From positions 1-64,000 of the forward strand of contig NZ_JAANOG010000011.1 of the NCBI RefSeq assembly GCF_019923745.1: a DNA stretch of 64,000 nucleotides, in the 5' to 3' direction. The first letter of the stretch is position 1. Every line of letters starts with the position of its first letter. Both the position numbers and the translations under genes were made by a program. The notes beneath the pieces were generated by a model. It did no database searches. It saw only the letters and a program-made list of their open reading frames with translations, and had not been told where the DNA came from. This stretch comes from Aquirufa aurantiipilula (GTDB lineage: Bacteria > Bacteroidota > Bacteroidia > Cytophagales > Spirosomataceae). Positions 1-64,000 of this stretch are shown here, piece by piece.

Positions 1-81
1 TAAAATAGGCTGATGAAGCTCAACAACGGCTTTCACGCACGAAAGCTTAAACTTGTAGGAATACTTGACTTTTCTTGACAT
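1..81 (-). CDS. IS3-family transposase OrfA, N-terminal 27 residues only (partial)
   Basis: The frame starts with ATG at 81-79 on the minus strand and stays open to the window edge, giving 27 residues that begin MSRKVKYSYKFKLSCVKAVV. The basic, aromatic start followed by a helix of the type KLxxVxxV resembles the first helix of the OrfA helix-turn-helix in IS150-like elements. OrfA would bind the IS ends, with OrfB, made by frameshifting, supplying the DDE catalytic domain outside this window. A strong hairpin (87-116) ends six bases before the start codon, so transcription entering from cca would tend to stop there. The family call rests on a short stretch plus the terminal repeat. Confidence 0.65.
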   Translation of the reverse strand, partial: MSRKVKYSYKFKLSCVKAVVELHQPIL

Positions 82-116
82 AAAAACACCCAAAAAGTTG
101 TCTAACTTTTTGGGTG
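82..116 (-). terminator. hairpin inside the IS end, terminator-like for the cca side
   Basis: CACCCAAAAAGTT (87-99) and AACTTTTTGGGTG (104-116) form a perfect 13-bp stem with a 4-base loop. On the minus strand it is followed by five T residues and then the transposase ATG. It could terminate transcripts from cca and shield the transposase from read-through. Confidence 0.6.
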
Positions 117-136
117 CAGTTCAAAGAGACCTTTTT

Positions 137-1582
137 TTATGCTAAATCAGCAAGACTAATATGAGGACTCAGACCGAGTTTCTTTCCTTCTTCCAGCATA
201 AATTCCCAAGCCGAGGCTAAATCATTTTTTACTTGGCCTTCTAAAATAGCTTCTCGAATAGCCACTTTAATTAATCCAATCTCTTTCCCTGGACCAATAT
301 CAAAAACTTGCATGATAATCTCCCCAGAAATTATGGGTTGAAAATTTCGTAATGAGTCCTTTTCCTCTACCTCTTTTAATTTCTCTTCTACCTTATCAAA
401 ATTCTTTAAATACCTCTTTACTTTATCCCCATTTTTGGAAGTGATATCTGCTCGACACAATGTCATTAAGGCTTCTAACTCTTCTCCTGCCTCAAATAAT
501 AGTCGACGTAAGGCTGCATCAGTAATTTCTTCTTTAGACAAAGCTATGGGCCTTAAATGCAAACGAACTAGCTTTTGAACTAATTTCATTTTCTCATTCA
601 GTGGCAACTTTAATCGCTTGAAAATGGACGGAACCTGCCTTGCTCCCATTTCTTCATGTCCATGGAAAGTCCATCCTTTTTTCGGATCAAAGCGCTTGGT
701 AGCAGGTTTAGCTATATCGTGTAAAATAGCTGCCCAGCGCCACCATAAGTCATCGGTATGTTGAGAAATATTATCTAATACCTGCAGGGTGTGATAAAAA
801 TTATCTTTATGCCCTTTTCCTTCTTCAGTATCTACTCCTTTTAACTTTACAAATTCAGGAAAAATGATGGGCAAAATTCCACATGCATCAAGTAGCAAAA
901 ATCCATAAGAAGGTTTTCTGCAAAGAATAATCTTGTTTAGTTCCTCTGATATACGCTCCATGGAAATTATTTCCAAGCGCCCATTCTCTACTTGAAGTGC
1001 TTCAAAAGTAGTTGGAAATATATCAAAGCCTAACTGAGCCGCAAAACGAACAGCTCGCATCATGCGCAGAGGATCATCGGAAAAGGTAATACCCGGTTCC
1101 AAAGGTGTACGTAATATTCGAGCTTCTAGGTCTTTTATTCCATCAAATGGATCTAAAAGTTTACCCCAATGGGCTGAATTAAGCTGTACTGCCATGGCAT
1201 TGATGGTAAAATCTCTTCGATTTTGATCATCCTCCAAGCTTCCTTCTTCTACAATGGGTTTTCTAGAATCACGTTGGTAAGATTCTTTTCTTGCTCCAAC
1301 AAATTCTAAATCCCAGTCGTCCACCTTCAACATGGCTGTTCCAAAGTTCTTAAAAACAGAAACCTGATGTTCTGGCAAATTAAATTCACGAGCCACTTCT
1401 TCCGCCAATGCAATGCCTGAGCCTATGCAAACCACATCAATGTCCTTCTTACTATCTCTTCCTAAAATGGCATCTCTTACATATCCCCCAATGACATAGG
1501 CATCCAATCCCAAACGGTCAGCAGCTGCTCCAATCTTGAAAAAAATCGGATTCTCAATAATTTCCTTTCCCGTTTTTATCAT
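137..1582 (-). CDS. cca: CCA tRNA nucleotidyltransferase with HD domain
   Basis: A class II nucleotidyltransferase that adds or repairs the 3' CCA of tRNAs. The head domain carries GGYVRD (residues 32-37) and DIDVV (47-51, the metal-binding DxD), then RRDFTINAMA, the typical family motif. A neck and body region follows, with an HD-type hydrolase motif (HDIAKP, near residue 290) in the C-terminal half. Length (481 aa) suits the HD-containing bacterial forms. Its start overlaps the stop of the next upstream minus-strand gene by 4 bases (1579-1582), so the two are probably cotranscribed from the gap at 2146-2252. An insertion sequence lies immediately downstream. CCA addition versus poly(A) polymerase activity cannot be separated by eye; the CCA role is favoured because no second family member is in view. 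Confidence 0.9.
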   Translation of the reverse strand: MIKTGKEIIENPIFFKIGAAADRLGLDAYVIGGYVRDAILGRDSKKDIDVVCIGSGIALAEEVAREFNLPEHQVSVFKNFGTAMLKVDDWDLEFVGARKESYQRDSRKPIVEEGSLEDDQNRRDFTINAMAVQLNSAHWGKLLDPFDGIKDLEARILRTPLEPGITFSDDPLRMMRAVRFAAQLGFDIFPTTFEALQVENGRLEIISMERISEELNKIILCRKPSYGFLLLDACGILPIIFPEFVKLKGVDTEEGKGHKDNFYHTLQVLDNISQHTDDLWWRWAAILHDIAKPATKRFDPKKGWTFHGHEEMGARQVPSIFKRLKLPLNEKMKLVQKLVRLHLRPIALSKEEITDAALRRLLFEAGEELEALMTLCRADITSKNGDKVKRYLKNFDKVEEKLKEVEEKDSLRNFQPIISGEIIMQVFDIGPGKEIGLIKVAIREAILEGQVKNDLASAWEFMLEEGKKLGLSPHISLADLA

Positions 1583-2145
1583 GGACGAATCATCGTATAA
1601 TCACCATTCAGGCCTAATTTGACAATTTTAGATGCCTTAGCTTTTCCTTTAGGAGGATTGGGGTTTTGTAAAATATAATCTACCCCATCTTTAATAATTG
1701 GTGAAACAGTTTCAAAATTTTCTGGTGAAGGTTCTCCAGAAATATTCGCTGAAGTGGAAACAATCGCTCTCTGGTATCGATAAACAAGACCTTTACAAAA
1801 CTCATCTTTCACTAAACGAATAGCAATGGTTCCCTCAGGTCCTAAGACGTATTTACTTACATTTTTACCTTTAGGATAAATGACAGTTAAAGGATCTTCC
1901 GCAAAATCGACTAAGTCCCAGGCTATATCAGGCACTTGTTCTACATATTCATTTAATTGCTCAATCTTGGAAATAAGCAAAATTAGACCTTTGTTTTCAG
2001 GTCTTTGTTTGATGTCAAACAATTTCTCAATGGACGCATCCATTCGGGCATCACATCCCAAACCCCAGATGGTATCACTAGGATATAAGAGTACGCCTCC
2101 AGATTTTAATGATTTTAACGCGTCGTCGTAAATGGACTGTATCAT
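1579..2145 (-). CDS. L-threonylcarbamoyladenylate synthase (Sua5/YciO/YrdC family)
   Basis: It makes threonylcarbamoyl-AMP from threonine, bicarbonate and ATP, the first step of the t6A modification at position 37 of ANN-decoding tRNAs. Visible family motifs are LLYPSDTIWGLGCDA near residue 20, KQRPENKGL near 46, and STSANISGEPSP near 130. At 188 aa it is a stand-alone YrdC domain without the Sua5 C-terminal extension, so TsaC-like rather than full Sua5. A YciO-type paralogue of unknown role is possible. It is translationally coupled to cca by a 4-base overlap, which groups two tRNA-maturation functions. Confidence 0.87.
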   Translation of the reverse strand: MIQSIYDDALKSLKSGGVLLYPSDTIWGLGCDARMDASIEKLFDIKQRPENKGLILLISKIEQLNEYVEQVPDIAWDLVDFAEDPLTVIYPKGKNVSKYVLGPEGTIAIRLVKDEFCKGLVYRYQRAIVSTSANISGEPSPENFETVSPIIKDGVDYILQNPNPPKGKAKASKIVKLGLNGDYTMIRP

Positions 2146-2149
2146 AACA

Positions 2150-2157
2150 CAAAGGTA
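2150..2157 (-). promoter_or_regulatory. TAnnTTTG -7 box very close to the threonylcarbamoyladenylate synthase start
   Basis: Minus-strand TACCTTTG matches the Bacteroidota -7 consensus and ends only 4 bases before the ATG. If used, transcription would start at or near the start codon, giving a leaderless message. No well-spaced -33 TTTG is evident. Confidence 0.3.
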
Positions 2158-2210
2158 AAGATTAATTCCTCTTTTATTAAGTCAAGAATCAATGTTTAGC
2201 TTGAATTGGC

Positions 2211-2218
2211 TACCTTTG
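2211..2218 (+). promoter_or_regulatory. probable argS promoter, -7 box
   Basis: TACCTTTG matches the Bacteroidota -7 consensus TAnnTTTG and lies 34 bases upstream of the argS ATG. The -33 element is weak. Confidence 0.45.
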
Positions 2219-2252
2219 CAAACATTTTAATCACAATTTCTTAGTCTTTGGT

Positions 2253-4040
2253 ATGTCGATTATACAAGTACAACTCATTGCAAGTATTCAAGCTGGTTTA
2301 AGTTCTTTATTTCACATAGAGGAAAATGACTTAAGTCTTCAAGAAACTAAAAAGGAATTTGAAGGAGCTTATACTTTTGTTGTCTTTCCTTATACCAAAA
2401 GGGCTGCTAAGGCTCCAGCCCAAATTGCTCAAGCTTTGGGTGATTATTTATTAGAAAATAATCCACAACTAGTTAAGGCTTATCAAGTAGTTCAAGGATT
2501 CTTAAATATTTCCTTGCACGATTCTGTTTGGTATGGTTTATTACAAGAAATAGCCTCGGACGATTCAGCTTTTCAGTTGGATCCCAAAAATGAAAAAATT
2601 GTTATTGAGTACTCTTCTCCCAATACCAACAAGCCCCTTCATTTAGGCCATCTAAGAAATAATTTTCTAGGTTATTCGGTAGCTCAAATACTGAAAGCAG
2701 GAGGTTATGAGGTAATTAAAACAAACTTAGTTAATGATAGAGGCATACATATTTGTAAGTCCATGTTGGCCTATCAATTATTTGGAAATGGGGAAACTCC
2801 TAGTTCAAGTGGATTAAAAGGTGACCATTTGGTAGGCAAATACTATGTAGCCTTTGATAAGGCTTATAAATCAGAAATTGAACAATTAGTTTCTACTGGT
2901 GTTGATCCTGAAAAAGCCAAAGCTCAAGCACCCATTATGTTACAAGCTCAGGCTATGTTATTGGCTTGGGAACAAGGAGAACCTGCCGTTATTCAATTAT
3001 GGGAAACCATGAACGCCTGGGTATTGGAGGGTTTTGCGGCTAGTTATAATCAAATGGGGGTAGATTTTGATAAAATTTATCGTGAATCCAATACGTATTT
3101 ATTAGGTAAAAAATTAGTAGATGAAGGTTTATCTCAAGGTGTTTTTTACCAAAAACCTGATGGATCTGTTTGGATTAATTTGGAGGATGAGGGCTTGGAT
3201 GAAAAATTAGTCTTAAGAAAGGATGGGACTTCGGTTTACATCACTCAAGATATGGGTACAGCCCAATTGAAATATGAAGACTTTGGAGCTCAGCAGTCAA
3301 TTTATGTCGTAGGTAATGAGCAAGATTACCATTTTGAAGTCTTATTCCATATTTTAAAGAAACTGAATAAACCATTCTCTTTGGGGAACTATCACCTTTC
3401 TTATGGTATGGTGGATTTACCAAGCGGTAAAATGAAATCGAGAGAAGGAACAGTTGTAGATGCGGATGACCTAATGCAGGAAATGGTGGATACTGCTAGA
3501 GAAAGAACATTGGAATTAGGGAAAATTGAAGGATTCACAGAAGAAGAATCCAATCAATTATTTCAGCAATTGGGCATGGGAGCATTAAAATACTTCTTAT
3601 TGAAAGTAGACCCTAAAAAACGTATGTTATTCAATCCTGAGGAATCCATTGATTTCCAAGGAAATACAGGGCCATTTATCCAATATACACACACAAGAAT
3701 TTGCTCTATCCGTAGAAAAGCCATAGAAAAAGGCTATCCACTTAATGGAGAAACTCAATCGAAAATATCCTTTGCCGAATCGGAAAGAGAATTAATATTT
3801 TTGTTGGGAACTTACAAAAGCAAATTGGCAGAAGCATGTGAGAATTTCTCCCCATCAATAATTGCTCAATATTCTTTTGATTTAGCTAAACAATTCAATA
3901 AATTTTACAATGAATTGACCATCTTAAATGAAGAAAACGAGGAGATTAGAACAATTCGACTTACCTTGGCAGACTTAACAGGCAAAACAATTCAGCACGC
4001 AACTTCGTTATTGGGGATAGTTTCACCTGAACGAATGTAA
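2253..4040 (+). CDS. argS: arginyl-tRNA synthetase
   Basis: A class I aminoacyl-tRNA synthetase that charges tRNA-Arg in the cytoplasm. The N-terminal tRNA-recognition domain covers roughly residues 1-110. The class I signature appears as HLGH (130-133) within NTNKPLHLGHLRNN. The KMSKS-like loop is GKMKSREG near residue 393, typical of ArgRS. A DALR anticodon-binding domain occupies the C-terminal 120 residues, beginning after GNTGPFIQYTH. Length (595 aa) is standard for Bacteroidota. The ATG at 2253 is preceded by a TAnnTTTG box, and the upstream gene is divergent. Confidence 0.95.
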   Translation: MSIIQVQLIASIQAGLSSLFHIEENDLSLQETKKEFEGAYTFVVFPYTKRAAKAPAQIAQALGDYLLENNPQLVKAYQVVQGFLNISLHDSVWYGLLQEIASDDSAFQLDPKNEKIVIEYSSPNTNKPLHLGHLRNNFLGYSVAQILKAGGYEVIKTNLVNDRGIHICKSMLAYQLFGNGETPSSSGLKGDHLVGKYYVAFDKAYKSEIEQLVSTGVDPEKAKAQAPIMLQAQAMLLAWEQGEPAVIQLWETMNAWVLEGFAASYNQMGVDFDKIYRESNTYLLGKKLVDEGLSQGVFYQKPDGSVWINLEDEGLDEKLVLRKDGTSVYITQDMGTAQLKYEDFGAQQSIYVVGNEQDYHFEVLFHILKKLNKPFSLGNYHLSYGMVDLPSGKMKSREGTVVDADDLMQEMVDTARERTLELGKIEGFTEEESNQLFQQLGMGALKYFLLKVDPKKRMLFNPEESIDFQGNTGPFIQYTHTRICSIRRKAIEKGYPLNGETQSKISFAESERELIFLLGTYKSKLAEACENFSPSIIAQYSFDLAKQFNKFYNELTILNEENEEIRTIRLTLADLTGKTIQHATSLLGIVSPERM

Positions 4041-4041
4041 C

Positions 4042-4668
4042 ATGAAACGAATCTTAACTTTCTCACTTATATTAATCACTGTCGTTATGCTAGTAAATAT
4101 TGTAAAAATTGGATCCTTATTAACGGCTCTAACATTGCCGTTTACACAAAACACCATTTTAAATCGCCCAGAAAACGTGGAAACTGTTGTTGCAGCACCG
4201 AACTTTCATAATTTTAAAATGAAAGGAATTGATGGAAAGGTTATTGACTTTAGCCAATTCAAAGGAAAGAAAGTTGTCGTATTAAATACGGCTTCTAAAT
4301 GTGGATATACACCACAGTATGCAGATTGGGAGAAATTCCACCAAGCAAACAAAGATGTAGTTATTTTAGGTTTTCCTGCCAATGAATTTGGTGGTCAAGA
4401 ACCAGGTAGCAATGAGGAAATTGCCAGCTTTTGCCAAAAAAATTACGGAGTTAGTTTCCAGATGATGGAGAAAGTCGTAGTGAAAGGCGATGGTAAGTGT
4501 GATTTATACAAATGGCTTACAGATAAAAAAGGAAACGGTTGGAATGAAAAAGAACCAAGCTGGAATTTTTGCAAGTATGTCATCAACGAAAAAGGTGAAT
4601 TAGTCAACTTTTTCGCATCAGCTATCAAACCTTCGAGCCCAGAATTTCTCCAAGCTTTAGCGAAATAA
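4042..4668 (+). CDS. glutathione peroxidase family thiol peroxidase, membrane-anchored or exported
   Basis: It reduces hydroperoxides; in bacteria this family usually uses thioredoxin rather than glutathione. The catalytic motif NTASKCGYTPQY gives the peroxidatic Cys at residue 87. FPANEFGGQEPG supplies the active-site Gln (119) and WNFCKYV the Trp/Asn pair. CxxC-independent GPx proteins are about 160 aa; this one has about 50 extra N-terminal residues with a hydrophobic segment (about 4-35), suggesting a signal anchor and periplasmic location. It begins one base after the argS stop, so it is probably cotranscribed, and ends at a clear hairpin (4681-4707). Confidence 0.85.
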   Translation: MKRILTFSLILITVVMLVNIVKIGSLLTALTLPFTQNTILNRPENVETVVAAPNFHNFKMKGIDGKVIDFSQFKGKKVVVLNTASKCGYTPQYADWEKFHQANKDVVILGFPANEFGGQEPGSNEEIASFCQKNYGVSFQMMEKVVVKGDGKCDLYKWLTDKKGNGWNEKEPSWNFCKYVINEKGELVNFFASAIKPSSPEFLQALAK

Positions 4669-4680
4669 TCATTTTCTTAC

Positions 4681-4716
4681 ATCCCTGAATTCACAAAATT
4701 CAGGGATGTTTGTTTC
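4681..4716 (+). terminator. rho-independent terminator after the peroxidase gene
   Basis: ATCCCTGAATT (4681-4691) and AATTCAGGGAT (4697-4707) form a perfect 11-bp stem with a 5-base loop, followed by GTTTGTTTC. The ATG at 4706 lies inside this stem, which argues against it as the menA start. Confidence 0.75.
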
Positions 4717-4732
4717 TAATAAATACAAGCAT

Positions 4733-5647
4733 ATGAATCGTTGGGTAGAAGCCGCCAGGCCCCGCACATTACCTCTGGCCATAGCCAGTACCATTTTAGG
4801 TAATATTTTAGCCTATGTGGATGGCCACTTTCAATGGACTATTGGCGCCTTAGCTATTCTAACTACCCTCCTACTTCAAATTTTATCCAATTTTGCCAAT
4901 GATTTGGGTGATACTCAAAATGGCATAGACAATGCCGATAGAAAAGTAGCCTTACGAGCCGTTCAGACAGGTGCTATCAGTCCGACTGAAATGAAAAATG
5001 CTGTATACCTAAGTGCACTTTTAGCATTCATTTCAGGAATTAGTTTATTGTTTACTAGCCTTCAAACGGCCCCCTTGGAAATCATTCTTGGCTTTTTAGT
5101 TGTAGGACTTTTGGCCATCGGTGCTGCCATTGCGTATACCGTTGGTAAAAGACCTTATGGATATATGGGATTGGGGGACCTCTCTGTTTTCATTTTTTTT
5201 GGCTTAGTAGGTACAGTAGGCGTTTATTTTTTACAAACTTTGGAATTCAAATTAGCCACATTTTTGCCTGCTGCTGGATGTGGATTTATGTCTGTTGCTG
5301 TATTGAATTTGAATAATTTAAGGGATTTAGAAAATGATAAAAAACAAGGAAAATTATCCATTCCCGTTCGAATTGGTAAAACAGCCGGATTTTTATATCA
5401 AAAGTTTTTATACATTCTAAGCATCTTAAGTTTTGGTATATATCCCATGATGAATTTTGGGGTTCCTCCTACTTTTCTTCAAAACTCCAGTATGTTAGCG
5501 GCCTATATTCCCATTGCACTATTAGCCAACAAATTACAACCCAATTTAACTCCTGCTCAAATAGATCCTTATTTGAAAAAAACGGCTTTGATAACCTTAT
5601 GGCTTATTTTGGTATTTGGCTTTACACAAATTTTTCTTAGCGAGTGA
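4733..5647 (+). CDS. menA: 1,4-dihydroxy-2-naphthoate polyprenyltransferase
   Basis: A UbiA-family membrane prenyltransferase that attaches the isoprenoid tail to DHNA in menaquinone synthesis. The first aspartate-rich motif is NDLGDTQNGID and the second is DLENDKKQGK; both are characteristic of MenA. About eight hydrophobic segments span the 304 residues. I chose the ATG at 4733 (MNRWVEAARPRTLPL) because family members begin at this point and the in-frame ATG at 4706 lies in the preceding terminator stem. No other men genes are adjacent, so this is an isolated menaquinone gene. Confidence 0.9.
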   Translation: MNRWVEAARPRTLPLAIASTILGNILAYVDGHFQWTIGALAILTTLLLQILSNFANDLGDTQNGIDNADRKVALRAVQTGAISPTEMKNAVYLSALLAFISGISLLFTSLQTAPLEIILGFLVVGLLAIGAAIAYTVGKRPYGYMGLGDLSVFIFFGLVGTVGVYFLQTLEFKLATFLPAAGCGFMSVAVLNLNNLRDLENDKKQGKLSIPVRIGKTAGFLYQKFLYILSILSFGIYPMMNFGVPPTFLQNSSMLAAYIPIALLANKLQPNLTPAQIDPYLKKTALITLWLILVFGFTQIFLSE

Positions 5648-5684
5648 TTTCCCTTATTTTTACACCATAAATAGACATTAAAAC

Positions 5685-7031
5685 ATGAAGTGGACTTCTC
5701 TGGCTTTTGCCTGCTTGCTTATTTTTTCTAATTCCATACTGGCCCAAGATGCTGTTAATTACATGGAGTTAGGCTTAACTCAAAATAAAACAGGTAATTA
5801 TGCCGAAGCTCTCCGCAACTTCAGTATTGAAATTGAGAAAAACACAGCCAATCCGAATCCAGTTGCCTTTTATAACCGTGGATTTGCGAAGTATAACCTA
5901 AAAGATTTTCGTGGGGCAATCTTAGATTTCGAAAAAGCGATTGAATTAAAATCAACTTACTATGAAGCATTTATTGCTCGTGGTCAGAGTTATAGTAAGC
6001 AAGACAATCACAAAATTGCTATTCAAGACTACAACGAAGCGATTCGTTTAAATCCCTTGGAGGCAACCGCTTACTATTCCCGAGGATTATCAAAAAGCAA
6101 ATTAGAAAACTACCGTGGTGGTTTATCCGACTTCAACAAATCCTTGGAATTAAATCCTGAATATGCTCCGTGCTTGGCCGCTAGAGGGGATTGCAAAGTG
6201 AAATTAGGGGAATACGCTAGCAGTATTGAAGATTACAGCAAGGCCATTGAAATAAGTCCAAAAAGATCTACCTATTATTCTGGAAGAGGATTTGCCAAAA
6301 TGAAACTGAATGATTTTGCCAATGCCTTAAAGGATTTTAATGAGGCTTTAAAAATCAGTCCGGATGAGGCCAATGATTGGTATTATTCAGGATTTTGTAA
6401 AACTCAATTGGAAAATTTCAGAGGAGAAAATGGTGAAAAAGGAGCTTTAGAAGATTTCAACAAAGCTTTAGAATTAGAACCATCCAAAGTAGAGGCATTT
6501 TACGGAAGAGGATTTGTTAAATCTAAATTAGGAGATCAACGAGGTGCTATTGAGGATTATACCAAAGCTGTGGACATGGGAAATTTAGATAATGCTAAAA
6601 TTCTATATACCGCAAAAATGAATAAGGCGGTATTGGATGAATTACGAAATTCGGTTCAAGATAAAATCAAAATTGCAGAATTCACAACTGAAAGGGCTGA
6701 AATTTATTTCAATCGAGGATTGGCAAAATCAAAGTCAGGCGATCCCAAACAAGCGATGGAAGATTACAATCGAGCCATTTCTTTGAATCCTATTTATGCA
6801 GATGCGTATTTCATGAGGGCAATGGCCAAATCCAATGTTGGAGATCAGCGCAGTGCTATTCAAGATTGTAGTAATGCCATCAAATTGAATGCCAAATACG
6901 CTGAAGCTTATTTTGTCAGAGGTATAATCAAATTAGCATTAGCTGATACCACCGGATGCTTGGATTTAAGTAAAGCAGGAGAATTAGGATACAATCCTTC
7001 CTTCCAAGTAATCCGAGATTTCTGTAACTAA
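5685..7031 (+). CDS. secreted tetratricopeptide-repeat protein
   Basis: A signal peptide (MKWTSLAFACLLIFSNSILAQ) is followed by about ten TPR units of 34 residues from about residue 25 to the end. Repeats such as YNRGFAKYNLKDFRGAILDFEKAI and AYYSRGLSKSKLENYRGGLSDFNKSL have the G8/A20/F24-type TPR pattern. No catalytic domain is seen, so it is likely a periplasmic scaffold. The repeat order is interrupted near residues 300-330 by a less regular segment. The downstream gene converges, with its stop two bases away. Function is unknown beyond protein binding. Confidence 0.75.
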   Translation: MKWTSLAFACLLIFSNSILAQDAVNYMELGLTQNKTGNYAEALRNFSIEIEKNTANPNPVAFYNRGFAKYNLKDFRGAILDFEKAIELKSTYYEAFIARGQSYSKQDNHKIAIQDYNEAIRLNPLEATAYYSRGLSKSKLENYRGGLSDFNKSLELNPEYAPCLAARGDCKVKLGEYASSIEDYSKAIEISPKRSTYYSGRGFAKMKLNDFANALKDFNEALKISPDEANDWYYSGFCKTQLENFRGENGEKGALEDFNKALELEPSKVEAFYGRGFVKSKLGDQRGAIEDYTKAVDMGNLDNAKILYTAKMNKAVLDELRNSVQDKIKIAEFTTERAEIYFNRGLAKSKSGDPKQAMEDYNRAISLNPIYADAYFMRAMAKSNVGDQRSAIQDCSNAIKLNAKYAEAYFVRGIIKLALADTTGCLDLSKAGELGYNPSFQVIRDFCN

Positions 7032-7032
7032 T

Positions 7033-7806
7033 TTATTCGAAACGTAAGTGTTTTACGGATTCTCCAGAAGAAGCTAACTCTTCCAAAGCGTCTATGCCTA
7101 TTTGAAGGTGTAGATTCACATAGTTATCAGTTACTTTTTTATCGCTAGCATCCGTTTTTACACCATCGGGAGTCATTGGATTATCAGATACTAAAAGCAA
7201 AGCTCCACGTGGTATTTTATTGACAAATCCCACCGTAAAAATCGTTGCCGTCTCCATGTCGATGCACATAGCACGGATGTCTGACAAATACTTTTTAAAC
7301 TCTTCATCGTGCTCCCAAACCCGACGGTTCGTTGTATAAATTAAGCCTGTCCAATAATCTTTTTCATGTTTTTTAATCATGGAAGACACGGAACGCTGTA
7401 AACGGAAAGAGGGTAATGCTGGGATTTCTTTGGGCATATATTCATCCGATGTTCCTTCTCCCCTAACGGCGGCAATAGGCAAGATTAAATCACCCAATGC
7501 TAGGTTCTTTTTAAGTCCACCACATTTTCCTAAAAACAATACAGCTTTAGGAGAAATGGCAGAAAGAATATCCATCACTGTTGCTGCCATGGGTGAACCC
7601 ATACCAAAATTGATAATGGTGATGTTATCGGCGGTAGCGGTTTGCATAGGACGATCTTGTCCTAAAATTTCTACGTCAAATTTTTGGGCAAACATGTCCA
7701 CGTAATTCTTGAAATTGGTTAATAAAATGTATTGACCAAATTTTTCCAATGGTGTACCTGTGTAGCGGGGTAACCAATTTTGTACAATTTCTTCTTTAGT
7801 TTTCAT
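7033..7806 (-). CDS. amn: AMP nucleosidase (phosphorylase-fold, short form)
   Basis: It hydrolyses AMP to adenine and ribose 5-phosphate, adjusting adenylate pools. The protein has the purine nucleoside phosphorylase fold: FGMGSPMAATVMD around residue 70, LGKCGGLK near 92, the MCIDMETATIF ribose-binding Met-Glu motif near 180, and LLVSDNPM with the catalytic Asp near 210. At 257 aa it lacks the long N-terminal domain of E. coli Amn, as in Bacteroidota forms. A plain nucleoside phosphorylase is the alternative. It is monocistronic, divergent from the HsdR-N gene across a 66-base gap that contains an inverted repeat. Confidence 0.8.
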   Translation of the reverse strand: MKTKEEIVQNWLPRYTGTPLEKFGQYILLTNFKNYVDMFAQKFDVEILGQDRPMQTATADNITIINFGMGSPMAATVMDILSAISPKAVLFLGKCGGLKKNLALGDLILPIAAVRGEGTSDEYMPKEIPALPSFRLQRSVSSMIKKHEKDYWTGLIYTTNRRVWEHDEEFKKYLSDIRAMCIDMETATIFTVGFVNKIPRGALLLVSDNPMTPDGVKTDASDKKVTDNYVNLHLQIGIDALEELASSGESVKHLRFE

Positions 7807-7827
7807 GAAAAGATAAAGTTCGTGATG

Positions 7828-7853
7828 AAATTAATCTACAAATAGATTAATTT
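7828..7853. promoter_or_regulatory. inverted repeat in the divergent gap upstream of amn
   Basis: AAATTAATCT (7828-7837) and AGATTAATTT (7844-7853) are perfect arms around a 6-base spacer. The position between two divergent starts suits an operator, but A/T richness makes chance occurrence plausible. Confidence 0.35.
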
Positions 7854-7872
7854 AGAGTTTGTGTAATGGCCC

Positions 7873-8334
7873 ATGATGCAACCGATAGCTGACCTGACGC
7901 TCCAATTTCCCCCTTATGATTACAAATTAAAAAAAAAGGATGGAAAACTCTATATTTTTGACCCTATCGCCAAAAAATATAGATTGCTTTCTCCAGAGGA
8001 ATGGGTCCGTCAACATTGTTTGCAGTACATTACGAGTCATTTACATTACCCGAGTGCCATGATTCAAATTGAAGGAGGCATTAGTGTCAATCAATTACAA
8101 AGGAGAAGTGATATTCAAATTTTTGCCAAAGATGGAAGTGTGTTTATGATCATTGAATGTAAAGCTCCACATGTGAAACTAACTAATGTTACATGGCAAC
8201 AGATTAGTCAATATCAAAAGCAAATTAATTCCAAGTTCTTAGTACTTACCAATGGACTGGAAACAAGATTATTAGAAATCGATTTATTACACCAAAAAAC
8301 GAATACATTAACAGAATTCCCTATTTATTCATGA
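7873..8334 (+). CDS. solo HsdR N-terminal-like nuclease domain protein
   Basis: A 153-residue protein of the type found at the N-terminus of type I restriction R subunits (HSDR_N_2-like). The PD-(D/E)xK core is visible as RRSDIQIF (Asp80) followed by FMIIECKAP (Glu95, Lys97), with a Gln in the following helix (WQQISQYQKQIN). No helicase, HsdM or HsdS is nearby, so it is not part of a restriction system here. The role is unknown; DNA repair or nucleic-acid processing is a guess. The last 4 bases overlap the PafA gene start (8331-8334), which suggests translational coupling. Confidence 0.75.
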   Translation: MMQPIADLTLQFPPYDYKLKKKDGKLYIFDPIAKKYRLLSPEEWVRQHCLQYITSHLHYPSAMIQIEGGISVNQLQRRSDIQIFAKDGSVFMIIECKAPHVKLTNVTWQQISQYQKQINSKFLVLTNGLETRLLEIDLLHQKTNTLTEFPIYS

Positions 8335-9968
8335 AAAAAACGACACAAGTATTTGCCATTTTGATCATCAGTCTACTTAGCATCAGCACGACTTGGGCTC
8401 AAAATAAAACTAAATCATTAGCTAAAAGACCAGCCTTGGTTGTAGGCATTGTGGTTGATCAAATGCGCTATGATTACTTATATAAATATCAAGATCGATA
8501 TAGCGATAATGGTTTCAAACGTTTAATGCGCGAAGGATTAAATTGTCAGGATAATCATTACAACTATGCCCCAACTGTAACTGCTGCTGGCCATGCTAGT
8601 GTGTATACAGGAACAGTACCTGCCGTTCATGGTATTGTAGGAAATGATTGGACAGATGTAGCCACGGGAAAAAAGGTATATTGTACAGAAGACAGTACGG
8701 TTACAACGGTAGGAACTACAGGCAAAACGGGATTTATGTCGCCCAAAAATCTTTGGACCAGCACTATTACTGACCAATTGAGAATTGCACAAAATTTCCG
8801 ATCTAAAACGATAGCAATTGCCTTGAAAGACCGTGGAGCTATTTTACCTGGAGGACATACGGCCAATGGGTCATATTGGTATGATTCCAAAGAAGGACGC
8901 TGGATTACATCCTCATTTTACATGAAAGAATTACCTACTTGGGTTCAGAAGTTTAATTCGGAAGAAAAAGCGCTAAAATATGTCAAGCAAGGATGGAATA
9001 CGTTATATCCAATAGAAAGCTATGTACAAAGTGCGGAAGACAATTTACCTTTTGAGGGAAAATTACCATCAGAAAAAACACCAACATTCCCACATGCACT
9101 AGAAGGTCCAAATCCATTGGAAATCATTCGTTCTACTCCATATGGTAATTCAATAACCAAAGATTTTGCTTTGAAAGCCATTGAAGAAGAAAAATTAGGA
9201 CAAAACAATAACACTGACTTTTTAGCGGTCAGCTTTTCGTCCACGGATTATGTAGGTCATGCTTTTGGACCACAATCCATCGAATTGGAAGATACGTATT
9301 TACGTTTGGACCGAGATATTGCTGAATTATTGAGCTATTTGGATAAGCAATTTGGCAAAGATCGAGTATTAGTATTTTTAACAGCTGACCATGCTGTAGC
9401 AGAAGTACCTGGATACTTACAATCTAAAAAAATGCCTGGTGGAGTATTTGAAGCTGGTAAAGCTTTAACGGAAGTTAAAAATGCCCTACAAAAAGAATTT
9501 GGAACAGATAAATTAATTGTGGGAAGTGAGAATTCACAACTTTACATTGACCATGCATTAGTAGAAAAATTAGCCATCAATCGCAAAAAACTACATCAAG
9601 TAATCTTGACTGCTTATTCCAAAATAGAAGGTACTTCCACCATAGTGGATATGCAGGATGTAACCAATAGTAGTTTGATTCAACCTTACAAAGAATTGGT
9701 ATCGAATGGATATAATCCCTCAAGAAGTGGTGATTTCATGATTTTATTAAAACCACAATGGTTTATGGGAGGAAAAACGGGTACCACCCACAGTACCTTA
9801 TATGCTTATGATACACATGTACCTTTATTATTTTATGGCTGGAAGGTGAAACCTCAAGAGTTAAGTAGTAGAACTAGCATTAGCGACATATCTACCACCT
9901 TAGCAAATTGGTTAGGTTGCATGGAGCCTTCAGGAAGTATTGGTAAAATAATACCGATGGCTAAATAA
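8331..9968 (+). CDS. PafA-type alkaline phosphatase, secreted
   Basis: A periplasmic or surface phosphomonoesterase of the alkaline phosphatase superfamily. A signal peptide ends near AWAQ at residue 24. Active-site residues line up with the Elizabethkingia PafA pattern: Asp43 in VVDQMRYDYL, nucleophile Thr84 in PTVTAAGHAS, Asn105 in GNDW, and Lys166/Arg168 in ALKDRG. Metal ligands appear as SSTDYVGHAFG and TADHAVAEVP. It probably releases phosphate from extracellular organophosphates. Length (545 aa) is normal. A phosphodiesterase of the same superfamily is less likely because the Lys/Arg pair is characteristic of PafA monoesterases. Confidence 0.87.
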   Translation: MKKTTQVFAILIISLLSISTTWAQNKTKSLAKRPALVVGIVVDQMRYDYLYKYQDRYSDNGFKRLMREGLNCQDNHYNYAPTVTAAGHASVYTGTVPAVHGIVGNDWTDVATGKKVYCTEDSTVTTVGTTGKTGFMSPKNLWTSTITDQLRIAQNFRSKTIAIALKDRGAILPGGHTANGSYWYDSKEGRWITSSFYMKELPTWVQKFNSEEKALKYVKQGWNTLYPIESYVQSAEDNLPFEGKLPSEKTPTFPHALEGPNPLEIIRSTPYGNSITKDFALKAIEEEKLGQNNNTDFLAVSFSSTDYVGHAFGPQSIELEDTYLRLDRDIAELLSYLDKQFGKDRVLVFLTADHAVAEVPGYLQSKKMPGGVFEAGKALTEVKNALQKEFGTDKLIVGSENSQLYIDHALVEKLAINRKKLHQVILTAYSKIEGTSTIVDMQDVTNSSLIQPYKELVSNGYNPSRSGDFMILLKPQWFMGGKTGTTHSTLYAYDTHVPLLFYGWKVKPQELSSRTSISDISTTLANWLGCMEPSGSIGKIIPMAK

Positions 9969-10054
9969 GTTTTGATTATCCATTGCATTTATAAATTTTA
10001 AAAGAAAAATGGCTAATTTTGAGCCAAATTTTTGAACTAAATAAAGATTAACCC

Positions 10055-11368
10055 ATGAAAATTGCGGTAGTAGGAACGGGATATGTAGGCCTTGTTACAG
10101 GAACATGTTTTTCAGAAACAGGTAACCACGTCACATGTGTCGATATCAATGAGGCTAAGATTAATCAAATGAAAGCGGGTATTGTACCCATTTATGAGCC
10201 AGGTTTAGAAGATTTATTCCACCGCAATGTGGAAGAAGGTCGTTTAAATTTTACCACTTCGTTGGTTGATGGAATTGAAGGAGCTAAAGTAATCTTTTTA
10301 GCCCTACCAACTCCTCCAGGAGAAGATGGTTCAGCAGATTTAAAATACATCTTACAGGTAGCCAATGATTTAGGCCCATTATTGAAAGAATATACAGTTA
10401 TCATTGATAAAAGTACTGTTCCTGTGGGCACTTCAGAATTGGTAAAAAATGCCATTGCAAAACATGCGAAGGTTCCTTTTGATGTGGTATCTAATCCTGA
10501 ATTTTTACGTGAAGGTGTAGCAGTGGAAGACTTTATGAAACCTGATCGAGTAGTGATAGGTACTGAATCTGAGCGAGCTAAAGAATTAATGACCAAATTG
10601 TACGCGCCTTTGGTTCGCCAGGGAAATCCCATCATTTTTATGGATGAACGTTCCGCTGAAATGACCAAATATGCGGCCAATGCGTTTTTAGCAACCAAGA
10701 TTACCTTCATGAATGAAATAGCCAATTTATGTGAATTGGTGGGTGCTAATGTGGATGATATTCGTCGCGGTATTGGTACAGATTCTCGTATTGGTAAGCG
10801 CTTCTTATTTGCAGGTATTGGCTATGGTGGAAGTTGTTTTCCAAAAGATGTTCAAGCGCTAGCTAAAACATCCGAAGAGAATAATTACAAGTTCCATATT
10901 TTGGATAGCGTTATGCGCGTAAATGAAAACCAAAAGACTAAATTATTGCCTCAAGTTCGCCAGTATTTCAAGGAAGATTTAGCAGGCAAAACTATTGCCA
11001 TTTGGGGTTTGGCATTTAAGCCATACACAGATGATATTCGTGAAGCACCGGCTTTGTATAACATTGAAGCATTATTAGAAGCAGGATGCACTATTAAAGC
11101 TTATGATCCTGAAGCTATGCCAAATGTTCAGGCTTTATTAGGAGATAGTGTCCAATTTTGCAAAAATCCATACGAAGCCCTAGAGGATGCGGATGCCTTA
11201 TTGATTGTCACTGAATGGCCTCAATTCCGTACACCGGATTTCGAAAAAATGGATTCATTGCTAAAAAACAAAGTCATTTTTGATGGTAGAAATTTATATG
11301 AATTATCTCAAATGAAAGAATTGGGGTATACGTATTACTCGATTGGCCGTCAAACCGTATTATCATAA
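10055..11368 (+). CDS. ugd: UDP-glucose 6-dehydrogenase
   Basis: It oxidises UDP-glucose to UDP-glucuronate with two NAD+. The N-terminal Rossmann motif VVGTGYVGLVTG begins at residue 4. The catalytic Cys lies in GYGGSCFPKD near residue 262, and the catalytic Lys and Asn lie in MTKYAANAFLATKITFMNE near 208-225. The C-terminal UDP-binding Rossmann domain contains GLAFKPYTDDIREAP. At 437 aa it is full length. The next gene starts 9 bases downstream and encodes a UDP-glucuronate decarboxylase, so the pair makes UDP-xylose for glycans. Confidence 0.94.
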   Translation: MKIAVVGTGYVGLVTGTCFSETGNHVTCVDINEAKINQMKAGIVPIYEPGLEDLFHRNVEEGRLNFTTSLVDGIEGAKVIFLALPTPPGEDGSADLKYILQVANDLGPLLKEYTVIIDKSTVPVGTSELVKNAIAKHAKVPFDVVSNPEFLREGVAVEDFMKPDRVVIGTESERAKELMTKLYAPLVRQGNPIIFMDERSAEMTKYAANAFLATKITFMNEIANLCELVGANVDDIRRGIGTDSRIGKRFLFAGIGYGGSCFPKDVQALAKTSEENNYKFHILDSVMRVNENQKTKLLPQVRQYFKEDLAGKTIAIWGLAFKPYTDDIREAPALYNIEALLEAGCTIKAYDPEAMPNVQALLGDSVQFCKNPYEALEDADALLIVTEWPQFRTPDFEKMDSLLKNKVIFDGRNLYELSQMKELGYTYYSIGRQTVLS

Positions 11369-11377
11369 ATCATAGAA

Positions 11378-12352
11378 ATGAAAAGAGTATTAATAACAGG
11401 GGGTGCAGGATTTTTAGGGTCACATTTATGTGATCGATTTATCAAAGAGGGTTTTCATGTGATTGCCATGGATAATTTAATCACAGGTGATTTGAAAAAC
11501 ATTGAGCATCTTTTTAAGCTACCCAACTTTGAATTTTATCACCATGATGTATCTAAATTCATCCATGTACCTGGTGAATTAGATTATATTCTTCATTTTG
11601 CTTCTCCAGCCTCCCCTATTGACTATTTGAAAATCCCAATTCAAACCTTAAAAGTTGGTTCTTTGGGAATTCATAACTGTTTAGGATTGGCACGTGTTAA
11701 AAATGCACGTGTATTGATTGCCTCTACTTCTGAAGTTTATGGAGACCCATTGGTTCATCCGCAGACTGAAGAGTATTGGGGAAATGTAAATCCAGTTGGT
11801 CCAAGAGGCGTATATGATGAAGCTAAGCGCTTTCAGGAAGCTATGACCATGGCATACCACACGTATCACGGAGTAGAAACGCGTATTGTCCGTATATTCA
11901 ACACCTACGGCCCTAGAATGCGATTGAATGATGGTCGCGTATTACCTGCATTTATTGGTCAGGCCTTACGAGGTGAGGACTTAACTATGTTTGGTGATGG
12001 ATCTCAAACAAGAGCATTTTGCTACGTTGATGATTTGGTAGAAGGAATATATCGTTTATTGCTAAGCGATTATGCTCAACCTGTGAATATCGGAAATCCA
12101 GATGAAATCACCATCAAGGAGTTTGGAGAGGAAATTATCAAATTGACGGGTACTAGTCAGAAGTTAATCTCTCTGCCTTTGCCGACAGATGATCCTAAAC
12201 AGAGAAAACCAGATATTACTAAGGCTAAAGCCATATTAGGTTGGGAACCGAAGGTTTCTAGAGCTGAAGGTTTAAAAATCACCTATGAATATTTCAAATC
12301 ATTAAGTCAGGAAGACTTACATCGATTAGCTCATCATAAGGAGTTTAAATAA
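11378..12352 (+). CDS. uxs: UDP-glucuronate decarboxylase (UDP-xylose synthase)
   Basis: An extended short-chain dehydrogenase/reductase that converts UDP-glucuronate to UDP-xylose using bound NAD+. [11 protein letters not shown] at residues 8-18 is the nucleotide-binding loop. The catalytic Tyr and Lys are in [12 protein letters not shown] near 145-150, with the catalytic Ser in [21 protein letters not shown] is a signature of the Uxs subgroup. Length 324 aa matches bacterial Uxs. It follows ugd by 9 bases, and a strong terminator follows. dTDP-glucose dehydratase is the nearest alternative, but the motifs and neighbour favour Uxs. Confidence 0.9.
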
Positions 12353-12373
12353 AAACCTGAACATGATTATATT

Positions 12374-12400
12374 AAGGCCAGCTTTCGCTGGCCTTTTTTA
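12374..12400 (+). terminator. rho-independent terminator after uxs
   Basis: AAGGCCAGC (12374-12382) and GCTGGCCTT (12387-12395) form a perfect 9-bp stem with a TTTC loop, followed by TTTTTA. Confidence 0.85.
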
Positions 12401-12409
12401 TTGTCCTAA

Positions 12410-12464
12410 CTTTATCAGAAACTTGATAAAGAATTTCGAATTAAAATAAATTTATTTTCGAAAT
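12410..12464. repeat. two further inverted repeats in the uxs/receptor gap
   Basis: CTTTATCA/TGATAAAG (12410-12417 and 12424-12431) is a small hairpin. ATTTCGAA/TTCGAAAT (12433-12440 and 12457-12464) flanks an A/T-rich palindrome (AAAATAAA/TTTATTTT, 12443-12458). No coding frame is present. Confidence 0.5.
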
Positions 12465-12470
12465 CGTTAT

Positions 12471-12524
12471 CAACGCACAACGCTGTCAAGGTTTGGAACC
12501 TTGCCAGCGTGAAAAAATGCGTTG
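12471..12524. repeat. nested inverted repeat (REP/ncRNA-like) of unknown role
   Basis: An outer pair CAACGCA (12471-12477) and TGCGTTG (12518-12524) encloses an inner 13-bp pair CGCTGTCAAGGTT (12481-12493) and AACCTTGCCAGCG (12497-12509), with one mismatch and a 3-base loop. The result is a long bulged stem. It is G/C richer than its surroundings. I see no second copy in the window. Confidence 0.6.
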
Positions 12525-12561
12525 AAAAAAAAACAGGCTGCCCGAATGAGCAGCCTGTTTT
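12524..12561 (-). terminator. rho-independent terminator of the Oar-like receptor gene
   Basis: AAAACAGGCTGC (12530-12541) and GCAGCCTGTTTT (12550-12561) are a perfect 12-bp stem with an 8-base loop. On the minus strand it is followed by a T run. Confidence 0.85.
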
Positions 12562-12586
12562 AACATATAGGATTTGTCTATTTCGA

Positions 12587-15910
<3,324 letters not shown>

Positions 15911-16126
15911 TTATAATTGAGTTGAAAGATATTTCCACAAAATAAATGGAAAAAATCAAATACTACAACTGTTTGACTAAAGTCATTTCATATGAAATTG
16001 CACTAATCAACTGATAATTAGAACTTATAAAGCATTTTCTGTAATTATTTAAACGAATAAGCTCATCTAAATGTACTATTTTGGCTTAAATCTTAACACA
16101 AACTTAATTTTTAATTATTTAAAGAA

Positions 16127-16134
16127 TATTTTTG
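16127..16134 (+). promoter_or_regulatory. probable selD promoter, -7 box
   Basis: TATTTTTG fits TAnnTTTG and lies 25 bases upstream of the selD TTG start. No clear -33 TTTG occurs 19-21 bases further up. The rest of the 15896-16159 gap is A/T-rich without other recognisable sites. Confidence 0.4.
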
Positions 16135-16159
16135 TACTCTTCAATTAAATTATTCGACT

Positions 16160-17197
16160 TTGGATACTAGCATTAAATTAACTTCCTTTTCTCATGGAGC
16201 CGGCTGTGGTTGTAAAATTTCACCTCAAATTTTAGACCAAATTTTACATACCGATACCCCTAAAAAAAATCATCCATTACTTTTAGTAGGAAATGAAAGT
16301 CGGGATGATGCTGCTGTCTTTGATTGGCAAAATGGAGAAGCAGTTATTTCCACGACAGATTTTTTCATGCCCATTGTCGATGATCCTTTTGACTTTGGAA
16401 AAATAGCTGCCACCAATGCCATATCAGATATATATGCAATGGGTGGTTCTCCATTGATGGCAATCGCCATTTTAGGTTGGCCAATTGACAAACTAGCTCC
16501 AGAAATTGCTAAAAAGGTGTTGGAAGGTGGGCGAGCGGCATGTGCTGAAGCTGGTATTCCTTTAGCTGGTGGTCACTCCATTGATTCTCCTGAACCCATT
16601 TTTGGTTTAGCCGTAACGGGTAAAGTGAAAAAAGAACATTTAAAACAAAATGATCAGGCAAGTGAAGATTGCTTATTGTATTTAACCAAGCCATTAGGGG
16701 TTGGTATTTTATCTACGGCTCAAAAAAGAGGGATCGTTAGTCCAGAAGATTTAGCTTTAGCTGTAAAACAAATGAGCACGCTGAATCAATTTGGTGAAAA
16801 ACTTGGGCCATTGGCCTATGTCAAATCGTTGACTGATGTTACCGGATTTGGATTATTGGGTCATTTAGTGGAAATGTGTGATGGATCTGGAGTGAGCGCC
16901 CAATTGTTTTTTGATAAAATACCTACTCTACCTCAGATTGGTCATTATTTGGAACAAAAATGTTTCCCAGGAGGTACATCTAGAAATTGGGCTAGTTATG
17001 GACATCGAGTAGAAGAAAGTATTTCTGAAATTCAACAGCTCATTGGTGCTGACCCACAAACTTCTGGAGGTTTGTTAATAGCCGTTGATGCAAATTCACA
17101 AACCGAATTCGAATCATTTGCAGAGACACAAGGTTTTAGCCTACAGGTAATAGGTAAAACGATTGCACAAAAAGAAAAAGCTATTTATATCAAATAA
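16160..17197 (+). CDS. selD: selenide, water dikinase (selenophosphate synthetase)
   Basis: It makes selenophosphate from selenide and ATP, the selenium donor for selenocysteine and 2-selenouridine. [12 protein letters not shown] (residues 11-22) gives catalytic Cys16 and Lys19, equivalent to Cys17/Lys20 of E. coli SelD, so this is the Cys form. ATP and metal-binding motifs follow: DDAAVF near 50, TTDFFMP near 70, [11 protein letters not shown] near 140 and [11 protein letters not shown] near 225. The start is a TTG at 16160; it is chosen because DTSIKLT aligns with the E. coli N-terminus and no in-frame ATG exists upstream of the catalytic loop. Sec-insertion genes (selA, selB) are not in the window. 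The alpha/beta hydrolase gene begins directly after its stop. Confidence 0.93.
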
Positions 17198-17959
17198 ATG
17201 AAACTATACTTCCGAAAAGTAGGAGAACAAGGACCTGCCATCATTATATTACATGGTATATTTGGTTCATCCGACAACTGGTTAGGCATTGCCAAAGTAC
17301 TTTCAGACAAATTCCAAGTGTACTTGGTAGATCAGAGAAATCATGGTCAATCTCCATGGTCAGATGAATTTGATTACCAAGTCATGTCAGAGGATTTATT
17401 GGAATTTATTCAAGAACACTCTTTGGATAAACCCATCATCATTGGTCATTCCATGGGTGGTAAAGTGGTGATGCAGTTTGCCTTAAATCATCCTGATATA
17501 GCCCAAAAGATGGTTGTGGTAGACATTGCTCCTAAATTCTATCCGGTACATCATACGGCCATATTGGAAGGCTTAAATAGTCTAGATTTAAAACATTTGG
17601 CCAGTAGAACTGATGCCAATGAACATTTAAAGCGATTTGAAGAGAAAGAAGGCGTTCGTCAATTTTTACTAAAAAATCTGTATCGAAATGATCAGCAGGA
17701 GTTTGCTTGGAGAATTAATGTTAAAGTAATTACCAAGAACATAGATGTAGTTGGACATGAATTGTGGGTTAAACATTCTGTGAATCTACCCGCCTATTTC
17801 ATCAAAGGAGCGGAATCTCATTACATCCAACCAGAAGATGAACGTTATATTGCAGAAATTTTCCCCAACTTTGAACTGATTGAAATACCGAATGCTGGCC
17901 ATTGGGTTCAAGCAGATCAACCAGAAGCTTTTGTTGACGCCTTGCGCAGTATTTTATGA
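17198..17959 (+). CDS. alpha/beta hydrolase (YbfF-like esterase)
   Basis: A cytoplasmic serine hydrolase of the YbfF/esterase type. HGIFGSSDNW (19-28) provides the oxyanion region, GHSMGGKV (83-90) the nucleophile Ser85, and NAGHWVQAD near 234 the catalytic His. An Asp is expected near 205. Length 253 aa matches. The natural substrate is unknown; family members hydrolyse short-chain acyl esters or acyl-CoA. It starts immediately after selD and overlaps the following methyltransferase by 4 bases, so it sits in the middle of an operon of otherwise unrelated functions. Confidence 0.82.
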   Translation: MKLYFRKVGEQGPAIIILHGIFGSSDNWLGIAKVLSDKFQVYLVDQRNHGQSPWSDEFDYQVMSEDLLEFIQEHSLDKPIIIGHSMGGKVVMQFALNHPDIAQKMVVVDIAPKFYPVHHTAILEGLNSLDLKHLASRTDANEHLKRFEEKEGVRQFLLKNLYRNDQQEFAWRINVKVITKNIDVVGHELWVKHSVNLPAYFIKGAESHYIQPEDERYIAEIFPNFELIEIPNAGHWVQADQPEAFVDALRSIL

Positions 17960-18678
17960 AAATTTATTTGATTCCTTGTCCGATTGCTGAAAATACTGCT
18001 TCCAAAGTTATCACTCCTGAAGTTATCCAAGCTGTATTAACATGTAAACATTTTTTAGTAGAAAATGTACGCACGGCTCGACGATTCGTCAGTGAGTTAA
18101 AATTAGGCATTCAAATAGAGGAATTGGTTTTTGAAGTATTGGATAAGGATAGTGAAACTAGTAGTATTGAAAAATTCATACAGACTCAAGCTCAAGCAGA
18201 TCATTCCATTGGTATCATTTCCGAGGCAGGTTGTCCAGGAATTGCTGATCCTGGTGCTTTAGCAGTTTCCATTGCGCATAAATTACAAATTGAAGTAATT
18301 GCATTGGTTGGCCCCTCCTCCATCCTTTTGGCCTTAATGGGTTCAGGATTCTCCGGACAAAGCTTTTGCTTTCATGGTTATTTACCCATTGATAAGACCG
18401 CTAGAATCAAAAGAATTGAACAATTACAAAAGGAAGTTGAGAAATCAGGACAAACCCAATTATTCATCGAAACTCCATATCGGAATAATGCATTGTTGGC
18501 TGATTTAATTCAGATTTGTCCTAAGCAACAATTAATATGTATCGGTTGTGATATCCAAGCAGAAACAGGCTTTATCCAGACAAAAACCGTAGAGGCTTGG
18601 GCAAAAACACTTCCAGATTTGCATAAAAAACCTTGCTTATTCTTATTAGGTCAACATCAATTTACAGGAAATAAGTAA
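17956..18678 (+). CDS. RsmI-like SAM-dependent methyltransferase (tetrapyrrole-methylase fold)
   Basis: The protein begins MKIYLIPCPIAEN and carries SEAGCPGIADPGALAV near residue 90, both typical of the RsmI family (16S rRNA cytidine-1402 2'-O-methyltransferase). At 240 aa it lacks the C-terminal extension of full RsmI (about 285 aa). Many Bacteroidota carry such a short paralogue besides genuine RsmI, so rRNA methylation is likely but not certain. Its start overlaps the hydrolase stop by 4 bases. Confidence 0.72.
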   Translation: MKIYLIPCPIAENTASKVITPEVIQAVLTCKHFLVENVRTARRFVSELKLGIQIEELVFEVLDKDSETSSIEKFIQTQAQADHSIGIISEAGCPGIADPGALAVSIAHKLQIEVIALVGPSSILLALMGSGFSGQSFCFHGYLPIDKTARIKRIEQLQKEVEKSGQTQLFIETPYRNNALLADLIQICPKQQLICIGCDIQAETGFIQTKTVEAWAKTLPDLHKKPCLFLLGQHQFTGNK

Positions 18679-18701
18679 TTTGCATACAAAACAGATCATT
18701 C

Positions 18702-19343
18702 GTGGTATATAAAGAAGTTTTTACATGTAATCCATTTCAAGAAAACACCTATCTACTCTGGGATGATGCTGGCAATGGAGTCATATTTGATCCAGGTTGT
18801 CATAATTACGAGGAAAGAAAAACAATTACGGACTTCATTTTATCCAAAAACATTCAATTGAAATATTGCCTCAATACCCATGCTCATATAGACCATGTAT
18901 TAGGAGTACATTATATCAAGGAACATTTTAAAGTACCATTTGCCTTACATCCCAAAGATTTGCCTTTATTAAATGATGCGGCTAATCGGGCAGCAGTTTA
19001 TGGCTTTCCTGCTTTTCAATCAGTGGAAGTAGACCGCTTTTTGGAAGACGATGAGGTTATTGAAATTGGAGAAATGAACATGAAAGTTTTGTTTGTTCCT
19101 GGGCATGCGCCAGGGCATGTTGCCTTTTATTTAGAAGAACAAGGCTGGCTCATCGATGGAGATGTTTTGTTTAGAAGAAGCATTGGCAGGACAGATTTCC
19201 CCTTCTGCAATCATGCAGATTTGGTGAATAGCATTCAGAATCAATTGTATGTTTTACCAGAAGAAACGGAAGTTTTTCCTGGACATGGAGGGAGTACTAC
19301 AATAGGCATAGAAAAAATTCAAAATCCATTTGTTAAAGCATAA
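18702..19343 (+). CDS. MBL-fold metallo-hydrolase (glyoxalase II-like)
   Basis: A binuclear metal hydrolase. The signature THAHIDHVLG (HxHxDH) lies near residues 60-68, followed by PGHAPGH, a bridging Asp in WLIDGDVLF, and a terminal PGHGG. The size (213 aa) matches the short YcbL/GloB-like group, which hydrolyses thioesters such as S-lactoylglutathione or related compounds. The start is GTG at 18702, 23 bases after the previous stop. No later ATG retains the first strands, so GTG is favoured. The substrate is not determined. Confidence 0.8.
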   Translation: MVYKEVFTCNPFQENTYLLWDDAGNGVIFDPGCHNYEERKTITDFILSKNIQLKYCLNTHAHIDHVLGVHYIKEHFKVPFALHPKDLPLLNDAANRAAVYGFPAFQSVEVDRFLEDDEVIEIGEMNMKVLFVPGHAPGHVAFYLEEQGWLIDGDVLFRRSIGRTDFPFCNHADLVNSIQNQLYVLPEETEVFPGHGGSTTIGIEKIQNPFVKA

Positions 19344-19344
19344 G

Positions 19345-20067
19345 ATGTCGATAAAAAAAGAAATCCCGAATACCTTAACCTTAGGCAATTTATTGTCAGG
19401 CTGTTTTGGTATCTATTTTGTTATGCAAGGACATGTTTTATGGGCCTCTTATTGCATCGTAATTTCACTAATTTTTGACTTTTTAGATGGTTTTTTAGCT
19501 CGATTATTACATGCCTATTCTGAACTAGGAAAGGAATTGGATTCCTTGGCAGATATGGTTTCTTTCGGTGTGCTACCAACATTTATGTTATTTCATTTGG
19601 TAGAGGCAAGTTGTGGCACCCAATGCTCTATCGGCCTTTTCGGATTTTATAAACCTTTTATCGTTTTTTCATTGGCTATATTTTCCGCCTATCGTTTGGC
19701 TAAATTTAATGTAGACACTCGTCAAAGTGATCAGTTTATTGGTGTGCCGACACCCGCCAACGGCATTGTAATTGCTGCCTTGCCCCTCATTCTGGAATTT
19801 CAACCTGAGTATAGCGAATACATACTTAATTTTAAAGGCTTGTTGATTTATTCCGTTATCATGAGTTATTTACTCGTGTGTGAATTGCCCTTAATGGCCT
19901 TTAAGTTTAAAACTTGGGATTGGAAAAGCAATCAAATTAAATTCATTTTCCTAGTTTTTTGTGTTGCTGGACTGATTTTCCTTAAATTTGTAGCATTGCC
20001 ACTGTTAGTAGCATCCTATATCCTCCTTTCAGGAGTTCTTTACATACTTAATACCCAAAAAAAATGA
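19345..20067 (+). CDS. pssA: CDP-diacylglycerol--serine O-phosphatidyltransferase
   Basis: A membrane enzyme that makes phosphatidylserine, the precursor of phosphatidylethanolamine. The CDP-alcohol phosphatidyltransferase motif D-G-x2-A-R-x8-G-x3-D-x3-D is complete in FLDGFLARLLHAYSELGKEL followed by DSLAD. About seven or eight hydrophobic segments follow in 240 residues. The ATG at 19345 (MSIKKEIPNTLTLGN) is chosen because family members start here; an upstream in-frame TTG lies inside the previous gene. It overlaps purS by 4 bases. Confidence 0.9.
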   Translation: MSIKKEIPNTLTLGNLLSGCFGIYFVMQGHVLWASYCIVISLIFDFLDGFLARLLHAYSELGKELDSLADMVSFGVLPTFMLFHLVEASCGTQCSIGLFGFYKPFIVFSLAIFSAYRLAKFNVDTRQSDQFIGVPTPANGIVIAALPLILEFQPEYSEYILNFKGLLIYSVIMSYLLVCELPLMAFKFKTWDWKSNQIKFIFLVFCVAGLIFLKFVALPLLVASYILLSGVLYILNTQKK

Positions 20068-20315
20068 AATTTTTAGCTGAAATTAATGTAATGCCTCAAA
20101 AAGAAATCCTTGATCCTCAAGGTAAAGCTGTGCGTATCGGTTTACAAAACTTAGATATACATCAGGTAGCCGATGTGCGTATTGGTAAACATATTCAGTT
20201 ACAAATTGAAGCTAGTTCTGAGGCTGAAGCTAATGATATCGTTACGAATGCTTGCAAAAAATTATTAGCAAATTTAATTATGGAGGAATTTGACTTCGTA
20301 TTGAAAGCTATATAA
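20064..20315 (+). CDS. purS: phosphoribosylformylglycinamidine synthase, PurS subunit
   Basis: The 83-residue subunit of three-part FGAM synthase (PurS/PurQ/PurL), which links glutaminase and synthetase subunits in purine synthesis. It has the pattern MKFLAEINVMPQKEILDPQG, then VRIGKHIQLQIEA and an alternating helix with EANDIVTNACKKLLANLIMEEF, as in Bacillus PurS. No purQ or purL is adjacent. It is the last gene of the selD-purS run, and a bidirectional hairpin follows. Confidence 0.88.
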   Translation: MKFLAEINVMPQKEILDPQGKAVRIGLQNLDIHQVADVRIGKHIQLQIEASSEAEANDIVTNACKKLLANLIMEEFDFVLKAI

Positions 20316-20317
20316 AT

Positions 20318-20358
20318 AAAAAGGGAATCTGTTGAATATGACCCAACAGATTCCTTTT
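20318..20358. terminator. bidirectional hairpin between purS and the CoA-binding gene
   Basis: AAAAGGGAATCTGTTG and CAACAGATTCCTTTT pair over 14-15 bp with one bulged G and an 8-base loop. A-rich and T-rich flanks suit termination in both directions between convergent genes. Confidence 0.8.
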
Positions 20359-20713
20359 AAAATTGCCCCGTTTGCAATAATACCAAGGTACAGGATTCAT
20401 CTGTCTCTATCCCCTCCTCTTCCAGGTTCCTCTTCAGTATTTCATTTTCGGTTCCAGGGTTAAAAATCACCCTTCTTGGATGTATTTTTTTAAGATATTC
20501 CAATAAGCCTTCTTGATTTTGTGGGCCAACATACAAGGTAACCGTATCAATATTCTCTTCTACCCAATCATTGGGATGAATGGTTGCCCCTAATAACTCT
20601 CCTTTTTTAATTCCCACTAGTACTATTTCATGCCCTTTTTGGTGCAATAGATGAGCGGCTAAATAGGCATATCGTTGAGGATTTGTTGAGGCACCGTAAA
20701 CTAATACTTTCAT
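20357..20713 (-). CDS. CoA-binding domain protein (YccU-like)
   Basis: A 118-residue single Rossmann-type domain of the CoA_binding_2 family. VLVYGASTNPQRYAYLAAHLL is the nucleotide loop, GATIHP and VTLYVGPQNQEGLLEYL follow, and RVIFNPGTEN is the conserved strand before the last helix. Members bind CoA, but a physiological role is not established. It is monocistronic, convergent with purS. Confidence 0.78.
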   Translation of the reverse strand: MKVLVYGASTNPQRYAYLAAHLLHQKGHEIVLVGIKKGELLGATIHPNDWVEENIDTVTLYVGPQNQEGLLEYLKKIHPRRVIFNPGTENEILKRNLEEEGIETDESCTLVLLQTGQF

Positions 20714-20775
20714 ATAATTAAAGAGAATTAATAATTAACAATATTAATTATTCTTTTTCGTTTTGAGCTAAACTT

Positions 20776-20806
20776 TTGCAATTCAAGGAATATAATTAAA
20801 TTGCAA
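20776..20806. promoter_or_regulatory. inverted repeat upstream of the HNH-type gene
   Basis: TTGCAATT (20776-20783) and AATTGCAA (20799-20806) are perfect arms separated by 15 bases, 35 bases before the ATG of the NUMOD4/HNH gene. It could be an operator, possibly for the encoded DNA-binding protein. Confidence 0.4.
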
Positions 20807-20840
20807 TTACTACCGTTCTATAATACGTACAATTAATACT

Positions 20841-21413
20841 ATGACCGCCTTAAAAAACTATTGGAATGAGCAATGGAAGCGCATTCCATTCCCTGAATTT
20901 GACAACCAAATTCATTATGAAATCTCTAATTATGGCCGTGTAAAAAGCTTTCAAAACAATCCGGAAGGCGATTTAATACAAGGTTCTATGATTCAGGGGT
21001 ATCGATCTCTCAATATTCGATTTCAACAAAAATCTGCTAATCGGTACATCCATAAATTAGTGGCTGAATGTTTTGTCAACAAAAAAGACGAATCGGACAA
21101 TTTTGTGTTGCACTTAGATCATGACAAAATGAATAACCGAGCTGAAAATTTAGCTTGGGGAAATCGAAGTCTAGTCACTGCTCACAACAAGAACAATCCG
21201 AGTGTAATTAATCGACAGATTCCGAAAAGAACGAAAAATTACAAACTGACGGAAAGCAAAGTGTTGATGATCAAAAAGATGCTAAAATCGGAGAAGAGTC
21301 GATTCAAAATGATCGCTAAACAATTTGGCATTACGCATACTCAGCTAAACCGTATTCGTTCTGGTGAAAACTGGAAACATGTTAAATTAGAAGAATCTAG
21401 TGCAGCCATGTAA
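20841..21413 (+). CDS. NUMOD4/HNH-3 domain protein, free-standing homing-endonuclease-like
   Basis: Residues 14-60 form a NUMOD4-type DNA-binding motif (HYEISNYGRVKSF). Residues 69-108 match an HNH_3 fold (YIHKLVAECF...LHLDHDKMNNRAENLAW) with His71, His91, Asp93 and Asn98-Asn99 retained, so catalysis looks possible. The C-terminal part (136-183) resembles a helix-turn-helix of the kind ESKVLMIKK...MIAKQFGITHTQLNRIRSGENWKHV. There is no intron, intein or prophage around it, and its neighbours are ordinary metabolic genes. It may be a mobile nuclease gene or a domesticated DNA-binding protein. A terminator follows. Confidence 0.75.
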   Translation: MTALKNYWNEQWKRIPFPEFDNQIHYEISNYGRVKSFQNNPEGDLIQGSMIQGYRSLNIRFQQKSANRYIHKLVAECFVNKKDESDNFVLHLDHDKMNNRAENLAWGNRSLVTAHNKNNPSVINRQIPKRTKNYKLTESKVLMIKKMLKSEKSRFKMIAKQFGITHTQLNRIRSGENWKHVKLEESSAAM

Positions 21414-21415
21414 AT

Positions 21416-21447
21416 AAAAAAGGAGCGATTCTAATTCGCTCCTTTTT
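21416..21447. terminator. hairpin between the HNH-type gene and metF
   Basis: AAAAAGGAGCGA (21417-21428) and TCGCTCCTTTTT (21436-21447) form a perfect 12-bp stem with a 7-base loop. The genes on both sides converge on it, so it can serve both. Confidence 0.82.
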
Positions 21448-21448
21448 A

Positions 21449-22402
21449 CTAGAATAACGCCGATGCAATGGATCGGACACTATCTGATTTGCTCATGGTA
21501 TAAAAGTGCAAAGCGGGAACACCAGCTTGAATCAATTCTTTACCTTGTTGGATAGCCCATTCAATTCCTGCTTGTTTAATTCCTGCAGCATTAGAGGCCG
21601 ATAATACGGCCGAAGATAATTCCTGCGGAATTTCCAAGTGAAAAATGGCTGGCAAAACCTCTAATTGTTTGGCTGTCGCTAAAGGTTTAATACCTGGAAT
21701 AATAGGAACTTGAATGCCGATAGCCCTACATGCCTTGACGAAATCAAAGTATTTTTGATTATCAAAAAACATTTGAGTTACTACATAATCAGCGCCAGCA
21801 TCCACTTTTTGTTTTAAATAGTGTAAATCTGTTTCTAAAGAAACCGCTTCAAAATGTTTTTCAGGATATGCCGCTACTCCGACACAAAAATTCGTTGGAA
21901 AGGACTCTGTCTCTTCGTACAATAAATGTCCCTTATTCATCCGACTAATCTGTTCTACCAATTCATTGGCATAGGCATGTCCGCCCGATTTCGGAATAAA
22001 TCGATCTTCCCCTTTTTCTTGATCACCGCGTAAGGCAAGCACATTTTCGATTCCTAGGTAGTGTAAATCGATCAAAAAATCTTCTGTTTCTTCATGAGTA
22101 AATCCACCACAAATAACATGAGGAACTGCTTCTACTTTGAATTTTTGCATCAAAGCGGCACAAATACCTAAGGTACCAGGACGTTTCCTGATAGGTATTC
22201 GCTTTATTTCTCCATTTACTTCTTTTTCAATGAATTCTTCGCGATGGTAGGTTACCTCAATAAAAGGTGGCTTAAATTCCATCAATGGTTCTATATGTCC
22301 CATTAATTCCCCCAAGTGTTGACCTTTTACGGGTGGAATGATCTCAATGGAAAATAAGGTTTTGCCTCCAGAATTCTTAAAATACTCGGTAATTTTAGTC
22401 AT
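21449..22402 (-). CDS. metF: 5,10-methylenetetrahydrofolate reductase
   Basis: A FAD enzyme that reduces methylene-THF to 5-methyl-THF, the methyl donor for MetH. Motifs include FSIEIIPPVKG at the start, EVTYHREEF near 48, LALRGDQEKGEDRF near 118, and GADYVVTQMFFDNQKYF near 195. The 317 aa length matches bacterial MetF catalytic domains. Its ATG lies 3 bases after the metH stop on the same strand, so the two consecutive steps of methionine synthesis form one operon. Confidence 0.93.
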   Translation of the reverse strand: MTKITEYFKNSGGKTLFSIEIIPPVKGQHLGELMGHIEPLMEFKPPFIEVTYHREEFIEKEVNGEIKRIPIRKRPGTLGICAALMQKFKVEAVPHVICGGFTHEETEDFLIDLHYLGIENVLALRGDQEKGEDRFIPKSGGHAYANELVEQISRMNKGHLLYEETESFPTNFCVGVAAYPEKHFEAVSLETDLHYLKQKVDAGADYVVTQMFFDNQKYFDFVKACRAIGIQVPIIPGIKPLATAKQLEVLPAIFHLEIPQELSSAVLSASNAAGIKQAGIEWAIQQGKELIQAGVPALHFYTMSKSDSVRSIASALF

Positions 22403-22405
22403 ATA

Positions 22406-25400
22406 TTAAACATCGTAATTTAAAACTGGACTTAACCAACGTTCAATCTCCTCGACTGGCATCTGCTTACGCTGAGCATAATCCTCAATTTGATCTTTAG
22501 TAATTTTACCTAAACCATAATACGTGGATTTAGGGTGAGAAAAGTAAAATCCTGAAACAGATGAGGCAGGATACATGGCATAACTCTCTGTCAATTTTAT
22601 CCCTATTTTATCTTCCGCATCCAATAATTCGAATAGTCTTTTCTTTTCAGTATGGTCTGGACAAGCTGGATAACCCGGAGCAGGTCGAATACCCGTGTAC
22701 TTCTCAGCGATTAAATCTTCATTGGACAAATCCTCATCACGCTCATATCCCCAGAATTCCTTACGTACTCTTTCATGTAATAATTCAGCAAATGCCTCTG
22801 CCAAACGATCCGCAAGGGCCTTAACCATGATGGAATTATAATCGTCATGTGCCTTATCGTATTTATCCAATAGGGCTTCAATTCCAATACCTGCTGTAAC
22901 AGCAAAAGCTCCTACATAATCAGTTAATCCTGTTTCTAATGGAGCCACAAAGTCACTTAAACAGTGGTTTGCCAAATTTGCAGCTTTGACATTTTGTTGA
23001 CGCAAATGATGCAACCATTGACTTGAATCCGAGCTTGAATCCTTTTTTTGAATCTCATATTGAACATGGATATGCTCACCATGCTTTTCACATGCCACTT
23101 TATTTTCATTGACGGCAAAGTCATGTAAAATGATATCATCACCAAAAGCATTCGCTGGGAAAAATCCTAATGCAGCTTTGGCTTGCAGAGACTTATCTCG
23201 TATTATTTCTGCGAGTAAATCCTGTGCGTCTTGGAATAATTTCTTGGCTTCATGACCAACTACTGCATCATCAAAAATACGGGGGTATTTACCGCTCAAC
23301 TGCCATGTGGCAAAGAATGGGGTCCAGTCGATGTATTTAGCGATTTCAGCCAATGAATAATCTTCAAAATATTTTACTCCCAAGAAAGTAGGTTGATGAG
23401 CTTGAAAATCAGCCCAATCAATACCTCTTGATTTTTGCCTTGCTTGATCTATCGTCAAATAGTTTTTCTCTTGTTGACGCGCAGCATGTTGCACTCGAAT
23501 TTGAGCATATTCCTCCTTGATTTCGTTGAATATTTCCTTTTGAGATAATTCACTCTGCAATAATCGACCCGCCACAGGTACAGACCTAGATGCATCCAAC
23601 ACGTGAATAACAGGACCATCGTAATGTGGATCTATTTTGACAGCAGTATGCAAACGAGAGGTCGTGGCTCCTCCAATCAACAATGGAATGGTAAAGCCCA
23701 TGCGCTTCATTTCTTTGGCTACATAGACCATTTCATCTAAGCTAGGCGTAATTAATCCAGATAGTCCCACGATATCAACTTGATGTTCTTTGGCAGCAGC
23801 CAAAATCTTATCACAAGACACCATAACACCCAGGTCTATCACTTCATAGTTATTACACGCTAAAACTACTCCAACAATATTCTTTCCAATATCATGAACG
23901 TCGCCCTTAACAGTTGCCAACAATATTTTCCCAGCTGAAGAGCTCTCCCCAACTTGTTTTTCTGCTTCAATGTATGGCAATAAATAAGCAACCGCTTTTT
24001 TCATCACACGGGCAGATTTAACCACTTGAGGTAAGAACATTTTTCCAGCACCAAACAAATCTCCCACCACATTCATTCCGTCCATCAAAGGACCTTCAAT
24101 CACCTGAATTGGACGTTCTACTAACTTTCGCGCTTCTTCTGTATCTTCATCAATAAACTCAGTTAAACCCTTGATTAACGCGTGTTCAAGGCGTTTATTC
24201 ACAGGCAATTTTCTCCAAGCATCGTCGATAACTTGTTCTTTTCCTGAAGACTTAACTGTATCAGCAAAAGCTACTAATTTCTCAGTAGCATCTGGATTTC
24301 TGTTGAGAAGTACGTCTTCACACAAATCCCGCAATGGCTGAGAAATTTCATCATAAACACCTAATTGGCTGGCATTTACAATACCCATATCCATACCTGC
24401 CTGAATAGCATAATATAAAAATACCGTGTGCATAGCTTCTCTTACTACTTCATTTCCACGGAATGAAAATGAAATATTGGAAACCCCACCCGACACTTTG
24501 GCATAGGGAAGATTTTTCTTTATCCAGGCAGTAGCTTGAATGAAATCATTAGCATAATTATTATGCTCTTCCATTCCCGTGGCTACTGTCAGAATATTCG
24601 GATCAAAGATGATGTCCTGTGGAGGGAATGCAACCACATTGACTAAAATATCATAGGCTCTTTGACAAATTTCTATTCTGCGTTGATATGAATCCGCTTG
24701 ACCTTGCTCATCAAAGGCCATAACCACTACGGATGCACCGTATCTTTTCACTTTTCTAGCTAATTCAATAAACCGCTCCTCTCCTTCTTTTAAAGAAATT
24801 GAATTCACCACGGATTTACCTTGAACACATTTCAAACCGGCTTCTATAACTTCCCATTTGGAAGAGTCAATCATGATAGGCAAACGAGAAATATCCGGTT
24901 CGGACATCAATAAATTCAAGAATTGTGGCATCATTTTGACACCATCAATCATCCCTTCATCTAAGTTGACATCCAATATTTGAGCACCTCCATCCACTTG
25001 TTCTCTCGCAATCGCGATCGCTTCTTCAAAATTTTCTTCCCGGATTAAACGAGCAAATTTCTTAGAACCTGTCACATTACAGCGCTCACCGATGTTAACA
25101 AAATTGGTTAATTCAGTAATCTCCAAAGGTTCCAAACCAGATAGTTTTTGGTTTGGATTATTAGTTGGTAATTGATGAGGAGGGTATTTTGCGGCTGTTT
25201 CAGCAATTAAACGAATGTGATCCGGAGTAGTTCCACAGCACCCGCCAATGATATTGATAAAGCCATTTTGTAAATAATCTTCAATCACCGCCGCCATTTG
25301 TTCTGGACTTTGGTCATATTCCCCCATTTCATTAGGCAAACCCGCATTGGGGTGAGCCGAAACTAAAAAGGGTGATTTATCAGAAAGCGTCTTAATGTAT

Positions 25401-26167
25401 GGGCGCATTAAATCTGCTCCAAGGGCACAGTTTAATCCTACTGACAACAAAGGCATGTGCGCAATGGATGTCAAGAATGCCTCGGTAGTTTGACCAGAAA
25501 GAGTTCTTCCTGAAGCATCGGTAATAGTACCTGATACCATGACTGGTAAATAAGGCTTATCAGGATGTTGTTGGAAATATTGATCTATTGCAAATAATGC
25601 TGCTTTGGCATTTAAGGTATCAAATACGGTTTCGACTAATAGCAAATCAACACCTCCATCTACTAAACCTTTTACTTGTTCTTGGTAGGCTTCAACTAAT
25701 TCATCGAATGAAACGGCTCTAAAACCAGGATCATTGACATCTGGGGATAAAGATAAGGTACGGTTGGTAGGGCCAATGGAACCAGCCACATAACGTGGTT
25801 GATCTGGATTTTTTGAGCTAAACTCATCGGCAACTTCTTTGGCAATTTTGGCGGATTCAAAGTTTAATTCATACACCAAATCCTCCATGTGGTAATCTGC
25901 CATGGCAATGGAAGTGCCAGAGAATGTATTAGTCTCCGCAATATCTGCTCCTGCTTCAAAATATTTAGCATGTATTTCTTTGATAACATCCGGCCTGGTA
26001 ATGGATAATAAGTCATTATTACCCTTTACTTCATGAGGAAAGTCTTTGAACCTTTCTCCACGATAATCAGCATCTGTTAATTGATATTGTTGAATTAAAG
26101 AACCCATGGCACCATCTAGCACCAAGATTCGATCTTTCAATCGATCCAAAATATTTTGTTTCTGCAT
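22406..26167 (-). CDS. metH: cobalamin-dependent methionine synthase
   Basis: It transfers the methyl group of methyl-THF to homocysteine via cobalamin. Domains in order: the homocysteine-binding barrel (about 1-340, zinc Cys pair in [10 protein letters not shown]), the pterin-binding barrel (about 350-640, [14 protein letters not shown]), the cap and cobalamin domain (about 670-900, [11 protein letters not shown] with the cobalt-ligand His), and the C-terminal reactivation domain ([12 protein letters not shown] near 1170). All four modules are present in 1253 aa. I chose ATG 26167 ([13 protein letters not shown]), with GGAGAAGG upstream; an in-frame TTG at 26197 would add ten unlikely residues. 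No cobalamin riboswitch fits in the 100-base gap upstream. Confidence 0.95.
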
Positions 26168-26267
26168 ATAGATATAAACCTTCTCCGAATCGTACAAAAA
26201 TTCGAATAATCACATAAAAATCTGATAAAGATACACCTTTTGCAGGTTTAGATAAAGGGAAATTAAT

Positions 26268-27020
26268 CTAAAGGAAGCCTAATTTCTTAATTTTTTCCAA
26301 ATCTGAGGGGCTATCTATTCCAACAGTTTCATGTTGAGTTTCGATTAGCTTAATTTGGAAACCATGTTGCAGCCAACGCAGTTGTTCTAGCATTTCTGCC
26401 TTTTCTAAACTAGAAACAGGCAATTGACTTAAGATTGGCAATATGTCTGCCCGATAGGCATACAATCCAATATGCTTAAAAAAGTGGTGATGATCAAACC
26501 AGTCTTCAGTGGCTACTCCACGTAAATAAGGTATGGTTTGACGCGAAAAATACAAGGCATTATGTTGGTCATCCATGACAACCTTGGGTACATTCGTGTT
26601 GAACAAAGTTAGTTCATCATGAATCTCTTTGACTAAGGTTAATATGGGGGCATTGCTTTCAAAACCAGAGCTTAGTTCTAGTAATTGATCTGGATTAATG
26701 AAAGGTTCATCTCCTTGAATATTGACTAGGTAATCTACTTGGCTATCCAAATACCCTAATATTTCTGCACAGCGGTCAGTTCCTGATTGATGAGCTGAAT
26801 CGGTCATCATGACTTCCGCACCAAATTTCTTAGCGACAGAAAAAATACGTTCATCGTCTGTGGCAATGATGATACGTTCCCATCCCGGAACCGAGGCCAC
26901 TTGATCATATGTTCGCTGGATCATGGGTTTTCCTCCCAAATCAACCAGTGGTTTTCCTGGAAAGCGAGTAGAAGCATACCGGGCTGGGATTACTGCTACG
27001 ACTTTTTTGCCTTGCATCAT
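26268..27020 (-). CDS. kdsB: 3-deoxy-manno-octulosonate cytidylyltransferase
   Basis: It activates KDO as CMP-KDO for the lipid A inner core. Motifs VAVIPARYASTRFPGKPLVD at the N-terminus, ATDDERIF near 65, VNIQGDEPFI near 100 and ETVGIDSPSDLEKIK at the end are diagnostic. The start is one of two adjacent ATGs (27020 or 27017), because the family begins with MxxKxVAVIPARYAS; an upstream extension into the divergent gene is unlikely. Length is 250 aa. Presence of kdsB implies KDO-containing LPS. Confidence 0.93.
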   Translation of the reverse strand: MMQGKKVVAVIPARYASTRFPGKPLVDLGGKPMIQRTYDQVASVPGWERIIIATDDERIFSVAKKFGAEVMMTDSAHQSGTDRCAEILGYLDSQVDYLVNIQGDEPFINPDQLLELSSGFESNAPILTLVKEIHDELTLFNTNVPKVVMDDQHNALYFSRQTIPYLRGVATEDWFDHHHFFKHIGLYAYRADILPILSQLPVSSLEKAEMLEQLRWLQHGFQIKLIETQHETVGIDSPSDLEKIKKLGFL

Positions 27021-27068
27021 ATTCAGATGTACGTTAATTGATAGAATATTGCCAAATTTGCACATTAT

Positions 27069-27848
27069 TTGCCTAGAAACCTTTCGTCCGACTTGAAAAA
27101 AAAATTCCATTACCGTTTTCCGCAACAAATCTGGAGCCTTGGCTATTGGGGGTCAAAAGATGCACCTAAGCTTTGGATTGAAGCGAAAGATGCTTCGCAA
27201 GGAAATTGGTATTCCTATGAATTTGGAAACAATGAAATCAACATTATTTCACCGGTTCCTTCACATCATAGCCATTTGCAATGGTTAAAAGGTAGAGAAA
27301 AATTAGGCTTATTTGTTCGTTTGCAATCTGGAAAAAATCCCGGAATTGAAGCCATTGAGGCTTATGAATTACAAAATGGGAAACGCCAATATGCCATAGA
27401 AAGCCAACAAGCGAAAGATTTGACAGAAGACCAACTCATCATCCAACAAGGAAATTCGGTTTTATTGATGGATGTTGATTCTGGAAAAATTCTAGAACAA
27501 CAAAAAGAATCACCCGATTTAACTAGTTTTCCCTATGAAAGTCCACATCATATAGAGGAAAGTCAGGAACAATTTAATGCCTTTAAACAATTTTTTAGTC
27601 TAAAATTCAGTTTACAGATTGCAAAGGGTTTGGATTATTGGGAGGGCAAGGATAAGCTAGTTTTTTCTTATTATCTTTACGATGGTGCTTGGAAAAACTA
27701 CCTTTTGGTATGCGATCATGAATTCCAAATTTTACTGCATGAACTATTGGAGGAAGGTGATTTAATGGGATATCATACCTTTCAAATTTCCCAAAACCAC
27801 CTATTATTTATTCAACAAAAACTACAACTTAAAATCTATGAATTTTAA
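27069..27848 (+). CDS. DUF4905-like conserved hypothetical protein
   Basis: I recognise no catalytic motif. The 259-residue protein is rich in W and Y with beta-strand-like segments such as SLGYWGSKDAPKLWIEAKD, NWYSYEFGNNEINIISPVP and LLMDVDSGKILEQ, suggesting a beta-propeller-like or all-beta fold. The resemblance to the Bacteroidota family DUF4905 is from memory. There is no signal peptide. Starts are TTG at 27069 or 27093; no ATG precedes residue 130. It overlaps the LysM gene by 11 bases, so it leads a five- or six-gene operon, and it is divergent from kdsB with a 48-base gap. Confidence 0.55.
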   Translation: MPRNLSSDLKKKFHYRFPQQIWSLGYWGSKDAPKLWIEAKDASQGNWYSYEFGNNEINIISPVPSHHSHLQWLKGREKLGLFVRLQSGKNPGIEAIEAYELQNGKRQYAIESQQAKDLTEDQLIIQQGNSVLLMDVDSGKILEQQKESPDLTSFPYESPHHIEESQEQFNAFKQFFSLKFSLQIAKGLDYWEGKDKLVFSYYLYDGAWKNYLLVCDHEFQILLHELLEEGDLMGYHTFQISQNHLLFIQQKLQLKIYEF

Positions 27849-28776
27849 ATCATCCATACTTTATCTATTTATTTGTTTGGTCATTTCCACACAGATTAAA
27901 GCCATTACGGTAGATTCTCTTGGTTTAAAAAAAGAAAATAATAAAACCTATATCGTATTCAAAGTAGGGCCAAAACAGTCTTTGTTTTCCATACTTCGTC
28001 GTTATAATTTATCCTTAACTGAATTCAAACAAGTTAACCCTGAAATTTCTATTCCAGTAAAAACAGGAGAATTGGTATTTCTTCCTTTACATTATTTAGA
28101 GGAAAGTCCGAGTATTCTTAAAACCATTGATAAACCAAATGAAACTAGTGTGGCGCCTGTGGCGAATGAAAAAACAGTTGTGGAAGATGGAAATAAATCG
28201 GATAAAGGAATTCACATTGTAGCTCGTAGACAAGGTCTTTTGACCATTGCCAATATGCATCAAGTAACCATGGCTCAAATCCGGAAATGGAATAATCTGA
28301 CTTCGGATCGCTTACAAGAGGGCCAACGATTAATCATTGCTGAACCAAGTGCGGCTACTAGTATTGATAAGTCTAGCTTACTACCCAACAAAACAGAGAA
28401 GATTCCTGCGACAGAAGCTAAAATTGATATGACTCTACCTGCTGCCAAAGAAAATCCTGCAGCGGCTGCTAGTGCTAATCCTGAGGGAGCAACAACACAA
28501 GAAGGAATTCGCAAGACCATAGAAACTGGAATTGCCGAACTTATTGACGTTCCTGATAATTCTGGCAAGTATTTGGCTTTACATAAATCTGCGCCAATTG
28601 GTACATTGGTTTTAGTCAAAAATTTAGCCAACAATCAAAGCATCTGGGTGAAGGTGATTGGAAGATTACCCAATACAGACAATAAGGTAATCATCAAATT
28701 ATCACCTAAGGCTTTTGAGCGATTAAATGCGGTAGACAAGCGTATTCGAGCTGAAATTAGCTATTTAGTTCAATAA
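27838..28776 (+). CDS. exported LysM and double-psi beta-barrel protein
   Basis: A signal peptide (about 1-22) is followed by two LysM-type peptidoglycan-binding segments (about 38-84 and 124-168). An Ala/Pro-rich linker leads to a C-terminal RlpA-like double-psi beta-barrel (about 225-310; ALHKSAPIGTLVLVKNLANN). RlpA lytic transglycosylases need a His and an Asp. Here the His is kept (His249), but the Asp position in the usual NDRGP motif reads IGRLP (Gly275), so catalysis is doubtful. It probably binds the cell wall as a structural or septal factor. It overlaps the preceding gene by 11 bases, and the next small gene starts one base after its stop. Confidence 0.78.
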   Translation: MNFKSSILYLFICLVISTQIKAITVDSLGLKKENNKTYIVFKVGPKQSLFSILRRYNLSLTEFKQVNPEISIPVKTGELVFLPLHYLEESPSILKTIDKPNETSVAPVANEKTVVEDGNKSDKGIHIVARRQGLLTIANMHQVTMAQIRKWNNLTSDRLQEGQRLIIAEPSAATSIDKSSLLPNKTEKIPATEAKIDMTLPAAKENPAAAASANPEGATTQEGIRKTIETGIAELIDVPDNSGKYLALHKSAPIGTLVLVKNLANNQSIWVKVIGRLPNTDNKVIIKLSPKAFERLNAVDKRIRAEISYLVQ

Positions 28777-28777
28777 G

Positions 28778-28942
28778 ATGGCGAAACGTAAAAGACCTAT
28801 TACTGCAGGAAATGTCGTATTTGAGATATTTTTTATCTTATCCTACCCTTTCATTGCCGTGTTTTCGGTGCTAGTCACTATCCTAGTTTGGATATTCTCT
28901 TTACCTTCCAAAATCATCGCATTCTTTGGTTCAAAAAAATAG
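28778..28942 (+). CDS. 54-residue membrane microprotein
   Basis: An ATG one base after the LysM gene stop opens a 54-codon frame ending TAG at 28940-28942. The product starts with a strongly basic MAKRKRP and has hydrophobic stretches at about 13-24 and 25-49 (VVFEIFFILSYPFIAVFSVLV, then TILVWIFSLPSKIIAFF), ending GSKK. The charge pattern suggests one or two membrane segments with a cytoplasmic N-terminus. The next gene begins 5 bases after its stop. Tight packing on both sides supports it as a real gene. I recognise no family. Confidence 0.7.
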   Translation: MAKRKRPITAGNVVFEIFFILSYPFIAVFSVLVTILVWIFSLPSKIIAFFGSKK

Positions 28943-28946
28943 GACG

Positions 28947-29729
28947 ATGCAGCAGGAACTAGCTGAGCTACTGAATAAGAAAGTGGCATTTTTCAATCAT
29001 CCTAGATTCATTGAACACGACCCTATTTCGATCCCACATTTGTTTAAAAAGCCTCAGGACATAGAAATAATGGGGTTTTGGATCGCCATGTTAGCTTGGG
29101 GACAGCGAAAAACGATATTACAAAAAGGTAGAGAGTTGATTGATTTAATGGATGGTGCTCCTCATGATTTTGTACTTAACCATCAATCACAAGATTTGAA
29201 GCGCTTTGAATCATTCAAACATCGAACCTTTAATAGTACTGATGCACTGTACTTTCTTTCCTTTTTTCAAAGGCATTATCAAGAACATGATAGTCTAGAA
29301 ATAGCTTTTACCCAAGGTGAATTTAATCCCGAAAATGAAAGTATAGAACAAGCATTGAATGGATTTTATACCTATTTTTTTGATTCAGAGTGGGCACCCC
29401 AAAGAACAAAAAAGCATGTATCAGCTCCCTCCAAAAACTCAGCATGCAAACGATTATGTATGTTTTTAAGGTGGATGGTCAGAAATGATCAAGCAGGAGT
29501 TGATTTTGGTATTTGGTCAAAAATTCAGCCTCATCAATTAATTTGCCCATTGGATGTACATTCGCAAAGAACTGCAGAAAAATTGGGATTGGTCAATGCC
29601 GGGCCTACCCATTGGAAGAAAGCCTTAGACCTAACTCGAGTTTTAAAACAATTTAATCCAATAGATCCCGTGCAATATGACTTTGCCTTATATGGCATGG
29701 GAATCGAAGAAAAAACACTATGGAAATAA
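28947..29729 (+). CDS. TIGR02757-family protein of unknown function
   Basis: A 260-residue cytoplasmic protein. DIEIMGFWIAMLAWGQRKTIL, FKHRTFNSTDALYFLSFFQ and CKRLCMFLRWMVRND are segments that I associate with TIGR02757. The Lys/Arg-rich helix (KKHVSAPSKNSACKRLCMFLRWMVR) and the HhH-like spacing near PLDVHSQRTAEKLGL suggest nucleic-acid binding, but no activity is known to me. The ATG at 28947 is chosen over an in-frame TTG at 28926 that lies inside the microprotein gene. It overlaps the aldose epimerase gene by 10 bases. Confidence 0.78.
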   Translation: MQQELAELLNKKVAFFNHPRFIEHDPISIPHLFKKPQDIEIMGFWIAMLAWGQRKTILQKGRELIDLMDGAPHDFVLNHQSQDLKRFESFKHRTFNSTDALYFLSFFQRHYQEHDSLEIAFTQGEFNPENESIEQALNGFYTYFFDSEWAPQRTKKHVSAPSKNSACKRLCMFLRWMVRNDQAGVDFGIWSKIQPHQLICPLDVHSQRTAEKLGLVNAGPTHWKKALDLTRVLKQFNPIDPVQYDFALYGMGIEEKTLWK

Positions 29730-30679
29730 ACATTTTCGATTCAGTCGATGGCCAAGTTGTTCAGTTAAAAAATGAGCACACAGGTGAATCTGCCGAGATT
29801 TTGCAAGATTTAGGTGGAGCTTTAAAAAGCTTACATGTACTCATTCAAGGGAAACTGGAAAATATTATTGCTATTCCTCAGGAAAGTCAATTTTCGATGG
29901 CAGAAAATGATTTGTATCCTAGTGCATTGCTTTGCCCTTGGGTTAACCGAGTTAGAAATGGAAATTATTCCTTTTTAGGAAAAAATTACCAATTGCCGAT
30001 CAATGAAAAGGCCTTAGGTAATGCCATTCATGGATTTTTAGCAAGAAGGAAATTTGAATTAGGTAAACAAGAAATTACATCAGACTATGCGCGTGTGATA
30101 CTTTATTATCCATATTCGGGTGATTTCGAAGGTTTTCCATTCCCATTTCAATTTGAATGGGAGTTTACGCTATTTCAAAATGGGAAATTGGATGTATCTA
30201 TGAAATGTCTAAATACAGGAGAAGGCGAAATGCCTTTTGCTTGTGGATGGCATCCTTATTTTCAAATACCAGGAACAGATTTAGATGATTACCACATATT
30301 CTTTCAAGGAAAAAGTCGATTTTTATCTGATTCTCAGATGATTCCAATGAAGGAGGAGTTAATGGACATGAAAGACGGCTTATCCTTTAGAACCAACCAG
30401 ATTGACCATGTATTTCGGTTAAATCCCTCAGAGGAACATGTCACTGAATTAGTGGATACGAAGCTCAAAAGAGCACTATTCGTTCAACAATCAAGTCGAT
30501 TATTCCCTTTTTTGGTTGTATTTGCCCCTGCTAATGAGCAATGCGTGGCGATAGAGCCAATGACTGCAAATACGGATGCCATGAATACACTAGATGGCCT
30601 GATTCATTTAAAACCGAAAGATTTTTTTCAAGGAAATGTACAAATTTGGGTAGGAAATCCGTTAGAGCTCACAAGGTAG
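29720..30679 (+). CDS. aldose 1-epimerase family protein
   Basis: A GalM-like mutarotase fold of 319 residues. The catalytic pair is visible as AIHGFL (first His, near 103) and GWHPYF (second His, near 175), with the general base Glu in AIEPMTANTDAM near residue 282. These match the aldose 1-epimerase pattern, so sugar anomer interconversion is likely. The sugar is unknown; hexose-6-phosphate forms also exist. It lies within the forward envelope-type operon, overlapping the preceding gene by 10 bases. The DUF3078 gene begins 26 bases later. Confidence 0.82.
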   Translation: MEINIFDSVDGQVVQLKNEHTGESAEILQDLGGALKSLHVLIQGKLENIIAIPQESQFSMAENDLYPSALLCPWVNRVRNGNYSFLGKNYQLPINEKALGNAIHGFLARRKFELGKQEITSDYARVILYYPYSGDFEGFPFPFQFEWEFTLFQNGKLDVSMKCLNTGEGEMPFACGWHPYFQIPGTDLDDYHIFFQGKSRFLSDSQMIPMKEELMDMKDGLSFRTNQIDHVFRLNPSEEHVTELVDTKLKRALFVQQSSRLFPFLVVFAPANEQCVAIEPMTANTDAMNTLDGLIHLKPKDFFQGNVQIWVGNPLELTR

Positions 30680-30693
30680 AACAATCATTTTTG

Positions 30694-30701
30694 TACATTT
30701 G
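30694..30701 (+). promoter_or_regulatory. TAnnTTTG box just before the DUF3078 gene
   Basis: TACATTTG fits the -7 consensus and ends 4 bases before the ATG at 30706. If used, the message would be essentially leaderless. There is no spaced -33 partner. Confidence 0.28.
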
Positions 30702-30705
30702 TCTC

Positions 30706-31596
30706 ATGAAGGTCCATTTACTCCTAATTTTCGCTGGCATTTTTATTGCTTTTCAGTCGATGGGCTCGATGAAACCAGATAGCGTGGTGAGAAAATGGAA
30801 GCAAGAATTTACGACAGGGATTAACCTGAATCAATCAAGCTTTAGTGATAATTGGAAAGGTGGAGGAACGAACACATTCGCTACAGGATGGTATTTAAAC
30901 CATTCGGCGAGTGTACAAAATAATTCTTGGCGCTTAGCCAGTGATTTACAAATGCAGGTTGGTTTTTTACAAAATAGAACCCAAAGTTTACGTAAAAATG
31001 TGGATCGCATCTTTTATGAGTTTAAAGCGGGTTATCGGATAAGTCCTAAATGGGATTATTATGGTTCTACCAACTTTCAAACTCAATTTTTTCAAGGATT
31101 TGAATACAATAAAAAGAACAGTGCGGGTATTCCTGTTGATTCCATCACTTCATCCATTTTTGCCCCTGCCTATTTGACAACATCCATGGGTTTTGAATAT
31201 CATCCACAAAAGGCATTTTATACTCGATTTGGTATAGGCAGTTTACGTCAAACCTTTGTTTTGGATGAACGGATTTCTCGAGCTGGATTATATGGTTTAC
31301 AAAAACCTGGAGACAACATTCGTAATCAGTTTGTATTCCAGTTTTTGGCCAATGTCGACAAAAACATCTTTGAAAATGTTAATTTAAAAGCTCGATATTC
31401 TGCTTTAATGGATTATTTCAGATTTGGAGTATCCAATGGTATTGTACATCGTTTTGATGCCAATTTAACCATGAAAGTTAATAAATACCTAAGCACTAAT
31501 GTACAAGCTGTTTTATTCCGTGATTATGACCAGGATCCCAATTGGCAGTTTTCTCAGATACTATCGATGGGATTGTTGTATAAAATCACGAAGTAA
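30706..31596 (+). CDS. DUF3078-family outer membrane beta-barrel protein
   Basis: A signal peptide (MKVHLLLIFAGIFIAFQSMG) precedes a protein rich in alternating aromatic strands: WKQEFTTGINLNQSSFSDNW, WYLNHSASVQNNSWRLASDL, YRISPKWDYYGSTNFQTQFF. It ends MGLLYKITK. The pattern and the opening block match DUF3078, an uncharacterised Bacteroidota barrel. It has 296 aa with the ATG at 30706; in-frame upstream codons lie within the epimerase gene and encode no membrane signal. It is the last gene of the forward run. The downstream gap contains a repeat and then the convergent ppx gene. Confidence 0.8.
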   Translation: MKVHLLLIFAGIFIAFQSMGSMKPDSVVRKWKQEFTTGINLNQSSFSDNWKGGGTNTFATGWYLNHSASVQNNSWRLASDLQMQVGFLQNRTQSLRKNVDRIFYEFKAGYRISPKWDYYGSTNFQTQFFQGFEYNKKNSAGIPVDSITSSIFAPAYLTTSMGFEYHPQKAFYTRFGIGSLRQTFVLDERISRAGLYGLQKPGDNIRNQFVFQFLANVDKNIFENVNLKARYSALMDYFRFGVSNGIVHRFDANLTMKVNKYLSTNVQAVLFRDYDQDPNWQFSQILSMGLLYKITK

Positions 31597-31644
31597 ATTA
31601 TTAGTTACTAAGTATAAGTTAATAGCGAAAATTAAAATGTGAAA

Positions 31645-31670
31645 ATTCTAATACCTAATAACTAACTCAC
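31645..31670. repeat. copy 1 of a dispersed intergenic repeat
   Basis: ATTCTAATACCTAATAACTA followed by ACTCAC closely matches the right arm at 54359-54382 (differences at a few positions). It overlaps the ppx stop codon. Upstream TTAGTTACTAAG is a partial inverted partner, so a weak hairpin is possible. Confidence 0.5.
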
Positions 31671-32557
31671 TTTTTCCTTTGTAAATAACGATCATACAAT
31701 AACTGTATGATTCCGTCCTTAAGTCCTAAATCTGGAACAAAGATTTCCTCGCATTCAGCCGTTTTCATGGCGGCAAGATAGATGGATGCTGCTGGAACAA
31801 TTACATCCGCTCGGTCAGTATTTAAACGTAATTTGTGTACACGCTCTTCATAAGTAAAAGAAGCTACATAGTCTGAAATACGCTGCAACTCGCTGAATTG
31901 CATCATTTTCGATTCGTTTACTTTTTCGGAAATATTATACAATTTACTAATGTTACCTCCAGTACCTACGGCAATCATTTTACCTGGGATTTCCATTTTT
32001 TGTTGGGTTATCCACTTTTGCATCTTTTCCCAATCACCTTCTTTCTCCTTCCCTTCTAATAAACGAACAGATCCAATTTTAAAAGATTTGGAGGCAAGTT
32101 TTTGGCGATTGTGGTAAATATTCAATTCGGTAGACCCTCCACCAACGTCAATGTGTAAGTAGTTTTTCTTGGGATGAAGGGATTGAACCACGACATCATT
32201 GATCAATTCTGCCTCTCTACTTCCGTCAATCACATTGATCTTCATGTCCAAAATTTTATGGATACGGGTAATGATATCAGGGGCATTGGAGGCTTCCCTC
32301 ATGGCTGAAGTGGCGCAAATGGCATAATCCTTTACCTCATGTAAATCCATAAGTAATTTGTAGGCATGTAATAACTTAAATATTCGAACTTCAGAGTCAG
32401 GGGAAATGACACCATCAATGAAAACGTCGTGACCTAAACGTAATGCGAAACGTACATATTCGATACGTTTAAAACTAATAACTCCGTCGTTTTCCAATAC
32501 ACTGGAAATTTGTAGTCGGGCAGCATTAGAACCGATATCAATGGCGGCAAATTTCAT
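31667..32557 (-). CDS. ppx: Ppx/GppA-family exopolyphosphatase
   Basis: It hydrolyses polyphosphate or pppGpp. The actin-like ATPase-fold motifs are AIDIGSNAARLQIS at residues 4-17, CATSAMREA near 82, IDVGGGSTELNIY near 136 and AVGTGGNISKLYN near 193. At 296 aa it has only the catalytic Ppx domain and lacks the C-terminal HD domain of E. coli Ppx and GppA. Substrate choice between polyphosphate and guanosine pentaphosphate cannot be decided. It overlaps the Fe-S carrier gene by 4 bases on the same strand. Confidence 0.87.
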   Translation of the reverse strand: MKFAAIDIGSNAARLQISSVLENDGVISFKRIEYVRFALRLGHDVFIDGVISPDSEVRIFKLLHAYKLLMDLHEVKDYAICATSAMREASNAPDIITRIHKILDMKINVIDGSREAELINDVVVQSLHPKKNYLHIDVGGGSTELNIYHNRQKLASKSFKIGSVRLLEGKEKEGDWEKMQKWITQQKMEIPGKMIAVGTGGNISKLYNISEKVNESKMMQFSELQRISDYVASFTYEERVHKLRLNTDRADVIVPAASIYLAAMKTAECEEIFVPDLGLKDGIIQLLYDRYLQRKK

Positions 32558-32850
32558 AATGTAGCGGGTTTATGTAAGTAAAAACCATTGGCACGGGCTT
32601 CAAAATCTATTTCTGTTCCCAATACAAAAAGCAATTGACGACGATCAATGAGTAAAGGAATTTCGTCGATCACATATTCTTCATCAAACTCCGTTTTGGA
32701 ATCAAATCCCAAAACGTAAGTTCCTCCACAGGTCCCTCCTTTCATCCCAACACGAATAAATGGTTCTGGCATTTTACCTTCATGGACCAAAGGCAATAAA
32801 TTAGCCTTGGCACTTTCTGTAAATCGAACAGGGGCTTCTGTATTAGCCAT
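32554..32850 (-). CDS. A-type iron-sulfur carrier homologue lacking the C-terminal Cys pair
   Basis: A 98-residue HesB/IscA-like protein. VRFTESAKANLLPLV and RVGMKGGTCGGTYVLGFD fit the N-terminal half of the fold, with the first ligand Cys41. The region that normally reads CGCGxSF is replaced by ANGFYLHKPATL, so the two C-terminal ligands are absent and Cys41 is the only cysteine. It can hardly hold a 2Fe-2S or 4Fe-4S cluster by the usual three-Cys scheme. It may be a degenerate relative, or bind a cluster through a partner or other ligands. It is translationally coupled to ppx. Confidence 0.75.
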   Translation of the reverse strand: MANTEAPVRFTESAKANLLPLVHEGKMPEPFIRVGMKGGTCGGTYVLGFDSKTEFDEEYVIDEIPLLIDRRQLLFVLGTEIDFEARANGFYLHKPATL

Positions 32851-32987
32851 GGAAAAAAATGATTAGCAAGACAAAATTAGCTAATTTTAGGTGACCAAAA
32901 TCTAGATTGAGCATTTAACAAAAATTAAATTTTTGGATGGACAATAATTGACATAGAGATGGGTTAAATAGAATAAAATAATGCAAT

Positions 32988-34553
32988 ATGACGTATTCGA
33001 TACTTTGGGCTGACGATGAAATTGATTTATTAACTCCTTATATTCTTTTTCTGGAAAACAAGGGCTATCAAGTGACTACTGTGAATTCAGGTGCGGATGC
33101 TTTGGAGTTGGTGGAGAAGCAGAAATTTGATGTACTTTTTTTAGATGAGAATATGCCGGGCATGTCGGGTTTAGAAGTATTAATTTCCATCAAACAAATC
33201 AGACCTAACCTTCCTGTCATCATGATTACTAAATCAGAAGAAGAGGAACTCATGGAAGATGCGATTGGGTCAAAAATTGCTGATTACTTAATTAAACCCC
33301 TCAACCCCAATCAATTACTACTTTCTGTCAAACGTATTTTTGACAAAAAAAGACTCGAGGAGGAAAAAACTAATATCAGTTATCAACAAGAGTTTAGGGC
33401 TTTATCCTTACAATATCAGGATCAATTAAGCGCCAAAGAATGGGCAGATATTTATAAAAAATTATTGTATTGGGAGCTTGAAATTGACAAAACTGAGAAC
33501 AAGTCGATGGCAGAGGTTTTGAGCAGTCAAAAATCTGAAGCCAACGTCCATTTTAGTAAATTCATTGAGAATTCATATGAAAACTGGCTCCAAAAGCCTG
33601 ATTCAGAAACACCCATACTTTCTCATTTAATGATGCGAAAATATGTATTTCCGAAACTGAAGGAGAAAAGTCCTCTATTTTTTATTTTAGTAGATAATTT
33701 ACGTTTTGACCAATGGAAAATTTTGGAAGGATTTATTCAAGAATACTTCCAATTGGAGCAAGAAGAGACCTATTATTCCATTCTACCTACCACTACAGCA
33801 TATGCTAGAAATGCGATTTTTGCGGGTATGATGCCGCTAGAAATACAAAAAAATTATCCTGATAAATGGATATTTGATTTAGGAGATTCAGAAGATGAGG
33901 AAGGTTTTAATCAATATGAGGAATTCTTTTTACAGGAGCAATTGAAGCGATTGAGAATTAATGCAAAAGCATCATACCATAAGATTATACATCAATACCA
34001 AGGCAAGAATTTAGTCGATAATTTCAGTAAGTTATTGACCAATGACCTGAATGTGATTGTCTATAATTTTGTAGATATGCTTTCACATGCCAGAACTGAC
34101 ATGGCGATGATTAAGGAATTGGCACCAGATGAATCTGCGTATCGGAGTTTAACAGCAAGCTGGTTTTTACACTCTCCCCTATTTGACTTATTAAAAAGAA
34201 TAGCAGATAAGAAAGGTCGTGTCATTATAACGACTGACCATGGAATGATTCGGGTGCAAAATCCGATTAAAATAGTTGGGGATAGAACTACAAATACCAA
34301 TTTACGGTACAAGCAAGGTAAAAATTTAAACTGGGACAACACAAATAAAATGATGGTTTCCAGAAGGCCTGAGCAATTGTTTTTACCAAAACCGAATGTA
34401 TCCACCACCTATGTGTTTAGTAAAGAAGATTACATGTTTGCCTATCCAAACAATTACAATCACTATGTGAATCATTACAGAAATACATTCCAGCATGGAG
34501 GGATTTCACTAGAGGAATGCATTATACCGGTAGTATACCTCACGGGTAAGTAG
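32988..34553 (+). CDS. porX: PorX-type response regulator with PglZ phosphatase domain
   Basis: The N-terminal receiver domain (about 1-120) has acidic residues Asp9, Asp10 and Glu11, phospho-acceptor Asp53 in FLDENMPG, and Lys in LIKPLNP. A linker of about 80 residues leads to a PglZ/alkaline-phosphatase-fold domain (about 200-521), with ILVDNLRFDQW, a candidate nucleophile Thr in LPTTTAYARN, MLSHARTD, and ITTDHGM metal-ligand motifs. The bifunctional architecture is characteristic of PorX, the two-component regulator of the type IX secretion system, and PorX has been reported to act as a zinc-dependent phosphodiesterase. No PorY kinase or sigma factor is in the window. It is monocistronic with a 137-base upstream gap and no clear promoter. 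Confidence 0.85.
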   Translation: MTYSILWADDEIDLLTPYILFLENKGYQVTTVNSGADALELVEKQKFDVLFLDENMPGMSGLEVLISIKQIRPNLPVIMITKSEEEELMEDAIGSKIADYLIKPLNPNQLLLSVKRIFDKKRLEEEKTNISYQQEFRALSLQYQDQLSAKEWADIYKKLLYWELEIDKTENKSMAEVLSSQKSEANVHFSKFIENSYENWLQKPDSETPILSHLMMRKYVFPKLKEKSPLFFILVDNLRFDQWKILEGFIQEYFQLEQEETYYSILPTTTAYARNAIFAGMMPLEIQKNYPDKWIFDLGDSEDEEGFNQYEEFFLQEQLKRLRINAKASYHKIIHQYQGKNLVDNFSKLLTNDLNVIVYNFVDMLSHARTDMAMIKELAPDESAYRSLTASWFLHSPLFDLLKRIADKKGRVIITTDHGMIRVQNPIKIVGDRTTNTNLRYKQGKNLNWDNTNKMMVSRRPEQLFLPKPNVSTTYVFSKEDYMFAYPNNYNHYVNHYRNTFQHGGISLEECIIPVVYLTGK

Positions 34554-34587
34554 AGAACAAGCTGAGAACTGAAGCAATGCTTCAACT

Positions 34588-35259
34588 CTAAATATTATCT
34601 ACTGGGAAGATATTTCCTCCTTCGCATTTCAAGAATTTACCTGGAATTTGGCGCATGGTATTATAATCATGACTAGCCATCAATATAGCAGTTCCTTGCT
34701 GATTCAATTGTTTAAACAATTGCATGATTTCTAAGGATACTTCGGGATCTAGGTGACCTGTAGGTTCATCTGCCAACAATAGAACGGGATTATTCAAAAT
34801 AGCTCTAGCGATACAAATACGCTGTTGTTCACCTCCTGATAGTCGATGTACCCGTTTTTGAATGGCATTGGACATGCCTACTTGAGCTAAAACTTGCTCT
34901 ATTCGGAAACGAATTTCGTCTGGATTGGAATGTCCTGTGGCTTCCAAAACGAATGAAAGGTTCTTTTCAACGTTACGATCTGTTAATAATTGGAAGTCTT
35001 GAAAAACGAATCCTAATTTACGACGTAGAAAAGGGACGTCATTGCGCTTTATATCGTTTAATGAATAGCCTGCAACTTTAGCTACACCCAGTTCAATGGG
35101 TAATTCCGCATAAATAGATCGAAAAAGTGTACTTTTTCCACTTCCTGTTTTGCCGATTAAATAGGCAAAATCCCCCTCATTCATCTCTAAATTGATATTT
35201 TGCAAGGTAGGAATACCATCCTGCAAAATAGTAACATTTTCAAAAGATAGAACGGCCAT
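34588..35259 (-). CDS. ftsE: FtsE-type cell division ABC transporter ATP-binding protein
   Basis: ATPase of the FtsEX complex that couples septal wall hydrolysis to division. Walker A is GKTGSGKST near residue 36, the Q-loop FVFQDFQLL near 84, the signature LSGGEQQR near 140, and Walker B VLLLADEP near 160, with the switch His in MASHDYN. Length 223 aa is standard. FtsX is not adjacent, as is often the case in Bacteroidota. The transaldolase-like gene lies 8 bases upstream on the same strand. A MacB/LolD-type ATPase is the alternative. Confidence 0.82.
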   Translation of the reverse strand: MAVLSFENVTILQDGIPTLQNINLEMNEGDFAYLIGKTGSGKSTLFRSIYAELPIELGVAKVAGYSLNDIKRNDVPFLRRKLGFVFQDFQLLTDRNVEKNLSFVLEATGHSNPDEIRFRIEQVLAQVGMSNAIQKRVHRLSGGEQQRICIARAILNNPVLLLADEPTGHLDPEVSLEIMQLFKQLNQQGTAILMASHDYNTMRQIPGKFLKCEGGNIFPVDNI

Positions 35260-35267
35260 AGGATTGC

Positions 35268-35927
35268 TTATTTATTCTTTGCTTTTTCGTGATCAGCCAA
35301 GAAAGTAGCCAAACCGCTATCTGTCAATGGATGTTTTAATAAAGCTAGAATAGCAGATAATGGACCTGTCATTACATCAGCACCAACTTCAGCGCAATTG
35401 ATGATATGCATTGGGTGACGAACCGAAGCGGCTAAAATTTCCGTTTCGAATTCATAGTTATCGTAAATCAATCGAATTTGTTCGATCAATTGAATACCAT
35501 CGTAAGAAATATCATCTAAACGACCGATAAATGGAGATACATAGGTTGCACCAGCTTTTGCAGCTAACAACGCTTGACCAGCAGAAAACACCAATGTACA
35601 ATTGGTTTTGATTCCGTGATCAGAAAAATATTTTAGCGCTTTTACACCATCTTTGATGATAGGTATTTTAACAACAATTTTTTCATCTAATTCTGCCAAT
35701 TCTTCACCTTCACGAATCATCCCAGCAAAATCGGTAGCAATTACTTCGGCAGAAACATCTCCATCAACAATATCACAAATGGCTTTATAATGCTTCAAAA
35801 CCTGATCTTTTCCACTGATGCCTTCTTTGGCCATCAAGGATGGATTGGTTGTAACACCATCTAAAATACCTAAATCTTGTGCTTCTTTAATGTGCTCTAA
35901 ATTAGCTGTATCGATAAAAAATTTCAT
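35268..35927 (-). CDS. transaldolase-like fructose-6-phosphate aldolase family protein
   Basis: A short transaldolase (MipB/TalC/FSA family) of 219 aa. [20 protein letters not shown] at the start, [12 protein letters not shown] near 25, EVIATD near 61, catalytic Lys87 in VVKIPI, and [21 protein letters not shown] near 105 are family signatures. It acts either as a transaldolase moving a dihydroxyacetone unit or as a fructose-6-phosphate aldolase; sequence alone does not settle which. ATG 35927 is chosen because the family begins MKFFIDTA. An upstream in-frame start overlaps the SRP RNA terminator. The SRP RNA gene lies immediately upstream on the same strand. Confidence 0.86.
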
Positions 35928-35942
35928 GAGAAGAATTGGTTT

Positions 35943-35954
35943 AAACAAAAAAAT
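35943..35954 (-). terminator. poly-U tail of ffs
   Basis: Minus-strand ATTTTTTTGTTT directly follows the base-paired 3' arm of the SRP RNA. The RNA's own terminal stem plus this run would terminate transcription. Confidence 0.6.
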
Positions 35955-36033
35955 GGCAAATTCACCGCTACAACCAACTTACCCTTGCTTCGATCAAGAC
36001 CTGGGGGATTCAGCGGGAGCTGGTAATTTGCCG
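35955..36033 (-). ncRNA. ffs: 4.5S signal recognition particle RNA (bacterial small SRP RNA)
   Basis: On the minus strand a 79-base transcript folds with outer arms GGCAAATT and AATTTGCC. It contains the SRP core GAATCCCCCAGGTC, then GAAGCAAGGGTAAG, the two conserved strands of the Ffh-binding symmetric and asymmetric loops. It pairs with Ffh to target membrane proteins cotranslationally. The apical loop between these strands reads TTGATC rather than the GGAA type. A T run (minus strand ATTTTTTTG) follows the 3' end, and a near-consensus promoter precedes it. The next gene downstream on the same strand is the transaldolase-like gene. Confidence 0.85.
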
Positions 36034-36036
36034 TTG

Positions 36037-36069
36037 CAAATATAATAAAAAATGCCCCTTTTTTCAAAA
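36037..36069 (-). promoter_or_regulatory. ffs promoter, Bacteroidota primary-sigma type
   Basis: On the minus strand ATTTTG is followed by a 20-base spacer and TATATTTG. This is the full -33 TTTG / -7 TAnnTTTG arrangement. It ends 3 bases before the first base of the SRP RNA. It is the best promoter match I found in the window. Confidence 0.78.
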
Positions 36070-36097
36070 TACATACCGATATTTTAGCGCTAGGCAT

Positions 36098-36105
36098 TAA
36101 CTTTG
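36098..36105 (+). promoter_or_regulatory. -7 box of the TPR lipoprotein gene
   Basis: TAACTTTG fits TAnnTTTG and lies 18 bases before the ATG at 36124, which favours that start over the earlier ATGs at 36106 and 36109. Confidence 0.4.
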
Positions 36106-36123
36106 ATGATGCTTTTAATCAAC

Positions 36124-36840
36124 ATGTCTTACCTAAAATCCTGGCCCTTAGTTGGCTGCCTTTTTATCGCCCTACTTTCTTCTTGTTCATCATCATCTGA
36201 TGCTTGGTTAGAAGAGGCTAAAACTCGATTAAAAAAGGGTGAATTAGTATCTGCCCGGGAGGCTTTAAAAAAGTCCATTGAGAAAAATCCTGGCTCTGCT
36301 GAAGCATTTAACATGTTGGGGGTTATTGATTTTCAAGAGAAAAAATTCGTGGAAGCGGAAAGTAACTATCTAAAAGCAACAGAATTAAAGCCCTCATTAT
36401 ATCAAGCCCAATTAAATTTAGCGGCTGTAAGAATGGAAAAATCAGAATGGGAAAAAGCCTTAGCTCCTTTGGAAATTGCTATAAAAAATGCCCCTGATTC
36501 GGCTTCAGCCTATTTACAAAGAGGAATCGTGTGGGCTGCATTGGCTAAACCTAAATTGGCCTTGGCAGATTTCACTACCTGCTTAGTTAAAAATCCTACA
36601 GAAATCAATGCTTTGTACAACCGAGGTAATATCTATTATCAAGGTGGAAACCTAACAGAGGCAGCCAAAGACTTTGAAAAAAGTGTTGAAATTAATCCTA
36701 CATTTGGAAAAGGATATTATGCATTAGGGTTAAGCTTGTACCAACAAAAATTAAGCGAAAAAGCCTGTTTAGCATTTCAGCAAGCTTCCAAAATGAATTA
36801 TCCAGGGGCCAAAGAGGCGGTCCATAAACTCTGTGAATAA
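36124..36840 (+). CDS. TPR-repeat lipoprotein
   Basis: A lipoprotein signal peptide (MSYLKSWPLVGCLFIALLSS followed by CSSSS) ends in the lipobox LLSSC. Then come about five or six TPR units from residue 30 onward (WLEEAKTRLKKGELVSAREALKKSI; AEAFNMLGVIDFQEKKFVEAESNYLKA; ALYNRGNIYYQGGNLTEAAKDFEKSV). It is probably a periplasm-facing scaffold of 238 aa. The ATG at 36124 is favoured by the signal peptide length and an upstream -7 box; in-frame ATGs at 36106 and 36109 would add a few residues. It is similar in style to the TPR protein at 5685 but not its duplicate. Confidence 0.75.
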   Translation: MSYLKSWPLVGCLFIALLSSCSSSSDAWLEEAKTRLKKGELVSAREALKKSIEKNPGSAEAFNMLGVIDFQEKKFVEAESNYLKATELKPSLYQAQLNLAAVRMEKSEWEKALAPLEIAIKNAPDSASAYLQRGIVWAALAKPKLALADFTTCLVKNPTEINALYNRGNIYYQGGNLTEAAKDFEKSVEINPTFGKGYYALGLSLYQQKLSEKACLAFQQASKMNYPGAKEAVHKLCE

Positions 36841-36858
36841 CACCTAAACCATATCAAT

Positions 36859-37218
36859 ATGAACAAAGCATTTCTAATCTCAGGCATCGTATTTACGCTC
36901 ATATTTATATTATTTGCCTATTGGCAATTGAACGACCCAGATCCCATTTTATGGGTACCTGTTTACTTGATTCCAACGTATACAGCTTTTAGAGCAATAT
37001 CTGGAAAAGTAAATGCTGAGTTAATGGTAGTTCTATTTATTCTTTCAGGAGTGGCTGGGCTACAAACATGGGTAGAAATGACCGCATGGGAAGGATTCAT
37101 CACGGATGGTTTGAGCATGAAAACGATGAATCAAGAATTAGCAAGGGAAGCCGTGGGTCTTTGGATTACTACCTTATCATTTGCGACATTTTATTTTCTC
37201 GATAAAAAATACAATTAA
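36859..37218 (+). CDS. TMEM220-like small membrane protein
   Basis: A 119-residue protein with about four hydrophobic segments (residues 5-21, 30-45, 56-72, 96-113). The block AYWQLNDPDPILWVPVYLIP is the hallmark of the TMEM220 family, known in animals and bacteria with no established function. It lies between the TPR lipoprotein (18 bases upstream) and the isomerase-like gene (3 bases downstream) and is probably cotranscribed with both. Confidence 0.75.
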   Translation: MNKAFLISGIVFTLIFILFAYWQLNDPDPILWVPVYLIPTYTAFRAISGKVNAELMVVLFILSGVAGLQTWVEMTAWEGFITDGLSMKTMNQELAREAVGLWITTLSFATFYFLDKKYN

Positions 37219-37221
37219 CAC

Positions 37222-38142
37222 ATGCTGGATTTAGGATTCGTTTCAGCCATACTTCCCAATAAAACTTTATGGGAAGTATTGGATTTTGCTCAACAACAAC
37301 AATTTGCTTGTGTAGAAATTATGTGCTGGCCATCTAGCAATGCTGATACTCGTCGATACGCGGGTGTAAGTCATATTGCTGTTGACAATCTATCACATGA
37401 TGAATTAATTGCCCTTAAAGCACAATTAGCTCTACATCCTGTTAAGATTTCCGCCTTAGGATACTATCCCAATCCTATGGATCCCAATGAAGACCAAGCA
37501 TTGTTTTACCGTGAGCATATCAAAAAAATCATTCGGGCAGCGGCCGTTTTAGGAATTAGTCGGGTTAATACCTTCATTGGTAGAGATTATACCAAAAATG
37601 TCAACTACAACATTGGAAAATTTACCGAAGTTTGGCCTGAGATCATCGGATTAGCTGATTCTTTGAACATCAAAATTGGTATAGAAAACTGTCCTATGTT
37701 CTTTACGGATGATGAGTGGCCAGGAGGAAAAAACCTCATGACTACGCCTAAAATTTGGGATCAGTTATTTAGTATAATCCCATCCAAAAACTTTGGCTTG
37801 AATTATGATCCATCACATATGGTATTCCAAATGATGGATTATACCTATCCTATTTACCATTATGCGGAAAAATTGCATCATGTTCACCTGAAGGACGTCA
37901 AGGTTTATCCTGAAAAATTAAACCGAGTGGGGATTTTAGCCAATCCTCTGGAATACCATTCTCCCAAAATTCCTGGGCTAGGCGATATTCATTGGGGTAA
38001 ATTCATCTCTGCATTAAATGATGTTAGGTATCGTGGACCAATCGTTATTGAAGTTGAGGATAAGGCCTATGAAGGTTCGGATGAAGATATTGAAAAAGCT
38101 ATTTTAAGCGCCAGAAATCACATCAAGCAGTATTTGCCTTAA
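37222..38142 (+). CDS. xylose-isomerase-like TIM-barrel sugar isomerase/epimerase
   Basis: A 306-residue AP-endonuclease-2/xylose-isomerase-like TIM barrel. Likely metal ligands are the Glu in IGIENCPMF near 152, Asp/His in NYDPSHMVF near 195, HVHLKDVKV near 220, and the Glu in IVIEVEDKAYEG near 275. The substrate is a sugar or sugar acid, undetermined. It has no signal peptide, so it is cytoplasmic. It begins 3 bases after the TMEM220-like gene. A second member of the same superfamily, exported, is at 40341-41243. Confidence 0.82.
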   Translation: MLDLGFVSAILPNKTLWEVLDFAQQQQFACVEIMCWPSSNADTRRYAGVSHIAVDNLSHDELIALKAQLALHPVKISALGYYPNPMDPNEDQALFYREHIKKIIRAAAVLGISRVNTFIGRDYTKNVNYNIGKFTEVWPEIIGLADSLNIKIGIENCPMFFTDDEWPGGKNLMTTPKIWDQLFSIIPSKNFGLNYDPSHMVFQMMDYTYPIYHYAEKLHHVHLKDVKVYPEKLNRVGILANPLEYHSPKIPGLGDIHWGKFISALNDVRYRGPIVIEVEDKAYEGSDEDIEKAILSARNHIKQYLP

Positions 38143-38156
38143 ATGTGGTTTGGAAG

Positions 38157-38176
38157 CCGAGGATTTAAATCCTCGG
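38157..38176. repeat. perfect 20-bp palindrome, copy 1
   Basis: CCGAGGATTTAAATCCTCGG is a perfect palindrome 15 bases after the isomerase stop. The core GAGGATTTAAATCCTC recurs at 38236-38251. Confidence 0.7.
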
Positions 38177-38227
38177 ATCATACTCAAGTAATCTACTTAT
38201 CTAATTGATTTACAAGGTGTTAAAAAA

Positions 38228-38259
38228 AATACCCGAGGATTTAAATCCTCGGGTATTTC
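38228..38259 (-). terminator. 32-bp perfect palindrome, terminator of the LolA-like gene and copy 2 of the repeat
   Basis: AAATACCCGAGGATTT and AAATCCTCGGGTATTT are perfect inverted arms with no spacer. On the minus strand the arm is followed by an eight-base T run (plus-strand A run 38223-38230), so it terminates the gene at 38278-39015. It shares its GAGGATTTAAATCCTC core with 38157-38176. Confidence 0.7.
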
Positions 38260-38277
38260 AATATTTAATTAAAAAAA

Positions 38278-39015
38278 CTATTTTTTCACTGGTTTAACAA
38301 AAATTGCTGCTTCCAACGTTGGATTGATTTCAATAGAAGTCGTATCCACTTGCATCGTTCCTCCACCCATAGGATTAACTGTTTCCATAGAAAAAGGGAA
38401 ATACAAACCATCTACAGCTTTGTAGTTGGAAAACTTCAATTCAGTATCCATTACTTGACCACCTAGATTCACTTTAGTCGCAAATTTTAAGATTAAATGG
38501 GTACTTGCCGACACATATGCAGTCGCTACCTCGCCATCTTTTTTAGTAATTTGACAAACATAAACATCTGCCCCATCCAACTTCTCTTTATTAACTAGGT
38601 CAATTTTACTTCCTTCCAATTTGGCTGTCAATAATAATGAACCGACAGACTCTTGATTCTTGCTTACTTTAATCATCTCCTTGGGCATATCCTCTGGTTC
38701 ACCCGAACCACCCATCATCTGTGGTCGAATCCACCAGCCATTTTCACCCTCAATCACTTGTACCATTTTATTCCCCATGACATCAATCTCCGAACGAAAA
38801 GCCTTTCCTACCAAAATAGAAGCTTTGGATTGTATTTCCATACCTTGAATTGTAAACTTGGTATTTTGAATCACCGATTTAACTTTACTCCACTTTTCAG
38901 CACCTCCCATAGCCTCTTGGTGCTTGGCTAAAATCTCATCTACGGTTTGTGCAGATACCACAAACGAACTAACACTTAAGGCAAGGATTGCCCATAAAAA
39001 AACGATTTTTTTCAT
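38278..39015 (-). CDS. LolA-like periplasmic protein
   Basis: A signal peptide (MKKIVFLWAILALSVSSFVVSAQ) is followed by about 220 residues. The pattern TVDEILAKHQEAMGGAEKWSKVKSV, then FRSEIDVMGNKMVQVIEGENGWW and FATKVNLGGQVMDTELKFSNYKAVDGLYFPF, is typical of outer-membrane lipoprotein-sorting-like proteins with an unclosed beta-barrel. It likely binds a hydrophobic ligand. It is not necessarily LolA itself, since the Bacteroidota paralogues differ. It is probably a single-gene unit ending at the 32-bp palindrome; the next gene upstream on this strand ends 86 bases away. Confidence 0.7.
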   Translation of the reverse strand: MKKIVFLWAILALSVSSFVVSAQTVDEILAKHQEAMGGAEKWSKVKSVIQNTKFTIQGMEIQSKASILVGKAFRSEIDVMGNKMVQVIEGENGWWIRPQMMGGSGEPEDMPKEMIKVSKNQESVGSLLLTAKLEGSKIDLVNKEKLDGADVYVCQITKKDGEVATAYVSASTHLILKFATKVNLGGQVMDTELKFSNYKAVDGLYFPFSMETVNPMGGGTMQVDTTSIEINPTLEAAIFVKPVKK

Positions 39016-39100
39016 GATTAGGATTTTTTATTGAATTCGAAATTATAGTAATAATTGAGCAAATGAAAATCACTCATCCCCGCAATAGACCAATTGTCAA

Positions 39101-40321
39101 TTAAATCCTTTTTCTAGAAGAAATGGATGACAAAACGATAGCCAAGCCTATAAAAACAAGAATTCCTGCAATAAAAAATGCAGCACCTGGAAATTGGATT
39201 GGTGCAGAAGTAGAGGTAAAGTAAGCAAACATATTGGATGCTACTAATGGTCCAAGAATAGTTGTGATGGATTGTAAACTGGTTAAACCTCCTTGTAATT
39301 CTCCTTGTGCATCTGGCCCTACTTGTTGCGTAATCATACTTTGTAATGCTGGTCCTGCTATTCCTCCTAATCCAAAAGGTACCATAAATACATACATCAT
39401 CCACGACTTGGTAGCATAGGCAAATAAGAAAAAGCCTAATCCATACATCATTAAACCATACAAAATGGCTCTTTTATCTCCTAGCTTGGGCATGATAAAT
39501 CGTGACAAACCTCCTTGCACAATGGCCACAATCGCCCCCACAAATGCCAAGGAATAGCCCACTTCTGTTGGAGTCCATGAAAAGACCTTCATGGTAAAAT
39601 AAGACCAGGTACTTGGATGTGCTTGACCGGCTAATTGCAAACAAAAATACCCACCCACTAATCCTGTAATTAATGGATACCGAGTGAATATTTTCAATGA
39701 ACCCAAAGGATTGGCACGTTTGATATCAAATTTCCTGCGGTTTTCTACAGCCAAAGATTCAGGTAAAACAAAATAACCGTACAAGGCATTCAGTAAAGTC
39801 AATATCGCCGAAGCATAAAAAGGAACGGTAACTCCATAACTACCTAAAAAACCACCCACTGCAGGACCAATAATAAATCCTATCCCAAAGGCAGCTCCTA
39901 CCATACCAAAGTTTTTAGCTCGATCCTCCGGTTTGGAAATATCAGCAATATATGCTTGTGCCGTAGTAAAGCTTGCACCCGTTATTCCTGAGAAAATTCG
40001 GGCCAAAAATAGCCAAATCAAATCTGGTGCTAAAGCAGAAATTAAATAGTTTAGACTAAAACCCAATAAGGAAATTAAAATAATAGGTCTTCGTCCAAAT
40101 TGGTCCGACAAACCTCCTAAAACCGGGGAAAACAAAAATTGCATGATCGCATATGATGCCATCATCCATCCCGAATATTGAGAAGCAGAACTTAAATCAC
40201 CTCCTGTAAAGCTAGAAATTAAGGTAGGCATAATAGGAACTATCAAACCTATTCCCAAAACATCAATAACGAGTGTAATGAAAATGAATAATATACTAGC
40301 CGAACCTTTTTTACGAGCCAT
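39101..40321 (-). CDS. MFS transporter, DHA1/Tet-like
   Basis: A 406-residue protein with about 12 hydrophobic segments. Motif A after helix 2 reads [16 protein letters not shown], and the N-terminal half contains [33 protein letters not shown], typical of TetA/Bcr-like drug:H+ antiporters. The substrate is unknown; drug export is a default guess. It follows the exported isomerase gene by 19 bases on the same strand, so a sugar-related cargo is equally possible. Confidence 0.82.
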
Positions 40322-40340
40322 TTGAAACTAATTGAGGCAT

Positions 40341-41243
40341 TTATACAAACTTGTAGTTGATAGAATCACGTAAAAAATCCCGACTAATAGTTCCACATTG
40401 CAAAGGTGTTTTTGCCTTATCTGGCACACCGTCCAATTCAACTATAGCCCATCCTTTAAATTTAATTTTACGGATATTGGTAAAAATTCCCTTCATATCC
40501 ACTACCCCTTGTCCTAATTCTACAAACTTATAAGAAGCTGGATTTGTTTCCTGACCTTTGACAGGACTCTCTACATCTTTGATATGAAAAGAATGGATGA
40601 CATCCTTGTATTTTAAAACTGCGTCCGCTGGTTTGCCTCCTCCTTGATGGTAATGTGCTACATCCAACAACAATCTCAAATAATCTGTATTCATGTTTTT
40701 CACCAAAGTGTCCACCTCCTCAGGTGTTTCACCAAACTGGTTCATGTGATTATGATAGGTTGCCTGAACTCCTACTTCTTTAGTTCTTTTTCCAATTTCA
40801 TTCATCACTTCAGCCAATTTCAACAAATCGCCTTGACTTGGATTTTCACCTTTCTTACGTAAACTGTTCGTCAATTGAATGGAATTTCCTCCTAAAGCTT
40901 TAACAAATTTGGCATGATTGACATGCTGTTCAATCGAGGCCGGAACCTTGGCAGGATCTATTTCTACATTGCCACTGGAAAACATCACTAATTGAAGCTT
41001 GGATGCATCCAATAATGCTTTTAAATCCTGTGAATTATCTTTGTATTTAGTGTAAGAATTAGCTCTCAACTGAATTCCTTTGAATCCTAAAGAAGCAATA
41101 TCTAAAATAGCTTGTTCATCTTTTCCTCCCCAAGTAATGGCTGAATAACCCATTTTGAATGATGAATCTGCTACAGATGCAGGAAAAGAGGCCATCAAGG
41201 CCAATAAAGAACTTTGCTGGAGAAACTCCCGACGCTTAATCAT
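40341..41243 (-). CDS. Tat-signal sugar phosphate isomerase/epimerase family protein
   Basis: The N-terminus MIKRREFLQQSSLLALMASF carries a twin-arginine-like motif (KRREFL) and a hydrophobic stretch, suggesting Tat export. The mature protein (300 aa total) is an AP-endonuclease-like TIM barrel with LLLDVAHYHQGGGKP near 190, HSFHIKDVESP near 212 and the Glu in WAIVELDGVPDKA near 265 as metal-binding motifs. This resembles hydroxypyruvate isomerase-like proteins common in Bacteroidota. Substrate undetermined. It is flanked by an MFS transporter and a glycerophosphodiesterase-like gene on the same strand. Confidence 0.78.
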   Translation of the reverse strand: MIKRREFLQQSSLLALMASFPASVADSSFKMGYSAITWGGKDEQAILDIASLGFKGIQLRANSYTKYKDNSQDLKALLDASKLQLVMFSSGNVEIDPAKVPASIEQHVNHAKFVKALGGNSIQLTNSLRKKGENPSQGDLLKLAEVMNEIGKRTKEVGVQATYHNHMNQFGETPEEVDTLVKNMNTDYLRLLLDVAHYHQGGGKPADAVLKYKDVIHSFHIKDVESPVKGQETNPASYKFVELGQGVVDMKGIFTNIRKIKFKGWAIVELDGVPDKAKTPLQCGTISRDFLRDSINYKFV

Positions 41244-41283
41244 AGTTGTAGGTTTATAAAGTAAAGGTAAGGTTTTGTAATTT

Positions 41284-42030
41284 CTACTTAACGGCTAATC
41301 TCAAGAAATCGGCTAACTCACTCAAATGATCCGTCCCAATATAATCAACTCCCAAATCATATAAGGTTTGATACCCCAATAAACTATCCGGAGTAGCCCA
41401 TAACCTCAATTTTCTTCCTTGAGCATGCACTCGCTCTACATAAGCTTTCAATTTCTCTTTTAATTCTGGACTCATCGGGCCTTGTCCACTCCAAGCGCCA
41501 AATTTATATAAAGATTCACTTTCTAAAACAACACGATTTCCTAATCCAGCTGGATATGTTTCGGTAGACCGTCCGTCAAATGTGATCCATGATGGATACA
41601 ATACATAGTTTTTAATCGCTGGACGGTTGCCCGAAATCACAATTCTCAAACCTCTTTTAAGGAATAAATCTTTATGAGGCTCCAATGCCTTAATCAAAAC
41701 GGGTAGTGTCGAATCAGCACTGGTTTTAAAATCTATTAAGAACTGATGAAAATTCCCTTGCTTATCTTCAGATAAAACCTTCACTATAGGATCAATATAC
41801 AAAGTTTTCAAAGTCCTATCTGCCTTGACATCTTTTACATCGTGGGCTACTAATAATTCTCCTTTGATGGAATACACGTCAGCCTCAATGGAACCAAAGC
41901 CTAAATTAAATGCTTCATAGAATGGCTTAGTATGTTCATAATCATTATGCGCATGTGCCTTTAACAAGGCCTTTTGAGCCATCAAATTACTTGTAAATAG
42001 ACAAAGTAATATTCCAATGAAAACTTTCAT
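41284..42030 (-). CDS. secreted glycerophosphodiester phosphodiesterase/PI-PLC-like protein
   Basis: A signal peptide (MKVFIGILLCLFTSNLMAQ) precedes a TIM-barrel domain. KAHAHNDYEHTKPFYEAFNLGFGSIEADVY and ELLVAHD supply the two catalytic His residues and the Glu/Asp metal ligands of the GDPD/PI-PLC-like fold. WITFDGRSTETYP and LGVDYIGTDHLSELA are in the C-terminal half. It resembles AIM6-like PLC proteins in Bacteroidota. Substrate is undetermined, perhaps extracellular glycerophosphodiesters. It starts one base before the pyruvate carboxylase stop on the same strand, so it belongs to that operon. Confidence 0.8.
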   Translation of the reverse strand: MKVFIGILLCLFTSNLMAQKALLKAHAHNDYEHTKPFYEAFNLGFGSIEADVYSIKGELLVAHDVKDVKADRTLKTLYIDPIVKVLSEDKQGNFHQFLIDFKTSADSTLPVLIKALEPHKDLFLKRGLRIVISGNRPAIKNYVLYPSWITFDGRSTETYPAGLGNRVVLESESLYKFGAWSGQGPMSPELKEKLKAYVERVHAQGRKLRLWATPDSLLGYQTLYDLGVDYIGTDHLSELADFLRLAVK

Positions 42031-42031
42031 C

Positions 42032-45000
42032 TTATTTCTTTAAATAATCTCCTGAAACAATTTGTGTATCTGCCTGTGTAGGTCGATTGTACAAATAAGC
42101 ATAGCTTTCAACCTCTTGTCCATTCAGTTGAACTGAAACTTTAGTTCTTACGAACAAACTTTTATCTGGCTTATCCGCATCAAACTCTTCATACTCATCC
42201 AAAACACTCAATAGTTTAATTGTATTTGATAATAAATACAACTCACCTATCACTTGATCTTTCTGATCTTCAGAAGCAATGATACCTGGATATTCTGCTA
42301 CTTGGTACATGCGACCTTGGTAAGTTGCCATACCTACATAATCAGAATTTCTCGCCAATAAACGATGTAGGTCATTACCACAATCACGACGAAGCGTACC
42401 ATAGACAAATAAGTATTCTTCTACGTTAGGTTCTGGTAATTTAGCCTCCTCCAAAGTCAAAACTAAATCTTCTTGCTCTACTACTGTTCCCTCATGTAGC
42501 ACTACATTTCCAATGATTCCTTCAAATGGGGCTGAAACAATAGACTCCATCTTCATAGCCTCAATCACATACAAAGGAGCATTTTTCTTTACTTCTTCGC
42601 CTGGTTTCACCAAGATACGACTTAGGCGTCCTTGCAAAGGTGCGCCGATATCTCCTTTTTGAGAAGCCTTAACGTGTTGTGGACGTTCTACTTTAATATT
42701 TTTATCAAGAACTTTAATTCTTCTAGCTTGACCGTTCAATTCAAAAGTCACATTACGTAAACCTGACTCATCAGGCTCAGACATGTGTAAGAACTTCACA
42801 ATAATCGTTTTTCCTGGCTCAATGGTAATCATGATTTCTTCATCCTGCTTTAAGCCATAGAAGAATGCAGGTGTTGGCATGGCCGTTAAATCGCCATAAA
42901 TTTGGTGATTCTTGTAGTAATCTTCGTATACTTTCGGATACATTTTATACGACAAGTAATCATAGAATCCGCCTTCATTATCTGGGAATTTCGCTTGAAA
43001 AGCTGCAAAATCCTTATCAAAATCAATCGGTGCCAAATGGTCATTCGGTCTTCCTTCCATCGGTGTCTCCCCCTTCAGAATGATTTCCTGCAATTGTTTA
43101 GGGAATCCTTGATATGGTTGACCTAAACCTCCTTTAAAGAAATCTTTTACTGACTCTGGGAAAGAAAGCGTTGCTCCTTTAGCATATACATCTTCAGCGG
43201 TTAAAGAATTGGCAGTCATAAAAATAGCCATATCTCCTACTACTTTGGATGAAGGTGTTACCTTAACTATATCACCAAATAACTTATTGGCTTCAGAATA
43301 ATTATCCTTCAATAATTCAAATTTATCCCCTACGCCTAGAGCAACTGCCTGTCCACGTAAGTTGGTATATTGTCCTCCTGGAATCTCATTATCATATACT
43401 TCTGCAGTACCCGCCTTCAATTCCGATTCAAATGGTGTATACCAAGTTCTCACCGCTTCCCAATAGTTGGAATACTGATTCATCTCCTCTAAATCTATCA
43501 AATCTTGGTCAGCGTGACCTTGCATCATCGCTACCAAAGAATTCAGATTCGGTTGAGAGGTTAGTCCTGACATTGCAGCTAAAGCACCATCAACCACGTC
43601 TACTCCCGCTTCAATTGCCTTTAAATAAGTAGCAGATTGAATTGATGCCGTATCATGTGTATGCAAGTGAATAGGTATATCCACTGCCTTTTTAAGTTCT
43701 TTAACTAATAGCTCTGCTTGGAAAGGTCTTAATAAACCAGCCATATCTTTAATAGCTAACATATGAGCTCCCTCATCTTCTAACTGACGAGCCAAATCCA
43801 AGTAATACTGTAAATTATATTTCTCATTGGTAAATACATCTCCAGTGTAACAAATGGCTGCTTCAGCAATACCAGGAGTTCTTTCTCTCACTGCACGAAT
43901 CGACACTTTCATTGCCTCCACCCAGTTCAAAGAGTCAAAAATACGAAAGACGTCAATTCCTGCTTCCGATGATTTCTCTACGAACTTCTCAATCAAATTA
44001 TCCGGATAGGCCGAATATCCCACAGCATTGGATCCACGGAATAACATTTGAAGCAACATATTCGGCATAGCTTGACGGAATTCCTGTAAACGCTTCCAAG
44101 GAGATTCTTGAAGGAATCGCATAGCTACATCAAACGTAGCACCACCCCAAACTTCCATGGAAAACAATTGAGGAAAAGATTTGGCAAAGCCCGAAGCCAC
44201 AGCCAACATATCTTGTGTTCTGACACGTGTAGCTAATAACGACTGATGACCATCACGGAATGTGGTATCCGTAAATAACACTTGCTTCGTCTCACGAATG
44301 TGCTTGGCAAATTTCTCAGGTCCCAATTCCATCAACAACTGCTTATTGCCTTTTGGAAAATCAGACAAAGCATCCGAATATGGAATAATTGGTGGTCTGA
44401 AACTCGCCGTAGGTTTGACCTTAACATCGGGGTTTCCATTGACAATCACTTCGCCTAAATAGCGCAAAGCCTTTGTAGAACGGTCACGGGTTGGCGTGAA
44501 CTTAAATAATTCTGGATGCGTATCAATAAACTGAACGGTACACTGACCATTCTGGAAGATTGGATGTGAAATTACATTTCTTAGGAAAGGAATATTAGTT
44601 TTCACCCCACGAATACGAAACTCAGTTAATGCACGATTTAAGCGTTCAGCTGCTCCTAATAAAGTTCTTCCTTTAGCAGAAACTTTCACCAACATGGAAT
44701 CAAAATACGGAGATATTTTTACTCCAGGATAAGAAGAACCTTCATCTAGTCTTATGCCAAATCCAGCAGCATTACGGTAGGCAATGATAGTACCAAAATC
44801 TGGCTTAAAGCCATTAGTTGGATCCTCGGTGGTAATTCGACATTGAATAGCGAATCCTCTCAAAGGAATATCTTCTTGTGACAGGATGTAAATACCAGGA
44901 TCAGACAGTTTGTAATTTTGAGCAATTAATATTTGGGTACGAACGATATCTATTCCTGTTACCTCCTCCGTAATCGTGTGCTCAACTTGAACACGAGGAT

Positions 45001-45892
45001 TAACTTCAATGAAATAAATGTTTTCGTCACGGTCAACTAAAAACTCTACCGTACCGGCATTGTAGTAGTTTACTGCTTTACCTATTGAAAGAGCATATTG
45101 GTATAATTTCTTTTTCGTTTCGTCTTTGAGACCAAAAGAAGGTGCTATTTCTACCACCTTTTGGAATCGGCGCTGAACAGAACAATCGCGTTCATATAAG
45201 TGCACCAAATTACCATGTTGATCACCCAATAACTGTACTTCTATATGTTTGGGCTGATCAATGAATTTCTCTATGAAAATCGTTTCGTCACCAAAGGCAT
45301 TCTTTGCCTCATTTCGAGCCTCATTGTAAGCTTTTTCTAAATCTTCTTCTAAACGAACAACACGCATACCTCTTCCTCCTCCACCTGCTGCCGCTTTCAC
45401 CATCACTGGAAAACCAATTCTTTTGGCTTCAGAAAGTGCCAATGAATAAACTGACAAATCTCCCTTTGAATCTTGAATCATCGGAACATTGGCTTTCATG
45501 GCCGCAACTTTCGCAGCAACTTTATCACCCAATGCATCCATCGCCTCTGGAGAAGGACCTACAAAGACAACTCCTTCTTCCCTACAACGACGAGCCAAAT
45601 TGACATTCTCGGATAAAAATCCGTATCCCGGATGTATCGCATCGATGTTTTTGCTTTTACATAAAGCAATCAATCCTTCATAATCCAAATAAGGTTTTAA
45701 AGGCTCATCGTCTTTACCAATTTGGTAGGCTTCATCCGCTTTGTAACGGTGTAAGGAATACCTATCCTCAAAGGTATAAACAGCGACGGTCCGAATCCCC
45801 AATTCGGAGGCAGCACGCATGATACGAATAGCGATTTCACCACGATTGGCGATAAGGAGACTAGAAATTTTTCTTACGTATGACTTTGGCAT
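42032..45892 (-). CDS. pyc: pyruvate carboxylase fused to a C-terminal gamma-glutamylcyclotransferase-like domain
   Basis: A biotin enzyme that makes oxaloacetate from pyruvate and bicarbonate. Domains: biotin carboxylase with ATP-grasp (about 1-460; KAAAGGGGRGMRVV), carboxyltransferase TIM barrel (about 540-830; FTDTTFRDGHQSLLATRVRT), PYC_OADA allosteric region (about 830-1050), and a biotinyl domain with the modified Lys in EAMKMES at about residue 1114. Usual length is about 1150 aa, ending soon after the biotinyl domain. Here the frame continues 129 residues (about 42035-42421) into EEYLFVYGTLRRD...LSVLDEYEEF, a gamma-glutamylcyclotransferase-like/AIG2-like fold with YGTLR and a catalytic-type Glu. 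ATG 45892 gives MPKSYVRKISSLLIANRGEIA. No stop or frameshift lies at the junction. Confidence 0.9.
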   Translation of the reverse strand: MPKSYVRKISSLLIANRGEIAIRIMRAASELGIRTVAVYTFEDRYSLHRYKADEAYQIGKDDEPLKPYLDYEGLIALCKSKNIDAIHPGYGFLSENVNLARRCREEGVVFVGPSPEAMDALGDKVAAKVAAMKANVPMIQDSKGDLSVYSLALSEAKRIGFPVMVKAAAGGGGRGMRVVRLEEDLEKAYNEARNEAKNAFGDETIFIEKFIDQPKHIEVQLLGDQHGNLVHLYERDCSVQRRFQKVVEIAPSFGLKDETKKKLYQYALSIGKAVNYYNAGTVEFLVDRDENIYFIEVNPRVQVEHTITEEVTGIDIVRTQILIAQNYKLSDPGIYILSQEDIPLRGFAIQCRITTEDPTNGFKPDFGTIIAYRNAAGFGIRLDEGSSYPGVKISPYFDSMLVKVSAKGRTLLGAAERLNRALTEFRIRGVKTNIPFLRNVISHPIFQNGQCTVQFIDTHPELFKFTPTRDRSTKALRYLGEVIVNGNPDVKVKPTASFRPPIIPYSDALSDFPKGNKQLLMELGPEKFAKHIRETKQVLFTDTTFRDGHQSLLATRVRTQDMLAVASGFAKSFPQLFSMEVWGGATFDVAMRFLQESPWKRLQEFRQAMPNMLLQMLFRGSNAVGYSAYPDNLIEKFVEKSSEAGIDVFRIFDSLNWVEAMKVSIRAVRERTPGIAEAAICYTGDVFTNEKYNLQYYLDLARQLEDEGAHMLAIKDMAGLLRPFQAELLVKELKKAVDIPIHLHTHDTASIQSATYLKAIEAGVDVVDGALAAMSGLTSQPNLNSLVAMMQGHADQDLIDLEEMNQYSNYWEAVRTWYTPFESELKAGTAEVYDNEIPGGQYTNLRGQAVALGVGDKFELLKDNYSEANKLFGDIVKVTPSSKVVGDMAIFMTANSLTAEDVYAKGATLSFPESVKDFFKGGLGQPYQGFPKQLQEIILKGETPMEGRPNDHLAPIDFDKDFAAFQAKFPDNEGGFYDYLSYKMYPKVYEDYYKNHQIYGDLTAMPTPAFFYGLKQDEEIMITIEPGKTIIVKFLHMSEPDESGLRNVTFELNGQARRIKVLDKNIKVERPQHVKASQKGDIGAPLQGRLSRILVKPGEEVKKNAPLYVIEAMKMESIVSAPFEGIIGNVVLHEGTVVEQEDLVLTLEEAKLPEPNVEEYLFVYGTLRRDCGNDLHRLLARNSDYVGMATYQGRMYQVAEYPGIIASEDQKDQVIGELYLLSNTIKLLSVLDEYEEFDADKPDKSLFVRTKVSVQLNGQEVESYAYLYNRPTQADTQIVSGDYLKK

Positions 45893-45915
45893 TATCTTCA
45901 ATTATTGCATTCTAA

Positions 45916-45944
45916 CAAAAATGCTAAAATAATTGGCATTTTTG
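45916..45944. promoter_or_regulatory. inverted repeat upstream of pyc
   Basis: CAAAAATGC (45916-45924) and GCATTTTTG (45936-45944) are perfect 9-bp arms around an 11-base spacer, 24 bases upstream of the pyc ATG. It may be an operator. The rest of the 45893-46105 gap (213 bases) is A/T-rich with no other clear site. Confidence 0.35.
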
Positions 45945-46105
45945 CATTAATTGCCCCATTTTCTTTGCCGAATATTAAAAATTTACAATAATTATAGGGT
46001 TCGTTACTAATTTGCCGGTAGATTATTTTCCGAAAAAGGGACCACAAAAAAAATCAAGCCCTCTTCCCTCGAAATTTCTTAACTTGCAGGCTGAATTTTT
46101 GAAGC

Positions 46106-47113
46106 ATGAACACAAATAAACCTTTGATTGGTATTAGCCTAGGTGATTATAATGGCATAGGCCCTGAGATCATTTTAAAAGCATTGGGTAGCCCAAGAAT
46201 TTTGAAATGGTGTACTCCTGTCATTTATGGTTCTAAAAAGGTATTGGATTTCTACCGACAAAAATTAGAGCTGAAAGATTGGTCTATCAAAATAGTTGAC
46301 AACCTTAATCAGGTACAAGAAGGTCAAAGTTATTTAGTGAAAGCATGGGACGATAAAGATACCATGGTTGAACCTGGAAAAGTAACCCAAGAAGCTGGAA
46401 AAGCCGCCTTTGATTGCCTGGAAATGGCGATTAAAGATTTAGATCGTGGCTTATTATCTGCCTTGGTGACTGCTCCTATCAATAAACATAACATTCAGTC
46501 TGAGGCATTTTCATTTCCTGGACATACAGAATATTTAACCGAACGTTTTGATGCCAAATCGTCATTAATGATGATGGTAAGTGATAACCTACGTATGGGA
46601 GTTGCTACGGGACATTTACCCTTACAAGAAGTAAGCAATGCCTTGAATGCCCAATTGCTAAAAGATAAAATCAGTTTGTTTTTAAAGAGTTTGAAAGAAG
46701 ATTTCTCTATTGATAAACCCAAATTAGCTGTATTAGGATTAAACCCTCATGCAGGAGAATCGGGCTTATTAGGAAAAGAGGAATTAGAAATCATTCAACC
46801 AGTCATCGACGAATTTAGAAGCAAAGGAAATTTAGTGTTTGGTCCATATCCAGCCGATGGTTTTTTTGGTAAAGCACAATTCAAAGAATTTGATGGCGTT
46901 TTAGGTATGTATCATGATCAAGGTTTGATACCTTTCAAATACATAGCTTTTGATACCGGTGTCAATTTTACTGCGGGACTTCCCATCATTAGAACATCTC
47001 CAGATCATGGAACTGCCTATGATATAGCTGGTAAAAATGAAGCTGATCCTAGTTCCTTCATGAATGCCATCTTTTTGGCAATGGATTTAGTAAAAAATAG
47101 AATGCAAGCATAA
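46106..47113 (+). CDS. pdxA: 4-hydroxythreonine-4-phosphate dehydrogenase
   Basis: An NAD enzyme of the DXP-dependent pyridoxal phosphate pathway. GISLGDYNGIGPEIILKAL at the N-terminus, TAPINKHNIQSEAFSFPGHTEYL near 122 (Lys and the metal-binding His), GLNPHAGESGLLGKEE near 210, and YHDQGLIPFKYIAFDTGVN with a metal-binding His near 270 are diagnostic. The length of 335 aa is normal. The 2-hydroxyacid dehydrogenase begins one base after its stop, and PdxB-like activity of that neighbour would fit the same pathway. Confidence 0.92.
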   Translation: MNTNKPLIGISLGDYNGIGPEIILKALGSPRILKWCTPVIYGSKKVLDFYRQKLELKDWSIKIVDNLNQVQEGQSYLVKAWDDKDTMVEPGKVTQEAGKAAFDCLEMAIKDLDRGLLSALVTAPINKHNIQSEAFSFPGHTEYLTERFDAKSSLMMMVSDNLRMGVATGHLPLQEVSNALNAQLLKDKISLFLKSLKEDFSIDKPKLAVLGLNPHAGESGLLGKEELEIIQPVIDEFRSKGNLVFGPYPADGFFGKAQFKEFDGVLGMYHDQGLIPFKYIAFDTGVNFTAGLPIIRTSPDHGTAYDIAGKNEADPSSFMNAIFLAMDLVKNRMQA

Positions 47114-47114
47114 C

Positions 47115-48041
47115 ATGCCCGCCCAAGTCCTAATCATCGATGAAGTACATGAATCCATGGCCATTGGCTTGGAGGCTATGCAATTTTCTGTGGTAGATGG
47201 AAGCACATGGAGCAAAGAGGAAATTATTCAACAAATTGCTCATTTTGAAGGTTTAGTGGTTCGAAGTAAGCTCAAAATTGATACTTCATTTCTAACAAAA
47301 GCTGTTTCTCTACGATTTATTGCAAGAGCAGGGGCAGGATTGGATTTGATTGATTTAGAAGCTGCCCATCAACAAAACGTAGCCGTTTTTGCCGCAAACG
47401 AAGGCAATAAAGAAGCTGTTGCTGAACATGTAATTGGTCAATTATTAAGTCTAGCTCATCATATGCATAAATCCGACAAAGAAGTAAGGCAAGGAATCTG
47501 GGACAGAGAAGGAAACAGAGGTTGGGAGATTTCTGGAAAAACCATTGGTATCATAGGTTATGGACATATGGGACAATCGGTAGCTAGTCGTTTAAGCTGC
47601 TTTGGATCTACCATGTTGGTTTATGACAAATACCAACCCGTTAGTCGGTATAATGCTGATATGCAGGATATTTTTGATCACGCAGATATTGTTTCATTGC
47701 ATATCCCTTTAACAGAGGAAACTCGCGGTATGGTAAATGAGCAATGGATATCTCAATTTAAAAAGCCCATTGTCCTCATCAATAGTTCAAGAGGTGCCAT
47801 TACTCCTTTGCCGGCCTTATTATCAGGCTTACAAAGTGGTCAAATACAAGGACTTATATTGGATGTTTTACCTAATGAAAAAATCAATACTTGGTCAACA
47901 GAAGAAAAAATATTATTTGATCAAATAAGTTCCTATCCTGCTACCCTATTCAGTCCACACGTAGCTGGATGGACCATTGAAAGTTACCGCAAAATCAACG
48001 AGGTACTACTTGCCAAAATTAAAGCCTTTTATACCGCATGA
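47115..48041 (+). CDS. D-isomer-specific 2-hydroxyacid dehydrogenase
   Basis: A NAD(P)-dependent dehydrogenase with the catalytic N/C-terminal domain split around the Rossmann domain (GIIGYGHMGQSVASRL near 145). The catalytic Arg lies in INSSRGAITP near 220, a Glu or Asp near 250, and the catalytic His in SPHVAGWTIES near 276-286. At 308 aa it lacks the ACT domain of 3-phosphoglycerate dehydrogenase. It could be a SerA-like or erythronate-4-phosphate dehydrogenase-like enzyme; the adjacent pdxA makes the latter attractive, but sequence does not decide. Its last 4 bases overlap mutS2. Confidence 0.8.
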   Translation: MPAQVLIIDEVHESMAIGLEAMQFSVVDGSTWSKEEIIQQIAHFEGLVVRSKLKIDTSFLTKAVSLRFIARAGAGLDLIDLEAAHQQNVAVFAANEGNKEAVAEHVIGQLLSLAHHMHKSDKEVRQGIWDREGNRGWEISGKTIGIIGYGHMGQSVASRLSCFGSTMLVYDKYQPVSRYNADMQDIFDHADIVSLHIPLTEETRGMVNEQWISQFKKPIVLINSSRGAITPLPALLSGLQSGQIQGLILDVLPNEKINTWSTEEKILFDQISSYPATLFSPHVAGWTIESYRKINEVLLAKIKAFYTA

Positions 48042-50479
48042 ATTACCCTGAAGGATTAGCTGACAAAATAGGCTTTAGCCATGTTCAGTCCGACATCAAA
48101 GCAGCTTGTCTCAGCCAGATGGGAGTAGAATTCGCAGAAAAAATGCGCTTTTCTAATCGATTTCCCTTAGTAAAACAATGGGTCAATCAAGTGCATGAAA
48201 TGAAGCAATTGATGGCTGAGCGTGGAGGAGAATGGCCACAAGTAGATTATTATGACTTACGTCCATGGCTTGCTCCGTTAACCTTGGAAGGAAATTATTT
48301 ATCAGCCGACCAATGGAGAGATTGGCAAAGGGGATTGGATGTACTCTACCAATGCATTCGATTTTTTCACCTTTTAGATGCTGAAACCTATCCAGAATTA
48401 CATCAATTAACTCGTCAGTATTCCCAAAAAATCGCAGAGATTTCAGATCAGGATTACATGCAATTATTACCTGTTTTGCAAGAATTAGGTAGGGTATTTG
48501 ATGCCAATGGACAAATAAAAGAAAATGCATCCTCGGAATTAGGAGAGATTAGAAGGAAGAAAAATGCCGAAGAGCAAGGATTGCGGAAGAAGCTTGATAG
48601 TCTGTTGAATCAAGCACAACAACAAGGCTGGATTTCTAAGGATTTCTCCTTGACGCTCAGAAATGGTCGAATGGTAATTCCTTTGGCAGCTGAACATAAA
48701 CGGAAGATCAAAGGTTTTGTCCAAGATGAATCTGATACAGGTAAAACCGTATTTTTAGAACCTGCCGATGCGTTAACAGCCAATAATGAAATCAAATCTT
48801 TGGAGTCGGCAGAAAAGCGAGAAATCATTCAGATACTTTCACGTTTATCTGACCGTGTAAGACCCATGGTACCTATGTTGACTCAATGGTTACAATGGTT
48901 AGGTTTGATTGATTTTATACGCGCAAAAGCCATGTGGGCCCAAGAACACCGTGCTATTTTACCTCATTTACAGGAAAAACCTAGTTTAGATTGGCGAAAT
49001 GCTCGTCATCCTTTATTAGAAAAATCTCTGGAGAAAATAGGTAAAAAAATTAAGCCTTTGTCGATTCATTTAGACGAAAAGAAACGACTTATGGTAGTCT
49101 CTGGCCCAAATGCTGGAGGTAAATCTGTCACCTTAAGTACCGTTGGGCTATTGCAATATCTTTATCAATCAGGATGTTTGGTGCCAATCGAAGAAGGCTC
49201 TAGCATGGGATTCTTTCAGCAGATTTTTCTAGATATGGGAGATGAACAGAATCTAGAAAATGAATTAAGTACTTATAGTTCTCATTTGAGTAACATGCGT
49301 TATTTCCTTCAACATGCCAATGCAAAAACATTGGTATTAGTGGATGAATTTGGTACAGGTACTGAACCCTCTTTAGGAGGAGCCATTGCTGAAGCTATTC
49401 TGGAAAAATTGGCTGATAAAGGTTGTTATGGTGCTATCAATACGCACTTTGGTAATCTAAAAAGTTTAGCCGACCGCAAAGAAGGATTATTCAATGCTGC
49501 CATGCGCTATGATACAGCACATTTGGAACCTTTATTTATCTTAGATATGGGTAAACCAGGTAGTTCATTTGCTTTTGAAATTGCTCAAAAAATAGGTTTA
49601 CCAACGGGTATCATTGAAAATGCCCGAAAAAAACTCGGTAAAAAGCAGGTTGATTTTGATAAGCTTTTACTAGAAACTGAAACAGAGAAGCAGATTTGGC
49701 AAAGTAAAAACAATAGCCTTAGTCTTCAAAATGAACAAGTAGATGCCATCAAACAGCAATATGAGCAGTTGAAAAATCATTTGCAAGAAGAGCAAAAAAA
49801 CATCATCAATAAAGCCAAGGCTGAAGCTAAACAATTGGTCAAAGAAGCCAATCAACGAATTGAGCAAACCATTCGAGAGATTAAGGAAAAAGCAGCTGGC
49901 AAGGAAGAGACCAAAGTGCTTCGAGAAAAGCTGGATGATTTTGCCCAAAAATCACTCATTGAGGCTCCAGTAAAACCTAAACCAGCATCGAATCCAATTG
50001 TCAAACTAATCAGTGGTCCAATCGCTGTCGGGGACTGGGTTGCGATACAAGATGGAGGTAGTGAACCAACAGTAGGTCAAGTATTAGAAATCAAAGGCAA
50101 AGATGCATTGTTGGCCTTAGGATCTATTAGTTCTACTATTAAATTAAAGCGATTACAAAAGGTCCAAGCTCCCAAAACAGAGAAAATCAAAACTGCTCCT
50201 TTAAAAGGCATTGACATTAATGACCGAATGGCGCAATTTAGCTTAACACTAGATTTACGAGGCAAAAGAGGTGAGGAAGTTTGGGTGACTTTGGATCAAT
50301 ACATCAACGATGTGTTGCTTTTAGGCGCTCCTGAAGTACGAATTTTACACGGAAAGGGTGATGGTATTTTACGGAGTTTGGTTAGAGAGCAATTAAAACG
50401 CTATGCCCAAATCAAGCAGGTACAGGATGAACATGCCGACCGCGGAGGTGCAGGTATCAGTGTCGTTACGATGAAATAG
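48038..50479 (+). CDS. mutS2: MutS2 family ATPase/endonuclease
   Basis: A MutS-related protein reported to suppress homologous recombination or to rescue collided ribosomes. It has a MutS core and clamp region (about 1-330), an ATPase domain with Walker A GPNAGGKS near 358 and Walker B LVLVDEFGTG near 432, a long coiled-coil region (about 540-640, QLKNHLQEEQKNIINKAKAEA), a KOW-like segment (VGDWVAIQDG near 665) and a C-terminal Smr endonuclease domain (about 735-813; LTLDLRGKRGEEV and ILHGKGDGILRSLV). All parts are present at 813 aa. It overlaps the preceding gene by 4 bases. Confidence 0.93.
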   Translation: MNYPEGLADKIGFSHVQSDIKAACLSQMGVEFAEKMRFSNRFPLVKQWVNQVHEMKQLMAERGGEWPQVDYYDLRPWLAPLTLEGNYLSADQWRDWQRGLDVLYQCIRFFHLLDAETYPELHQLTRQYSQKIAEISDQDYMQLLPVLQELGRVFDANGQIKENASSELGEIRRKKNAEEQGLRKKLDSLLNQAQQQGWISKDFSLTLRNGRMVIPLAAEHKRKIKGFVQDESDTGKTVFLEPADALTANNEIKSLESAEKREIIQILSRLSDRVRPMVPMLTQWLQWLGLIDFIRAKAMWAQEHRAILPHLQEKPSLDWRNARHPLLEKSLEKIGKKIKPLSIHLDEKKRLMVVSGPNAGGKSVTLSTVGLLQYLYQSGCLVPIEEGSSMGFFQQIFLDMGDEQNLENELSTYSSHLSNMRYFLQHANAKTLVLVDEFGTGTEPSLGGAIAEAILEKLADKGCYGAINTHFGNLKSLADRKEGLFNAAMRYDTAHLEPLFILDMGKPGSSFAFEIAQKIGLPTGIIENARKKLGKKQVDFDKLLLETETEKQIWQSKNNSLSLQNEQVDAIKQQYEQLKNHLQEEQKNIINKAKAEAKQLVKEANQRIEQTIREIKEKAAGKEETKVLREKLDDFAQKSLIEAPVKPKPASNPIVKLISGPIAVGDWVAIQDGGSEPTVGQVLEIKGKDALLALGSISSTIKLKRLQKVQAPKTEKIKTAPLKGIDINDRMAQFSLTLDLRGKRGEEVWVTLDQYINDVLLLGAPEVRILHGKGDGILRSLVREQLKRYAQIKQVQDEHADRGGAGISVVTMK

Positions 50480-50562
50480 TCGAAAATCTTCCTCTATTCA
50501 TGCCTCGATTAATAAAAAAATACTGACCTTTGTCCCTGATTTTTTACACTTAACAATACATT

Positions 50563-50991
50563 ATGTCTATTGCAAAAACTGGCGACCAGGTTGCCGTTCA
50601 TTACACAGGAAAACATACCGATGGCAGTATCTTTGATTCGTCCGTTGGAAGCAACCCATTAGAATTTCAATTAGGTTCTGGCATGGTTATCAAAGGATTT
50701 GATGATGGTGTGACTGGAATGACTATTGGTGAGAAAAAAACCATTACTATTCCAGCTGCAGAAGCTTATGGCGAGCATTCTCCAGAAAACACCTTAACCA
50801 TTGAAAGAAATCAAATTCCATCTCATATTCCAGTAGAATTGGGCGTTACTTTAAATATGCACCAAGATGGCGGACATGTTATAGAAGTAACTGTGACTGA
50901 TTTAACAGATACGCATGTAACATTGGATGCGAACCACCCAATGGCTGGAAAAGATTTAACTTTTGAATTAGAATTAGTCGCGATTAAATAA
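50563..50991 (+). CDS. SlyD-like FKBP-type peptidyl-prolyl isomerase
   Basis: The FKBP fold with the insert-in-flap chaperone domain typical of SlyD: VAVHYTGKHTDGSIFDSS, VIKGFDDGVTGMTIGEKK, then EAYGEHSPENTLTIERNQIPS and the insert, and DANHPMAGKDLTFELELVAI at the end. At 142 aa it lacks the long His-rich metal-binding tail of E. coli SlyD. It probably acts as a cytoplasmic folding helper. It lies 83 bases after mutS2 and 9 bases before the YfhO gene. Confidence 0.88.
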   Translation: MSIAKTGDQVAVHYTGKHTDGSIFDSSVGSNPLEFQLGSGMVIKGFDDGVTGMTIGEKKTITIPAAEAYGEHSPENTLTIERNQIPSHIPVELGVTLNMHQDGGHVIEVTVTDLTDTHVTLDANHPMAGKDLTFELELVAIK

Positions 50992-53436
<2,445 letters not shown>

Positions 53437-53440
53437 GTAT

Positions 53441-54331
53441 ATGATATATTCGATGACCGGTTTTGGGAAGGCCCAAAAAGAAATACAAGATCTTCAAATC
53501 AAAGTAGAGGTCAAGAGTTTGAATTCTAAATTCACCGATTTGTTTTGTCGCCTGCCCAAGTCGCTTTCTGCTAGAGAAATTGAAGTACGAAATTACCTTA
53601 CTCAGCAATTAGAACGAGGAAAAATAGAGTTATCATTGACTATGCAAAAGGCCACGGAAACGGCCTCTCCTAGCCTGTTACCGGAAAAGCAAATTGAAGA
53701 ATTATTCAGTGAATTAAAGCGAGTAGCAAAGCAAGTTGGGGTAGAATCTGTGAATGAAACAGCCCTGTATTTGCATGCTTTATCCATGCCCAATACCATT
53801 CAGGCCGAACAAAGCCAAGAAACGGAAGAAGAAGTAGAGGCCCTTTGGCAATCCATTTTTGAGATCATACAAGAGGCGACTCAAGAATGTAAATCCTTTC
53901 GTTTGAGAGAAGGTAATGTGGTAGAAGAGAAATTCAAGGAATACATTGCTTCGATTAAGAATGGACTTGATGCTGTAAAAGAGCAAGATTTGATTCGTAT
54001 GCCTAATATCCGTGAACGGATGAAAAAGTCCTTGTTGGACTTAGGATTGAATGAAGATTTTGACCAAAATCGTTTCGAGCAAGAGGTGGTATATTACATT
54101 GAGAAATTTGATATTTCTGAAGAAAAAGTTCGCTTAGCGACTCACCTAGAATATTTCCTTGAAGTATTAAAAGAAGGGAACGGTAAAAAATTAAATTTCA
54201 TGGCGCAAGAAATTGGCCGAGAAATCAACACCATTGGGTCCAAGGCCAATGATTCTCAAATCCAGCGTATCGTGGTAAACATGAAAGATGAATTAGAGAA
54301 AATCAAAGAGCAAACAGCGAATGTACTTTAA
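53441..54331 (+). CDS. YicC-family endoribonuclease
   Basis: MIYSMTGFGKAQKEIQDLQIKVEVKSLNSK is the diagnostic N-terminus, followed by the helical DUF1732 region. The C-terminus EVLKEGNGKKLNFMAQEIGREINTIGSKANDSQIQRIVVNMKDELEKIKEQTANVL also matches. At 296 aa it is full length. In other bacteria this family cleaves RNA or affects sRNA stability. It starts 4 bases after the YfhO stop. A hairpin-forming repeat follows. Confidence 0.88.
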   Translation: MIYSMTGFGKAQKEIQDLQIKVEVKSLNSKFTDLFCRLPKSLSAREIEVRNYLTQQLERGKIELSLTMQKATETASPSLLPEKQIEELFSELKRVAKQVGVESVNETALYLHALSMPNTIQAEQSQETEEEVEALWQSIFEIIQEATQECKSFRLREGNVVEEKFKEYIASIKNGLDAVKEQDLIRMPNIRERMKKSLLDLGLNEDFDQNRFEQEVVYYIEKFDISEEKVRLATHLEYFLEVLKEGNGKKLNFMAQEIGREINTIGSKANDSQIQRIVVNMKDELEKIKEQTANVL

Positions 54332-54333
54332 TA

Positions 54334-54389
54334 GTGTTTAGTGATTAGTAATTGAAGAATCTAATCCCTAATAACTAATCACTAAAAAC
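54334..54389. repeat. hairpin-forming repeat between yicC and the DUF6941-like gene
   Basis: GTGTTTAGTGATTAGTAATT (54334-54353) and AATAACTAATCACTAAAAAC (54370-54389) pair over about 20 bp with 2 mismatches. The right part (54359-54382) is nearly the same as 31645-31670, so this is copy 2 of a dispersed repeat. It sits between convergent genes and may terminate both. Confidence 0.55.
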
Positions 54390-54787
54390 TAATAATCTAC
54401 CACCCCTACTGTCAGGCTCAATCCCGTTCTGAATTCCCTATCATAGAAGAACTCAAAAGCGTATTTCCCGGGCATCTCAAATTTGGAATGAACTAAATTC
54501 CAAATGATATTCAACGTGGTATGATCCGCATTGGGGTTCTTTTGTATCGTGAACTCTCCTTTAAATGGCTCATGGAAGTTGTCGCCCTGTGGATTTAAAG
54601 CATCAATTTGGAAATAATGCAATCCAAGCTCCGAATTTGCTATTCGAATACGGGCAACAATAGCACAAGATGGATGAATGGCAGGAAACTCCTTGGCCGT
54701 GATGTTATCAAACGTGCCATTGATCACCAATTTGCCTTGTCCATAATCGGCAGCATAATCTGCCAAGGTGAATATCTCAACTTCCAT
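54389..54787 (-). CDS. DUF6941-like conserved protein
   Basis: A 132-residue all-beta-looking protein: MEVEIFTLADYAADYGQGKL, TFDNITAKEFPAIHPSCAIVARIRI, HYFQIDALNPQGDNF, and ending LSLTVGVVDY. I associate this pattern with DUF6941 of Bacteroidota; the function is unknown. There is no signal peptide. ATG 54787 gives a start matching the family; an in-frame upstream ATG at 54823 overlaps the next gene and would add an unlikely aromatic leader. It follows the EamA-type transporter gene on the same strand. Confidence 0.62.
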   Translation of the reverse strand: MEVEIFTLADYAADYGQGKLVINGTFDNITAKEFPAIHPSCAIVARIRIANSELGLHYFQIDALNPQGDNFHEPFKGEFTIQKNPNADHTTLNIIWNLVHSKFEMPGKYAFEFFYDREFRTGLSLTVGVVDY

Positions 54788-54797
54788 ATGTATTTCT

Positions 54798-55664
54798 TTA
54801 AAGTAGTAATAGAACAATAGCAATACAGCCTAAACTAATTCCAATGCCCTGTCGACCGCTTATTTTCTCCTTAAAAAACAAGTAGGCTACGGCCGTAGAT
54901 CCCACTATTACTCCAATATTAAATATTGGCAAAACTATCGCTCCATTGTTACCAAAGTAATCCAAGGTTTTCAATAAAAAGTAAAAGGAGAAGAAATTAG
55001 GCAATCCTAAAGGAAAAGCCGCCAACATAGAAGACTTATTCCAAGTAAATTTCCCTAAGATCGTTCCACGAACTAATTCCAGTACTGAAGCACCAATTGC
55101 CCCAGCCACAATCATCAGCATGAATGGAATTGTCCCCCCTGCTTCTATGGCAACTTCTGCATTCAAAAAATTGAAGGCTGTATTGGTTATTCCATATCCA
55201 ACAAACACCAATAATAAAGCTAATAAAGATTTATTTTGCCCCTTTGCATCTATTTGTGGGCTACAGAAATAAATAGCACCAAAAGCCAAAAGTAAACCAA
55301 CAATGATTTGCCAAGTCCAAGTAGCCCCTCCCCGATTCCAAATCAATAAATTAAATAATACAGGAATAACTAAAGAGATATTATTGGCCAAGGAAGTTGT
55401 CGCCATGCCGTTTTTCTGGGTCGAAAAACCTGTCAAAAGGAAAGTAAGCACAAAACCCAAACCCAAGGCCACCATTCCCATTGAATAAGACAAATCTGGC
55501 CAATGAAATGGTAGTGCATTAGGCTGAACAGCCCAGCCCGTTAAAAAACAAATGGGATAATTTAAGAGGATAGTCAAACTAGTGTCCACTCCAAATTTGG
55601 CATGCATCCTAAAATTGACCAACAATAAAACGGCAAAGAAAACGCTTAAAACAAAGTATATCAT
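54798..55664 (-). CDS. EamA/DMT-like transporter
   Basis: A 288-residue membrane protein with about ten hydrophobic segments and internal duplication typical of drug/metabolite transporters. The recognisable segments are SLANNISLVIPVLFNLLIWN in the first half and GNNGAIVLPIFNIGVIVGST followed by AVAYLFFKEKISGRQGIGI in the last. Substrate unknown. It is adjacent to hemH (4 bases between stop and start) and to the DUF6941-like gene, and it is likely the third gene of a reverse operon. Confidence 0.78.
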   Translation of the reverse strand: MIYFVLSVFFAVLLLVNFRMHAKFGVDTSLTILLNYPICFLTGWAVQPNALPFHWPDLSYSMGMVALGLGFVLTFLLTGFSTQKNGMATTSLANNISLVIPVLFNLLIWNRGGATWTWQIIVGLLLAFGAIYFCSPQIDAKGQNKSLLALLLVFVGYGITNTAFNFLNAEVAIEAGGTIPFMLMIVAGAIGASVLELVRGTILGKFTWNKSSMLAAFPLGLPNFFSFYFLLKTLDYFGNNGAIVLPIFNIGVIVGSTAVAYLFFKEKISGRQGIGISLGCIAIVLLLL

Positions 55665-55668
55665 GGCA

Positions 55669-56679
55669 TTATGATTGATGCACCAAATCCTTCAAGAAAC
55701 TTACCCATTCAGGTGAATTGTTTAAACTTTCAACCAATTGCCAGTGTTCACCACCCGCCTCTTCAAATAATTCCTTGTATTCCTCACCCACTTCTATGGT
55801 TGTTTCTAAACAATCAGCCACAAAGGCAGGAGAAAAAGCTAATATTTTCTTTTTGCCTTCCTTCACTAATTTTTTGATGGTTTCATCTGTGTAGGGCTGT
55901 AACCAAGGGTCCCTACCTAACCTACTTTGAAAGGCTGTTCCAAATGTTCCTTCTTTCAGACCCATTTCTTTGGCAATCAAGCGAGTCGTTTCAAAGCATT
56001 GAGCGCGATAACATCCATGATTCTTTTCTGTAATTTGCTCACAACAGGTGCCAAAAACACAGGTATTTTTCGTGATATCACCATTTCGAATATGTCGCTC
56101 TGGAACTCCATGGTAAGAAAATAAGTAATAATCAAAGTCATGATCCGCTTGGTATTTCTTTGCTTTTTCGGCAAAATAGGCGGCAAATCCAGGTCTTTGA
56201 TAGAAATAACTAACCAATGAAATACTGGGCATAATTTGCCAAGAGCTCATCAGTTCCATCACTCGCTCATAAACAGAACCTGTAGTAGCAGAAGCATATT
56301 GTGGAAATAAAGGGATGATGATCAATTTTTCCAATTGAAGCTTTTCCATCTCTTTTAAAACCGATGGTAAATCTGGATTTTGATAACGCATGGCCAATTT
56401 AACCACGTAATTTTCACCTAAGCTCTTTTGTAATGCATCGCGCACATCTTCTCCATAAAATTTCAAAGGAGAGCCGCGTTCTTCCCAAAGTTGTTGATAT
56501 ATCTTTGCCGACTTAGGAGCCCTAAAAGGCGCAATAATGCCATTAACCAAAAGAAATCGAAAAGGATATAGGATATCTATTACCCGGCCATCCATTAAAA
56601 ATTCCCTTAAATATCGACGAACTGAACCTGTATCCGGAGCATCCGGAGTACCTAAATTAACCAATAAAACTCCTACCAT
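55669..56679 (-). CDS. hemH: ferrochelatase
   Basis: It inserts Fe(II) into protoporphyrin IX, the last step of haem synthesis. VGVLLVNLGTPDAPDTGSVRRYL is the N-terminus, FSYHGVPERH (near 188) has the catalytic His, and SPAFVADCLETTIEVGEEY (near 280) has the catalytic Glu. Length is 336 aa. A run of cysteines, NTCVFGTCCEQ near 203 and HGCYRAQCFET near 220, is worth noting because some ferrochelatases hold a 2Fe-2S cluster with internal ligands. The downstream transporter gene begins 4 bases from its stop. Confidence 0.93.
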   Translation of the reverse strand: MVGVLLVNLGTPDAPDTGSVRRYLREFLMDGRVIDILYPFRFLLVNGIIAPFRAPKSAKIYQQLWEERGSPLKFYGEDVRDALQKSLGENYVVKLAMRYQNPDLPSVLKEMEKLQLEKLIIIPLFPQYASATTGSVYERVMELMSSWQIMPSISLVSYFYQRPGFAAYFAEKAKKYQADHDFDYYLFSYHGVPERHIRNGDITKNTCVFGTCCEQITEKNHGCYRAQCFETTRLIAKEMGLKEGTFGTAFQSRLGRDPWLQPYTDETIKKLVKEGKKKILAFSPAFVADCLETTIEVGEEYKELFEEAGGEHWQLVESLNNSPEWVSFLKDLVHQS

Positions 56680-56715
56680 TTTGTCCTAATTTGCCGCAAA
56701 GATGATGCAAAATTC

Positions 56716-57870
56716 TTATAAAGTCCACCCTTCTGGTGTAATCTTTGTTCTGGTTGGCCCCTCAAAGCAAGGAACGCGGTCCTGACAACCTGGAGAAACT
56801 CCTGGACAGAAAAACATTTCTCCTGGAACTTGAGGTATAAATGCCTTTTCCCCTGGAGGAATGCCCTTCGTACGGTCAATGTAAAAGATTTTCTTACTTA
56901 CTGAGAATACATTAAATATCCCTAAAATCTTTTCTGTTGGATTCGTAACCGACTTCACATTAACACTAAATCTTGTTTCAGCAGGTACATCAAATAACGA
57001 TCCACTAGATTGTACTTGAGCGATTAGACTTTGATAGAATGTAAAAGCACTTTTTGAAATACCTCTTTGCTCTAAACGAAAGTAATAAGGGGTGTAATTA
57101 TCAAATGGAGCACGAGCCACCTGACGACCTACAATGCGTTGACCATTGGTTAAAACATCCGAAAACACATTCAAATCATTGTTTGTTGAAATATCCCAAC
57201 ACTTCCCATCACAGGTATAATTCAAGATTTGATCCGTTGCAACGGCAGGAGTAATACAAGTATTTTGTCTAAAATTCCAAGTACCTCCTCCTCCACAAGA
57301 AGCACATATGGATATCGGTTCATAATGTTTCCAATTCCACATGTAATAATCACCTTCCTTAGGACTATCCTTAAAATCAAGATAAACCGTATATCCAGCT
57401 CGGCGAACATCTCCTTTGGAATATTGATCTAAGACCTCAAATTGAGTCACAATATTTTCAATCTCAGGAACGGGATTCATTTCTTCTTGGCTACTCTGGT
57501 ATTGCCTACCATCCAAGGTCTTGATAAATAATTGATAAGTGGAACCTACTTTTCCAGCAAAACCGGATGGGGGCAAATAAGTGCCTGTGGCTCCTCCTGT
57601 AACCTCCTTGAAGGTTGTTTTAGTGCCTGCTTGGTCAACGATGTACACATCTGCCTTGGTGACAGGAAGTGATAATACCGACATGATTTTATTGGCGGAA
57701 CTAGTCAAACGTATCTTACACATGGTAGGATCATTCACAATGTCCGCTTCAATGGTCATGTAGGAAGTAGAGTCTATTTGGGCAAAATCTTTGATGGGAT
57801 TAATGCAGGCCCAGGTCATGAAAACCAGGACAAAACTCAAGAATATATAGCTAATTAACTTATTAGGCAT
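56716..57870 (-). CDS. DUF4249 lipoprotein, partner of the TonB receptor
   Basis: An N-terminal lipoprotein signal (about 1-22; VFMTWAC with a lipobox Cys) is followed by beta-rich segments (MTIEADIVNDPTMCKIRLTS, TYLPPSGFAGKVGSTYQLFI, FFYQ-like blocks) that match DUF4249, a lipoprotein family encoded with TonB receptors in Bacteroidota. A Cys-rich insert (CASCGGGGTW, TCITP, TCDGKC near 205-245) and a Cys-containing tail (CPGVSPGCQDRVPC) suggest disulfides. Length is 384 aa. It begins 2 bases after the receptor stop, so it is the second gene of that operon. The cargo is unknown. Confidence 0.8.
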   Translation of the reverse strand: MPNKLISYIFLSFVLVFMTWACINPIKDFAQIDSTSYMTIEADIVNDPTMCKIRLTSSANKIMSVLSLPVTKADVYIVDQAGTKTTFKEVTGGATGTYLPPSGFAGKVGSTYQLFIKTLDGRQYQSSQEEMNPVPEIENIVTQFEVLDQYSKGDVRRAGYTVYLDFKDSPKEGDYYMWNWKHYEPISICASCGGGGTWNFRQNTCITPAVATDQILNYTCDGKCWDISTNNDLNVFSDVLTNGQRIVGRQVARAPFDNYTPYYFRLEQRGISKSAFTFYQSLIAQVQSSGSLFDVPAETRFSVNVKSVTNPTEKILGIFNVFSVSKKIFYIDRTKGIPPGEKAFIPQVPGEMFFCPGVSPGCQDRVPCFEGPTRTKITPEGWTL

Positions 57871-57872
57871 TT

Positions 57873-60287
57873 CTATAAAAATTTAAAATTATAGGTCAAT
57901 GAAACAAATGGAGCAGCAAATACACTTAGCTCATAGGCTTGAAGTGCTTGCTTATTCGATTTAAAGAATACCGAATAAGGGTTTTGTCTACCATATAAAT
58001 TATACACAGTAAAGACCCAGCTTCCCTCCCATCTTTTTTTCACCATGGATGGGTTACTGATAGTCCAAGAGAAATCTAAACGATGATAATCTCGGATACG
58101 GTCATTATTGCGTGATGCAAATACGGGATATCGCTTTCCTGCAATTTCATAACTTCCAGAAGGAGATGAAAATGGACGGCCCGTATTATAAGCAAAGGTA
58201 AATGAGAAACTATGGTGTGTAGTTGGTTGAATATTCAACATCATATTGAAGGTATGAGGCTTATCATAATTGGTCGCAAACCATTCACCTCCATTGATTG
58301 CTTGAATTTCAGGAAAATCTCCAATCATTCGATTGAATGCACGTGCATAGGTATAACTAACCCAACCTGAAACTTCACCTTTTTTCTTTTGAACCATCAA
58401 CTCCACCCCATAGGCCTTGCTTTTTCCTGTAATCAACTGTGTTTCAATGTTTGGATTCAATTGCAAATTAGCCCCTGAAACAAAATCCAATGTGTTTCTC
58501 ACATCGCGATAATAGGTTTCCAAAGATGCCTCATACACATTCTCGTTGTAGGTTTTAAAGAATCCTAAGGAATAAAAATCGGATTGCTGTGGCTTAATGA
58601 ATGAATCAGCCGTTTTCCAACGAGATGTAGGTAATGGGGTTGTATTATTAGATAGCAATTGGAAGAATTGCTGCATTCTATTGTAGCCAAATTTCATGGT
58701 TGTATTTTCTGCTAAAGAATACTTCATGGTCAATCGAGGCTCTAAACCACCATAAGAAGCCATTACTTCGCCATCGCCATATACTTTTTTACCAATAACA
58801 CTATTAGCCGAAGGCATCCTACCTGGCGCGTATTCGTTAACAATTCCCGCACCCAAACGCCAATATTGGGAATATCGTAAGCCTGCTTGAATGGTAAACT
58901 TAGGACTTACAGTCCATTCATCATCGGCATAAATGGCTGTCTCTATGGATTGTTCATCTGGTAAAACTACTCTAGCGACACGAGAAACCACTCCATCATT
59001 CAAAGATCCTGGTTTCACATAATAACGAGTGGCCATAGCACCAAAATTCATTTTGTGACTATCTCTAGGCTGATAATCAAAACTCATGTGAACATTTTTA
59101 TAATCAATGGAACTTTGTAAATCGATGGTGTTGACTGTGTCAGGAGAATAGGTTTTTGTTTTGTACAAGGTGCTGGTAGCACTCAACATCATATTCAGCT
59201 TATCTGAAAAATAATGATTCCAATGTATGGCTAGGTTATTATGTCCATAATCAAAAGAAGTACGTTTGGCCACAACGTTTTCAATACTAAATAAAGAATC
59301 TACTCGATAGAAATCTTGACTTAAATAATTGGAGATAGAAATCGTGTTTTTATTATTGGGACGATAGAATACTTTAGTCGCCACATCCATAAAATTAGCT
59401 CGGATATTCTTTAATTCCGTTGGGGCAAACCACTTGAACATAAAATCATTAACAGATAATCGCCCAGCAATCAAAACAGACAATTTCTCTTTGATGATGG
59501 GAATCTCGGCCATCACCCGATTGGAAACTAAACCAATACCTCCTTGCATTTTGAACTTATCGGTATTAGGTTCAATCATTTTAATGTCCAAAACTGCAGC
59601 TGTTCTTCCTCCAAAGCGGGATGGAACACCACCTTTGTACAACTCTAAATCCCGTATTGCATCGGATGCAAAAACAGAAAACAAGCCGAACATGTGTGTT
59701 GGATTGAAAATGGGCGTATTATCAATAAAAATCAAGTTTTGATCTACATTGGAACCACGAATATTTAGACCATTGGCCCCTTCGCCCACCGAAGAAACAC
59801 CTGGAAGTGTTTGTAAACTGCGGATCACATCGACCTCCCCCATCATAGTAGGAAGCTTTTTAATTCCTTTTAAACTTAGAACCGTCACCCCCAAAGATGG
59901 CGTTTGAATATCACGTTTGGTGGCTGCACTGGAGACAATCACCTCTTCCAATTGCTTGGTTACATCGTTCAATTGTGCATTTAGTGTGGTATTACCTTTG
60001 ATATACACCTTAGCACGAAATGGATTATAGCCCACATGGCCAATTTTAACGACAAATTCACCATAAGGTAAATAGATGCGATAATAACCGGAGGAGTCCG
60101 TAGAGGTTCCAGATTTCTTAAAATCTACCGATATATCTGCACCACGAAGAGGTTCTCCCGTTTGAGCATCAATAACTTTTCCTTCTAAATAGGGTAAAGT
60201 AGTAGTGGTGGAGGATTGTGAATAGCTTTTATGAAAAATGACTAGGCAACATAAGACACAAAAGACTCTAGTAAAGAGTTTTATCAT
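57873..60287 (-). CDS. TonB-dependent receptor with carboxypeptidase-regulatory-like domain
   Basis: A signal peptide (about 1-23) is followed by a CarboxypepD_reg-like domain (about 35-115; LEGKVIDAQTGEPLRGADIS). A plug domain starts near 120 (QLEEVIVSSAATKRDIQTPS; IRGSNVDQNLIFIDNTPIFN), and a barrel ends in SLTYNFKFL with a terminal aromatic. Length 804 aa with start ATG 60287; an in-frame upstream start would add an unlikely leader. The DUF4249 lipoprotein gene follows 2 bases after. This pairing, and the absence of SusD, suggests a peptide, metal or other small-molecule system rather than a polysaccharide one, but the ligand is undetermined. hemH lies further downstream, so iron or haem is possible. 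Confidence 0.88.
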   Translation of the reverse strand: MIKLFTRVFCVLCCLVIFHKSYSQSSTTTTLPYLEGKVIDAQTGEPLRGADISVDFKKSGTSTDSSGYYRIYLPYGEFVVKIGHVGYNPFRAKVYIKGNTTLNAQLNDVTKQLEEVIVSSAATKRDIQTPSLGVTVLSLKGIKKLPTMMGEVDVIRSLQTLPGVSSVGEGANGLNIRGSNVDQNLIFIDNTPIFNPTHMFGLFSVFASDAIRDLELYKGGVPSRFGGRTAAVLDIKMIEPNTDKFKMQGGIGLVSNRVMAEIPIIKEKLSVLIAGRLSVNDFMFKWFAPTELKNIRANFMDVATKVFYRPNNKNTISISNYLSQDFYRVDSLFSIENVVAKRTSFDYGHNNLAIHWNHYFSDKLNMMLSATSTLYKTKTYSPDTVNTIDLQSSIDYKNVHMSFDYQPRDSHKMNFGAMATRYYVKPGSLNDGVVSRVARVVLPDEQSIETAIYADDEWTVSPKFTIQAGLRYSQYWRLGAGIVNEYAPGRMPSANSVIGKKVYGDGEVMASYGGLEPRLTMKYSLAENTTMKFGYNRMQQFFQLLSNNTTPLPTSRWKTADSFIKPQQSDFYSLGFFKTYNENVYEASLETYYRDVRNTLDFVSGANLQLNPNIETQLITGKSKAYGVELMVQKKKGEVSGWVSYTYARAFNRMIGDFPEIQAINGGEWFATNYDKPHTFNMMLNIQPTTHHSFSFTFAYNTGRPFSSPSGSYEIAGKRYPVFASRNNDRIRDYHRLDFSWTISNPSMVKKRWEGSWVFTVYNLYGRQNPYSVFFKSNKQALQAYELSVFAAPFVSLTYNFKFL

Positions 60288-60348
60288 ACAGTTGGTTTGA
60301 GGTAATAAAACCAATAATACGGATAATACCCGAGATGCTGAAATGAAA

Positions 60349-61437
60349 TTACATGAACATCGACCAAATGGAAGATATTGCGACGAAAACTAAAGCGGCT
60401 GGCGTTAAAACTTTCCAGCATAAGTACATCAATTGATCAACTCGAAGACGAGGTAATGTCCATCGAACCCACATTTGGATAGCAATCAAGATATAGGTTT
60501 TAAACATCAACCAAATAAAGCCCAAAATGGTTCCTGTGATAGTGCCAGGTGTACCATTGGTCCAATCGGCAAGTCGTAAACTACCCATATTAGGAAATGG
60601 CGAATACCATGCTCCCCAGAAAAGAATTACTCCTAATACACTGACTAAGAGCATCATGCCGTATTCAGATAAGAATAATAAAGCCCAACGCATCCCAGCG
60701 TATTCTGTATGAAAACCTCCTACTAATTCAGATTCGGCTTCTGGAATATCAAACGGAGCACGATTAGCCTCTGCTAAACTGGTGATAAAAAAGAGTATAA
60801 AGAGAAAGAAGAAGAAAGGTACACGAACCACATTCCAAGAAAGAATACCCCCTACCTGCGTTACATCCAAATCTAAAAATGACAATCCAAACAAGTAATT
60901 GGTCTGTTGGCTAAATATGCCTTGTTGCAAAGCTATTTCCTGTAAATTCAAGCTGGATGAGATTAATACCACGCAAAGAATACTCAGACCCATGGGAATC
61001 TCATAGGAGATTAGTTGAGCTGCTGAGCGAATTGCCCCCAACAATGAATACTTGTTATTGGAAGTCCAGCCAGCCAATAAAATCCCCAATGAATCCAAGG
61101 ATACAATTCCCATTAATAACATAACTCCCATTTCGGTTTGACTACCTTGAAGAAAATTACCAGAACTTAGTGGAATCACTGAAAATGAACCAAATACAGC
61201 TAAAAATATAATCCAAGGAGCAAATAGAAATAATTGTCTTTGAGCTGATGCAGGGACAATATCTTCTTTTTGGAATAACTTCAATAAATCAGCAAAAACC
61301 TGAAGCAAACCCCATTTTCCCACTTCCATTGGTCCCAAACGGTCCTGCATAAACGCAGATAGTTTACGCTCTACGTAAACACCCACCACCACATTGATAG
61401 TCAGTAATAGCAAACAAACCACCAAGGCTATCCACAT
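60349..61437 (-). CDS. nuoH: NADH-quinone oxidoreductase subunit H
   Basis: The membrane subunit of complex I at the quinone-binding interface. Eight hydrophobic segments span 362 residues. EANRAPFDIPEAESELVGGFHTEY near 205 is the signature acidic loop, and VERKLSAFMQDRLGPMEVG near residue 22 is the N-terminal signature. It is intact. No other nuo gene is present: the neighbours are a TonB receptor 61 bases downstream and a trans-sulfuration gene 3 bases upstream. It is therefore separate from the usual nuoA-N cluster. Confidence 0.94.
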   Translation of the reverse strand: MWIALVVCLLLLTINVVVGVYVERKLSAFMQDRLGPMEVGKWGLLQVFADLLKLFQKEDIVPASAQRQLFLFAPWIIFLAVFGSFSVIPLSSGNFLQGSQTEMGVMLLMGIVSLDSLGILLAGWTSNNKYSLLGAIRSAAQLISYEIPMGLSILCVVLISSSLNLQEIALQQGIFSQQTNYLFGLSFLDLDVTQVGGILSWNVVRVPFFFFLFILFFITSLAEANRAPFDIPEAESELVGGFHTEYAGMRWALLFLSEYGMMLLVSVLGVILFWGAWYSPFPNMGSLRLADWTNGTPGTITGTILGFIWLMFKTYILIAIQMWVRWTLPRLRVDQLMYLCWKVLTPAALVFVAISSIWSMFM

Positions 61438-61440
61438 GGA

Positions 61441-62604
61441 TTATAGTTGATTTAGAGCGTTTAAGAAATCTTCTTTCAAATCTTCAATGGCTTCTAAACC
61501 AACAGCCACACGAACTAGTCCATCGGTAATACCTACAGCAGCCCTGTCCTCGGCTGACAATTTGGAGTGTGTCGTAGAAGCTGGGTGTGTTAAAATGGTA
61601 CGTGTATCTCCCAAATTAGGTGAAATGGACACAATTTGAAGCAATTGGCTCAATTTTTGCACTTGAGCAAAACCTCCTTTGATATCCAAAGTCAGAATTC
61701 CTCCTCCATATTTCATTTGTTTTTTAGCCAATTCATATTGAGGATGACTTTTCAAGAATGGATATTTCACAGCTTGCACCGCAGGATGACCTTGCAAAGC
61801 TTCTGCCAATGCCAGTGCATTTTCCGCATGTTTTTGCATGCGTAAATCCAGTAATTCTAAACTCTTCGACAATACCCAAGCATTGAATGGTGATAAAGAT
61901 GGGCCAGTATGTCGAGCAAAAAAACGAATTTCTGCTATATAATCAGCTTTTCCACAAACGACTCCGCCTAATACACGACCTTGTCCGTCGATGTATTTCG
62001 TTGCCGAGTGAATCACCAAGTCAGCTCCTAAATCCAAAGGCGTTTGTAAAATGGGAGTTGCAAAACAGTTGTCCACCGCAAGTATGATATCCTTGCCTTG
62101 TTTCAAAGTCGCTAATTCCGCAATGTCAATTAAATCCAAACCCGGATTGGATGGACTTTCACAGAAAAAGAATTTGGTATTGTCTTTAATGGCTGCCTCC
62201 CAAGCTTTGATATCATGACCATCCACAAAAGTGCACTCGATGCCCCATTTTGCCGTTATTTTAGTTAAAATCTGAATCGCTGAACCAAAAAGTGCATTGG
62301 ATGCTACCACATGATCACCTTGCTTCAATATACCAGCAATAGAAGAAAAAATAGCCGCCATACCGGTTGAAAAAGCTAAACCAGCTTCCGCATTTTCCAA
62401 CATACACATCTTCTCTACAAACTCATCTACGTTAGGATTTTGGTAACGTGAATAGATGTTTCCGGGAATCTCCTCAGCAAAAATAGCCCTTCCTTGCTCT
62501 GAGTCCTCAAAGGTAAAACTTGAGGTAAGGTACAAAGGCACCGAGTGCTCACGGTTATGTGATCGCTTGGCTTGAATACGGATGGCTTGAGTTTGTTTCT
62601 TCAT
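61441..62604 (-). CDS. metZ: Cys/Met metabolism PLP enzyme, likely O-succinylhomoserine sulfhydrylase
   Basis: A PLP-dependent gamma-replacement enzyme of 387 aa that makes homocysteine directly from O-succinylhomoserine (or O-acetylhomoserine) and sulfide. The PLP Lys is in HSATKYIDGQGRVLGG near residue 203. YSRYQNPNVDEFVEKMCMLE near 50, and AFSTGMAAIFSSIAGIL near 77, contain the phosphate-cradle residues. The C-terminus has ILTHPASTTHSKLSAEDR, as in MetZ. Cystathionine gamma-synthase is the nearest alternative. It is divergent from the DUF1080 gene across 205 bases, and nuoH starts 3 bases after its stop. MetF-MetH at 21449-26167 can methylate its product. Confidence 0.85.
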   Translation of the reverse strand: MKKQTQAIRIQAKRSHNREHSVPLYLTSSFTFEDSEQGRAIFAEEIPGNIYSRYQNPNVDEFVEKMCMLENAEAGLAFSTGMAAIFSSIAGILKQGDHVVASNALFGSAIQILTKITAKWGIECTFVDGHDIKAWEAAIKDNTKFFFCESPSNPGLDLIDIAELATLKQGKDIILAVDNCFATPILQTPLDLGADLVIHSATKYIDGQGRVLGGVVCGKADYIAEIRFFARHTGPSLSPFNAWVLSKSLELLDLRMQKHAENALALAEALQGHPAVQAVKYPFLKSHPQYELAKKQMKYGGGILTLDIKGGFAQVQKLSQLLQIVSISPNLGDTRTILTHPASTTHSKLSAEDRAAVGITDGLVRVAVGLEAIEDLKEDFLNALNQL

Positions 62605-62809
62605 ATAGGCGAAAATTTAATCTACAAATTTAATGGAATAGCCCGAAAATCAAATTTAATATTTCGCCTACACTCATTCCCTAGCAAATTCCTCCCCTCA
62701 TCGATAAGGTCAAGACCCTATAGAAAAATACGAGGATTAATCTGGAGAATTTGAGTAAATCAATTCTTTTTAGGACTTTTACGAGTAATTAATACATTTA
62801 AAAGAAACT

Positions 62810-64000
62810 ATGAAAAAATTATTAACTCTACTCCTTGCATTAGGAGTATTGATGCCAGCTCTGGCGCAAAATGAACAATGGACCAGTCTTTTCGATGGTA
62901 AAACGTTCAAAGGATTCAAACAACTTAATGGTCAAGCCAAATACGAAGCCAAAAACGGTGTCATGATAGGCACTACCGTAGCCAATACACCCAATTCTTT
63001 CATGGCTACTGAAAAAGAATACGGTGATTTTATCTTAGAAGTCGACCTTAAAGTAGACAATTCGATGAATTCCGGTATTCAAATTCGTAGTCTTTCCACA
63101 CCTGATTACATGAATGGACGTGTTCATGGATACCAAGTGGAAATAGACCCTTCGGATCGTGCCTGGTCAGGTGGCTTATATGATGAGGCTCGTCGTGGTT
63201 GGTTATACCCAGTCGAAGAAAATGTAGCTGCTAAAAAAGCCTTCAAAAAAGGCGAATGGAATCACTACCGTATAGAGGCTATCGGAACTACCATTCGTAC
63301 ATGGGTAAACAATATCCCTGTTACCTATTTAGTAGATGATATGACTGCCAAAGGATTCATTGCTTTCCAAGTGCATGCCATTGGTAAAGATCAAAAAGAA
63401 GGAACGCAGGTGATGTGGAAAAACATCAAAATTCAAACAGGAAGCCAAATGCGTCCTCGTCCTTTGGACAAAACTACTCCTGTAGAAAATTACACCTTAA
63501 ATACCCTTTCTCCACAAGAAGAAGCTCAAGGTTATAAATTATTGTTCAACGGTAAAGATTTAAACGGCTGGCGTTCGGCTTTCAAAACTACAGCTCCTCC
63601 TTCAGTTTGGACTGTAGAATCAGATGGTACCTTACACGTAAATAGTAAAGGTGGAAAAGAATCAGGTAATGGTGGTGATATTCTAACCAATGATCAATTC
63701 GGAGCTTTTGAATTGGTTTTTGATTTCAAATTAACCGAAGGAGCTAATTCTGGAGTAAAATATTTTGTCGATGAATCTTATAATTCAGGCATGTCAGCTA
63801 TTGGTTTGGAGTTTCAAGTATTGGATGACGACAAGCACCCAGATGCTAAGTTAGGAACAGAGGGCAATAGAACTTTATCAAGTTTATATGACCTAATCCC
63901 TTCCGACAAAGACAAGCGTGCCATTAAAAAGATTGGAGATTGGAACCGTGGACGAGTGATTGTTTATCCAAATAATGTGGTTCAACATTGGTTAAATGGC
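62810..64000 (+). CDS. secreted DUF1080 protein with two tandem domains (partial)
   Basis: The frame opens with ATG at 62810 and is still open at the window end (397 codons seen). A signal peptide (MKKLLTLLLALGVLMPALAQ) precedes a first 3-keto-disaccharide-hydrolase (DUF1080) domain, about residues 22-215 (QWTSLFDGKTFKGFKQLNG; GIQIRSLSTPDYMNGRVHGY). A second begins near 235 (GYKLLFNGKDLNGWRSAFKT; EGANSGVKYFVDESYNSG) and continues beyond the edge. The domain has a concanavalin-like fold and is known for 3-keto-glycoside hydrolysis. The 205-base upstream gap is shared with metZ. It probably degrades plant or algal glycosides; the second domain is cut off. Confidence 0.8.
   Translation, partial: MKKLLTLLLALGVLMPALAQNEQWTSLFDGKTFKGFKQLNGQAKYEAKNGVMIGTTVANTPNSFMATEKEYGDFILEVDLKVDNSMNSGIQIRSLSTPDYMNGRVHGYQVEIDPSDRAWSGGLYDEARRGWLYPVEENVAAKKAFKKGEWNHYRIEAIGTTIRTWVNNIPVTYLVDDMTAKGFIAFQVHAIGKDQKEGTQVMWKNIKIQTGSQMRPRPLDKTTPVENYTLNTLSPQEEAQGYKLLFNGKDLNGWRSAFKTTAPPSVWTVESDGTLHVNSKGGKESGNGGDILTNDQFGAFELVFDFKLTEGANSGVKYFVDESYNSGMSAIGLEFQVLDDDKHPDAKLGTEGNRTLSSLYDLIPSDKDKRAIKKIGDWNRGRVIVYPNNVVQHWLNG

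Follow-up and report, generated by a model that had tools for sequence, protein, structure and literature searches.

Introduction

The gene described here brings together proteins that are otherwise known apart, namely single-chain pyruvate carboxylase and the small GGACT/AIG2-like proteins. For the latter, the mouse protein GGACT provides the reference, as its catalytic site is reported to comprise Tyr7, Gly8, Thr9, Leu10, Ile50, Glu82, Tyr88, Tyr115 and Tyr143 (PMC2954230). A further system in which a domain of similar fold occurs together with a biotin-dependent carboxylase is found in allophanate hydrolase, which is part of urea amidolyase, an enzyme that also has a biotin-dependent urea carboxylase (PMC5770610). 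The locus analyzed in this work lies in a 64,000-nucleotide stretch of the genome of Aquirufa aurantiipilula (contig NZ_JAANOG010000011.1), hereafter the window, and encodes a protein in which a pyruvate carboxylase is continued by a GGACT domain.

Organization of the fusion gene

The BC, CT, PYC_OADA and biotinyl domains recognized by Pfam lie on one chain, in the order of single-chain pyruvate carboxylase (Table 1). Two NCBIfam pyruvate carboxylase equivalogs (NF009554 and TIGR01235) span aa 10–1151 and 15–1151, above their cut-offs, and the biotin attachment motif AMKM is present. The carrier is followed by a Pfam GGACT match (PF06094) that scores 77.6 bits, well over the 22.8 required (E 1.6e-21), while no amidase domain was found in the protein by the Pfam scan. 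These results, together with the common junction described below, confirm what had been proposed in a preliminary description, i.e., a single frame encoding a full pyruvate carboxylase with an extra C-terminal domain. The same description called this domain GGCT-like, for which GGACT/AIG2-like is the more exact term. Moreover, the plain carboxylases of the family have their C-terminus 37–42 residues from the A of AMKM (20/20), which is where the linker begins, so that the join corresponds to the usual carboxylase C-terminus.

Table 1. Coordinates of the fusion gene, its domains and the divergent neighbor (positions of the window).
Feature	Position	Strand	Details
Pyruvate carboxylase-GGACT fusion gene	42032..45901	-	1289 aa from TTG at 45901; 1286 aa from ATG at 45892
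Biotin carboxylase part (Biotin_carb_N, CPSase_L_D2, Biotin_carb_C)	44522..45868	-	aa 12-460, Pfam
PYC_OADA conserved carboxylase domain (PF02436)	42794..43399	-	aa 835-1036
Biotinyl carrier domain	42452..42649	-	aa 1085-1150; EAMKM, biotin Lys = aa 1117
Linker EEAKLPEPNVEE	42416..42451	-	aa 1151-1162, 12 residues
GGACT domain (PF06094)	42041..42412	-	aa 1164-1287; YGTL = aa 1167-1170
Catalytic-type Glu codon (aa 1238, in LDEYEEF)	42188..42190	-	
pdxA, divergent neighbor of the fusion gene	46106..47113	+	

The junction is common to 53/53 fused sequences (the window and 52 contigs from the species-genome scan, from isolates as well as MAGs), with a constant linker length, an invariant LPEP and the Glu of LDEYE kept in every one. 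That an assembly or frameshift artefact had linked two genes has a practically negligible probability when the same junction is met on 53 separate contigs, and a split gene or frameshift was ruled out on this basis. At the level of sequence, the join between GGACT domain and carboxylase is a real fusion, bearing out the earlier proposal that the domain is placed beside the biotin carrier.

It was also considered that the GGACT domain could be produced separately. No ATG was found between the carrier and FVYG in 53/53 fused sequences, and an internal ATG start was accordingly rejected; a TTG or GTG codon is found within the last 16 codons before FVYG in 38/53, and a separate GGACT product may arise from such a rare internal start.

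Conservation of the GGACT domain

Alignment of 49 rows (25 fused, 24 not) showed that YGTL and the Glu are invariant. The Glu of LDEYE is aligned with the Glu of mouse LDDFE, which corresponds to Glu82 by residue count. The counterpart of mammalian Tyr88 in the fused proteins is apparently a Phe, which we take to be Phe1250, and that of Tyr115 in the window's protein is presumably Tyr1269; for Ile50 and Tyr143 no clear alignable counterpart was seen in the fused proteins.

Structure prediction of the tail, which had been suggested as a check, resulted in a confident fold that matches solved GGACT structures: pLDDT block means of the AlphaFold model were 81–94, with 72 at the very end, and the top Foldseek match was mouse GGACT (1vkb, E 8.4e-7), followed by PH0828 (1v30), YkqA (2qik) and human GGACT (3jub, 3jud and 3juc, ranks 4–6). 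Lower in the order was allophanate hydrolase from Kluyveromyces (4ist/4iss, E 3.8e-5 to 1.4e-4), with a poor alignment (rmsd ~12 over 165–173 columns, TM <=0.37); we take the GGACT-like part matched in it to be its C domain. The carrier was poorly modelled in two AlphaFold jobs, with pLDDT <50 over residues 1–101 in one and a mean of 50 in the other, and no carrier–GGACT interface was resolved in either model, the alignments for the carrier consisting of close fused relatives alone.

The GGACT domain is under purifying selection, as its dN/dS values range from 0.017 to 0.132 (7/10 pairs with finite dS); those of the two main carboxylase regions are 0.008–0.025 where finite.

Distribution of the fusion and of GGACT sequences

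Using a 232-residue tail query and long frames with PF02436, the fusion was detected in 28/121 genomes and 8/36 genera of the family Spirosomataceae, one of these genomes having a broken carboxylase frame (G077) and another a GGACT part cut by the contig end (G105). A plain carboxylase is present in 47/121 family genomes, and a PYC_OADA match is absent from 46/121. At a larger scale, 84,980 species genomes were scanned with two short patterns, giving 158 relatives of the GGACT alignment; the best 80 were retained, representing 79 loci, of which 52 are fused (L041–L092) and 27 lack a join to a carboxylase (L093–L119). No fusion was found outside the family among 291 genomes of the order (threshold 1e-30) or 395 genomes of the phylum (threshold 1e-10), and no matching frame from the phylum exceeded 441 aa, the window's own excepted. 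A published description of a carboxylase–GGACT fusion was not found in a search of titles and beginnings of abstracts, mostly outside subscription journals, although the architecture may already be catalogued in domain databases. What we describe combines a known enzyme with a small domain that is likewise known, in an architecture conserved across the clade for which the literature searched held no description.

We then asked how many GGACT copies each genome holds. Pfam gave a PF06094 match in 117/121 family genomes, and a profile search covered 35 genomes, among them every fused one (28) and the four missed by Pfam. In the profile search each fused genome had one GGACT match (28/28), with an extra only in Arcicella aurantiaca (G052), which contains an 85-aa 3' GGACT piece in addition to the fusion; an intact second GGACT was found by neither Pfam nor profile search in any of the 28. 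Unfused GGACT sequence is present in 93/93 of the other family genomes (89 by Pfam and 4 by profile search), the profile match in G035 being just 59 positions at a contig edge. Matches from both searches combined, GGACT sequence is present in 121/121 family genomes. Two Pfam GGACT matches at different places occur in eight unfused genomes (G027, G039, G040, G046, G091, G095, G119 and G120). Separate GGACT accompanies the plain carboxylase in the 47 genomes that have one, and it is kept without any PYC_OADA match in 46/121, which indicates that the basic role of GGACT is independent of the carboxylase.

Origin of the fusion

A carboxylase tree was built from 20 fused sequences and 20 of the 47 plain ones (quick method, midpoint root). 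In it, a branch with an SH-aLRT of 100 separates the fused carboxylases from the plain ones, none of the plain rows is nested among the 20 fused ones, and the nearest plain row, from genus g20, has a long branch. In the GGACT tree, 19 fused domains and the Arcicella aurantiaca fragment form one group (99/91). The best explanation is that the fusion arose once within the sampled tree and was then inherited by descent. Branches outside the fused group are weak and do not single out the source gene, and the closest separate GGACT genes are ~30–47% identical to the fused domain; replacement by an acquired gene is therefore as possible as relocation of the family's own gene.

The preliminary description had pointed to separate genes lying next to each other in relatives as evidence against a fusion; such an arrangement was not seen in the related genomes compared. 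In the unfused genomes with pyc and GGACT on one contig (14/47), the two are 0.58–4.4 Mb apart in contig coordinates, as taken by hand from the match coordinates, and GGACT was not found in the 9-kb loci taken for 20 plain pyc genes. With a separation of at least 0.58 Mb in these 14 genomes, loss of a stop between neighbors, and with it an origin by fusion of adjoining genes, is unlikely.

Separate GGACT genes occupy a gcpE-YjbR...gldC site in 8/20 loci (L154, L155, L157, L161 and L163–L166), with gcpE and YjbR at one end, gldC, cinA and an E2 gene at the opposite end, or both, all eight being from one neighboring part of the family. The gcpE–gldC stretch is without a GGACT match in five fused genomes (G000, G030, G090, G005 and G001) and likewise in three genomes of genus g20 (G046, G083 and G020). 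As 12/20 separate genes lie elsewhere, we do not claim this site as ancestral; moreover, absence of GGACT at the site proves no former presence, and relocation from a known ancestral site is not supported. Regarding other neighbors, pdxA is divergent to the fusion gene in 17/19 fused loci (exceptions L081 and L090), whereas the 9-kb loci of the 20 plain pyc genes gave no pdxA match; neighboring genes, counted for the separate gene in 15 of 20 loci (all but L153, L156, L158, L162 and L164), gave no clear functional lead.

Possible function of the tethered domain

Judging from sequence and its conservation, we consider it probable that a single fusion, inherited by descent, gave rise to a bifunctional protein in which GGACT acts as an independent cyclotransferase-type or repair enzyme. 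In-frame attachment of a GGACT gene at the 3' end of pyc would have taken place in the common ancestor of Aquirufa, Sandaracinomonas, Arcicella, Flectobacillus and Pseudarcicella; the separate GGACT gene is now absent from fused genomes, the order of events being our reconstruction. The product would be a normal pyruvate carboxylase in which a short conserved linker attaches a GGACT domain to the biotin carrier, whose free C-terminus presumably tolerates such cargo. The domain itself would still work independently, as a gamma-glutamyl-amine-type cyclotransferase or repair enzyme, which we infer because active-site motif, fold and selection have been kept and no other copy exists. Equal dosage and shared expression may be all that is gained. 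Against this reading stand the apparent Phe in place of Tyr88, with no clear counterparts of Ile50 and Tyr143, and the scarcity of PxpA, which would recycle 5-oxoproline, in the fused genomes (4/28).

Alternatively, the domain could be functionally coupled to the carboxylase, binding or turning over a ligand of nitrogen metabolism, tuning the carboxylase or the movement of the carrier, and linking anaplerosis to gamma-glutamyl pools. The position of GGACT 12 residues past the carrier in 53/53 sequences, with unchanged linker length, is in agreement with such coupling, as is the absence of plain carboxylases from within the fused part of the tree, so that no loss was seen. In addition, the 20 fused carboxylases share 14 fixed positions that are seen in them alone, three of these in the 76-residue carrier, a weak excess (3/76 versus 11/1079 elsewhere, Fisher p 0.059) when compared to a control clade of six with 11 fixed positions (1/76 in the carrier versus 10/1079 elsewhere, p 0.53). 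The constant linker, the invariant LPEP and these 3/14 carrier positions may point to a role beyond passive tethering. However, the family genomes that keep GGACT without a carboxylase, or as a separate gene in addition to a plain one, speak against coupling, and the AlphaFold models resolved neither carrier nor interface; we therefore regard it as possible but rather unlikely. Also unlikely, on its own terms, is the more specific proposal that the biotin arm drags an active cyclotransferase, coupling gamma-glutamyl metabolism and oxaloacetate supply, which would make the protein a second case, after urea amidolyase, of a GGACT fold within a biotin-dependent carboxylase. The link to glutathione or gamma-glutamyl turnover suggested earlier was not supported, given the 46/121 genomes with GGACT but no carboxylase and the scarcity of the 5-oxoprolinase subunit PxpA (LamB_YcsF), which is found in 33/121 family genomes and in 4/28 fused ones, leaving 24/28 fused genomes without PxpA for 5-oxoproline recycling. 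Gamma-glutamyltransferase is present in 27/28 fused genomes, as pieces only in G010 and G077, and gamma-glutamyl compounds may well be handled.

An inert, degenerating tail, kept only since its removal would destabilize the protein, is improbable: GGACT does evolve faster than the carboxylase regions, but its dN/dS is far under 1, YGTL and Glu are invariant, and the fused genomes have no other intact GGACT, although GGACT sequence is present throughout the family (121/121). By analogy to the allophanate hydrolase C domain of urea amidolyase, GGACT could also have been recruited onto the chemistry of the carboxylase itself, acting, for example, on carboxylated intermediates or the modified lysine. 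The 4ist/4iss match would fit this idea, poor as its superposition is, yet its assignment to the C domain is tentative, the fusion protein has no amidase domain, and its active site resembles that of GGACT. The N and C domains of allophanate hydrolase are reported to catalyze sequential steps (PMC5770610), which would also favor recruitment; altogether we consider it highly improbable. An independent enzyme carried by the carboxylase is the reading that we consider most likely.

Significance and comparison with known systems

To our knowledge, the cellular role of bacterial GGACT-like proteins is poorly defined. In the clade described here, a small gene present family-wide persists solely as part of a larger protein, and the sole intact GGACT of the genome is covalently linked to an enzyme that is well understood; several of these bacteria are in culture. 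A neighboring genus with both proteins apart offers a natural experiment on the role of GGACT and on the effect of tethering on the carboxylase. The fusion is solid and unexpected; the mechanism given for it is a proposal.

When compared to single-chain pyruvate carboxylases (NF009554, TIGR01235; PDB 3bg5, 3ho8 and 4qsh), the protein from the window is alike over the whole span of the two equivalogs, but the 19 PDB sequences matched (E up to 1e-200) have at most 8 residues past the match, which ends at aa 1069–1149, whereas the fusion protein has 139 residues beyond aa 1150. With GGACT/AIG2-like proteins (PF06094; 1vkb, 3jub and 3juc, and the bacterial YkqA 2qik and YtfP 1xhs), it shares the Pfam score, YGTL, the Glu aligned with Glu82 and the predicted fold; the relatives found are mostly short frames of their own, in contrast to the C-terminal domain of a carboxylase seen here, and mammalian Tyr88 is apparently replaced by Phe. 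Finally, in urea amidolyase/allophanate hydrolase a domain of similar fold, as judged by Foldseek and presumably the C domain, is likewise joined to a biotin-dependent carboxylase; there, however, it comes after an amidase and takes part in the breakdown of allophanate, whereas the fusion protein has no amidase and carries the domain in another position.

Retention of the carboxylase and of the GGACT domain

Across the 121 Spirosomataceae genomes, GGACT sequence was present in all, whereas a match to PYC_OADA, the conserved carboxylase domain, was missing in 46; the family can therefore do without pyruvate carboxylase more readily than without GGACT. Some titles of fusion-bearing records disagree with the carboxylase tree, in which L077, titled 'Cellulophaga sp.', clusters with Flectobacillus, and L068, titled 'Spirosoma fluviale', with Aquirufa. 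The fusion was also found on five other 'Spirosoma fluviale' MAG contigs (L053, L060, L069, L073 and L074), with GGACT domains 72-77% identical to that of the window. Both titles look wrong for these records.

Surroundings of the fusion gene and the gcpE-gldC stretch

Frames related to the gene downstream of the fusion gene occupy the same position in seven further fused loci, of the Aquirufa and Sandaracinomonas type. A Pfam scan of its product gave no match; its start is signal-peptide-like and, judged by eye only, it resembles a GDPD/PLC-type barrel. Arcicella aurantiaca (L079) has the fusion gene's 3' end twice, as a direct repeat of 246 nt (93%); the second copy lies 837 bp downstream and gives rise to an 85-aa GGACT fragment.

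The gcpE-gldC stretch, where some separate GGACT genes lie in other genomes, was compared for YjbR and TPR genes in L172-L174, L175 and L181. Both are retained in Pseudarcicella hirudinis and in G001, of the genus Flectobacillus; neither had a match there in two Aquirufa genomes and Sandaracinomonas.

Coordinates of the features described
Feature	Position	Source
Downstream gene, 248 aa	window 41284-42030	
Direct repeat copy	L079:8175-8420	Arcicella aurantiaca
Direct repeat copy	L079:9012-9257	Arcicella aurantiaca
GGACT and RNA pseudouridylate synthase frame, 697 aa	L103:7980-10070	Jejuia MAG

GGACT joined to RNA pseudouridylate synthase

The Jejuia frame (L103) carries GGACT N-terminally and the RNA pseudouridylate synthase domain C-terminally, with a weak coiled-coil-type match, below the cut-off, between them. 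In L114, the GGACT neighbours had no RNA pseudouridylate synthase match. As L108 and L109 hold the two as separate, slightly overlapping frames, L103, a second GGACT fusion, looks to have joined neighbouring genes.
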